Shown piece by piece: positions 1-40,800 of a DNA stretch of 40,800 nucleotides. Both the position numbers and the translations under genes were made by a program. A model generated the notes under the pieces. It saw nothing but the letters and a program-made list of their open reading frames with translations, was not told the DNA's origin and did not search any database. The stretch's first letter is position 1. Each line of letters opens with the position of its first letter. Origin of the DNA: Desulfuromonadales bacterium (GTDB taxonomy: Bacteria; Desulfobacterota; Desulfuromonadia; Desulfuromonadales; JAAXQG01). The stretch is from the NCBI GenBank assembly GCA_012974445.1, contig JAAXQG010000151.1, forward strand, positions 1-40,800. Reading direction: 5' to 3'.

Positions 1-805
1 CGGCGATACGCTGACGCAGATCCTCGAGGCTGAGTTCCTTATCTTTCATGGTGCGACTGGAATCGCTCTCGGGTTGTTGATCCATGTTAAGATTGACATC
101 GTAGCGGTCGAAGCCGATGGTCTGGTAGGTTTGGGACATCTGTCCCTCCGGGGTGCGGTGGATGGATCCTTCTTCCAGCCGCAGGTTCAGAGTGCGGCTC
201 TCGGGGTCGGATAGCAGCCTGCCGCGGCGGGCCAGAATGATCGAAGGCTGGTCGGCAACCCGCCCATCCTGAATGAAGACGCCTTCCATGGATCCGCTGC
301 GCTCATCCAGGTTGTTGGTATAGAGAACCAGGCCCTTGAATTCATCGATAAACACCCGCTCCTGAAGGCCCACATGGGCTCGACTGTTGAGAATATTGAA
401 GACCTGGTTTCGAAAGGCGTGATAGCTAAGGGGTTGGAGATAGAGTGACATCATTGCGGTCAGGAGGCACACGGGGATCGAGAGCATGATCGTGGGCGCA
501 ATAAGGTTCGTGGCGCTGAATCCCGTGGCTTTCAGGGCGATGATTTCTCCGTCGGAGGAGAGCCGTCCATAGGCAAGGATAATGCCGAGCAAAAAGGCGA
601 GGGGCAGGCACAGGGTCAGAAAAGACGGGATGAGGTAGAGGAAGAGCTTTGCCGTCTCTGACGCAGGAACACCCTTGTTGATGACCATCTCTATAAGGCG
701 AAGCATGCGCCCCAGGAGTAGGACGGCCGTAAGGACGCAAAGCCCCAATGCAAAGGGGGTAAGCGTTTCGCGTATAATATAGATGTATAAGCGCCATGAT
801 CTCAT
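1..805 (-). CDS. lptF: LptF-type LPS export permease (3' part outside window)
   Basis: This is an inner-membrane permease of the YjgP/YjgQ (LptF/LptG) family, which with LptB extracts lipopolysaccharide from the inner membrane. The frame is absent from the ORF track because it runs off the left edge; track ORFs 187..375 and 426..797 are shadows of it. From the ATG at 805 it reads [20 protein letters not shown], with TM1 at about 15-35 and TM2 at about 55-80. The family signature [14 protein letters not shown] lies near 82-95 and TM3 near 100-122. A soluble jellyroll-like domain follows, with 268 codons visible. LptF is preferred over LptG from the N-terminal pattern, but the paralogues are hard to separate. 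No Shine-Dalgarno is seen, and the promoter lies almost on the start codon. Confidence 0.85.
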
Positions 806-814
806 ATCGCGCGG

Positions 815-843
815 ATACTAGCGATTTTATGGAGGCTTGTAAA
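815..843 (-). promoter_or_regulatory. Candidate sigma-70 promoter for lptF
   Basis: On the minus strand TTTACA (843-838) is followed by a 17-nt spacer and TAGTAT (820-815). The start codon A is at 805, only nine bases beyond the -10 box, so a normal +1 would give a leader of only two to four bases. Confidence 0.5.
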
Positions 844-868
844 CCGCTCTGCGAGACTGTTTTTTGCC

Positions 869-897
869 TTGTCAGAGCAGGGGCTGCGTGTTATAGA
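869..897 (+). promoter_or_regulatory. Sigma-70 promoter for rpsB-tsf
   Basis: TTGTCA (869-874), a 17-nt spacer and TATAGA (892-897) match the housekeeping consensus at 5/6 and 4/6. Transcription would start near 904 and give an rpsB leader of about 110 nt. Leaders of this gene often carry an S2 autoregulatory site, but no such structure was confirmed here. Confidence 0.6.
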
Positions 898-1015
898 CAG
901 TCGTTGCAAAAACCACACGCTCACCGGACCCGGGCAAGCAGGTGGCCGAATCGTTCGGCTTCTTGTCTCGGGGTGGAAGGGGGCGGAGGAAACCAACCAA
1001 ACCAAGGAGAAAACA

Positions 1016-1879
1016 ATGGCCACAGTATCAATGAAGCAACTTCTGGAGTCCGGAGTCCATTTCGGTCACCAGACCAAGCGTTGGAACCCCAAGATGAAGC
1101 CCTATATTTTCGGGGCTCGTAACGGGATTTACATTATCGACCTTCAGAAGACCGTTCGTTATTTCAAGACGGCTCAGAACTTCCTGAAGGATGTCGCCGA
1201 AAGAGGCGAGAAGGTTCTCTTTGTCGGTACCAAGCGTCAGGCTCAGGAGGCGATTGCAGAGGAAGCTCTCCGTGCCGGTCAGTATTTCGTAAACAGCCGC
1301 TGGCTCGGCGGTATGCTGACTAACTTTTCCACCATCAAGAAAAGCATCGATCGTCTCAAGAAGATCGAGGCTATGGCCGAAGATGGAACCTACGATCTGA
1401 TCACCAAGAAAGAGGCGCTTCAGCTTGAGAAGGAGCGCGTCAAGCTTGAGAGGACTCTGGGCGGAATTAAGCACATGGGCAAGATCCCCGCCGCGATTTT
1501 CGTTATCGACCCCAAGAAAGAAACCATCGCCGTCAAGGAAGCCCGCAAGCTCGGCATTCCCGTTGTGGCCGTTGTCGATACGAACTGTGATCCCGACGAT
1601 ATTGATTACCTGATCCCCGGTAACGATGATGCGATTCGTGCGATTCGTCTCTTCTGTTCTTCCATGGCTGAGTCCTGCATTGAGGGCACCCAGGCCCGCA
1701 ACGAGAAGCTTCAGGCCGATACCGAAGGCGACGAAGTCGTTGCCGCACCAGAGACAGCCCCTGTTGTTGCCGCACCAGAGACAGCCCCTGTTGCTGCTGC
1801 ACCAGAGACAGCCCCTGTTGCTGTTGCTCCTGCTACAGATGCTGCTGTTGCTCCCGAGGCTCCCTCGGTCGAGGCGTAA
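1016..1879 (+). CDS. rpsB: 30S ribosomal protein S2
   Basis: This is small-subunit ribosomal protein S2, 287 aa. The track ORF begins at 869, but the start is the ATG at 1016: it follows AAGGAGA at good spacing and gives the family N-terminus [19 protein letters not shown]. Typical S2 motifs follow, including [26 protein letters not shown] and [13 protein letters not shown]. The core ends near residue 235. After it comes a low-complexity Ala/Pro/Val/Glu tail of about 45 residues, largely made of three copies of a nine-residue APETAPV-type unit. Such tails occur in some proteobacterial S2 proteins, but the exact DNA triplication is unusual. The gene is first in the rpsB-tsf unit. Confidence 0.98.
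1742..1822 (+). repeat. Three 27-bp tandem repeats in the rpsB tail
   Basis: Three adjacent in-frame 27-bp units (1742-1768, 1769-1795, 1796-1822) share an identical 20-base core, GCACCAGAGACAGCCCCTGT. Differences are confined to the flanking Val/Ala codons. The near-identity suggests recent expansion by slippage or unequal recombination. Confidence 0.95.
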
Positions 1880-1901
1880 TTTGTCTCTGTTCTAGTCAGT
1901 C

Positions 1902-1936
1902 AATGGCGACCCCTTGAAGGGGGTCGCCATTTTTGA
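1902..1936 (+). terminator. Hairpin terminator/attenuator between rpsB and tsf
   Basis: The stem AATGGCGACCCC pairs with a GGGGTCGCCATT arm over about 12 bp with a six-base loop, followed by TTTT. It lies between two genes normally co-transcribed, so it probably acts as a partial terminator that adjusts tsf relative to rpsB. Confidence 0.8.
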
Positions 1937-1990
1937 ATTCAAAAAAGCGGGAGATTTCTCCCCGAAAACATAGGTTGGAGGTCAGTGATC

Positions 1991-2902
1991 GTGTCTATTA
2001 CCGCAAAGATGGTTTCAGAGCTGCGCACTAAAACAGGTGCCGGAATGATGGATTGTAAAAAAGCTCTTACCCAGACCGCAGGAGACATGGAGGCGGCGGT
2101 AGACTTTCTTCGTCAGAAGGGCCTTTCTGCCGCTGCGAAGAAGTCCGACCGTGTTGCTGCTGAGGGTATGGTTGTTGCTGCGGGCACTGGCAATGTGGGA
2201 ACGATTCTCGAGGTAAACTCCGAGACCGACTTCGTCGCAAAAAACGATGCTTTCCAGACATTTGTCAACACTGTCGCTCAGGTTGTTGTGGATAAGGCTC
2301 CTGCTGATCTTGAGGCTCTCAAGGCCCTGCCGTACCCCGGTAGCGATCGTGACGTGGTTGCCGAATTGAACCATCAGATCTCCACTATCGGCGAGAACAT
2401 GAACCTGCGTCGCTTTGAGCGTTTTGAAGTGGCTGAGGGCCTGGTCAGCTCCTACGTTCACGCTGGCGGCAAGATTGGTGTTCTGATTGAGCTCAGCACT
2501 GCAAAGGCCGATGACGAGCGTGTGGCAGCCGTAGGCCGCCAGCTCGCCATGCATGTTGCGGCAGCGTTCCCCCAGTTCCTTAAGCGTGAAGAAGTGCCCG
2601 CCGAAATTGTCGAGCGCGAGAAGGACGTATTGCGCAGCAAGGCCAAGGATAGCGGCAAGCCCGACGAAATTATCGAAAAAATTCTGCTTGGGCAGATCAA
2701 CAAGTTCTACGGCGAAATCTGTCTTCTCGAGCAGGCCTATGTTATCGACCCTGATCTGAAGGTTGCCAAGGTCGTTGAAGCTCTGGCCAAGGAGATCGGT
2801 GCCGAAGTGACCCTGAGCCGCTTTGGACGTTTTCAGCTGGGTGAGGGCATCGAGAAGAAGGAAGACGATTTTGCCGCAGAGGTAGCTGCTCTGAGCAAGT
2901 AA
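1991..2902 (+). CDS. tsf: Translation elongation factor Ts
   Basis: EF-Ts is the guanine nucleotide exchange factor for EF-Tu. The track starts at a GTG at 1985, but the GTG at 1991 lies nine bases after GGAGG (1977-1981) and gives the standard N-terminus (M)[20 protein letters not shown]. The UBA-like N-terminal domain spans about residues 1-50. The EF-Tu-interacting TDFVAKN motif is near 75-85, followed by the two-part core domain. At 303 aa it is a long-form EF-Ts, comparable to the E. coli protein of about 283 aa. A GTG start in a highly expressed factor is mildly unusual. pyrH follows after 11 bp. Confidence 0.96.
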
Positions 2903-2913
2903 GGAGCGAATCG

Positions 2914-3639
2914 ATGGCGCAAAGCAATTTAAAATACAAGCGGGTACTTCTCAAACTCAGTGGTGAGGCTCTTGCGGGCAATCAGGGCTTTGGTATTGAT
3001 CCCGATGTGATTGTCGGAATCGCCAACCAGGTGCGGGAAGTGTCGGAGCTGGGTGTCGAAGTTGCCCTGGTCATTGGCGGCGGTAATATTTTCCGTGGCC
3101 TTGCCGCTTCATCGAAGGGGATGGATCGTGCTTCGGCTGACTACATGGGGATGTTGGCGACTCTTATGAACAGCCTCGCCATGCAGGATGCTCTTGAGAA
3201 AGCCGGCGTTGACACTCGTGTTCAATCCGCCATCGAGATGCATGAAATTGCCGAATCCTACATTCGACGTCGTGCGATGCGCCACCTGGAAAAGGGAAGA
3301 GTCGTTATTTTCGGAGCCGGTACCGGTAATCCCTATTTCACCACCGATACGGCAGCGAGTCTCAGAGCCATGGAAATCGGCGCTGAAGTCATTTTGAAGG
3401 CAACCAAGGTTGACGGGGTTTACAGCTCTGATCCCGCCATTGACAAAGATGCCGTCAAATACGACACTCTGACTCATTTGGATGTTCTTAAGCTTGGACT
3501 TCAGGTGATGGATGCCACGGCAACTTCCCTTTGCATGGATAATAACCTGCCCATTATTGTGTTCGATCTGACTCAGGACGGCAATATCAAGAAGGCTGTC
3601 ATGGGTGAGTCCATCGGGACGATTGTTGAAGGAGATTGA
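2914..3639 (+). CDS. pyrH: UMP kinase
   Basis: This is the bacterial hexameric UMP kinase (UMP + ATP to UDP + ADP), a cytoplasmic enzyme of pyrimidine nucleotide synthesis and a member of the amino acid kinase fold. The ATG at 2914 follows AAGGAG (2901-2906). Visible motifs are the N-terminal KLSGEALAG loop (about 14-22), GGGNIFRG (about 55-62), the [15 protein letters not shown] nucleotide-binding segment (about 131-145), and the ATKVDGVY segment. The length of 241 aa is typical. It overlaps the track start of frr but not the preferred frr start. Confidence 0.97.
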
Positions 3640-3644
3640 TTACC

Positions 3645-4202
3645 ATGTACAAGTCGATTATTTCTTCCGCCTCGGAGCGGATGGACAAAACTCTGGAGTC
3701 TTTGAAAAAAGATTTTGCCAGGGTTCGTACCGGGCGCGCTTCCACCACTTTGCTTGATCCGGTGATGGTCAATTATTACGGAAACCCCACACCTTTGAGT
3801 CAGGTTGGAACCCTGTCTGTTCCCGAGGCCAGGCTGATTACTGTCACGCCCTGGGAAAAGAACCTGATTCCTGAAATTGAAAAGGCTATTCTCAAGTCGG
3901 ATCTGGGCCTCAATCCCTCTTCTGACGGGGTGATTATTCGTATTCCCCTGCCCTCCTTGACCGAGGATCGCCGCAAGGAACTCTGCAAGAACGTCAAACG
4001 TCTTGGAGAGGATGCCAAGGTCAGTGTCCGTGCCATACGTCGTGACGGCAACGATGAGCTCAAGAAGCTCGAAAAGTCCAAGGATATTTCCGAGGACGAC
4101 CTCAAGCGTGGCGAGAAGGATATTCAGGATATCACCGACCAGCATGTCAAGAAAATCGACGATCTGGTTGTTCATAAAGAAAAGGATGTGATGGAAATCT
4201 GA
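3645..4202 (+). CDS. frr: Ribosome recycling factor
   Basis: RRF splits post-termination ribosomes together with EF-G. The track begins at a TTG at 3636, but the ATG at 3645 is preferred: it follows AAGGAG (3629-3634) at ten bases and gives exactly 185 aa, the family length. Motifs include [10 protein letters not shown] (about 25-34), which carries the key arginine, plus the GNPTPLSQ and [14 protein letters not shown] segments. The ends form the long three-helix bundle. The gene starts six bases after the pyrH stop, consistent with the conserved rpsB-tsf-pyrH-frr order. Confidence 0.97.
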
Positions 4203-4242
4203 TCCATCACCGTATAACAACCCAAAAAAGAGGAGAGAAATC

Positions 4243-4410
4243 ATGGCTTATAAAATCAACGATGACTGTCTTAACTGTGCTGCCTGTGTAGATTCCTGCC
4301 CTGTTGGCGCTATCGTCGAAGGCGACAGCAAGTACGACATCAACGCGGATTGTGTTGAGTGTGGCGCTTGTGTTGATACCTGCCCCGTCAGCGCTATCAT
4401 CAACGAGTAG
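4243..4410 (+). CDS. 2[4Fe-4S] ferredoxin
   Basis: This 55-aa protein is too short for the ORF track. It reads MAYKINDDCLNCAACVDSCP and carries two CxxCxxCxxxCP clusters, at about residues 9-20 and 37-48, with the pseudo-twofold layout of clostridial-type ferredoxins. It is a cytoplasmic low-potential electron carrier; the redox partner cannot be told from the context. It starts after GAGGAGAG, 40 bp downstream of frr, and is followed by a strong terminator, so it may be the last gene of the frr transcript and also have its own promoter. Confidence 0.95.
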   Translation: MAYKINDDCLNCAACVDSCPVGAIVEGDSKYDINADCVECGACVDTCPVSAIINE

Positions 4411-4419
4411 TCTCTTGAT

Positions 4420-4446
4420 GGGGCGCCTTCGGGCGCCCCTTCTTTT
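4420..4446 (+). terminator. Rho-independent terminator after the ferredoxin gene
   Basis: A perfect 8-bp stem GGGGCGCC/GGCGCCCC is closed by a TTCG tetraloop and followed by TTCTTTT. It ends the rpsB-to-ferredoxin stretch. Confidence 0.93.
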
Positions 4447-4495
4447 ATCTGCCTTCGCTTCTTCTTGTCTCTTCCCCCGATTTCATGTTAATTAC

Positions 4496-4543
4496 ACAAC
4501 CTCTTGGTCAGGCATTATCCTGAGTCTGCAGAGGTTGTTTTCT
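4496..4543 (+). promoter_or_regulatory. Nested inverted repeat covering the uppS ribosome-binding region
   Basis: The outer arms ACAACCTC (4496-4503) and GAGGTTGT (4531-4538) are perfect complements. Inside them lie TCAGG (4508-4512) and CCTGA (4519-4523). The 3' outer arm contains GAGG, the only Shine-Dalgarno-like sequence ten bases before the uppS ATG, and is followed by TTTTCTT. The RNA hairpin could hide the ribosome-binding site or act as a weak attenuator. Function is inferred. Confidence 0.45.
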
Positions 4544-4544
4544 T

Positions 4545-5270
4545 ATGCACATCCCTAAACATCTTGCGATTATCATGGACGGCAATGGCCGATGGGCACG
4601 AAACCGTCAACTCCCCCGTCTTGCAGGACATGCTCGTGGTGTAGAGACGGTCCGTACCGTGGTGCAGGAGTGCGCACGTCTTGGCGTGGAGTATCTCACC
4701 CTCTATGCTTTTAGTTCCGAAAACTGGCGTCGTCCCGGTGACGAGGTTTCGGGACTGATGAGCCTGCTTGCTGCCTTTCTGCGTTCGGAGCTCGCCAGCA
4801 TGCAGGAATATGGTATCCGATTGTCTGCCATTGGCGATCTTGCTTTGCTTCCTGAGCAGTCCAGAAGGGTTCTGCAGGAGACCATGGAGGCAACGGCAAG
4901 CAACGACAAGATGGTTCTTAATCTGGCGCTTTCTTATGGCGGTCGTGATGAAATCATCCGAGCCATGGCTTCGATCGGAAAAAAAATTGAAACTGCGCAG
5001 CTCAGTTCCTTGCAGATTGACGAGGCGCTGATCTGCGATCATCTTGATACTCGTTCGCTTCCTGATCCTGACTTGCTCATTCGTACCAGTGGAGAGATGC
5101 GTATCAGTAATTTTCTGCTTTGGCAGATCGCCTATTCGGAACTCGTATTTACCGATGTGCTCTGGCCCGATTTTGGGGTGGAGGAACTTCACCGGGCCAT
5201 CGAGGAATTCTCCCTGCGGGAGAGAAGATTCGGGTTGACGGGCGATCAGCTCCAGACGCCTGAGACCTGA
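4545..5270 (+). CDS. uppS: Undecaprenyl diphosphate synthase
   Basis: This cis-prenyltransferase condenses eight isopentenyl diphosphates onto farnesyl diphosphate to give the C55 lipid carrier used for peptidoglycan and O-antigen synthesis. At 241 aa it has the family length. Catalytic Asp12 sits in IIMDGNGRWA. Other motifs are the GVETVR helix, YAFSSENWRRP (about 55-65), LSYGGRDEI, and the C-terminal pocket DLLIRTSGEMRISNFLLWQ with EL.FTDVLWPDF. The ATG at 4545 has only a GAGG as ribosome-binding site. uppS-cdsA-dxr-rseP is a widely conserved envelope and isoprenoid cluster. Confidence 0.97.
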   Translation: MHIPKHLAIIMDGNGRWARNRQLPRLAGHARGVETVRTVVQECARLGVEYLTLYAFSSENWRRPGDEVSGLMSLLAAFLRSELASMQEYGIRLSAIGDLALLPEQSRRVLQETMEATASNDKMVLNLALSYGGRDEIIRAMASIGKKIETAQLSSLQIDEALICDHLDTRSLPDPDLLIRTSGEMRISNFLLWQIAYSELVFTDVLWPDFGVEELHRAIEEFSLRERRFGLTGDQLQTPET

Positions 5271-5274
5271 CTTC

Positions 5275-5284
5275 GGAGGATCCT
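5275..5284 (+). promoter_or_regulatory. Ribosome-binding site that points to an ATT start for cdsA
   Basis: GGAGG (5275-5279) is followed by five bases and then ATT at 5285, which is in frame with cdsA. No ATG, GTG or TTG is in frame between the uppS stop and 5378, so this strong site has no ordinary start codon to serve. Confidence 0.7.
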
Positions 5285-6079
5285 ATTAAACAGCGCATTC
5301 TAACCGCCCTTATTGCCCTGCCTTTACTGATTCTTTTTCTCAACTATTCAGGAAAAAGTCTTTTTCTACTTTTCTCGGTGCTTGTCTGCGCCCTGGCCCT
5401 GCAGGAATTTTTCGTCATGGCCCTGCCGAATCAGAGCCTGCTGGAGCGTAGGGTTCTCATTGGCCTTGGTTCCGGCTGGATATGTCTTTTCGGTTTCGGA
5501 ACATTCGGTTCGCTTTTCGCCGGATGGGTGGGACTCTTTTTGCTTTGTGCCTTTCTTTTCTTGTTTCGGTTCCAGTCCATGGAGACTGTTGCCTCTCGTA
5601 TGGGGCTGAGTTGTCTGGCCTTTTCCTATGTCCCGCTACTTCTTGGGCACCTGGTGTGGCTTCGAAACCTCGATGCCGGTGTACACTGGATAATTCTGAC
5701 TCTGGTGGTGGTTATGTGCGGTGATTCGGCGGCTTACTTCACCGGATCCGCCTGGGGCAGGAGGCGGCTGTATCCGGCGGTGAGCCCCAACAAGAGCCTG
5801 GAGGGCGCCTTGGGCGGGTTGGTCGGAAGTCTGATCGGCGCCTGCGTGTACAAAGGGTTTTTCCTCCCCAATGTCTCCTTCGGATTTGTGATTGCGCTGG
5901 CCCTGCTGCTGGGTGTGCTTGGACAGGTGGGTGATCTGTTCGAGTCGCTGCTCAAGCGCAGTTTCAAGGTAAAGGATTCAGGGACCCTGATTCCGGGGCA
6001 CGGAGGGATTCTGGATCGTCTTGACAGTCTGCTGTTCGCTTTTGCGCCAGCCTACTATTTTATTTTTTTCTTTGGCTAG
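5285..6079 (+). CDS. cdsA: Phosphatidate cytidylyltransferase, probable ATT start
   Basis: CdsA makes CDP-diacylglycerol from phosphatidate and CTP, the branch point of phospholipid synthesis, in the inner membrane. The track begins at a GTG at 5378 (233 aa), which has no ribosome-binding site and would remove the first membrane segment. Extending upstream in frame to the ATT at 5285 gives 264 aa beginning (I)KQRILTALIALPLLILF, the usual CdsA N-terminus, with GGAGG five bases upstream. Several further membrane segments follow. The C-terminal signature is seen as GDLFESLLKRSFKVKDSG and PGHGGILDRLDSL. A sequencing error turning ATG into ATT is the main alternative for the start; the gene identity is secure. 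Confidence 0.9.
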   Translation: MKQRILTALIALPLLILFLNYSGKSLFLLFSVLVCALALQEFFVMALPNQSLLERRVLIGLGSGWICLFGFGTFGSLFAGWVGLFLLCAFLFLFRFQSMETVASRMGLSCLAFSYVPLLLGHLVWLRNLDAGVHWIILTLVVVMCGDSAAYFTGSAWGRRRLYPAVSPNKSLEGALGGLVGSLIGACVYKGFFLPNVSFGFVIALALLLGVLGQVGDLFESLLKRSFKVKDSGTLIPGHGGILDRLDSLLFAFAPAYYFIFFFG

Positions 6080-6091
6080 GGGGAGACTGAC

Positions 6092-7249
6092 TTGAAGACC
6101 ATTTCGATACTTGGTTCGACAGGTTCCATCGGCCTGAGTACTCTGGAGGTCGTGCGCAGCTATCCCGAGCGTTACCGCGTGGGAGCCCTCTGTGCCGGGC
6201 GCAATATTGATCTGCTCGAAGAGCAGATTCGTGCTTTTGCCCCTTCTGTGGTTTCGGTGCTTTCGCAGCGCGATGCGACTTCGTTGCGCCAGCGACTGGG
6301 GGCGCAAGCTCCGGAAATTGTCGCAGGCGTCGAGGGGCAGGTGCTCTGTGCCACCCATCCGGACGTCGATACAGTGGTTTCTGCCATCGTTGGTGCTGCC
6401 GGGTTAGTGCCTACCATGGCCGCCGTATGTGCGGGCAAGGATGTTGCCCTGGCCAACAAGGAGACGCTGGTCACGGCTGGCTCCGTATTCATGGAAGCTG
6501 TAGCGCGCCATGGAGGCCAACTTTTTCCCGTGGACAGCGAACACTCGGCCATCTTTCAGTCTCTGCAGGGGCACCGCCGTCAGGACGTGAGTCGACTCAT
6601 CCTCACGGCCTCTGGTGGACCCTTTCGAGGTCGCACCCGTGCTGATCTTCAGAACATCACCCCCGAGGTGGCCCTGGCCCACCCCAACTGGAGCATGGGG
6701 AGAAAGATCAGCATCGATTCCGCCACCCTGATGAACAAGGGTCTGGAGGTCATCGAGGCCCGATGGCTCTTCGGTGTCGAGGCCGATCGCATCTCGGTTA
6801 TGGTTCATCCCCAGAGCATCGTTCATTCCATGGTCGAGTACCTTGACGGTTCGGTTATCGCCCAGATGGGGATTCCGGACATGACGGCACCTATCGCCTA
6901 CGCGCTCAGTTACCCCGAACGCCTGGATCTTGATCTGCCTCCGCTGGATCTCTGTGCGCTGGGACAGCTGAGCTTTGAGGCTCCTGATCTGGAGACCTTC
7001 CCCTGTCTCGGACTTGCGTATCAGGCGCTGGAGTCCGGAGGAACGGCTCCCGCCATTCTCAACGCTGCCAACGAAATCGCCGTGGAGGCTTTTCTCGAGG
7101 GGCGACTGTCCTTTCTCGGCATAGGGGAAGTCCTGGACGCCGTTCTACAATCTGAGGACACGGGAGCGCTGGCGAGTCTGGATGATGCCCTGGACGCCGA
7201 TCGTCGTGGGCGCCTTGGTGCTTCTGAACTTATTGATCAAAGAAACTAA
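6092..7249 (+). CDS. dxr: 1-deoxy-D-xylulose 5-phosphate reductoisomerase
   Basis: Dxr converts DXP to methylerythritol 4-phosphate with NADPH and a divalent metal, the committed step of the MEP isoprenoid pathway. The start is TTG at 6092, six bases after GGGGGAG. The NADPH-binding GSTGSIG lies at residues 8-14. Further motifs are ALANKETLV, PVDSEHSAIFQ (metal and substrate site), TASGGPF, the active-site loop segment HPNWSMGRKISIDSATLMNK, and HPQSIVHSMVEY. At 385 aa it is full length. It lies 12 bp after cdsA and 12 bp before rseP, so co-transcription is likely. Confidence 0.97.
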   Translation: MKTISILGSTGSIGLSTLEVVRSYPERYRVGALCAGRNIDLLEEQIRAFAPSVVSVLSQRDATSLRQRLGAQAPEIVAGVEGQVLCATHPDVDTVVSAIVGAAGLVPTMAAVCAGKDVALANKETLVTAGSVFMEAVARHGGQLFPVDSEHSAIFQSLQGHRRQDVSRLILTASGGPFRGRTRADLQNITPEVALAHPNWSMGRKISIDSATLMNKGLEVIEARWLFGVEADRISVMVHPQSIVHSMVEYLDGSVIAQMGIPDMTAPIAYALSYPERLDLDLPPLDLCALGQLSFEAPDLETFPCLGLAYQALESGGTAPAILNAANEIAVEAFLEGRLSFLGIGEVLDAVLQSEDTGALASLDDALDADRRGRLGASELIDQRN

Positions 7250-7261
7250 CGGAGGTTTGTT

Positions 7262-8590
7262 GTGACCATACTTGCTGGCATTCTGATGCTGGGAATCCTT
7301 GTCTTCGTGCATGAGCTTGGACACTTTTGCGTGGCCAAACTCTCGGGAGTCAAGGTTCTGAAATTCTCCATCGGTTTTGGCCCCAGGCTGCTCTCGAAGC
7401 AGTTCGGCGAAACCGAATACATGGTCTGCGCCATCCCTCTGGGGGGGTACGTCCAGATGCTCGGAGAGGGGCAGCAGGAAAACGGCGAGCAGGTGCAACT
7501 CTCCCCCGAAGAGCAGGCCCGCTCTTTCGCAGGTAAGCCGGTTTCGCGCCGCATTGCCATCGTGGCTGCGGGGCCGCTGATGAACCTGATCTTCCCCTTC
7601 GTGGTTCTGCCTCTGGCCTATATGGTCGGAGTGAGTCTGCCCGCCTATCTGGAGCAGCAGCCCTGCATCGGGTACGTCGTGGAGGACAGTGTGGCGGCCC
7701 GGGCGGGATTTGAGCCTGACGACTGCATTGTGCGCATCGGTGATCGGGAGGTTCTGAGCTGGGAGGCTTCGGATCTGGCGCTGGTCGCGGGTTCGGGCAA
7801 AGAGGTTTCTGTTTTGGTACGCCGGGACGGGGCGCAGGTGGGGCTGGATATTCCCGAAGACCATGCAGGTATTGAGGGCGGCCAGGCCCTGGGGCTTCTT
7901 CCGATACAGGAAGCCCGGGTGGGTTCGCTGGTTGAGGGGATGCCCGGAGCCGAGGCGGGGCTTAAGGTCGGTGATCTGATTCTCTCCATCAATGACGAGG
8001 CCGTGCAGTCCTGGTATGACCTTCGCCGCATGATACAGATTCAGGGCGAGGGGCAGCAGAGTTTCGTTGTGGATCGCGCTGGCGAGGCTCTCAGCCTGAA
8101 TATCCTCCCGAAGCGATCGGGGCAGGGGGAGGATCTGCTCGTCGGCATCGCCCCTGTGCGGGAGATGGTTTTCAAGCGTTTCGGGCTGTTTGCTGCTATG
8201 GAGGCGGGGTTTGAGCGCTCCAGAGAGTTGATCAGCCTGACGGTTCTGTTTATTCAGAAGATCTTCCTCGGAGAGGTCTCCAGCAAGAGCATCGGCGGTC
8301 CGATCACCGTGATGCAGATCGCCGGTCAGGCGGCGCAGACCGATCTGGCCTCGGTTCTCACCATTCTGGCCTTTCTGAGCATACAGCTGGGCATTTTGAA
8401 TCTGCTGCCCATTCCCGTGCTGGACGGAGGTCATCTCTTTTTCTACCTCTGTGAAATCGTCTTTCGTCGCCCCCTGTCCATGCGGGCCAGGGAAGCCGCT
8501 CAGAAAGTAGGTCTTTTCATGCTTCTGGGGCTGATGGCCCTGGCGTTTTATAATGATATTTTCCGGCTTATTTCGGGGGGGATGTTCTGA
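7262..8590 (+). CDS. rseP: RseP-type site-2 intramembrane zinc protease
   Basis: This is an M50 intramembrane metalloprotease that cleaves anti-sigma factors and signal-peptide remnants in the inner membrane. It is 442 aa with a GTG start after GGAGGT. The zinc site HELGH is at residues 17-21 within the first membrane helix, and the second motif NLLPIPVLDGG near residue 388 supplies the third ligand. Two PDZ domains lie in the periplasmic loop (about 115-190 and 195-275), with the substrate-binding carboxylate loop seen as AGLKVGDLILSIN. Four membrane segments fit the family. The stop overlaps the tsaB start as TGATG, implying translational coupling. Confidence 0.95.
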   Translation: MTILAGILMLGILVFVHELGHFCVAKLSGVKVLKFSIGFGPRLLSKQFGETEYMVCAIPLGGYVQMLGEGQQENGEQVQLSPEEQARSFAGKPVSRRIAIVAAGPLMNLIFPFVVLPLAYMVGVSLPAYLEQQPCIGYVVEDSVAARAGFEPDDCIVRIGDREVLSWEASDLALVAGSGKEVSVLVRRDGAQVGLDIPEDHAGIEGGQALGLLPIQEARVGSLVEGMPGAEAGLKVGDLILSINDEAVQSWYDLRRMIQIQGEGQQSFVVDRAGEALSLNILPKRSGQGEDLLVGIAPVREMVFKRFGLFAAMEAGFERSRELISLTVLFIQKIFLGEVSSKSIGGPITVMQIAGQAAQTDLASVLTILAFLSIQLGILNLLPIPVLDGGHLFFYLCEIVFRRPLSMRAREAAQKVGLFMLLGLMALAFYNDIFRLISGGMF

Positions 8591-9303
8591 TGGAGACCAC
8601 CCTGCTGATCGTCGATACCTCCACACAGGCAGGGAGTGTCGCCCTTTGCAGGGGGGATGAGATCCTGGGGGAAGTTCTTCTCAACGTACGCAGTACCCAC
8701 AGCGAAACCCTTCTGAGGTCCCTTGAGGGGCTGCTTCGGGACAGTTCGCTGAGTCTGACCGATGTGGATGCCTTCGGGGCCGTTGTCGGTCCGGGGTCTT
8801 TTACCGGGGTGCGCATCGGGGTGGCGACGGTACAGGGGTTGGCTCTTGCCGTGAAACGCCCTGTGGTGACGGCGACCTCCCTGGAAACTCTGGGGCAGAA
8901 TATTCCCTTTTCCCCCTATCCCGTCTGCGCCATGATCGATGCCCGAAAAAACGAAGTCTACAGCGCCCTTTATCCGGGGCGCTCGCAGAGTGCCGCCCTG
9001 TCTGAAGCTCAGGTGATTGCGCCCGAGCAACTTCTTCAGTCGATGCAGGGCGACTGTCTGTTTATCGGCGATGGCGCCCGGAAATACCGGACCCTCATCG
9101 TTCGTCAGCGGGGCGACAGGGCTCATTTCGTCTGCGGTGCTCTTAATCTGGTGCGAGCCTCTTCGGCGTTGCCCATTTTGCTGGACAAACTGGCCTCTGG
9201 AGAGACGACCCCCCTTGCTCAACTGGTGCCCTGTTATATCCGCCCCTCCGATGCCGAAATCTCCCTGGCCGACAGGCTTCGGGAAGCTTCTATTGAAGGT
9301 TGA
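8590..9303 (+). CDS. tsaB: tRNA threonylcarbamoyladenosine biosynthesis protein TsaB
   Basis: TsaB is the ASKHA-fold partner of TsaD and TsaE in making the universal t6A37 modification of ANN-decoding tRNAs. It is 237 aa. The N-terminal strand LLIVDTSTQAGSVAL (about 5-19) and the hallmark VVGPGSFTGVRIG (about 65-77) are clear, as is MIDARKNEVY near 117-126. It shares one base with the rseP stop, a pairing also known in other deltaproteobacteria. The stop codon lies inside a promoter -35 box for the next gene. Confidence 0.93.
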   Translation: METTLLIVDTSTQAGSVALCRGDEILGEVLLNVRSTHSETLLRSLEGLLRDSSLSLTDVDAFGAVVGPGSFTGVRIGVATVQGLALAVKRPVVTATSLETLGQNIPFSPYPVCAMIDARKNEVYSALYPGRSQSAALSEAQVIAPEQLLQSMQGDCLFIGDGARKYRTLIVRQRGDRAHFVCGALNLVRASSALPILLDKLASGETTPLAQLVPCYIRPSDAEISLADRLREASIEG

Positions 9304-9328
9304 CAAGGTCTGAACCCTCTTCTATTCT
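9300..9328 (+). promoter_or_regulatory. Sigma-70 promoter overlapping the tsaB stop codon
   Basis: TTGACA (9300-9305) is a perfect -35 box that includes the tsaB TGA. After 17 nt comes TATTCT (9323-9328). Transcription would start near 9335 and serve the DUF465 gene. Confidence 0.55.
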
Positions 9329-9380
9329 AACAAATCCACGGTCTCTAGATGAAATATCAACCTAACTCAGGGAGGTGTTC

Positions 9381-9602
9381 ATGGCGCAAAGAGCAGAGGT
9401 TCTGGTCGAGAAGTTGTGCGACGAAAATAAGCGGTTTTATATGCTCAATCGTGAGCATAGCTTGCTCGAAAAAGAGCTGCAACAGTTCGGGAAAAGGACA
9501 TATCTGACTGCGGAAGAAGAGATGGAACGTAAACGACTCCAGAAACTCAAGCTCGCCGGCAAAGATGAGATGGAACGGATCATGACCGCCTACGGCGCCT
9601 GA
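9381..9602 (+). CDS. DUF465 (YdcH-like) small coiled-coil protein
   Basis: This 73-aa, highly charged, all-helical protein (MAQRAEVLVEKLCDEN...) has no membrane segment. The track begins at a GTG at 9375, but that GTG lies in the Shine-Dalgarno GGAGG (9371-9375), so the ATG at 9381 is the start. Spacing of hydrophobic residues across about 5-35 and 45-70 suggests a two-helix hairpin as in DUF465/YdcH. The segment LNREHSLLEKEL followed by LTAEEEMERKRLQKLKLAGKDEM is typical of this family. No function is established for it. It appears monocistronic, with its own promoter and a following hairpin. Confidence 0.85.
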   Translation: MAQRAEVLVEKLCDENKRFYMLNREHSLLEKELQQFGKRTYLTAEEEMERKRLQKLKLAGKDEMERIMTAYGA

Positions 9603-9623
9603 CCTCCAGCCTCCTGATTTATT

Positions 9624-9657
9624 CGAAAGGGTTTGGGCAAAAGCTCAAACCCTTTCG
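9624..9657 (+). terminator. 15-bp hairpin after the DUF465 gene
   Basis: CGAAAGGGTTTGGGC pairs with GCTCAAACCCTTTCG (one G-T wobble) around an AAAA loop. The T-run is not adjacent; TTTTTT comes about 13 bases later. It is probably a terminator or 3'-stabilising hairpin. Confidence 0.7.
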
Positions 9658-9780
9658 CTATATCCGGGGTTTTTTGATCCCTCGGAAACTCAATTTATTC
9701 TTATGGATCTGTTGGCGGACTGACCGCCTTCCTTTTTATGTCGATCGAACTGGACATCAAGCAAAGGACCTGATGCGATT

Positions 9781-11448
9781 ATGAGTGCAAAACGCAGCGA
9801 CGCCATCACCAAAGGATTTGAAAAAGCCCCCCAGCGAGCCCTTCTCATGGGCACGGGTGTCCCCAGGACAGAGATGGGCAAGCCCTTCATCGGAATTGCC
9901 AGCTCCTTTACTGACCTGATCCCCGGACATACCGGCATGAGGGACCTGGAGCGTTTTATCGAGAAGGGGGTTCATTCCGGGGGAGGTTTTTCTTTTCTTT
10001 TCGGCATTCCCGGTGTCTGCGATGGCATCGCCATGGGGCACAAGGGAATGCATTACAGTCTTCCGACCCGTGAACTGATCGCCGATATGGTGGAATCCGT
10101 CGCCGAGGCCCATCGTCTGGATGGTCTGGTGCTGTTGACCAACTGCGATAAAATCACCCCCGGCATGCTTATGGCCGCGGCTCGTCTGAATATCCCCGCT
10201 ATCGTGGTAACTGCAGGTCCCATGATGACCGGCAAGGGGCGCGATGGACGCCGCTTCAGTTTCGTCACCGATACTTTCGAGGCCATGGCCCAGTACAAGG
10301 CCGGGGTCATTGACGAGAAGCAGCTCTGTGTCTGCGAAGACAACGCCTGCCCCAGCAGCGGTTCCTGTCAGGGACTCTTCACCGCCAACACCATGGCTAT
10401 TCTCACCGAGACTCTGGGGATGAGCCTCATGGACTGCGGCACGGCCATGGCTGGCTCTTCGCTCAAACGCCGCATCGCCTTTGCCTCGGGGGAAAAGATC
10501 GTTGATCTGGTTCGCGATAATGTGACTCCCCGCGACATCATGACGCCTGCGGCCTTTGAGAATGCCATTCGGGTGGACGTTGCCCTGGGCGGTTCGAGCA
10601 ACACCGTTCTTCATCTGCTTTCCATTGCCCGTGAGGCCGGAATCGAATTGCCTCTGGAGGACTTCGATCGTATCAGCAAGGATACCCCCCAGCTCGCCTC
10701 GATGAACCCGGGGGGAATCCATTTCATGGAAGATCTCGATGCTGCCGGGGGCGTGCCCGGCGTACTTTTCCAGCTCAGGGACAAGATCAAGGATAATCCG
10801 ACCCTTTCCGGGATGAGTATCAGGCAGATTGTGGAGAGCATCGAATCGGTGGACGAAGAGGTGATTCATCCGCTTTCCGATCCGATTCGCGCCGAAGGAG
10901 GTATCGCTATCCTCCATGGCAACCTGGCGCCCAAGGGGGCTGTTGTCAAGCAGTCCGGTGTTTCCGAGGTCATGATGAATTTCGAAGGGCGCGCCCGCTG
11001 CTTTGATTCTGAAGAGGGAGCCATGGAAGCGCTCATGGGGGGGGAGGTTGTTCCCGGAGACCTCGTGGTCATTCGTTACGAGGGCCCCAAGGGTGGTCCC
11101 GGAATGAGAGAGATGCTGGCCCCAACCGCGACCCTTATGGGGCTGGGGCTGGGCGACAGCGTGGCCTTGATCACCGATGGCCGCTTCTCCGGGGGGACTC
11201 GCGGTCCCTGTGTCGGGCATATTTCACCCGAGGCGGCCGAGGGCGGCCCCATTGCTCTGGTCGAAGATGGAGACAGGGTTCTGCTCGACATCCCGAATCG
11301 CCGCCTGGAGCTTCTGGTGAGCGAAGAGGAGTTGGCCGAGCGGCTCAGTCGCTGGACCATGCCGGAGCCCAAGATCAAGACCGGCTGGCTGGCCCGTTAT
11401 GCCAAACTGGTGACCAGCGCCAACACCGGCGCCGTACTCAGCGTTTGA
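9781..11448 (+). CDS. ilvD: Dihydroxy-acid dehydratase
   Basis: IlvD dehydrates 2,3-dihydroxy-isovalerate and 2,3-dihydroxy-3-methylvalerate to the keto acids of valine/leucine and isoleucine, using an Fe-S cluster. It is 555 aa, the family length. Cluster and metal-site motifs are [14 protein letters not shown] (Cys near 120) and [21 protein letters not shown] (Cys near 188 and 194). The C-terminal signature is [36 protein letters not shown] precedes the ATG at 12 bases. The gene is separated from ilvB by 175 bp containing several hairpins. Confidence 0.97.
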
Positions 11449-11450
11449 GT

Positions 11451-11490
11451 GGTCGACGTAAAAGTCCGCCAACGGACTTTTACGTCGACC
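11451..11490. repeat. Perfect 18-bp inverted repeat downstream of ilvD
   Basis: The arms GGTCGACGTAAAAGTCCG (11451-11468) and its exact complement (11473-11490) flank a CCAA loop, three bases after the ilvD stop. No T-run follows on either strand, so it is not a standard terminator. It may serve as a 3' end-protecting or processing hairpin. Confidence 0.85.
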
Positions 11491-11563
11491 TTCCGTGCCC
11501 GGACTGTCTGCCGGGCTGGTATGAGCGGCCGATCTGATTTGTTTTGTTATTCATGATACGGGG

Positions 11564-11588
11564 ACTTCGGTGGGGCCGAAGTTTTTTT
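11564..11588 (+). terminator. Intrinsic terminator between ilvD and ilvB
   Basis: The stem ACTTCGG/CCGAAGT has a TGGGG loop and is followed directly by TTTTTTT. It sits 35 bp before the ilvB start, so it could be either the ilvD terminator or an attenuator in an ilvB leader. Confidence 0.8.
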
Positions 11589-11623
11589 AAGTCGCAGCGA
11601 AGCGGCTGCAAGGAGGAACAACA

Positions 11624-13318
11624 GTGAAAATGACGGGATCTCAGATTCTGTTGGAATGTCTCAAGCTCGAAGGGGTCGATATGGTTTTCGGCTATCCGGG
11701 CGGGGCAGTCATAAATATCTACGATGATCTGGCCAAAAGCTCGATCCATCACATTCTGCCGAGGCATGAGCAGGCGGCTATCCACGCCGCTGACGGTCTT
11801 GCCCGGGCCACAGGCAAGGTAGGGGTCGCCATTGCCACCAGCGGCCCCGGCGCCACCAACACCATCACGGGGCTTGCCACGGCTTATATGGATTCTATCC
11901 CCATGGTCGTCATCACGGGGCAGGTCCCGACTTCTCTGATTGGTAATGACGCCTTTCAGGAAGCGGATATTGTTGGTATTACCCGCCCCTGCACCAAGCA
12001 CAACTATCTGGTGCGGGACGTGCGGACTCTTGCTGAAACCATCAAGAAAGCCTTCTATATTGCCCGTACCGGTCGCCCGGGCCCCGTGCTCATCGACATC
12101 CCCAAGGATGTCCAGGTCGCCCAGACCGATTTCGTCTATCCTGAAACCGTAGAGCTGCGGGGCTACAAGCCCAATTTCAGCGCCAATCCCCGTCAGGTGG
12201 ACAAGGCCCTGAAGATGATCCTGGATGCCAGGCGTCCGCTCATTTACGCCGGTGGCGGTGTCACTGCGGCCAATGCCTCGGCACTGCTTCAAGACGTGGC
12301 GGAGCTGGCGCAGATTCCCGTAACCACGACTCTGATGGGTATGGCGGATATGCCCCGCAAACACCCCTTGTGTCTGGGGATGCTTGGAATGCACGGGACC
12401 TACTATGCCAACATGGCTGTCACCCAGTGTGACTTGCTCATCGCCGTGGGGGCTCGTTTCGACGATCGCGTTACCGGCAAGGTGGACGCTTTTGCGCCTC
12501 ACGCAAAGATCATTCATATCGACATCGACCCGACCTCTATCAAGAAAAACGTTCGGGTCGATCTGCCCATCGTCGGCGATGTCCGGGACGTGCTGAGTAA
12601 GCTCCATGGGAGCATGGTCCAGCAGTCGGAGTCGGTCAAGGCTTTCGCCGAAGGCAATAGTCCCTGGCTGGAGGTCATCGAAGGCTGGAGAGCGGCCCAT
12701 CCCATGGCCTACCGCAGCTCCGAATCCATCATTAAGCCTCAGCAGGTCATTCAGAGCCTCTGCGAGATGGCCGATGAAGACGCCATCATCACCACCGAGG
12801 TGGGGCAGCACCAGATGTGGACGGCTCAGTTCTACGACTTCAAGCAGCCCAGGACTTTCCTGACTTCGGGGGGGCTCGGGACCATGGGGTTCGGACTGCC
12901 TGCGGCTCTCGGTGCTCAGGCGGCCTATCCCGATCGTCAGGTCATCGATATCTCCGGCGACGGTTCCTTTCAGATGAATTCGCAGGAGCTTGCGACTCTG
13001 GTTCAGTACCGTCTGCCGGTGAAAATTGCTATTTTGAATAATAATTTTCTAGGCATGGTGCGGCAGTGGCAACAGCTTTTCTTCGATAAGTGCTACAGCC
13101 AGACCTGTCTCTCCAGCCCCATCGATTTCGTCAAACTCGCAGAAGCCTATGGCGCTGCGGGACTGCGTGCCGAGCGTCCCGATGAGATTCAGGACGTGAT
13201 CCGCCAGGCCTTCGCCATCGATGGTCCCGTTATCATGGAATTCAAGGTGGCGCGGGAGGAAAATGTACTCCCCATGGTTCCGGCCGGTGTCGGGCTGGAC
13301 AAGATGATTCTGCTCTGA
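11624..13318 (+). CDS. ilvB: Acetolactate synthase large (catalytic) subunit
   Basis: This thiamine-diphosphate and FAD enzyme joins two pyruvates, or pyruvate and 2-ketobutyrate, in the first common step of branched-chain amino acid synthesis. It is 564 aa. GTG at 11624 is chosen because AGGAGG (11611-11616) lies seven bases upstream; an ATG at 11630 is in frame. Catalytic Glu sits in [14 protein letters not shown] (about 48-60). The FAD region is seen as [11 protein letters not shown], and the ThDP/Mg motif [18 protein letters not shown]...NN near 440-470. It is followed by the regulatory subunit ilvN after 48 bp. Confidence 0.97.
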
Positions 13319-13366
13319 TCGATTTCATCCAATACTGTTGCTGAAGTTTATTAAGGAGAAACAGAA

Positions 13367-13843
13367 ATGACACATACCATATCGGTCCTACTGGAAAATG
13401 AATTCGGCGTACTGGCCCGGGTTTCCGGTCTTTTCTCCGGTCGAGGCTTCAATATCGAAAGTCTGACCGTGGCTCCGACTCTCGATCCCTCGGTCTCGCG
13501 CATGACCATTGTCACCAGCGGAGATGATGCGATTCTTGAGCAGATTACCAAGCAGCTCAACAAACTCATCGACGTTATCAAGGTCATTGATTTTACCGGA
13601 CAGGATTTTGTCCAGCGGGAGATGGCTCTGGTCAAGGTCGCCGCCGATGAAGGCACCCGAGCTGAAATTCTCAGGATTGCCGATATTTTCCGCGCCAAAA
13701 TCGTGGATGTGACCCCGCGCTCCTATACCGTCGAAGTTACCGGAGCACCCAGCAAGGTTGCTGCCATGATCGAGCTTGTGCGCCCCCTTGGGATCAAGGA
13801 AATTGTCCGCAGCGGCCCCATCGTCATGGGCCGGGGGGCCTGA
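13367..13843 (+). CDS. ilvN: Acetolactate synthase small (regulatory) subunit
   Basis: This 158-aa ACT-domain subunit activates IlvB and confers valine feedback inhibition. The N-terminal ACT domain reads HTISVLLENEFGVLARVSGLFS, with the GRGFNIESLTVAPT ligand-loop region (about residues 25-40). A second ferredoxin-like half occupies about 80-158. AAGGAGA precedes the ATG at 13367. The length matches the short IlvN/IlvH form. Confidence 0.96.
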   Translation: MTHTISVLLENEFGVLARVSGLFSGRGFNIESLTVAPTLDPSVSRMTIVTSGDDAILEQITKQLNKLIDVIKVIDFTGQDFVQREMALVKVAADEGTRAEILRIADIFRAKIVDVTPRSYTVEVTGAPSKVAAMIELVRPLGIKEIVRSGPIVMGRGA

Positions 13844-13865
13844 TTTCTACGGCTTCGGCTGCAGT

Positions 13866-13897
13866 GAGCTCCTGCGCCAGAAAAGAACTGGCAGCTC
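13866..13897 (+). other. Intercistronic hairpin between ilvN and ilvC
   Basis: GAGCT-5nt-GCCAG pairs with CTGGCAGCTC around an AAAAGAA loop. There is no T-run. It lies within a 122-bp gap and may be a processing or stability element. Confidence 0.4.
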
Positions 13898-13914
13898 CAA
13901 GCATCTTATGCTAA

Positions 13915-14982
<1,068 letters not shown>

Positions 14983-15012
14983 TTTCCTAATAAAAACGTA
15001 AAATTGCAGAAT

Positions 15013-15039
15013 GCGGGGGAGGGCTTTGCCCGACCCCGC
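15013..15039 (+). other. GC-rich hairpin between ilvC and psd
   Basis: GCGGGG (15013-15018) pairs with CCCCGC (15034-15039) outside an inner GGGC-TTT-GCCC stem. There is no T-run. It is an intercistronic element or weak terminator, and psd-pssA may be partly transcribed through it. Confidence 0.45.
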
Positions 15040-15064
15040 TTCATGCGTTCTGAAGGAAGAATTG

Positions 15065-15709
15065 ATGCGCAACAATAATCAGCCTGTGGCCCTTGAGGGT
15101 TACCCGTTTATCGCGCTTTTCGCTTTCATTACTCTGGTATTTGCCCTGCTGGGCTGGACCTTTTTAGCCCTGATCTTTCTGGGCCTGGCCTTTTTCACCG
15201 TTTATTTTTTCCGTAACCCTGAGCGGGTCTGTCCCGATGATGAAGCCGCGATTGTTGCACCCGCCGACGGAAAAATCGTTTTTGTCGGCGAGGTAAAAGA
15301 AGAGCGTCATCTCAATGATGAGGCGATCAAGGTGAGCATTTTTATGAACGTCTTCAATGTTCATATCAACTACGCCCCTTTCTCGGGCAAGGTGCTCAAG
15401 ACCTTTTATCATCACGGTTCATTTCTGAATGCTTCCTTGGATAAGGCCAGCCTCCAGAATGAGCAGGGCGGAATCCTGATGGAAAACGACAAGGGAGTGA
15501 AACTTCTGGTCGTTCAGATTGCTGGCCTTGTCGCCCGTCGGATCGTTACCTACCCTGTGGTTGGTGATATCCTTAAGCGGGGAATGCGTTTCGGATTGAT
15601 CCGTTTCGGTTCCCGCGTGGATGTCTACTTTCCCAAGGGCAGTGAAATCAAGGTGCGACTGGGAGACCGGACCGTAGGTTCTGAAACCATACTGGGATAT
15701 CTGCCATGA
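15065..15709 (+). CDS. psd: Phosphatidylserine decarboxylase (short form)
   Basis: Psd decarboxylates phosphatidylserine to phosphatidylethanolamine at the inner membrane. The ATG at 15065, seven bases after AGGA, replaces the track start at 15011 and gives 214 aa, typical of the short proenzyme class. Two close membrane segments lie at about residues 15-50. The core shows APADGKIVFVGEV, SIFMNVFNVHINYAP, and IRFGSRVDVYFP near 175-186, where the Gly-Ser bond is expected to self-cleave and form the pyruvoyl cofactor. The stop overlaps the start of pssA by four bases (ATGA), pairing the two consecutive steps of the pathway. Confidence 0.93.
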   Translation: MRNNNQPVALEGYPFIALFAFITLVFALLGWTFLALIFLGLAFFTVYFFRNPERVCPDDEAAIVAPADGKIVFVGEVKEERHLNDEAIKVSIFMNVFNVHINYAPFSGKVLKTFYHHGSFLNASLDKASLQNEQGGILMENDKGVKLLVVQIAGLVARRIVTYPVVGDILKRGMRFGLIRFGSRVDVYFPKGSEIKVRLGDRTVGSETILGYLP

Positions 15710-16497
15710 CCAACGAGCGGCCGCAGCGCCCTCCAAGAGAGGGCCTACGTAAAGGGGTTTACATTATCCCTAACCTCTTTACCACGGGAACTCTCTTCGC
15801 GGGTTTTTACGCCATTATCGCCACAATGAATGGCCAATTCGATATTGCCGCTTGGTTTGTCCTGGTGGCGGGTATTTTCGATGTCATAGACGGCAAGGTC
15901 GCTCGCATGACGGGAACCACCAGTCGCTTCGGTGTGGAATATGACTCCCTGGCCGATCTGGTGGCTTTTGGTGTGGCTCCCGGAGTACTCATGTATGCTT
16001 GGGCGCTGCAGCCTTTCGGCAAACTGGGCTGGCTTGCGGCGTTTCTCTACGTGGTCTGCGGCGCGTTGCGGCTGGCTCGCTTCAACGTTCAGGCCAACAC
16101 GGTTGAATCCCGTAGATTCGTGGGTTTGCCCATCCCTGCGGCGGCGAGCATGGTGGCGGTCTGTGTGCTGCTTTTTTACGAGATGGGAGGCACTGGAACC
16201 ATCAAGAAGCTCTCGGTGCTGCTGCTCATCTATGTACTGGCTTTCTTGCTGGTCAGCAACACCCCCTATCATTCCCTGAAAGATCCCGATCTGTTCAAGC
16301 GCCAGCCTTTTATGGTGTTGGTTTTGGCCATCATGGGAATCATCGTGATTGTCGCAGCGCCGGAGATCATGCTTTTTTTTCTTTCCAGCGCCTATGTCGC
16401 TTCGGGCCCGATTATCTGGTTTCTGAGTCGTGGACGCTCCGGCTTCAGGACCCCGGTCAAGCCGCCGCAAGCCTCACCGCCTGAGGATTCGGTCTGA
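15706..16497 (+). CDS. pssA: CDP-diacylglycerol-serine O-phosphatidyltransferase
   Basis: PssA makes phosphatidylserine from CDP-diacylglycerol and serine, supplying Psd. It is a 263-aa integral membrane protein of the CDP-alcohol phosphatidyltransferase family. The hallmark DGxxAR(x8)Gx3Dx3D pattern is seen as IDGKVARMTGTTSRFGVEYD plus SLAD (about residues 64-87). About seven to eight membrane segments follow, with a Pro-rich cytoplasmic C-terminus. It uses CDP-diacylglycerol, the product of cdsA in this same window. Confidence 0.95.
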   Translation: MTNERPQRPPREGLRKGVYIIPNLFTTGTLFAGFYAIIATMNGQFDIAAWFVLVAGIFDVIDGKVARMTGTTSRFGVEYDSLADLVAFGVAPGVLMYAWALQPFGKLGWLAAFLYVVCGALRLARFNVQANTVESRRFVGLPIPAAASMVAVCVLLFYEMGGTGTIKKLSVLLLIYVLAFLLVSNTPYHSLKDPDLFKRQPFMVLVLAIMGIIVIVAAPEIMLFFLSSAYVASGPIIWFLSRGRSGFRTPVKPPQASPPEDSV

Positions 16498-16560
16498 CCA
16501 AATTTCATCTGTTCCTGTTGAAAATCGGCACTGCGGCATTCGGGGATTGAATAAAACGGA

Positions 16561-16590
16561 TTGACAGCTCCCGGGATCTTTTGCTTTATT
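16561..16590 (+). promoter_or_regulatory. Promoter for the T-box/leuA transcript
   Basis: TTGACA (16561-16566) is a perfect -35 box. The -10 is less clear: TTTATT after 18 nt is the best fit. A start near 16600 would place the whole T-box leader in the transcript. Confidence 0.5.
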
Positions 16591-16616
16591 ATTGGGAAGT
16601 AAATTTAAAAGGCATT

Positions 16617-16851
16617 GAAGAGGAGTAGTAGACTGTCTGTTTCGTTTCAGAGAGTCGGCGTCTGGTGCAAGCCGATACGAAGCAACGTTGAACTCGCCTT
16701 GGAGCTGCAGGAATGAACGGGCAGAAATTGCCTGCTAGTTTTTGTCGTGAACCTGCGTAAAGGGTAAAAGAAGGTCTCTTTTCGAGACGAACCAGGGTGG
16801 TACCGCGAAGCCAAGGCTCTCGCCCCTGTACAGGGGCGGGAGCTTTTTTTT
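16617..16851 (+). promoter_or_regulatory. T-box riboswitch controlling leuA, Leu (CUC) specifier
   Basis: The diagnostic T-box AGGGTGGTACCGCG lies within 16790-16809. Upstream are an AGAGAG bulge and GGTG loop of Stem I (about 16647-16668), the specifier region GAACTCGCC with the CTC leucine codon at 16693-16695, and a Stem III hairpin GTCTC-TTTTC-GAGAC (16774-16789). Downstream is the competing terminator. Uncharged tRNA-Leu would stabilise the antiterminator and switch leuA on when leucine is short. The specifier was assigned by eye from its usual position. Confidence 0.93.
16816..16851 (+). terminator. T-box regulated terminator upstream of leuA
   Basis: GCTCTCGCCCCTG pairs with CAGGGGCGGGAGC (13 bp, one G-T) and is followed by eight T. 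It competes with the T-box antiterminator, which uses the preceding TGGTACC region. Confidence 0.93.
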
Positions 16852-16884
16852 ATTCGGCGAGCCGAAAGAGTGACAGGAGGGGGT

Positions 16885-16926
16885 TTGGACACAGACCTAG
16901 ACCTAGGATTCGAGGCCGGTTGTTAG
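16885..16926 (+). CDS. Possible 13-codon leader ORF before leuA
   Basis: AGGAGGGGG (16875-16883) is followed at once by a TTG-initiated ORF encoding (M)DTDLDLGFEAGC, including two CTA leucine codons. It lies between the T-box terminator and leuA. A weak hairpin AGCCAT-TTTG-ATGGCT follows without a T-run. It could be a leader peptide or chance; there is no coding statistic at this size. Confidence 0.2.
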   Translation: MDTDLDLGFEAGC

Positions 16927-16986
16927 CCATTTTGATGGCTTGAATTCCACTTATTTTCACGTTCAACGATCGATAAGGAGAACGGC

Positions 16987-18525
16987 ATGAGCGATATAAA
17001 CAGGATCAAGATTTTCGACACCACTTTGAGAGATGGTGAGCAGTCGCCGGGCGCCAGCATGAACATAGAAGAGAAGCTGCGCATCGCCTATCAACTCGAG
17101 AAGCTGAATGTTGATGTCATCGAGGCCGGTTTCCCCGTAGCCTCCATTGGTGATTTCGAGGCGGTCAAGAAGATCGCACAGTGCATCAAGGGTCCCCAGA
17201 TTGCCGGTCTCTGCCGTGCCAACGACATGGATATCGATCGTGCATGGGAGGCGCTCAAGTACGCCGGAGATCGCGGTCGTATTCACACCTTTATCGCGAC
17301 CAGCGATATTCACATGAAATTCAAGCTCAAGATGACCGAGGACCAGGTCGTTGAGGCCGCAGTCAAGGCCGTCAGCAGGGCTGCTGGCTACACTCCCAAT
17401 GTCGAGTTCTCTGCCGAGGACGCCGTGCGTACGCGCCTGCCTTTTCTGGCTCGGGTCGTTGAGGCCGTAATTGATGCCGGGGCGACCACGGTCAATATTC
17501 CCGACACCGTCGGCTACACCATTCCTTCGGAATACTTCAACATCATCCGTTTTCTGAAGGAAAATGTTCCCAACATCGAAAAAGCGGTCATCTCCGTTCA
17601 CTGCCACAACGATCTTGGGCTCGCCGTGGCCAATTCGCTGGCCGCCGTTCAGGCTGGTGCCGGACAGGTGGAGTGCACCGTCAACGGCATCGGTGAACGG
17701 GCCGGAAACTGCTCTCTCGAAGAGGTGGTTATGGCTCTTCGCACCCGCTGCGATGTGATGCCTTTCGAGACGGGAATCGTCACCGAGCATATCGCTGCTG
17801 CCAGCCGCCTGCTTTCCACCGTTACCGGGATCATGGTGCAGCCCAACAAGGCCATCGTCGGTGCCAATGCTTTTGCTCACGAAGCCGGAATTCATCAGCA
17901 CGGCGTGCTTCAGGAAAAGAGTACCTACGAGATCATGACTCCCGAGTCCATCGGTCTTCTGACCAACAAGCTGGTGCTGGGCAAGCACAGCGGTCGCCAC
18001 GCCTTCAAGCAGCGTATTGAGGAGCTTGGTTATGATCTGAGTAAGGAGGACCTTGAAAAGGCCTTTTGCCGCTTCAAGGATCTGGCTGACCAGAAGAAGG
18101 AGATCTTCGACGAGGACCTCGACGCCATTATAGCCGATGAGATCATACGGGTGCCCGAGCAGTTCAAGCTTCTTCAGATGAATGTCTCCTCCGGCTCCTT
18201 TGCTGCCCCTACGGCAACGGTGCAGATGGAGGTCAACGGTGAGGTGAAAAAGGCGGCACTGATGGGCGATGGTCCTGTGGATGCTGCCTTCAAGGTGATC
18301 AAGAAGCTCACCGGCAGCCAGGCGCATCTGTTGACCTTTACCGTGGGAGCCATCACCGGAGGAACCGACGCTCAGGGCGAGTGTACCGTGCGTCTGTCGC
18401 AAGACGGTAAGGAGTTTCTGGGGCAGGGCGCTCATCCCGACATTATCGTGGCCAGTGCCAAGGCCTATATCAACGCACTCAATAAGGCGGCCAGCTTCGA
18501 GGCGCGCGAATCCGTTGAGCTCTAA
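16987..18525 (+). CDS. leuA: 2-isopropylmalate synthase
   Basis: LeuA condenses 2-ketoisovalerate with acetyl-CoA, the first committed step to leucine. It is 512 aa with ATG at 16987 after AAGGAG. The DRE-TIM barrel shows FDTTLRDGEQSPGASM (about 10-25), the metal-binding HCHNDLGLA (about 201-209) and GIGERAGNCSLEE. The C-terminal LeuA dimer (leucine feedback) domain begins near 390 (FKLLQMNVSSGS...). Transcription is controlled by the T-box leader; the leuC start follows after 29 bp, so leuACD probably form one unit. Confidence 0.97.
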   Translation: MSDINRIKIFDTTLRDGEQSPGASMNIEEKLRIAYQLEKLNVDVIEAGFPVASIGDFEAVKKIAQCIKGPQIAGLCRANDMDIDRAWEALKYAGDRGRIHTFIATSDIHMKFKLKMTEDQVVEAAVKAVSRAAGYTPNVEFSAEDAVRTRLPFLARVVEAVIDAGATTVNIPDTVGYTIPSEYFNIIRFLKENVPNIEKAVISVHCHNDLGLAVANSLAAVQAGAGQVECTVNGIGERAGNCSLEEVVMALRTRCDVMPFETGIVTEHIAAASRLLSTVTGIMVQPNKAIVGANAFAHEAGIHQHGVLQEKSTYEIMTPESIGLLTNKLVLGKHSGRHAFKQRIEELGYDLSKEDLEKAFCRFKDLADQKKEIFDEDLDAIIADEIIRVPEQFKLLQMNVSSGSFAAPTATVQMEVNGEVKKAALMGDGPVDAAFKVIKKLTGSQAHLLTFTVGAITGGTDAQGECTVRLSQDGKEFLGQGAHPDIIVASAKAYINALNKAASFEARESVEL

Positions 18526-18554
18526 CAGGATCACCCGGATAATTAGGAGTCAGC

Positions 18555-19835
18555 ATGGGTAAGACAATCGCACAGAAAATTTTCGACGCTCATCTTCGCG
18601 ACGAGCCATTTCCCGGCGCCAAGGTTCTGGATCTCGACCGGGTCTTCTGCCACGAGATCACGACCCCCGTGGCCATCGCCGATCTGGAATGGCGCCAGAA
18701 GGACCGGGTCTTCGATCCCTCCAAGATCAAGGCTGTGGTTGACCATGTCACCCCGAGCAAAGACAGCAAGACCGCGACCCAGGCTAAAATCCTGAGGGAC
18801 TGGGCCCGCCGTCACGAGATCAAAGATTTTTTTGATGTGGGTCATAACGGCGTCTGTCACGCCCTCTTTCCTGAGAAGGGTTTTGTGCGCCCCGGATTCA
18901 CCATCATCATGGGCGACAGTCACACCTGTACCCACGGAGCCTTCGGCGCCTTTGCTGCCGGGGTCGGAACCACCGACCTCGAGGTCGGTATCCTCAAGGG
19001 GGTCTGTGCCTTTCGCGAGCCCATGACCATCCGCATCAACATCGAGGGGACGCTGCCCGAAGGCGTTGTGGCCAAGGACGTGATCCTTCACATCATCGGC
19101 AAGCTCGGCGTCAACGGAGCCACCGACCGGGTTCTGGAGATTCGCGGCAGCGTCGTCGATGCCATGAGCATGGACGCCCGGATGACCCTGTGCAACATGG
19201 CCATCGAGGCCGGCGGCACTTGCGGTATCTGTCTTCCCGACATGACCACCGTGGACTACCTCTGGGAGTTCATCAGCGACGACTATGCTTCCAAGGAAGC
19301 CGCGCTTGAGGATTACAGTAAATGGCACAGCGATGCCGATGCGCACTACGAGCAGACCCTGACCTTTGATGTCACGGCTCTGGAGCCCATGGTCACCTAT
19401 GGCTACAAGCCCGACTGCGTCAAGCCCGTCTCCGAGATGAAGGGAACCAGGGTCGATCAGGTCTATATCGGCACCTGCACCAACGGTCGCATCGAGGACC
19501 TGCGCCAGGCCGCCGCCGTGCTCAAGGGGCGTACTGTTAATGAGAACGTCCGGGGTATCGTTTCTCCGGCGACTCCGAAGATTTTCAAGGACGCCATGGC
19601 CGAAGGAATCATCCAGATTTTCATGGACGCCGGGTTCTGCGTCACCAATCCGACCTGCGGCGCCTGCCTCGGTATGAGTAACGGCGTGTTGGCCGAAGGG
19701 GAGGTGGCTGCAGCCACCAGTAACCGTAACTTCAACGGTCGCATGGGCAAGGGGGGGATGGTTCACCTGATGAGTCCTGCCGTAGCCGCCGCCACTGCCG
19801 TAGCCGGGGTGATCTGCGCTCCTGCCGATCTTTGA
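18555..19835 (+). CDS. leuC: 3-isopropylmalate dehydratase large subunit
   Basis: This [4Fe-4S] aconitase-family subunit isomerises 2- to 3-isopropylmalate together with LeuD. It is 426 aa, which fits the shorter archaeal/delta-type LeuC (HacA-like) rather than the enterobacterial form of about 466 aa. Cluster cysteines appear in VYIGTCTNGRIEDLR (near 303) and NPTCGACLGM (near 363 and 366). Active-site segments include MGDSHTCTHGAFGAFAAGVG. TTAGGAG precedes the ATG. Confidence 0.95.
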   Translation: MGKTIAQKIFDAHLRDEPFPGAKVLDLDRVFCHEITTPVAIADLEWRQKDRVFDPSKIKAVVDHVTPSKDSKTATQAKILRDWARRHEIKDFFDVGHNGVCHALFPEKGFVRPGFTIIMGDSHTCTHGAFGAFAAGVGTTDLEVGILKGVCAFREPMTIRINIEGTLPEGVVAKDVILHIIGKLGVNGATDRVLEIRGSVVDAMSMDARMTLCNMAIEAGGTCGICLPDMTTVDYLWEFISDDYASKEAALEDYSKWHSDADAHYEQTLTFDVTALEPMVTYGYKPDCVKPVSEMKGTRVDQVYIGTCTNGRIEDLRQAAAVLKGRTVNENVRGIVSPATPKIFKDAMAEGIIQIFMDAGFCVTNPTCGACLGMSNGVLAEGEVAAATSNRNFNGRMGKGGMVHLMSPAVAAATAVAGVICAPADL

Positions 19836-19878
19836 AACTTCGATTTTCGAGACCCGTTTAAACGTTGGAGACAATACG

Positions 19879-20409
19879 ATGAAAAAACACTTTGGCGGCC
19901 CGGCCATCTGTCTGGACCGCGACGATATCAATACCGATGAAATCATCCCTGCCAAGTACCTCACCGAGGTGACCAAGGAGGCTCTGACTCCCTATATCCT
20001 GGAAGATCTGAAACTCGAAGGTTTCGACCCCAGGGGGCAGAAGCTCAAAAACTCGAAGGTGGTCGTGACCGGAGGCAATTTCGGATGTGGTTCTTCGCGC
20101 GAGCACGCTCCCTGGGTATTCGAGGTCAACGACATCCACACGGTCATTGCCGAGAGCTACGCACGGATTTTCCGCCAGAACATGTTCAACTGCGGCATGC
20201 TCGCTATCGAGCTGCCCAAGGCCGACATTGCCGCCATCATTGCCCTGGGGCGTGATGCCGAGCTGGAGGTCGCTGTGGATCTTCCCTCCAGGAAGATCGA
20301 GGCCAGTGCCGCCGGAAAAAGCCTGAGCTTTTCCTTCGACATCAGCCCCTTCGACGCCGCCCTGGTTGACGCCGGCGGCTGGGTTGAGTTCGCCGACTCC
20401 AGGTACTGA
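19879..20409 (+). CDS. leuD: 3-isopropylmalate dehydratase small subunit
   Basis: LeuD is the swivelling domain partner of LeuC. It is 176 aa, the short type that matches the LeuC form above. Motifs are DRDDINTDEIIPAKYL (about 13-28), GGNFGCGSSREHAPW (about 63-77, substrate-binding GxxSSRE loop) and AESYARIFRQNMFNCGML. It is the last gene of the leu unit, followed by a two-way terminator facing the tad operon. leuB, the next enzyme of the pathway, is not in this window. Confidence 0.96.
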   Translation: MKKHFGGPAICLDRDDINTDEIIPAKYLTEVTKEALTPYILEDLKLEGFDPRGQKLKNSKVVVTGGNFGCGSSREHAPWVFEVNDIHTVIAESYARIFRQNMFNCGMLAIELPKADIAAIIALGRDAELEVAVDLPSRKIEASAAGKSLSFSFDISPFDAALVDAGGWVEFADSRY

Positions 20410-20437
20410 GCATAGGTTCGGCGAGAACATTCAGGAT

Positions 20438-20479
20438 ACAGAAAAGCCCCGTCTGAATTAACAGACGGGGCTTTTCTGT
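20438..20479. terminator. Bidirectional terminator between leuD and the tad operon
   Basis: ACAGAAAAGCCCCGTCTG and its exact complement form an 18-bp stem with a six-base AT loop. CTTTTC at the outer end of each arm lets it work for leuD on plus and for transcripts arriving from the tad side on minus. Confidence 0.9.
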
Positions 20480-20504
20480 GAGGAATAAATTATTGAGGAT
20501 AGAA

Positions 20505-20641
20505 TCAAAGCACCTGATTCAAGACCAGCTTCGTTCGCTATCCCGGGGATTGGTGCAGAAGCGGCTGGTGCTTTCCCCACTGACCTGTCCAGTCAAACGG
20601 ACCACCTCTATGGAGCACCACGGTCATGGTCAATCCATCTG
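20505..20641 (-). pseudogene. Decayed C-terminal fragment of a GlnQ-type ABC ATPase
   Basis: Read on the minus strand, this stretch matches the end of the intact glnQ at 32832. One frame gives DGLTMTVVLH (intact: [10 protein letters not shown]). After a deletion of about 30 bp comes V-SGESTSRFCTNP (intact: [13 protein letters not shown]). After a 1-bp frameshift comes TKLVLNQVL-stop (intact: TKLFLNQVL-stop). The last 65 bases are roughly three-quarters identical by eye. There is no start and the frame is broken, so it is a remnant. It has the same orientation as the intact gene, and the tad locus lies between the two. Confidence 0.85.
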
Positions 20642-20733
20642 AGGTAAAACCTCTGGGCAATGTCCTGTTTTTTAACCTGCAAGCAGGTGGTGAACTTTGA
20701 ACCTGTATCTACCGATACGTTGGACCGTTGGGC

Positions 20734-21171
20734 TTAGTTTCCTCCCCAAGTCAGGTTTTTTGAAATCCAGCCTACATTGCCCGATTGGTGGTGAATTTTA
20801 ATCCAATCTTCTTGGTATTCAAGAACCATGAAGCTGACACCCTTCTCAGCCTTGAACAGCACGCGATTGTCAGTGCCCGGACCGCTTCTGATGTTTGCCG
20901 GGCCACGTTGGACCACTACTGCAGATGCTTTGCTCACAAGGGGTTTATAAATCCACCCTTCCTTGTTCCGATAGTCCGCCACCCTGAAAAACTGGTTATT
21001 GCCCTCAAGAACTGTTAACGGGTAGTACCGAGGAACCTGAAGGACAATCATGGAGCCTGAAAGAGATGGGAAACTCCGGATGTTGGCCGAATCAGCAGCG
21101 ACCGAAACTGTTTCACCCGTCGCAGTGCCGCAGCAAAGGATGATAATCGAAAGAGCCAGTATGAATTTCAT
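20734..21171 (-). CDS. Secreted SH3b-domain protein, last gene of the tad operon
   Basis: This 145-aa protein has a signal peptide (MKFILALSIIILCCGTATG, cleavage near residue 19) and two bacterial SH3 (SH3b) repeats: about 22-80 (ADSANIRSFPSLSG...VADYRNKEGWIYKPLV) and about 86-143 (RGPANIRSGPGTDNRVLFKAEKG...GNVGWISKNL). Such domains usually bind peptidoglycan or protein ligands in the periplasm. GGAGG precedes the ATG. It lies 95 bp after the TadD-like gene and may be part of the operon. A role in anchoring or regulating the pilus machine is only inferred from position. Confidence 0.85.
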   Translation of the reverse strand: MKFILALSIIILCCGTATGETVSVAADSANIRSFPSLSGSMIVLQVPRYYPLTVLEGNNQFFRVADYRNKEGWIYKPLVSKASAVVVQRGPANIRSGPGTDNRVLFKAEKGVSFMVLEYQEDWIKIHHQSGNVGWISKNLTWGGN

Positions 21172-21266
21172 GTTGCCTCCTCTCCATTCCTGAATCGTCT
21201 CGGGACTTCTCCTTAGCTGCTGCGTTATTTCATGGTTCGGCGAACACCGGTTGGCAGAATGACCAT

Positions 21267-22223
21267 TTATTGAGCGCTTATTTGCAGTTGGTTGAGATTT
21301 GTTTTAGCCCGAGTATAGAATCTGGGCTTCAGCTGAAGGGCCTTGTTGAAGGCCTCTCTGGCTTTATCCTGGTGCCCTTGGCTCATGTAGGCGTAGCCCA
21401 AATTGTTGAAGGCTTCAGCTTCCCCGACGGCTGTAATAAAATGTTGAAGCGCCTTTTGTTCCTGGCCAGAAAGGGCATAGGCCAGAGCGAGATTGTTGTG
21501 CAGTTTTTTGTCTGTCGGGGCAAGACTCAGTGCTCTGCTGAAGGACTGAATTGCCAAGTCGTATTTTTGCTGCAAGAGGAGGTTGAAGCCTAGATTGCCT
21601 TGTGCAAAGGCTTGCCCCGGAGACAGGCTTGCAACATCACGAAAAAGGTTCTCGGCTTCAATTTCTTTGCCCTGCCAATCATAGATAATGGCTAATTCCG
21701 TCAGTGCTTCCAGGTTTTTCGGCTCTATGTCGATTACGGATTCTATTACCTCACGGGCGCCCTCAATATCCCGTTGCCACCGCAAGAGTCTTCCCTTTTC
21801 CAGAAGGGCTATGAGGTGTTCAGTGGCGCCTGCTGGAATTGCATTTAAGGCTTGCAGCGCCTCAGGGTACTTCCCCAGTCTTGAAAGAGTTTTCCCCAGT
21901 CCAAGAAGGGCAGTTGTGGAATCAGGGTTTCTGGATAGGGCGGTACTGAAATGCAGGCTGGCTAGGGAAAAGTCGCCGGAATCAAGGTAGGAGTAGCCTT
22001 GATGGAGCAAGGCGTCCAGGGGGAGGTTTGAAATCTTGCCCTCTTCGATCTGCTCCGGAATCCTCTTGCTAGTCTCTGCCGGCAGTTTTGTTGCCGTTGT
22101 GGTGCAGCCGGATAGCACAAGTACGATAAGGAATATTGCCATCCTCACCGATCTGCAGCATGACGACTTCAATCCTTCGGCTCTGCGCCCATCTGTTCCG
22201 GAATTGCCGAGATTTTCCATCAT
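21267..22223 (-). CDS. tadD: TPR lipoprotein, TadD-like
   Basis: This 318-aa tetratricopeptide protein has a lipoprotein signal: basic stretch, hydrophobic MAIFLIVLVL and lipobox LSGC (Cys near 40). About seven TPR units follow from residue 70, for example SYLDSGDFSLASLHFSTALSRNPD and YMSQGHQDKAREAFNKALQLKP. TadD lipoproteins assist secretin assembly in Tad systems. The start is the ATG at 22223, overlapping the tadC stop by one base (TAATG), or the next codon (MEN...). The signal begins unusually late, so a later start is possible. Confidence 0.85.
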   Translation of the reverse strand: MMENLGNSGTDGRRAEGLKSSCCRSVRMAIFLIVLVLSGCTTTATKLPAETSKRIPEQIEEGKISNLPLDALLHQGYSYLDSGDFSLASLHFSTALSRNPDSTTALLGLGKTLSRLGKYPEALQALNAIPAGATEHLIALLEKGRLLRWQRDIEGAREVIESVIDIEPKNLEALTELAIIYDWQGKEIEAENLFRDVASLSPGQAFAQGNLGFNLLLQQKYDLAIQSFSRALSLAPTDKKLHNNLALAYALSGQEQKALQHFITAVGEAEAFNNLGYAYMSQGHQDKAREAFNKALQLKPRFYTRAKTNLNQLQISAQ

Positions 22224-23212
22224 TACCCCCCCACGGACGCAAAAATCGAGTCAATTATCTGGATAGCGGCCGGGCCCACCAGAACGACAAATATGACAGG
22301 GAAAATAAACAATACAAGCGGCAGCATCAACTTTACGGCTGATTTTGCCGCTCTCTCCTCTGCATCCTGCCTGCGTTTTATTCTCATGCCATCCGAATGA
22401 ATTCGTAATGCCTTTGCGATGCTTGTACCGAAGCGGCTGGTCTGAGAGAGCACTGTCATCAAGTTGGAAATTTCCGGCACTCCTGTGCGGGTGCTCATGT
22501 TCTTGAAGCTTTCGTCTCTGGCGCGCCCGGCGCGTATCTCAAGGTTGGTCAGGTTGAATTCTTCGCTCAGGGCCAGGCTAATGGAGGCCATTTCATCGCC
22601 AACTTTTTTAATTGTCATATCAAGTCCAAGCCCCGCTTCTACACAAAGGACCATAAGGTCAAGAGCGTCAGGTAGCGCCCTGGTAAGGTTTCTTTTTCTT
22701 CGGTGTACCAGGTAGTCAAGGCACATGTCCGGTAACAGAAAACCTATTACGGCGAGTACAGCGGTAATCAATAACGTTTGGGAACTTAACTTGTAGAGGG
22801 CCATTGTAGCGAACATGGAAATCAGGACGAGACCAAGGGTGAAAAAAATCTTTATTGCAAGGTATTTGGTGTAAGCACGTTGTGATCTGAATCCCGCCTG
22901 TACCAGCCGGGTTTTTAATTTCTTAGTAGGGGTGTTTTTTTCCGTCCCGGTGATGCTGTGAAGAGGTTTTGTCAGCTTCGCCAGGAACTCATTGCCGTCT
23001 TCTTCGATGATTTTTGGCTTTTCAGGGGTAGTTGCAGAATCAGGCCCTGTCGATAGGAGACGCTTCAACCTGTCTTTGGCGTTTCGGTTGTTAAGAAAAA
23101 AAACGCAGACGCCACCCGATGCCAGTGAGACAGAGACAAAAACAAGGAATAACAGTGACAGGTAGTCAAGGTTCTGCAGTGCCTGGTAGATGATGGAGAT
23201 GATTGCGTTCAT
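22223..23212 (-). CDS. tadC: Tad inner-membrane platform protein TadC
   Basis: TadC pairs with TadB to form the inner-membrane platform of the Flp pilus. It is 329 aa from the ATG at 23212; the GTG at 23218 used by the track lies next to the AAGGGG ribosome-binding site and is rejected. One membrane helix lies near 18-40 and more near 120-165. The T2SF/GspF domain is at about 185-300, with LPDALDLMVLCVEAGLGLDMTI typical of TadC, and a final helix follows near 300-325. The gene lies nine bases after the tadB stop. Confidence 0.92.
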   Translation of the reverse strand: MNAIISIIYQALQNLDYLSLLFLVFVSVSLASGGVCVFFLNNRNAKDRLKRLLSTGPDSATTPEKPKIIEEDGNEFLAKLTKPLHSITGTEKNTPTKKLKTRLVQAGFRSQRAYTKYLAIKIFFTLGLVLISMFATMALYKLSSQTLLITAVLAVIGFLLPDMCLDYLVHRRKRNLTRALPDALDLMVLCVEAGLGLDMTIKKVGDEMASISLALSEEFNLTNLEIRAGRARDESFKNMSTRTGVPEISNLMTVLSQTSRFGTSIAKALRIHSDGMRIKRRQDAEERAAKSAVKLMLPLVLFIFPVIFVVLVGPAAIQIIDSIFASVGG

Positions 23213-23221
23213 GGCCACCCC

Positions 23222-24199
23222 TTAAATCTCAATTTTGACGATCTTCCGTATGAAAATTATGCCGACTATCTGTGAAGCGATGCCAATAAGCATCATCTGC
23301 CTGCCAATCTCTTCGGTCCACAGAAGAGAGATGTAATCAAAATTGACAAAATACAGGTATGCAAAGAGCAAGATGGGCAGGGCGATTAGTATGCCGGCAG
23401 ACATTCGTCCTTCCGCCGTCAAGGCTTTCACTTGCCTTTGAAACTGGTCCCGTTCGCGCATGAGACGACTGAGGTTGTCGAAAATTTCCGCGATATTCCC
23501 TCCCGTCTCTTTCTGGATCTGAATTGAGATGGAAAAAAATCTCAAATCCTGAACAGGAACTCGTTTACAAAGATTGTTAAGTGCCTCATTGATGGTCAAG
23601 CCCAACTTGATTTCATCGACAAGGGTGGCGAATTCGGATCGAATAGGGTCTTCCATCTCTTCTGCCACCATATTCATGGCCGATGAGAGGGCATGGCCGG
23701 AACGCACGGCCCTGGCCAGCAGATCAAGGGCACTGGGGTATTGCTCCTTGAATTTCCGAAGCGTGGATTGTTCGGAGGCTCTCAGGAAAAAATAGGGGAG
23801 GCCGCCACACAGCAGGGGCAGTGCGACGATCAAGGCAACCTGGGCATTCAGAGCGAAGGCGAGGGCAATGCCTAAACCGCCAAAAGCAAGACTGCCAAGT
23901 ATAAAGGTCGTGGCATTCAGAGGGAGCTTGGACCTGAGCAGCATACGGTCAAGTTTGGCAACACGGGGTAGTTCCAGGGCCAGCTTTTCTATGATGCCAG
24001 CATCCTTGAGGGCCTTTTCCTTGTAGAGATTAAGTGTCTCGTTGCCCTGCATGCCCCCGGCGGACATGAGTAGAAGGCGTTTCTTGATCTGTCGCTTCTG
24101 CTTGAAGTGACTCTCTTTCCACATCAGGAAAATGAAACCGACCAGAGTGGAGACAAAGAAGAAAACCGAAAACATTAAAAAGAAGGTTAGGGTGTCCAT
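23222..24199 (-). CDS. tadB: Tad inner-membrane platform protein TadB
   Basis: This 325-aa integral membrane protein starts with ATG after AAAGGAGGT. Membrane helices lie at about 5-27, 95-115, 118-140 and near the C-terminus. The cytoplasmic T2SF domain (about 150-270) contains YPSALDLLARAVRSGHALSSAM and QIQKETGGNIAEIFDNLSRLMRER, both characteristic of TadB. The GGN segment is conserved in GspF relatives. It works with TadC and is driven by the CpaF/TadA ATPase encoded just upstream (21 bp). Confidence 0.93.
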   Translation of the reverse strand: MDTLTFFLMFSVFFFVSTLVGFIFLMWKESHFKQKRQIKKRLLLMSAGGMQGNETLNLYKEKALKDAGIIEKLALELPRVAKLDRMLLRSKLPLNATTFILGSLAFGGLGIALAFALNAQVALIVALPLLCGGLPYFFLRASEQSTLRKFKEQYPSALDLLARAVRSGHALSSAMNMVAEEMEDPIRSEFATLVDEIKLGLTINEALNNLCKRVPVQDLRFFSISIQIQKETGGNIAEIFDNLSRLMRERDQFQRQVKALTAEGRMSAGILIALPILLFAYLYFVNFDYISLLWTEEIGRQMMLIGIASQIVGIIFIRKIVKIEI

Positions 24200-24220
24200 T
24201 GGACCTCCTTTGACCAGGGA

Positions 24221-25549
24221 TCAAAATGAAAAGAGTTCCTCCGGCAGGTAAACTCCGGCGAGCTTGAGTTTTTCAGCAAATCTGGGTCGGATTCCGGTGG
24301 CTTTCAATTTGCCAAGAACCTTGCCTTGCGGATCGACGCCCCGTTTTTCATACTCAAAAATATTCTGTAGGGTGATGACTTCTCCCTCCATGCCTGCAAC
24401 TTCGCAGATGGCGCTCACCCTGCGGCTACCATCGGCCATACGTTGAACCTGAATGATCAGGTCGAGGGCAGAGGCGACCATGAACCGCATTGCCTTCTCC
24501 GGAAGGTTGATTCCGGTCATCAGAATCATGGAGTCGAGGCGAATCAGGGAATCCCTTGGAGTGTTGGCGTGAATGGTGGTGAGGGATCCCTCGTGGCCGG
24601 TGTTCATGGCCTGGAGCATGTCAAAGGCTTCGGAACCCCGGACCTCTCCGATGATTATGCGATCCGGTCGCATTCGAAGACTGTTTCGCACCAGATCCCT
24701 CTGGTCGAAAATGCCGTTTCCCTCGATGCTTGCCGGTTTTGTCTCCAGGCGCACCACGTGCTCCTGTTGCAGCTGCAGCTCAGCCGAGTCTTCGATGGTG
24801 ATAACCCGCTCCTGAGAGGGGATGAAGGCGGAGAGGACATTCAGCAGGGTGGTTTTTCCCGAGCCCGTGCCTCCCGAGATCATGATGTTGAGCCTGGCCT
24901 TGACGCAGCCGCCAAGAAAAGAGGCGATCTCCGGGGTCAGCGCCTGAAGCTCAATCAGATCTTCAACCTTCAGAGGCTGTACGGCAAAGCGGCGGATTGA
25001 GAGCATCGGGCCGTCCAGGGCCAGGGGAGGGATGATGGCATTGACCCGGGAGCCGTCGGTCAGCCTTGCGTCAACCATGGGGGATGATTCATCAATCCTT
25101 CGACCGACCTTGGAAATAATGCGATCGATAATGTTCCGCAAATGGGCATTATTGAGAAAACGGGCGTCTGTCTTCTCCAGCAGACCGAAGCGCTCGACAT
25201 AGATGTGCTGGTAGGTGTTGCACAGGATGTCGGACACCGTGGGATCTTTCAAAAAAGGCTCGATCGGCCCCAGCCCGATGAGTTCGTCCAGAATTTCGCT
25301 CACCAACTCTGCTTTCTCGGAGCTGTTGAGCGGTACTTTTTCCTCCATCAGGAAGTGATCGATAATCTGTGCCACCTCTGTCTCGATTTCATCCGAACTC
25401 AACTTATCAAGGGCCTTCAGGTTGATCTGCTCAATCAGGCGCGAATGAATCCTGTGTTTCACTTCATAGAAGAAGTCACCCTTCGAAGGGGAGGGGGCAT
25501 TGAGTCCGGGCTCAGATGATGTCTGTTGCAGAATGTTTTTCAAACTCAC
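24221..25549 (-). CDS. cpaF: Tad pilus assembly/retraction ATPase CpaF (TadA)
   Basis: This is the secretion ATPase that powers Flp pilus extension. It is 442 aa. GTG at 25549 is chosen because AGGAGG lies five bases upstream. The N-terminal domain (about 20-130) precedes the RecA-like core: Walker [14 protein letters not shown] near 225-237, Asp box [11 protein letters not shown], His box [12 protein letters not shown], Walker B region [23 protein letters not shown]. It starts nine bases after the cpaE stop. All key ATPase residues appear intact. Confidence 0.96.
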
Positions 25550-25558
25550 GGTGTCCTC

Positions 25559-26755
25559 CTAAAAGGCTCGTCCGAAAAAGGTCCTCAGGCCACGATATTT
25601 CTTGGCAGAATCCTGAATCTTCTGGTCTTCGGTTCGCCGGAGTTTTCCTACGAAATCCCCGATACTCCTGGAGAACGGGCAGCGGGGACGGCTGCTGACC
25701 AGGGGAATCCCCGTGTTGATGGAGGTGAATACGTTTTCGTAGTCATTGGGAAAGAGCCAGAAAACCTGTTTTTTAAGCGTCTTCTCCACATCCTGAAGGC
25801 CGAGTTCCCCGCCTTTAATGAAGCGGTTGACAACGATTTCGATTTTTCCCTGATCCACCCCAAGCTTGAGCAGCAGCTGCATAAGGCGAGACGCATCTCG
25901 GATGGAGGTGACGGAGAGATCCGTGATCAGAAAGATTTTTGTGGCGACATTGAAGACTTCTAGAGCGCAGTCGTTGACCTGCATGGAGGCACAGTCGATG
26001 ATGACGGTCCTGTAAAGTTTCTGGAGAATCTGAAGGATCTGTCGTACATGCAGCGCGCTGATGTCTTCGTGTTGTTCCGGGCTCGTCGGGGCCGCCAGAA
26101 ACTCAATCCCGCTGCTGTGACTGACCAGGATGCTGCTTAAAAAGGCCGCATCCAGGCGATGCATGTTGGTGCAGGCATCGTAAATGGTGTGCCGGGGCAC
26201 GCTGTCCAGCAGGACGGAGCTGTCTCCAGACTGAAGACTCATGTCCATCAGGACTGTAGATTCTTTCAGCAGAGTGGAAAATGCGATGGCTGTATTCACC
26301 GCCAAGGCAGTGGCGCCAAGGCCTCCTTTGGAACTTAGAAATGCGAAAGTTTCTCCACCGCTGCTGAGTCGGGTCTCGGTCAGTTGCTGGCGGATTTTTT
26401 CAACTGCATCGGTCAAGGTCCCGTGCTTCATGGGCATCTGGAAATACTCGGAGACACCGGCTTTCATCACTGCGATGATGCGTTCCGGCCTCATGTCCTC
26501 GGAGAGGATAAAAACGGCGCTGTTCGGAAAGGCGCGCAGCAGGGCGAATATTCTCTCAAAGATGTCATCGCCGCTTTGTTCATCGTGGATGAGGATGACA
26601 TGAGGAGCGTTTTGGGTTGAAACAGCCCCTTTTTCAGCCATCGGGTCAAACCACTGCATTGCGGTGACATCCGGTATCTGCTCCAGTTCGCGGAGAATCT
26701 CCGTGCTCAGATTGAAGTCAGATATTTCGACGGCGATGATGACCTCTGGATTCAT
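25559..26755 (-). CDS. cpaE: CpaE/TadZ-type MinD-like localisation ATPase
   Basis: CpaE/TadZ places the Tad machine at its site in the cell. It is 398 aa, with a degenerate receiver-like N-terminal domain (about 1-120) and a ParA/MinD-like domain (about 135-370). The deviant Walker A reads SSKGGLGATALAVN: the signature KGG lysine is kept, but the second lysine position is Ala. That is common in CpaE/TadZ and suggests weak or no hydrolysis. VIIDCAS is the Walker B strand. The ribosome-binding site AGAGG lies only about two bases from the ATG at 26755, so translation may be inefficient; no better start is visible. Confidence 0.9.
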   Translation of the reverse strand: MNPEVIIAVEISDFNLSTEILRELEQIPDVTAMQWFDPMAEKGAVSTQNAPHVILIHDEQSGDDIFERIFALLRAFPNSAVFILSEDMRPERIIAVMKAGVSEYFQMPMKHGTLTDAVEKIRQQLTETRLSSGGETFAFLSSKGGLGATALAVNTAIAFSTLLKESTVLMDMSLQSGDSSVLLDSVPRHTIYDACTNMHRLDAAFLSSILVSHSSGIEFLAAPTSPEQHEDISALHVRQILQILQKLYRTVIIDCASMQVNDCALEVFNVATKIFLITDLSVTSIRDASRLMQLLLKLGVDQGKIEIVVNRFIKGGELGLQDVEKTLKKQVFWLFPNDYENVFTSINTGIPLVSSRPRCPFSRSIGDFVGKLRRTEDQKIQDSAKKYRGLRTFFGRAF

Positions 26756-26802
26756 ATCCTCTGTCCAATCGGTAGGGTAAAGCGCTTCCCGTTGTCTCTC
26801 TT

Positions 26803-28173
26803 CTATTTCACCAGTACCGGTATCCTGGCCAGTACGCCAAAATTCACTCCCCCCGTCACGCCGGCGGGTTCATGGGGCTCGCAGTCCGGCATGAAGTACA
26901 TCGATTTTTTTTCCAAAGGGGCATAGGCTTCGTCGGCATTCTTCAGATTGAAATGTTTGACGAAGCAGTCCCATCTGGCCATCCCCGCGGTGTACGTTGA
27001 TTGTCCCTGCCATCGATCCGGGCCCCCGAAACCCAGATTGGCGAGAGCAACCGTCGTCGGATTGTCAATTTGTGATTCGAATGGTTCGCACTGGCCCGAT
27101 TCGAAATTCCAGTCGGCAATGTCGGCGTTCGGGCTCTCCATGCTGTCCGGGGCATCCGCTGGTTTGGCCGTTCCTGATTCGGTCATCCAGAGCATGTTCA
27201 CTGTGACGGCGCCGATAACCGTCGGACAGTTTCCGATATTCTGACCCGTACAGTCGGCGACAGGCAAGGTCATCTCCCAGGCTCGAGATCCGTTTGTGGT
27301 GTTTAATTCCCAGCAATCCCTCATCCGTTTAAAGGCAGATTCCAGTTCTCCTCCCGTTGCCGCCAGTGGCTCCCCGAGGGTGAGGGGATCCGGATTTCCT
27401 CCTGAGCAGACAAGAGACCTAACCTCGCTGGCATTTGTCCCGTTGCACGTGTCATCCGTCTGATCGAAGCTGGTCCAGCCTGCGGTGTTGGAGGTTGCGG
27501 GGTCGGAGCCGCTGTTGATCATCCTGCCCACATTGCAGCTGTATTCATCGTCTCCGTTAAGGATGCTGCTCTGGCAAATGGCGACAGGCTGATCAACTTC
27601 CCCCGGGCCAAGAGTACCGGCAAAGCCTATATAGGCAATGGCCTCGGCGCTCAGCGCGACTTCGTTGAAACCCAGCACCTGGGCGAAAAAGAAGGTTACC
27701 GGATTTGTCTGCCTGCGGGCGGTGACCCTGACAGCATTGATAAAGTTCAGGTTGGCATCCAGTTCCTCATCGCTGACACCGGCCAGTGAAACCGGCTCCA
27801 GGGAGGGGTTGGGCGTGAATGTCTTGTCGGAAAAGCTCCAGTGCCCCCTTTGGCTGTCGCCGTCGTTTGTCCCCGCAGTCCAGTGCACCTCTGCTGCCAG
27901 GCCATCGCTTCTGTTTTGCGTGGCCGTTTCGAAGGCGATGCGGTTGGCGTCGGCATTGACCTGTTGCCCGTCATCGTCATAGAGATCCTGGGCTCCGGCC
28001 AGGGCTCCTGCATCGGCGGCGTTCTGGAGTTCATTTTTGACTACATGGAGGCGGCTGATGTCGATGGCCAGCGCTGCCACACCCAGAAAGACAAGGAGCA
28101 GAAGTGCCACCAGCACAAGGGTTGCTCCTCGTTGATCTTTCAGGTTGAACTGCATCGGTAATCTGTCCCGCAT
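26803..28173 (-). CDS. tadG: TadG-like pilus-associated protein
   Basis: This 456-aa protein has an N-terminal prepilin-like segment, DQRGATLVLVALLLLVFLGV, continuing into AALAIDISRLHVVKNELQNAADAGALAGAQ, the pattern of the TadE/TadG family (pfam Flp-assembly N-terminus). The rest is a large extracytoplasmic domain rich in Asn, Asp, Gly and Thr, with about eleven cysteines that could form disulfides (for example DDTCNGTN and GNCPTV). The ATG at 28173 follows TAGGAG by eight bases. It probably sits at the pilus base or tip. It lies 11 bases after tadE. The C-terminal domain was not recognised. Confidence 0.85.
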   Translation of the reverse strand: MRDRLPMQFNLKDQRGATLVLVALLLLVFLGVAALAIDISRLHVVKNELQNAADAGALAGAQDLYDDDGQQVNADANRIAFETATQNRSDGLAAEVHWTAGTNDGDSQRGHWSFSDKTFTPNPSLEPVSLAGVSDEELDANLNFINAVRVTARRQTNPVTFFFAQVLGFNEVALSAEAIAYIGFAGTLGPGEVDQPVAICQSSILNGDDEYSCNVGRMINSGSDPATSNTAGWTSFDQTDDTCNGTNASEVRSLVCSGGNPDPLTLGEPLAATGGELESAFKRMRDCWELNTTNGSRAWEMTLPVADCTGQNIGNCPTVIGAVTVNMLWMTESGTAKPADAPDSMESPNADIADWNFESGQCEPFESQIDNPTTVALANLGFGGPDRWQGQSTYTAGMARWDCFVKHFNLKNADEAYAPLEKKSMYFMPDCEPHEPAGVTGGVNFGVLARIPVLVK

Positions 28174-28184
28174 CGCCTTGACTC

Positions 28185-28586
28185 CTATTCCAGTCGCATT
28201 CTTGTCTGCGCCTGCAGGTTAATGCCTCCGGTCAGGTCGGTAATGAAGGCCGGCATCAGAAGGAAGTCGTATTGATATGAAAGAGTGACGGTCAGATGTT
28301 CGGCATCAATGACAGGGGTAGTGCTGTAGCTGCTGGTCCCTCCGAAAGTAATAAGAGATGAACCTAGATAGTTGGAGGTGGTATCGGTGATCACTGCGGT
28401 CCTTTCATCGTCCGAAAGGCCAAAGACCACGCCGGCCCTGGCGGCCTCGCGGCTCGCATTGGTGAGCATCGCCTTGTCATAGAAAAGCACACCGAATTCG
28501 ATAATCCCGAAGACCAGCAAAAGAAGCAGTGGCAGGATGATGCCGAATTCGACACTGGCGGCTCCTCTCTGTTTCTGCTTGTTCAT
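28185..28586 (-). CDS. tadE: Pseudopilin TadE
   Basis: TadE is a minor pseudopilin of the Flp system that is cut by the prepilin peptidase. The track starts at 28619; the ATG at 28586 is preferred because GGGAGG lies eight bases upstream and gives the compact leader MNKQKQRG. The prepilin-like segment reads RGAASVEFGIILPLLLLLVF, with Glu at +5, then IIEFGVLFYDKAMLTNASREAARAG, a TadE hallmark. It is 133 aa. The C-terminal part forms a small extracytoplasmic domain. Confidence 0.9.
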   Translation of the reverse strand: MNKQKQRGAASVEFGIILPLLLLLVFGIIEFGVLFYDKAMLTNASREAARAGVVFGLSDDERTAVITDTTSNYLGSSLITFGGTSSYSTTPVIDAEHLTVTLSYQYDFLLMPAFITDLTGGINLQAQTRMRLE

Positions 28587-28671
28587 GGCCTGAACCTCCC
28601 GTCGATACCGTTTACCCATCTTCGTTTCAACCCATTAAATTGTCTGACACTTTCATGCCGAAGAAAGCGGC

Positions 28672-28941
28672 TTAGTTCCCCCTGCCACCTTTGCCTGAGA
28701 GGCCTAACTCCATGACATTGGTCTTCTGTCGCTTCAGGGCGTAAGAATTGGTATCGGCCTTCATGATCTCTTCGGCCACGATACCCGTGGTCCCCTCAGG
28801 TATCGTTTGCACGGCTTCGGTTCTAATGACCTGGGATTTCCATACTGCATTTTGAGCCTGCCCGAACTCCGCATCGACCAGGGGCGCGGTACATCCGGTA
28901 AGCACAAGGAGTGGTATTGCGATAGCGATGAAAGCTTTCAT
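28672..28941 (-). CDS. Small lipoprotein of the tad operon
   Basis: This 89-aa protein has a clear lipoprotein signal, MKAFIAIAIPLLVLTGC (lipid Cys at 17), so it is membrane-anchored. The mature part (about 72 aa) is polar, with a Lys/Arg-rich end KRQKTNVMELGLSGKGGRGN. The family was not recognised. By position, just after the secretin gene (13 bp), it could be an RcpB/pilotin-like or outer-membrane accessory factor, but no sequence evidence shows this. GAGGGGGA precedes the ATG. Confidence 0.75.
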   Translation of the reverse strand: MKAFIAIAIPLLVLTGCTAPLVDAEFGQAQNAVWKSQVIRTEAVQTIPEGTTGIVAEEIMKADTNSYALKRQKTNVMELGLSGKGGRGN

Positions 28942-28954
28942 GTTCTGGTCCCCC

Positions 28955-30457
28955 TCATTGTTCGATACTGACCGGTTGGTAGCCGAAAGAGCCTTCCAGC
29001 CCGCCTGGCTGTTTCATATTCCTGTGATTTGCCGACGATTGTTCTTTGTTTCCGGAGTTCAGTCTTCGCCCTTCCAGGCGCCCTTCGAGGTAAAATTCAT
29101 ACCAGTTCGGAGGCTGGAAATTTTCTCCCGGGAATTCAAGGTCGCTGCCGGAAATGGGCTTGATAAGTCGCGGGGTCACTGCAATCAGCAGGTCCGTTTT
29201 CTCCTGAAGGTAGGAGGTGCTTTTAAAGAGAGCCCCCAGCACGGGAATGTCGCCCAGCCCCGGGATTTTTCTGACTTCCTCGCGCAGGTTGTCCTGGAGA
29301 AGACCGGCCAGGGCAAGGGTCTGACCATCATACAGCTGTACCGTGGTTTCAAGTTTTCTCGTGGACAGGTTGGGAATGATGAATTCCGCCCCGAGGATCC
29401 CTGCCGGGAAGGAGCTTGTGGAGGATATCTCGCTGACGGTTGGCGCTACGCGCAGGGTTATTTTCCCATTGCTGAGAACCACCGGCGTGAAGACCAGAGC
29501 CACTCCGAATTCCTTGAACTCGACGGTAATTGTATCCAGCCCCTGAGCTACTGGAATTGGAAACTCCCCACCGGCGAGAAACTTGGCCTCATGACCGCTC
29601 AGGGTTACCAGCCGAGGTTCCGCCAGTACGCGCGCAAGGCCCTCAGTTTCCAGAAACTTCAGCGCCGTGGTGACGTTATCTATTTTTGCGAATATGTTGG
29701 CTGCCGAACCGACACCGTCAAAATTTGCGAAGTTCACGAGAAGCGTGCGGGTGGAGGCTCCAAGGCCTCCGTCGGTGAGATTGCCGAGGGAACCCACCCC
29801 GAACTGTCCGCCGAAGCTTTTACCCAGCTTGGTCAGCCCCAGAGCTGCCTGCCAGTCTTTTTCGGATCGTCTTGTAATCTCTGCAATTTTCACTTCAAGC
29901 ATCACCTGCTGGTTTCCTTCGACCATAAGCAGGTTGGTTATTCCCGGGAAAGACTTGCCGCTACCTTCCTGTTGGTCCTGTTCTTCAGCCTTTTCCGGGA
30001 GATATGCCTGGGTAAGCCTGAGTACCTGTTCAACAATTTCGGGGCCCGATACCGATCCGGAAAGCACTACACCCGTTTCCGAGGCGTAAACTTCAATGTT
30101 CTGCCGGGGGTAGAGTTTATGGAGTTTTTCCTTCAGGGCTGTGAGATCCAAAGCGACAACAAGGTCCAGAATGGTCCTTCCCTTGCCCTCTTCCCAGAGC
30201 ATGATGCTGGTGTAGCCGACTTCTTTTCCGTACACATAAATCTCTCTGGGAGACAGGACAAAGACATCTGCAATGGCCGGGTCGGCAATTGAGACCCGTT
30301 TTACCGCATGGGTGGTTTCAACAAGTTCCGCACCGCCGAGTTTGAGTTCGACCGTTGAGCGGTTGATTCCTGCTGCCCAAACAAGAGAGGCAGACAAGGT
30401 AATCAAGGAGAGGGTCAGTAGACTGAGGTGAACGATGAAAATGCTCTTGCGGAACAT
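28955..30457 (-). CDS. cpaC: Tad outer-membrane secretin CpaC (RcpA)
   Basis: This is the outer-membrane channel for Flp pili. It is 500 aa with a signal peptide cut near LVWAA (about residue 29). The N-terminal pilus/secretin N0-like domain (about 30-105: STVELKLGGAELVETTHAVK, IYVYGKEVGYTSI) is followed by a BON-like segment (about 105-150) and the secretin core (about 225-435), with RVLAEPRLVTLSGHEAKFLAGGEFPIP, GVALVFTPVV and DNLREEVRKIPGLGDIPVLGALFKS. A Ser/Asn/Gln-rich tail may bind a pilotin. AAAGGAGA precedes the ATG. Confidence 0.95.
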   Translation of the reverse strand: MFRKSIFIVHLSLLTLSLITLSASLVWAAGINRSTVELKLGGAELVETTHAVKRVSIADPAIADVFVLSPREIYVYGKEVGYTSIMLWEEGKGRTILDLVVALDLTALKEKLHKLYPRQNIEVYASETGVVLSGSVSGPEIVEQVLRLTQAYLPEKAEEQDQQEGSGKSFPGITNLLMVEGNQQVMLEVKIAEITRRSEKDWQAALGLTKLGKSFGGQFGVGSLGNLTDGGLGASTRTLLVNFANFDGVGSAANIFAKIDNVTTALKFLETEGLARVLAEPRLVTLSGHEAKFLAGGEFPIPVAQGLDTITVEFKEFGVALVFTPVVLSNGKITLRVAPTVSEISSTSSFPAGILGAEFIIPNLSTRKLETTVQLYDGQTLALAGLLQDNLREEVRKIPGLGDIPVLGALFKSTSYLQEKTDLLIAVTPRLIKPISGSDLEFPGENFQPPNWYEFYLEGRLEGRRLNSGNKEQSSANHRNMKQPGGLEGSFGYQPVSIEQ

Positions 30458-30476
30458 GACGGTCTCCTTTGCTCAT

Positions 30477-31310
30477 CTAGAGTCTTTCTTCTGACTCGAC
30501 ATTTTTAAAACTAATTTTCTCCGGATCTTTCTGCCCCCTGAGTATTTCAACCGAATAGGGGGTTGAAGGGGGAACGACGACCCTTGATTTCAATGTCGGA
30601 ATTCTCTTTTTAGGAGGCGGTTCCTTGACGGGGGGAAGAGTCTCTTCAACCAGGGGATTGCGCAGCACGAGATGGATCTCTCCGCTGTTGGTTTGCAGTG
30701 CCAGGGCCTCAGCCTCTTCAGGAAGGAGTTCCAGGGTTACAGTCTTGACCAGTTGGGGTTTTCCTTCTTCGATAAAGGTCTCCTGAGCGACAGCCAGAAC
30801 CTCGATGTTTTTCAGAATGGTTTCTGCAAATTTTTTTCTGTCTTTTCGTTCAATGACGGCCACGACATCAACGAAGGTGTTTGGAAGTATGAATCCCCCC
30901 ACCCCTGTTTCTTCATTCACGCGAATGGACATGGCCCGCTTGTTGGGTTTGATCTTGGCGAGCAGGCCGGCCCCGGACCCCGGGGAGGCCAGCGATGCGG
31001 CGATCACGGGCATGCCCGCATTGATAGGGGTGACGGCGACCCTTCCCTCGAGTTCCTTCAAATCCGTGAAAGCCCCCCTGGGAACATTCGCTTTGGGCCA
31101 TTGAACAAGGGAGAGGTTGGCTTCCAGCAATCGCATGCCGATGTCGACATCCTTGGCTGCAATAGCGATGAGTGTTATAGGGATTGTCGATTGGATTACG
31201 GGAGTTTCAGCAGACACTTGAGATTCAAGCCACCTGTTGGTGAGTGCAACAGCTGCCACGCCGAAGAGCACCGCCAGGCCCAAAACCAGGATTGCCGCAT
31301 ACTTTTTCAT
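30477..31310 (-). CDS. cpaB: Flp pilus assembly protein CpaB (RcpC)
   Basis: CpaB is a periplasmic, membrane-anchored partner of the CpaC secretin. It is 277 aa, with one N-terminal membrane segment (about 5-23), then an SAF domain (about 46-105: ITLIAIAAKDVDIGMRLLEANL, INAGMPVIAASL) and an RcpC/CpaB domain (about 120-215: AMSIRVNEETGVGGFILPNTFVDVVAV). A Pro/Lys-rich linker PPVKEPPPKKRIPT precedes a short C-terminal segment with EILRGQKDPEKISF, typical of CpaB ends. It starts with ATG after GAGG, 94 bp downstream of the peptidase gene. Confidence 0.93.
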   Translation of the reverse strand: MKKYAAILVLGLAVLFGVAAVALTNRWLESQVSAETPVIQSTIPITLIAIAAKDVDIGMRLLEANLSLVQWPKANVPRGAFTDLKELEGRVAVTPINAGMPVIAASLASPGSGAGLLAKIKPNKRAMSIRVNEETGVGGFILPNTFVDVVAVIERKDRKKFAETILKNIEVLAVAQETFIEEGKPQLVKTVTLELLPEEAEALALQTNSGEIHLVLRNPLVEETLPPVKEPPPKKRIPTLKSRVVVPPSTPYSVEILRGQKDPEKISFKNVESEERL

Positions 31311-31404
31311 TGCTCACACCTCACGAATCTGTTTATGAAGAGGCCAACCTGTGAAATCCGCTGAGCTACAGGCTAACAAAGAAATTCGATTTGAAAAGAA
31401 GTCG

Positions 31405-32013
31405 CTAAATGAATCCGCCCCAGCCCTGGAAAGAGAAGTACCCAAAGGCAATGGCCGAGGCGTAAGGAAATCTCTGCGTTTCGCCCCGAGGCTCTGGTCT
31501 GAAGAGGCCCGGATCACGGGTATATGCGAAAATCCGTAGATTTGAGAGCAATTTAAGGCTGCGCTTTCTAAGCTGAGGCACCAGGGCGCAGTGGAGCAAG
31601 GCGATGAGGCCACCGATCAGTGCAACATAGAGAAAGACATTGAAGATGGCAGCCGGGCCCAGGATCGCACCCATCGCAGCGAGAGCTTTTACGTCTCCCG
31701 CGCCCATTCCGCCCAGCAGGTAGGGGATGATAAGCAGGGAAAAACCGATACCGATCCCGCCGAGGGCATTTAAGAGGCCGGCAACTCCAGAGGAAGAAAG
31801 TCCAAGGTAAACGCCGGACAGGAGAAGGACCAGGGACGCGGGGTTGGGAATCCGTGTCAGGAAGGTGTCCGTTGCAACAATAAGGAAGAGGTAGCAGGAA
31901 CAGAACAGAACAGTCGTGTCCAAATTTGAAAAGGAAAGAAAAAGCAGAGAGAGGGACATGGATGCTGCTCCCATCACATAGCGCAAGAATTCTTCATCGC
32001 AAGACCATCCCAT
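31405..32013 (-). CDS. cpaA: Prepilin peptidase (A24, CpaA/TadV)
   Basis: This is a membrane aspartyl protease that removes the leader of Flp, TadE and TadG-type prepilins. It is 202 aa and lacks the N-methylation domain, as in CpaA/TadV. The two catalytic aspartates are in VATDTFLTRIPN (near 49) and the GxGD motif GGMGAGDVKALAAMG (near 107). About six membrane helices are visible. The C-terminal tail (about 150-202) is basic and soluble. It lies between the pilin genes and cpaB. Confidence 0.92.
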   Translation of the reverse strand: MGWSCDEEFLRYVMGAASMSLSLLFLSFSNLDTTVLFCSCYLFLIVATDTFLTRIPNPASLVLLLSGVYLGLSSSGVAGLLNALGGIGIGFSLLIIPYLLGGMGAGDVKALAAMGAILGPAAIFNVFLYVALIGGLIALLHCALVPQLRKRSLKLLSNLRIFAYTRDPGLFRPEPRGETQRFPYASAIAFGYFSFQGWGGFI

Positions 32014-32094
32014 CTCTCTGCCTCCTGAATTGAAGAGCTAAACATTTTAGGTGTCAAATTTAACAGCCATAAAACTTAACGTTGATACAGACTG

Positions 32095-32277
32095 CTATGG
32101 CGTCGTCCCCGTTATTTTAGTGTTGACGGTCTCAAAGGCAGTATTGACTGTGCCTCCAAGAGTTTTTACTGCGACAACCATGACGGCGGCAATCAGGGCC
32201 ACCATGAGTCCGTACTCTACAGCTGTTGCTCCGCTTTCATCGGAGAGGAAATTTGCCAGCATTCTTTTCGTTTTCAT
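32095..32277 (-). CDS. flp: Flp pilin 1 (probable major subunit)
   Basis: This 60-aa Flp-type type IVb prepilin has a leader of about 15 residues ending in SDESG, cleavage before ATAVEYG (Flp box with Glu-Tyr at +5/+6), then the hydrophobic core LMVALIAAVMVVAVKTLGG and a short tail. AAGGAGG lies before the ATG at ideal spacing, the strongest ribosome-binding site in the operon, which fits a major subunit. Confidence 0.95.
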   Translation of the reverse strand: MKTKRMLANFLSDESGATAVEYGLMVALIAAVMVVAVKTLGGTVNTAFETVNTKITGTTP

Positions 32278-32339
32278 GATTTATTCCTCCTTATTGGGGA
32301 AGTCGGTTTGAAAACATCACATTCACAGGTTGCTTGAAC

Positions 32340-32381
32340 TTAGGGTGGTCTGATTGCGTGACTGCTGCGAACTCCTAGCAT
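32340..32381 (-). CDS. Possible 13-codon ORF between the two flp genes
   Basis: On the minus strand AAAGGAGGT stands six bases before an ATG opening a 13-codon ORF (MLGVRSSHAIRPP). It ends 63 bp before the strong flp1 start. The ribosome-binding site is near-consensus while the peptide has no pilin features. It may be a leader peptide, a remnant of a lost gene, or chance. Confidence 0.25.
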   Translation of the reverse strand: MLGVRSSHAIRPP

Positions 32382-32438
32382 CTGCCACCTCCTTTCTTGA
32401 ATACTTGAATCCCCTGGCCTGTTTTGGAAAAGCGGTAA

Positions 32439-32612
32439 CTACCAGGGTGCCTCTAAGACTTTGGCGAATAACAACACAACTTGGTCTCCCAAGCTCATCA
32501 CCACCGCTACAATAACCGCCGCCACAAGAGAGGCCATGATGGCATATTCGATCGCCGTGGCCCCTCGATCCTCTTTCAGAAACCGCTTGATAAAGTTGTC
32601 TCGAATAGTCAT
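32439..32612 (-). CDS. flp: Flp pilin 2 (missed by the ORF track)
   Basis: This 57-aa protein falls just below the track's length limit. It reads MTIRDNFIKRFLKEDRG with cleavage before ATAIEYAIMASLVAAVIVAVV, then a tail ending in KVLEAPW. The Flp box with Glu-Tyr at +5/+6 is intact, so it should be a substrate of the CpaA peptidase encoded downstream. The ribosome-binding site (TTAGGT) is weak compared with flp1, so it may be a minor pilin. It is the first gene after the predicted operon promoter. Confidence 0.92.
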   Translation of the reverse strand: MTIRDNFIKRFLKEDRGATAIEYAIMASLVAAVIVAVVMSLGDQVVLLFAKVLEAPW

Positions 32613-32667
32613 CTAAGTACCTAATTAAACCGAAAATTCTGTGCGGGTAATTTCGATGTTGGCTTTA

Positions 32668-32695
32668 CTTCTATCGCTCATGTGGGGAATGTCAA
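32668..32695 (-). promoter_or_regulatory. Candidate tad operon promoter
   Basis: On the minus strand TTGACA (32695-32690) is a perfect -35 box. After 16 nt comes TAGAAG (32673-32668), a moderate -10. It lies about 55 bp before flp2 and downstream of the glnQ terminator, so the tad operon would be transcribed independently of the ABC transporter. Confidence 0.5.
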
Positions 32696-32757
32696 CGGGG
32701 ATAAATGTTGGAAGGGTAATTTGTTGAGTGTAATGGTCGGGCACAAAGGGATTGTGG

Positions 32758-32798
32758 AAAAAAAGAAACGCCCCCTCCGGTGGAGCCGGAAGGGGCGT
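32758..32798 (-). terminator. Terminator of the amino acid transporter operon
   Basis: On the minus strand ACGCCCCTTCCGG pairs with CCGGAGGGGGCGT (13 bp, one G-T) around CTCCA and is followed by TTTCTTTT. It closes the glnHPQ-type operon before the tad promoter. Confidence 0.93.
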
Positions 32799-32831
32799 AG
32801 ATGCGATGGAAACATATCTGGCGGGAAGGAC

Positions 32832-33566
32832 TCAGAGCACCTGATTCAGAAACAGCTTCGTCCGGTCTTCCTGGGGGTTGGTGAAGAAGTGCTCGGGCGT
32901 TCCCTCTTCAACAATTTTCCCCTGATCCATGAACAGAACGCGGTCGGCCACCTCGCGAGCAAACCCCATCTCGTGGGTGACCACGACCATGGTCATGCCT
33001 TCGGCGGCAAGTTGCTTCATGACGTCGAGCACCTCGCCGACCATCTCGGGATCCAGAGCGCTGGTGGGCTCGTCGAAGAGCATTACCTTAGGGTTCATGG
33101 CCAGAGCGCGGGCGATGGCCACGCGCTGCTGCTGACCTCCGGAGAGGCGGGAGGGATATTCATCCTCCTTAAATGCGAGACCGACCTTGTTGAGCAGGGC
33201 TCTGGCCTTTTGTTGCGCTTCGGAGCGTTTTCGGCCGTGGACGACCTGCTGGGCGAGGCAGAGATTCTCCAGCACCGTTTTGTGGGGGAAGAGGTTGAAC
33301 TGCTGAAAGACCATGCCGACTTCACGGCGAACCCTGTTGATATCGGTTCTGCGATCGGCAAGATTGAGACCATCGATGCAGATGCTGCCGCTCTCGAAGG
33401 ATTCCAGGCCGTTCATACAGCGCAGACAGGTGGATTTTCCCGACCCCGAGGGACCGATGATCACGACCACTTCGCCTTTGCTGATCTCCAGGCTGACATC
33501 ATCCACGGCGCGCACGATCTGTCCGCGACCCTGAAAGGTTTTAACGACATTTTCGACCTTAATCAC
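32832..33566 (-). CDS. glnQ: Polar amino acid ABC transporter ATPase (GlnQ type)
   Basis: This 244-aa ATPase of the polar amino acid uptake family has Walker [10 protein letters not shown] (about 38-46), a Q-loop at [17 protein letters not shown], signature [15 protein letters not shown], Walker [15 protein letters not shown] and H-loop [10 protein letters not shown]. The GTG start at 33566 lies inside the end of the permease gene (8-bp overlap), with GGAGG ten bases upstream, so translation is coupled. The substrate is not certain. A decayed copy of its 3' end lies at 20505-20641 beyond the tad locus. Confidence 0.93.
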
Positions 33567-34518
33567 TGACTGCGAACCTCCTCTCCATCCAGAAAATAAT
33601 CTGCGACAGCAGGGATGTAAGAATCAGGTACATAGCCGCCACGGTGAACCAGACCTCGAAGGTGGCGAAGGTCGAGGTGATAACCTCGCGGCCGCCTTTG
33701 GTCAGGTCGGTGATGGCGATGACCGACACCAGGGACGAATCCTTGATCAGGCTGATAAACTGCCCGGCCAGGGGGGGGAGGGTGCGCTTGATGGCCTGGG
33801 GCAGGATGATATTCTTCATCGCCTGAGGCACGGTCATCCCCAGAGAGCGGGCCGCTTCCATCTGTCCGCGGGGCACGGACTGGATCCCGGCGCGGATGAT
33901 CTCGGCCACATAGGCGCCGGAGAAGATGGCCAGGGCGCCGATACCGGCCACGTGGCGATTCAGGTCGAAGACCGTGCCAAGGAAGAAATAGAAGATGAAG
34001 ATCTGGACCAGCAGCGGAGTGCCCCGGATCAGTTCGACATAGAGGATCGCCAGGTGCCGTACGCAGTAGTTGCTGGAAATCCGGCACAGACCGATCACCA
34101 GTCCCAGCGCCATGCCGATGATACCGGAGAAAAAGCTGATCCAGAGGGTAACCCCGAGGCCTTGAAGCAGGGGGCCGAAGCGCCACTCACTGATGGAGCC
34201 GAGGTAGTCCCCCTCGAAGAGTTCGTCGCCTTCACTGACTTCCAGCGTTTTGGTATCGACGCTGATCTCCAGAGTCTCTCCCGTGTCGCTCTCCAACGTC
34301 AGCAGAGCCGATTTATCAGCCTCGACGATCTTGTGCACACGGCCGTCGAAGGGGATCGGCTGGAGTGTTTCGCTCTGGTAGATAAAATACTGGGGGACCC
34401 GTTGCCAGCGCCAGGTGTAGTCGATTTGTTTGGTGGCGCCCCATATACCAGCCGCCATCATCAGGATGATGGCGGCCAGCAGAAGTTTCCAGGGCCAAAG
34501 GGCTTTTTGAGACTGCAC
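33559..34518 (-). CDS. glnP: Amino acid ABC transporter permease with inserted beta-rich domain
   Basis: This 319-aa inner-membrane permease is longer than the usual GlnP/HisM length of about 220 aa. TM1 lies at about 10-28. Residues 45-112 form a soluble stretch ([19 protein letters not shown]..., [12 protein letters not shown]) that looks like a small beta-barrel, placed before the normal permease core. The core (from about 118) has [18 protein letters not shown] and the EAA loop [24 protein letters not shown] near 225-248, which contacts the ATPase. The start is GTG at 34518 with AGGAG 11 bases upstream. Confidence 0.88.
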
Positions 34519-34543
34519 GATGATAAAAACTCCTGGTTCAGGC

Positions 34544-35341
34544 TTACTGCAGCTGCTTCATCCAGGAATCGCTCAGGAACCACTTTTTGTAGATCTTGTC
34601 GTAGGTCCCATCGTTTTTGGTCTGATTCAGGAAGTGATTCAGCCAGTTGATCAGGTCGGCATTGCCGCGACGGACTCCCCAGGAGATCGGCTCGTAGGTG
34701 AAGGGTTCGTCCAAAAAGACGAGTTTCCCCTCGCCGCGCTGGGCAAAGGCGATGGCATTGTAGGGCAGGTCGTAGATGAAGGCGTCAGCCTTGCCGTTGG
34801 TCAGCTCCATGATGCCTTCCTGCTCGGTCTCGAAGCTGATGTAGGTCGCCTTGGGAATCATGCGCTTGGTGGCCTGCTCTCCGGTGGTGCCCAGCTTGGA
34901 GATGACCTTGTATTTGGGGTCGTTGAGGTCTTTGTAGGACTTGATCTCTCCTGCCAGTTCCTTGCGCAGCAGGATGGTCTGACCGATGACGACATAGGGA
35001 TCGGCAAAGCTGAGCTGGAGGTTGCGCCCCTGGGTCAGGGTCATGCCGCTCATGATGATGTCGAATTTTCCGGTGAGCAGCGAGGGGATGATACCGTCCC
35101 ATGCGGTGCTCACCAGTTCCAGCTTCACGCCCATGGCCTTGGCCATGCGCTTGGCCATGTCTGCGTCGAAGCCGACGATATCTCCCCGCTTGTTTGTGAG
35201 CTCGAAGGGCATGTATCCGGGCTCCATGCCGACGCGCAGGGTGCCGCGTTTGAGAATATCGTCCAGGGTGTCAGCCAGGGCGCTGCCGGCGCTGAACGTC
35301 AGACAGCACAGAGTCAGGATAAGTGCGAGAATCTTCTTCAT
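34544..35341 (-). CDS. Periplasmic amino acid-binding protein (SBP family 3)
   Basis: This 265-aa protein is the binding component of the transporter. A signal peptide MKKILALILTLCCLTFSAGSALA is cut near residue 23. The mature protein shows the family 3 pattern: GTLRVGMEPGYMPFELTNKRGDIVGFDADMA (ligand-binding first lobe, about 33-63), PSLLTGKFDIIMSGMTLTQGR, and the second lobe QTILLRKELAGEIKSYKDLND and KADAFIYDLPYNAIA. Family members bind polar amino acids such as glutamine, arginine or histidine; the ligand cannot be assigned by eye. The permease gene follows after 25 bp. Confidence 0.92.
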   Translation of the reverse strand: MKKILALILTLCCLTFSAGSALADTLDDILKRGTLRVGMEPGYMPFELTNKRGDIVGFDADMAKRMAKAMGVKLELVSTAWDGIIPSLLTGKFDIIMSGMTLTQGRNLQLSFADPYVVIGQTILLRKELAGEIKSYKDLNDPKYKVISKLGTTGEQATKRMIPKATYISFETEQEGIMELTNGKADAFIYDLPYNAIAFAQRGEGKLVFLDEPFTYEPISWGVRRGNADLINWLNHFLNQTKNDGTYDKIYKKWFLSDSWMKQLQ

Positions 35342-35398
35342 GTGTTTCCTCCTGTGATCGAGATGATAAAAAGGGGACTAATGCCCCAAAAGATGCTT

Positions 35399-35566
35399 TC
35401 AGTAGGATTTGCCTTCGTCGAGCAGCTCTTCGATGACCATGGTCGAATCGCATTGGGAGCAGCGGGGGAAATCATCGATAAATCCCTCGGAGGGCAGGTA
35501 GATAATTTCTGTGTGCCGGCACCTGGGACAGACGATCTGTATCGGTTCTTTTCTGTCCTGAGCCAT
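35399..35566 (-). CDS. Small zinc-ribbon protein
   Basis: This 55-aa protein has two CxxC pairs, Cys13/16 (VCPRC) and Cys36/39 (RCSQC), forming a zinc ribbon, and an acidic C-terminus VIEELLDEGKSY. The track frame starts at 35623 (74 aa); the ATG at 35566 is favoured because GAGG lies about five bases upstream. The family was not recognised. It lies between pfkA and the transporter, and function cannot be inferred from the neighbours. Confidence 0.75.
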   Translation of the reverse strand: MAQDRKEPIQIVCPRCRHTEIIYLPSEGFIDDFPRCSQCDSTMVIEELLDEGKSY

Positions 35567-35653
35567 CTTGACCTCGCAAGTTCCGCTGAATGGAATAGTG
35601 GTTTGGTTTCGCAAAAAAGACATATATCACAGCACTTTGGTAAGGCCAAAGAG

Positions 35654-35676
35654 AAAAAAGCCTCTTGCCGAAGGCT
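35654..35676 (-). terminator. Terminator downstream of pfkA
   Basis: On the minus strand AGCCTT-CGGC-AA(GA)GGCT is a short stem with a two-base bulge followed by TTTTTTC. It lies about 70 bp beyond the pfkA stop; a G9 run (35727-35735) lies between them. Confidence 0.6.
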
Positions 35677-35741
35677 GGGAAGTGCCTCCCCGCCCTCGGG
35701 CCGGTTCAGTGCGAACGGAGTCAGGCGGGGGGGGGCATTTC

Positions 35742-36704
35742 CTAGATTCCGAGAGTTTCTCCAAGTCGAATCAATTTGAAATCGATGGGCCTGGTTCCCG
35801 ATGTGGTGACTTTTTCAAGGTCGGTGAGCTGGAGGCTGGAGCAGGACAGCCCCACCATTTTACCCGATTGTCCTTCGAGCAGGGCTTCCACGGCGGCAAC
35901 TCCGAAGCGGGCTGCGAGGATACGGTCGAAGGCCGAAGGGGCTCCCCCGCGCTGGTAGTGTCCCAGAACCATAATTCGGGTTTCGAAGCCTATACAATCC
36001 TTGATCTGCTCGGCCAGATCCTGGGCCAGAGCGGCGCCTTCGGCAACCATGATGATTGAATTATCCCGCCCTTCGCTGTAGCGGGCCCGAAGAAGGCGAC
36101 AGATTTTGTCGATATCATAGGGCGTCTCGGGAATGATGGCGAATTCGGCGCCGCAGGCCACGGCCGCCGCCATGGCAAGGTAGCCGCAGTTGCGCCCCAT
36201 GGTTTCCACGACGAAGGCCCGGTCGTGGGAAGAGGCCGTATCACGAAGGCAGTCTACGGCGTAGAGGATGTTGTTCAGGGCGGTGTCTACTCCCAGGGAC
36301 ATGTCGGTAAAGGGGATGTCGTTGTCGATGGAGGCCGGAATGCCTATGGTGGGGATTCCTCTCAGATGCATGCTTCTGGCCCCTTTCAGGGAGCCATCTC
36401 CGCCGATAACCACCAGTCCTTCAACCCCCAGATCCCGAAGCTTCTGCGCAGCACGGGCCTGCCCGGCTTCTTCGTAGAGCTCTTTGCAGCGGGCGCTTTG
36501 GAGGAAGGTCCCGCCGCGTTGAAGAATTCCGCTGACCGATCGGGTCGTAAGTTCTTCCATATGGTCGTGGAGCAGGCCTGAGAAGCCTTTCTGGATACCC
36601 AGAACTCCCATGCCCCGGGATAGGGCGGCGCGCACCACTGCTCTGACTGCTGCATTCATCCCCGAACAGTCTCCCCCGCTGGTCAGGACTGCGATTTTGT
36701 TCAT
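35742..36704 (-). CDS. pfkA: ATP-dependent 6-phosphofructokinase
   Basis: PfkA phosphorylates fructose 6-phosphate at the committed step of glycolysis. The track start (36830) adds 42 residues unlike the family; the ATG at 36704 follows AGGAGGGG and gives 320 aa, the E. coli PfkA length. Motifs are MNKIAVLTSGGDCSGMNAAV (ATP site), VVIGGDGSLKGA near 102 (Gly after GGD indicates ATP rather than pyrophosphate as donor), PASIDNDIPFTD (catalytic Asp in the IDND motif), and VETMGRNCGYLA. The gene is divergent from lon. Confidence 0.95.
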   Translation of the reverse strand: MNKIAVLTSGGDCSGMNAAVRAVVRAALSRGMGVLGIQKGFSGLLHDHMEELTTRSVSGILQRGGTFLQSARCKELYEEAGQARAAQKLRDLGVEGLVVIGGDGSLKGARSMHLRGIPTIGIPASIDNDIPFTDMSLGVDTALNNILYAVDCLRDTASSHDRAFVVETMGRNCGYLAMAAAVACGAEFAIIPETPYDIDKICRLLRARYSEGRDNSIIMVAEGAALAQDLAEQIKDCIGFETRIMVLGHYQRGGAPSAFDRILAARFGVAAVEALLEGQSGKMVGLSCSSLQLTDLEKVTTSGTRPIDFKLIRLGETLGI

Positions 36705-36753
36705 GGATTCCCCTCCTGAATGGATTCCCTGAATGGAATATCCACTGTGAAAT

Positions 36754-36780
36754 GTTATATTAACCAGCCCCAGATTCCAA
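36754..36780 (-). promoter_or_regulatory. Candidate pfkA promoter
   Basis: On the minus strand TTGGAA (36780-36775) and TATAAC (36759-36754) are separated by 15 nt, slightly short. The -10 is a 5/6 match. It lies 50 bp before the pfkA start, next to the inverted repeat shared with lon. Confidence 0.35.
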
Positions 36781-36782
36781 AG

Positions 36783-36803
36783 TATTACGGTTATACTGTA
36801 ATA
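36783..36803. promoter_or_regulatory. Operator-like inverted repeat between pfkA and lon
   Basis: TATTACGGTTATACTGTAATA is a near-perfect 21-bp dyad (one mismatched pair, G opposite T, at the inner edge of the arms). It lies just upstream of the putative pfkA -35 and within the AT-rich lon promoter region. This looks like a binding site for a dimeric regulator; which one is unknown. Confidence 0.5.
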
Positions 36804-36914
36804 ATATAGTCCATGCGGTCGGTCAATCATGCGTCGGATTTAAATCTTATCTTATCCATTGAATGTTTTTTGCTGCTTACCCGAGCGTTACGTAGACATG
36901 CAAGGGAGTCTTTG

Positions 36915-39293
36915 ATGCCAGATAATCAAGTATTCGCACCTTCGGTGCTGCCGATTTTTCCCATGCGGGAGCAGGTGGTTTTTCCTTTTATGCTTTTTCC
37001 GCTGGTGATTCGCCCAGAGGGAATGGTGGTGATCGAAGAGGCCCTAAAGGGGAAGGGGCTCTTGGGGCTGGTCTGTTGCGCCACTCCTGGCGAGATGTGC
37101 CGGGTCGAGGATTTCTTCCGGGTGGGCACCCTTTGTCGCATCACCAACGTTGAACGCCAGTCCGACGGCAGCGGCAAGGTTACCGTGGAGGGCCTGCGCA
37201 GGATGCGCATTGTTTCTACAACCCAGCTTACTCCATACATCCTGGCAGTGGTGGAGGTTGTCGAAGAGCATGAACACCGGGGAGCCGTTTCCGAGGCCCT
37301 GATGCACAGTGTGCATTCCATGCTTTCGGTGGCCCGGGAGCATGGTCGTACCCTGCCCGAAGATGTGGTCGAGATGATCGGCCGAATTCGCGACCCCGGT
37401 CGTTTGGCCGATCTGGTCACCGTCTATCTGTCTCTTGATATGAAAGCCCAGCAGGAACTCCTTGAAACCTATGATTCCGAGGAGCGGCTCAAGCGGGTCT
37501 ACCTGCATCTTGCCACCGAGGTGCAGAAGGCCTCTTCCCGGAAAATCTCTCAAGGGGATGCAACATTGAGCCTCAGAGGGCAAAAGGAAGCGGTGCTTCG
37601 CGATCATATGAAGAAAATCGATGAAGACCTAACCGGTGACGATCCCCGAGCTACTGAAATTAAGGAGTTGCGCCAGAAGATTCTAAGTGTTGATTTTGCC
37701 CAGGAGGTTCGAAGCATTGCCCTCAAGGAGTTGGGGAGGCTGGAGCGACTCAACACGGCTTCTCCCGAATATGCGGTTCTTCGGACTTATCTGGAATATC
37801 TCGTTGCCATGCCCTGGGGCAAGGGAACCATCGATAACCTGGATATCGATGCCGCGCAGATCATCCTGGATGAAGATCATCATGGGCTCCATGAGGTCAA
37901 GCAGCGCATTCTCGAGTTTCTCGCCGTACGTGCTCTGAAATCCAGCAGTAAGGGGCCCATACTCTGTTTTGTTGGGCCTCCGGGGGTAGGCAAGACCTCT
38001 TTGGGGCGCTCTATCGCAAGGGCGCTGGGGCGCAAGTATATCCGCATGGCGCTGGGGGGCATGAAGGATGAGGCTGAGGTTCGAGGTCATCGGCGAACCT
38101 ATGTCGGTGCCATGCCCGGACGTCTGGTGCAGGCGATCAGTCGCTCCGAGGTGAACAATCCCCTGATCATGCTTGATGAGATCGATAAAATCGGGCAGGA
38201 TTTTCGAGGAGACCCCGCTTCGGCCCTGCTGGAAGTTCTGGATCCCGAGCAGAACAGCAGCTTTACGGACCATTATCTTGATGTGCCCCTGGACCTGTCC
38301 AAAGTCCTGTTTATCTGCACAGCCAATCAGCTCGACCCCATTCCGGGGGCTCTTCGTGATCGCATGGAGGTGATCATGCTGTCGGGGTACAGTGAGGAGG
38401 AGAAGGAGCAGATCGCCTTTCGCTATCTCATCGCCAAAGAGATGGAGGAAAACGGCCTAGCGAATTATCCTCTTGAGTTCAGCCGCGAAGCTGTGCGCAA
38501 AATCATCCGGGACTACACCCGTGAGGCCGGTGTTCGAAATCTCGAGCGCAAGATTGCCTCTATCTGCCGCAAGGTGGCCCGGGAGATCGCCCAGGGGCAT
38601 CCGCCACATATCGATATCGATGAGCGTTCAGTGGAAGAGATGCTGGGTCCCAAGACTTTCTTCTCCGAGGTAACCGGGGAGAAGGACCTTGTCGGGGTTG
38701 TGACTGGACTTGCCTGGACCGAGGCCGGGGGGGACATTCTCTTTATCGAGGCCTCGCGCATGAGTGGCAGCAAGCAGCTCACCATTACGGGGCATCTCGG
38801 CGAGGTGATGCAGGAGTCGGTCAAGGCGGCTCTGTCTTACGTGCGTTCTCACGCTGAACAGTATGGTATTGAATCGGATTTCTTTGATCGAAGCGATCTC
38901 CATGTGCATGTTCCCGCCGGCGCCATCCCTAAGGACGGTCCTTCGGCCGGAGTGGCCATCGCCACGGCACTGATCTCTCTGCTGACCGGTCGCCCGGTGC
39001 GACGGAGCTTGGCCATGACCGGCGAGTTGACCCTCACGGGGCAGGTTTTGCCCATCGGCGGAGTGCGGGAAAAAGTCCTGGCAGCTCGTCGTGCGGGCGT
39101 TCGATCGGTGGTCCTGCCCGAACGCAACCGCGAGAGTCTCAAGGAAGTTGAGCCTGATCTGCTGAAGGAGTTGCAGATCGATTATGCCGATGAAATGTCT
39201 CAGGTTATTGCACTGGCTCTGCGTCCAAAGGTTCTTTGCACCACGGGAAGCTCCGAAAGTGGCAGTTGTATCTCGGTTGGCCCCTTAGGCTGA
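36915..39293 (+). CDS. lon: ATP-dependent protease Lon
   Basis: Lon degrades misfolded and regulatory proteins in the cytoplasm. The track start at 36813 adds 34 residues; the ATG at 36915 follows AAGGGAG and gives 792 aa starting MPDNQVFAPSVLPIFPMREQ, the normal Lon N-domain. AAA+ motifs are CFVGPPGVGKTSLG (Walker A) and PLIMLDEIDKIG (Walker B). The catalytic dyad is Ser677 in PKDGPSAG and Lys720 in GGVREKVLAARRAG, spaced 43 residues apart as in E. coli. The tail ends with a short Cys/Ser-rich stretch. The adjacent dyad repeat may regulate it. Confidence 0.97.
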   Translation: MPDNQVFAPSVLPIFPMREQVVFPFMLFPLVIRPEGMVVIEEALKGKGLLGLVCCATPGEMCRVEDFFRVGTLCRITNVERQSDGSGKVTVEGLRRMRIVSTTQLTPYILAVVEVVEEHEHRGAVSEALMHSVHSMLSVAREHGRTLPEDVVEMIGRIRDPGRLADLVTVYLSLDMKAQQELLETYDSEERLKRVYLHLATEVQKASSRKISQGDATLSLRGQKEAVLRDHMKKIDEDLTGDDPRATEIKELRQKILSVDFAQEVRSIALKELGRLERLNTASPEYAVLRTYLEYLVAMPWGKGTIDNLDIDAAQIILDEDHHGLHEVKQRILEFLAVRALKSSSKGPILCFVGPPGVGKTSLGRSIARALGRKYIRMALGGMKDEAEVRGHRRTYVGAMPGRLVQAISRSEVNNPLIMLDEIDKIGQDFRGDPASALLEVLDPEQNSSFTDHYLDVPLDLSKVLFICTANQLDPIPGALRDRMEVIMLSGYSEEEKEQIAFRYLIAKEMEENGLANYPLEFSREAVRKIIRDYTREAGVRNLERKIASICRKVAREIAQGHPPHIDIDERSVEEMLGPKTFFSEVTGEKDLVGVVTGLAWTEAGGDILFIEASRMSGSKQLTITGHLGEVMQESVKAALSYVRSHAEQYGIESDFFDRSDLHVHVPAGAIPKDGPSAGVAIATALISLLTGRPVRRSLAMTGELTLTGQVLPIGGVREKVLAARRAGVRSVVLPERNRESLKEVEPDLLKELQIDYADEMSQVIALALRPKVLCTTGSSESGSCISVGPLG

Positions 39294-39343
39294 GATTTTT
39301 TCGCTTCGGCGTGAATTTAATTTTATTACTGGAGGTATCCCCT

Positions 39344-40800
39344 TTGAGATCCATCATCTGCGTTTTATTGCTCTGCCTTCTATCCCCGGTATTTCTTGCT
39401 CCAGAGGCCCAGGCCCTGTCGCTGACTGAAAAAGTAAAGGAACATCATTACGAAAATGGCCTGCGCCTGCTCCTGGTCACAAGGGAGAACTCCCCCACAT
39501 TCAGTGCCTATGTCACCCTGGGGGTAGGCTCGGTGGATGAAACCAGTGACCGCCGGGGTGTCGCTCATCTTCTGGAGCACATGCTCTTCAAGGGCACCGA
39601 GCTTTACGGCACCCGGGACTACGCACAGGAGAAGCCGCTGCTGGACGAGATTGAAAAAGTCGGCAGCCGCATCGACGTCCTGAAGAACCAGGCAGGGGCC
39701 GATTCCGGGGAACTCAGTGCGCTGCGCCAGCAGCTTGTCGAGCTGCAGGGGCAGCACAAGGCTCTGGTGATCAAGGACGAATTCGCGAGCCTGTACGCCG
39801 AAAACGGAGGGGTCGGCTTCAACGCCTTTACCAGCAAGGATCTGACCACCTACCTTATCTCCCTTCCCGCCAACAAGTTGGAACTCTGGGCCGCTCTGGA
39901 GTCCGATCGCATGAAGCATCCGGTGCTCAGAGAGTTCTACACCGAGCGCGATGTGGTCCGCGAGGAGCGTCGCCGTTCCTATGACGGCAACCCCTCTGGT
40001 CTGCTGTATGAAAACCTGCTGGCTACCGCATATCAGACCCATTCCTACCGCAACCCCATCATCGGATGGCACTCGGATATCGAGAACCTGACCCTGGCTG
40101 AGACGCGGGAGTTTCTGACCAGTTATTACGCTCCCGTCAACACGGTCATTGCCCTTGTGGGTGACCTCGATTTCGATCAGGCCGTGGAGATGGTCGGGCG
40201 CTATTTCGGCGATATCCCTCCGGGGATTGCTGTCCCTGTTGTCAGCGATCTGGAGCCTGAGTCCATCGGAGAGCGACGTTTGGATATTGTCTTCGATGCC
40301 GAACCTCGGTTGGCCATGGCCTTTCATAAACCGACCCTGCCTTCTCGGGACGATTACATCTTCGATCTCATCGATCTGCTGCTCTCTTCGGGCAGAACCT
40401 CCAGGCTTTATCGCGCTCTGGTGCTGGAGCAGCAACTGGCAACCAGTGTTTCGACCTTCGGGGCGCCGGGGGCTCGCTTTGACAACCTTTTTGTCATCAC
40501 CGCCATCCCCCGTCACCCCCACAGTCTCGCCGAAGTTGAAGAGGCTATAACTCGGGAACTTGCGCTCCTTGCCACTGAACCGGTAACCGAGCAGGAACTG
40601 GAGCGGGCACTGAACCGACTGCGTACCGACCGGCTTGAGCAGTTAAAAACCAACAAAGGCCTTGCAAGCCTCCTGACCTACTATCAGACCGTCGCCGGAG
40701 ACTGGCGCTACATGGCGACCTACGACGAAATAGTGGCGGGAATCACCCCGGAGGAGATCCGGGCAGTGGCGCAGAAGTATTTCACATCGATAAACCGTAC
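39344..40800 (+). CDS. M16 family zinc metallopeptidase (3' end outside window)
   Basis: This is the 5' part (485 codons) of a secreted insulinase-type peptidase, missing from the track because it leaves the window. The start is TTG at 39344 with GGAGG eight bases upstream, opening a signal peptide RSIICVLLLCLLSPVFLAPEAQA (cut near 24). The inverted zinc motif HLLEH is at 75-79, and the downstream ligand region is ERDVVREERR. Between them a charged stretch of about 50 residues (about 90-145, e.g. ELSALRQQLVELQGQHKAL) looks like an inserted coiled coil before GGVGFNAFTSKDLTTY. A second M16 domain starts near 195. It follows lon by 50 bp without a visible terminator. Confidence 0.92.
   Translation, partial: MRSIICVLLLCLLSPVFLAPEAQALSLTEKVKEHHYENGLRLLLVTRENSPTFSAYVTLGVGSVDETSDRRGVAHLLEHMLFKGTELYGTRDYAQEKPLLDEIEKVGSRIDVLKNQAGADSGELSALRQQLVELQGQHKALVIKDEFASLYAENGGVGFNAFTSKDLTTYLISLPANKLELWAALESDRMKHPVLREFYTERDVVREERRRSYDGNPSGLLYENLLATAYQTHSYRNPIIGWHSDIENLTLAETREFLTSYYAPVNTVIALVGDLDFDQAVEMVGRYFGDIPPGIAVPVVSDLEPESIGERRLDIVFDAEPRLAMAFHKPTLPSRDDYIFDLIDLLLSSGRTSRLYRALVLEQQLATSVSTFGAPGARFDNLFVITAIPRHPHSLAEVEEAITRELALLATEPVTEQELERALNRLRTDRLEQLKTNKGLASLLTYYQTVAGDWRYMATYDEIVAGITPEEIRAVAQKYFTSINR

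Follow-up and report, generated by a model that had tools for sequence, protein, structure and literature searches.

A conserved AUU, AUC or AUA start codon on cdsA in the class Desulfuromonadia

To our knowledge, few bacterial genes keep AUU, AUC or AUA (together AUH, or ATH in the DNA) as a start codon. Their pairing with the CAU anticodon of the initiator tRNA is imperfect and IF3 acts against them, as is known from infC of E. coli; UUG counts among the canonical alternative starts and is tolerated by IF3. Here we describe an AUH start on cdsA, the essential membrane-lipid gene for CDP-diacylglycerol synthase, in the class Desulfuromonadia. A close parallel is infC, which encodes IF3, starts with AUU or AUA and is autoregulated. 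cdsA is like infC in its AUH codon, its strong Shine-Dalgarno (SD) sequence and its class-wide conservation, but it does not encode the discriminating factor and is a possible target, not a self-regulator. In E. coli the same gene also has a non-AUG start, but this is UUG. E. coli pcnB is reported to have an AUU start and to be translationally limited (PMC9410913, PMC1780047), and like cdsA it carries this weak start on an enzyme gene. A study on S. aureus describes a non-canonical start combined with an extended SD for ccpN (AUA), which is strongly conserved, and for cvfC1 (AUU), conserved among Staphylococci, and reports that AUU and AUA starts reach approximately 10% of AUG, one medium allowing up to 30% (PMC13009471). 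As far as described there, both resemble cdsA in the non-canonical start, the extended SD and the conservation in relatives, but one is a regulator and the other a small protein, whereas cdsA encodes a lipid-synthesis enzyme and is conserved over a whole class. Fixed non-canonical starts in conserved genes have also been described for Listeria infC (ATT) and rnhC (ATC), which are other genes than cdsA and concern one species only (PMC13068326). A literature search that had most subscription journals outside its reach returned no paper on an AUU, AUC or AUA start of cdsA. Conserved AUH starts are already known from infC, pcnB, ccpN, cvfC1 and rnhC; what is unusual about cdsA is the taxonomic depth and an AUUAA overlap with the stop codon of the upstream gene.

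The window, i.e. the whole stretch of DNA that was analysed, comprises 40,800 nucleotides of a Desulfuromonadales draft genome, and contains the following features around cdsA. The name uppS follows an earlier note on this DNA and the gene order ispU-cdsA-rseP in E. coli.

4545..5270, + strand: uppS, undecaprenyl diphosphate synthase, 5' neighbour of cdsA; open reading frame with stop TGA at 5268-5270, 14 nt before the ATT
5261..5263, + strand: TGA in the cdsA frame, which it closes on the 5' side, 8 codons before the ATT
5275..5279, + strand: Shine-Dalgarno GGAGG of cdsA; 5 nt spacing to the ATT, duplex -9.5 kcal/mol
5285..5287, + strand: start codon ATT of cdsA; ATT, ATC or ATA at the homologous position in 113 of 117 class genomes
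5285..6079, + strand: cdsA, phosphatidate cytidylyltransferase (CDP-diacylglycerol synthase); 264 codons and a TAG stop, matching Pfam PF01148 and the structures 4Q2E/4Q2G
5378..5380, + strand: first in-frame GTG of cdsA; rejected as start, since it deletes 31 conserved codons
6092..7249, + strand: dxr, 3' neighbour of cdsA; open reading frame with a TTG start, served as control gene

The earlier note had proposed that cdsA starts with ATT, on the grounds that its frame lacks any ATG, GTG or TTG between the upstream stop and the GTG at 5378, that a GGAGG lies five bases before an in-frame ATT, and that the stretch before the GTG already encodes a typical CdsA N-terminus. The first two points could be read directly from the sequence: downstream of the TGA at 5261-5263 the frame runs GAC CTG ACT TCG GAG GAT CCT ATT AAA CAG CGC ATT, with the GGAGG at 5275-5279 and the ATT at 5285-5287, and no ATG, GTG or TTG occurs before position 5378. 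The third was borne out by the protein itself, as residues 2-263 of the 264 amino acids translated from the ATT match the complete CTP_transf_1 profile (PF01148, positions 1-264 of 264, E 2.4e-62), and residues 1-261, including the first, align with the solved CdsA structures 4Q2E/4Q2G, which we take to be from T. maritima. The open reading frame list of the window, limited to ATG, GTG and TTG, misplaced the CdsA start. One statement of the note was wrong: CdsA does not open phospholipid synthesis, as it makes CDP-diacylglycerol downstream of two acyltransferase steps. Near the cdsA start in the window, predicted mRNA structure was not unusual (z 0.86) and there were zero matches to known RNA families in Rfam, so that a regulated throttle at this site would operate without a further visible element.

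To see whether the ATT is kept in relatives, CdsA was searched in two overlapping sets, giving matches in 57 of 58 genomes of the order (the first sample) and in 194 of 195 genomes of the class, and the start was read in 117 distinct class genomes, the window included. One genome in which cdsA is split over two contigs (G034) stands outside these 117, and eight of them (L233-L240) were chosen for lacking the first pattern or for a check that they required, so the set is weighted towards exceptions. The homologous codon was ATT in 69, ATC in 35 and ATA in 9 genomes, together 113 of the 117, and the remaining four have a GTG at this codon or within two codons of it. An ATG at the homologous position, which had been named beforehand as the observation that would speak against an ATT start, was found in none of the 117. 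The claim that cdsA starts with ATT is thus strongly supported. The reading is ambiguous in two of the 113 (L058 and L235), where a GTG immediately precedes the ATH; in another (L006) an ATG directly follows, or touches, the SD run. An independent scan for the start pattern (I-K-x-R...) in 136 genomes of the order detected its ATH form in 120 genomes and its NTG form in one; the 16 genomes lacking the pattern comprised four without a CdsA match, seven with ATH, four with GTG and one with a GTG directly before an ATT. A further ATC, after GAGGAG, was seen in cdsA of Geotalea sp. SG265 (L032), presumably a member of Geobacterales, which was left out of the 117. As separate observations, one locus (L015 in genome G031) contains a single in-frame TAG inside its CdsA match, and second matches to the ATH pattern (I-K-W-R-I...) occur outside cdsA in two genomes of one genus, at G033:C1:2330182-2330219 and G019:C3:119768-119805.

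With the start codons mapped onto a tree of CdsA, the third AUH position shows at least 23 switches between T, C and A over the 113 loci, and at least 16 over the 57 loci in which the uppS stop precedes the start codon, none of them to ATG; the tree is quick and built partly from short sequences, which together with relatedness makes these change counts approximate. Two changes between AUH and GTG were found on it. Since ATG lies one step from each of the AUH codons and was never reached, we read this as probable selection against AUG at the cdsA start, and the pattern, shared by almost all class members that were read, suggests that selection retains a start which is deliberately weak. The codon is not indispensable, as GTG took over in four genomes and possibly in two more.

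Two other explanations are an error and a start elsewhere. The window belongs to a draft genome (3.35 Mb, 329 contigs, 85.5% complete), and the ATT might be a sequencing or assembly error for ATG. However, over 110 further genomes, including several single-contig ones, share the AUH codon class, and ATT, ATC or ATA at the same codon in 113 of 117 genomes, and never ATG, excludes chance or a misread base, which leaves this explanation a negligible probability. It is likewise very improbable, if slightly less so, that translation begins at an upstream non-canonical codon, through a frameshift fusion with uppS, or at the GTG at 5378. An in-frame CTG is present in the window at 5267-5269, and 32 of the 113 relatives have some canonical codon in frame upstream of the ATH, such as the ATG after the SD in L006. 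In the other 81, the frame from its upstream stop to the ATH holds no ATG, GTG or TTG, so any upstream start there would itself be non-canonical, and in nine of the 113 this stop is just 2-3 codons away. The SD peak is located at the ATH. The CTG at 5267-5269, the sole other near-cognate codon upstream in the window, has no SD (duplex +0.4 versus -9.5 kcal/mol for the ATT). In 19 of the 113, the geometry rules out a frameshift from uppS. A start at GTG 5378, which the earlier note had put forward as its own possible refutation, would cut into the CdsA fold and cost the conserved domain, as defined by Pfam and 4Q2E/4Q2G, its first 31 codons.

An SD lies closely in front of the ATH. Over the 113 loci the duplex ranged from -14.6 to -5.6 kcal/mol with a median of -9.1, the spacing to the ATH was 5 or 6 nt in 88, and four had no match of at least 4 bases to the SD motif. 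Within the order, the median for cdsA was -10.8 kcal/mol (53 loci) compared to -3.5 for uppS (53 loci) and -5.0 for dxr (54 loci), and the cdsA SD was far stronger than either (Mann-Whitney p <1e-15 in both cases). The four genomes with a GTG start on cdsA have duplexes of only -5.2 to -5.8 kcal/mol. A strong SD thus goes together with the weak codon, and compensates for it.

In part of the class the start codon is shared with the end of uppS. In 43 of the 113 loci the TAA that ends uppS takes the third base of the start codon as its first letter (AT-TAA-A; distance -5), and all 43 have ATT, the T being fixed because it also belongs to the stop. At such AUUAA loci, e.g. L005, L007 and L012, a stop-start overlap is built on a non-AUG codon. 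In 57 loci from 13 families, the window with its 14 nt and L235 with the GTG in front among them, the uppS stop precedes the start codon, which is ATT in 23, ATC in 27 and ATA in 7; in the other 13 of the 113, uppS overlaps the cdsA start in other ways. It could be argued that AUU is kept because its T starts the uppS stop (AU-UAA-A), with CdsA made by termination-reinitiation from uppS, and a change to ATG would indeed remove the uppS stop. The exact position of the TAA in the 43 loci, all ATT, fits this explanation, as does the enrichment of ATT at the start in the order of the window (62 of 76, compared to 177 of 417 internal Ile codons; Fisher p 1.5e-10), which is attributable to the overlap with the TAA. 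Against it, the 57 loci without such an overlap still have ATT, ATC or ATA, and overlap and non-overlap were interchanged at least 15 times on the approximate CdsA tree without a single release to ATG. The overlap appears to account for part of the AUH pattern but is refuted as its sole cause, and we regard it as an improbable explanation of the conserved codon.

Other genes were read as controls in the genomes that had served for cdsA. Both neighbours of cdsA start normally: uppS is canonical in 54 of 54 readable loci (1 of the 55 was truncated) and dxr in 55 of 55. The earlier note had drawn a parallel with infC and pcnB, and only the first half of this held in the class. infC starts with ATA in 46 and ATC in 4 of 50 class genomes, after GGAGGT-like SDs, the genome of the window being one of those with ATA (L173, contig C33); in 20 of the 50 a stray canonical codon lies within 16 codons, without a comparable SD. 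In contrast, a canonical start codon is available for pcnB, the second gene with AUU in E. coli, in 30 of 30 class genomes, and the AUH start sits on cdsA instead. Among the genes surveyed class-wide, an AUH start is limited to cdsA and infC. The AUH codon of infC in 50 of 50 genomes suggests that, in this class, codons of this kind are open to IF3 logic.

We also looked at cdsA outside the class. A search of the phylum gave 140 genomes with a family match, from which 70 loci were taken; removing 10 without a tblastn alignment, 4 that were in-class and 1 with a bad alignment left 55. An ATG was available in 36, a TTG in 9 and a GTG in 4 of these; five (L118, L122, L130, L194 and L211) lacked ATG, GTG and TTG near the cdsA start and had a CTG behind a strong SD, and one (L117) had ATT only. 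With TTG, GTG and CTG in the phylum and a TTG start on E. coli cdsA, the weak start of cdsA is wider than its AUH form, and it is the AUH form that marks this class.

Taken together, the comparisons make it probable that the AUU of cdsA is a conserved start of low efficiency that IF3 discriminates against and that throttles CdsA. The unusually strong SD would position the 30S subunit on the cdsA mRNA, where the initiator tRNA would pair imperfectly with AUU, or with AUC or AUA in relatives, resulting in inefficient initiation. Since IF3 discriminates against AUH, initiation on cdsA would be sensitive to the amount of free IF3, and selection holding the codon within the AUH set would have CdsA made at a low, adjustable rate, throttled within an operon in which the adjacent uppS and dxr have normal starts. 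Since infC carries a codon of this kind as well, the level of both infC and cdsA could be set by free IF3. A reduced CdsA yield and IF3 sensitivity are what we infer from these comparisons of sequences, and membrane production may in this way be tied to initiation fidelity, as the earlier note had proposed. The main competitor, to which we give somewhat less than an even chance, is a plain setting for low expression that involves no IF3 control, of the kind proposed for pcnB, in which the weak codon limits the dose of a membrane enzyme. Such a setting fits the data about as well, and weak cdsA starts do recur that are not all of the AUH type, as illustrated by the TTG of E. coli and by the 55 phylum loci outside the class, of which 5 have only a CTG with a good SD, 1 only an ATT, and 13 a TTG or GTG. 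However, for a low yield alone a GTG or TTG start, or a weak SD, would suffice, and yet a strong SD and an AUH codon are kept; this combination is more indicative of discrimination against the codon than of low occupancy of the site. A more far-reaching version of IF3 control, in which cdsA and infC form a permanent IF3-read set, the ratio of free IF3 to ribosomes sets the supply of CDP-diacylglycerol, and a large part of the order does so via the AUUAA overlap with uppS, is conceivable, but we consider it unlikely.

A whole class that keeps AUH on a phospholipid-precursor enzyme, with at least 23 approximate third-base changes and none to ATG, makes cdsA a concrete and testable case for IF3-dependent control outside infC. 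If IF3 control is true, membrane lipid output would follow the state of the translation machinery, and the AUUAA overlap would join the synthesis of the cell-wall carrier and of lipids. On the practical side, gene finders restricted to ATG, GTG and TTG misplace the CdsA start in this class.

The AUU of cdsA is presumably decoded as fMet by the initiator tRNA. An initiator-type anticodon arm, searched with the pattern CGGGYTNATAACCCG, from which deviating arms would escape, was matched in 56 of 58 class genomes, and among the matches listed all anticodons were CAU save a lone TTTAT in G058. Finally, other AUH starts were sought by comparing two 400 kb stretches from genomes of the same genus. 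Among 357 conserved genes, as judged by eye, cdsA and one asd-like gene showed protein conservation extending well beyond the first canonical start, together with a strong-SD ATH at matching positions in both genomes; this count is a lower bound, as the filter missed infC owing to its stray upstream canonical codons. The asd-like gene has ATT in G019 (L334) and ATC in G033 (segment L271-L290), with the first canonical codon more than 30 codons downstream. In 29 asd loci, the ATT of L334 was the sole candidate in that locus, L336 was ambiguous with an ATT followed at once by ATG, and 27 had a canonical codon near the start. Most other class members that were read have an ATG at about the same place in asd, and as far as these readings go, the AUH start of asd is confined to one genus.
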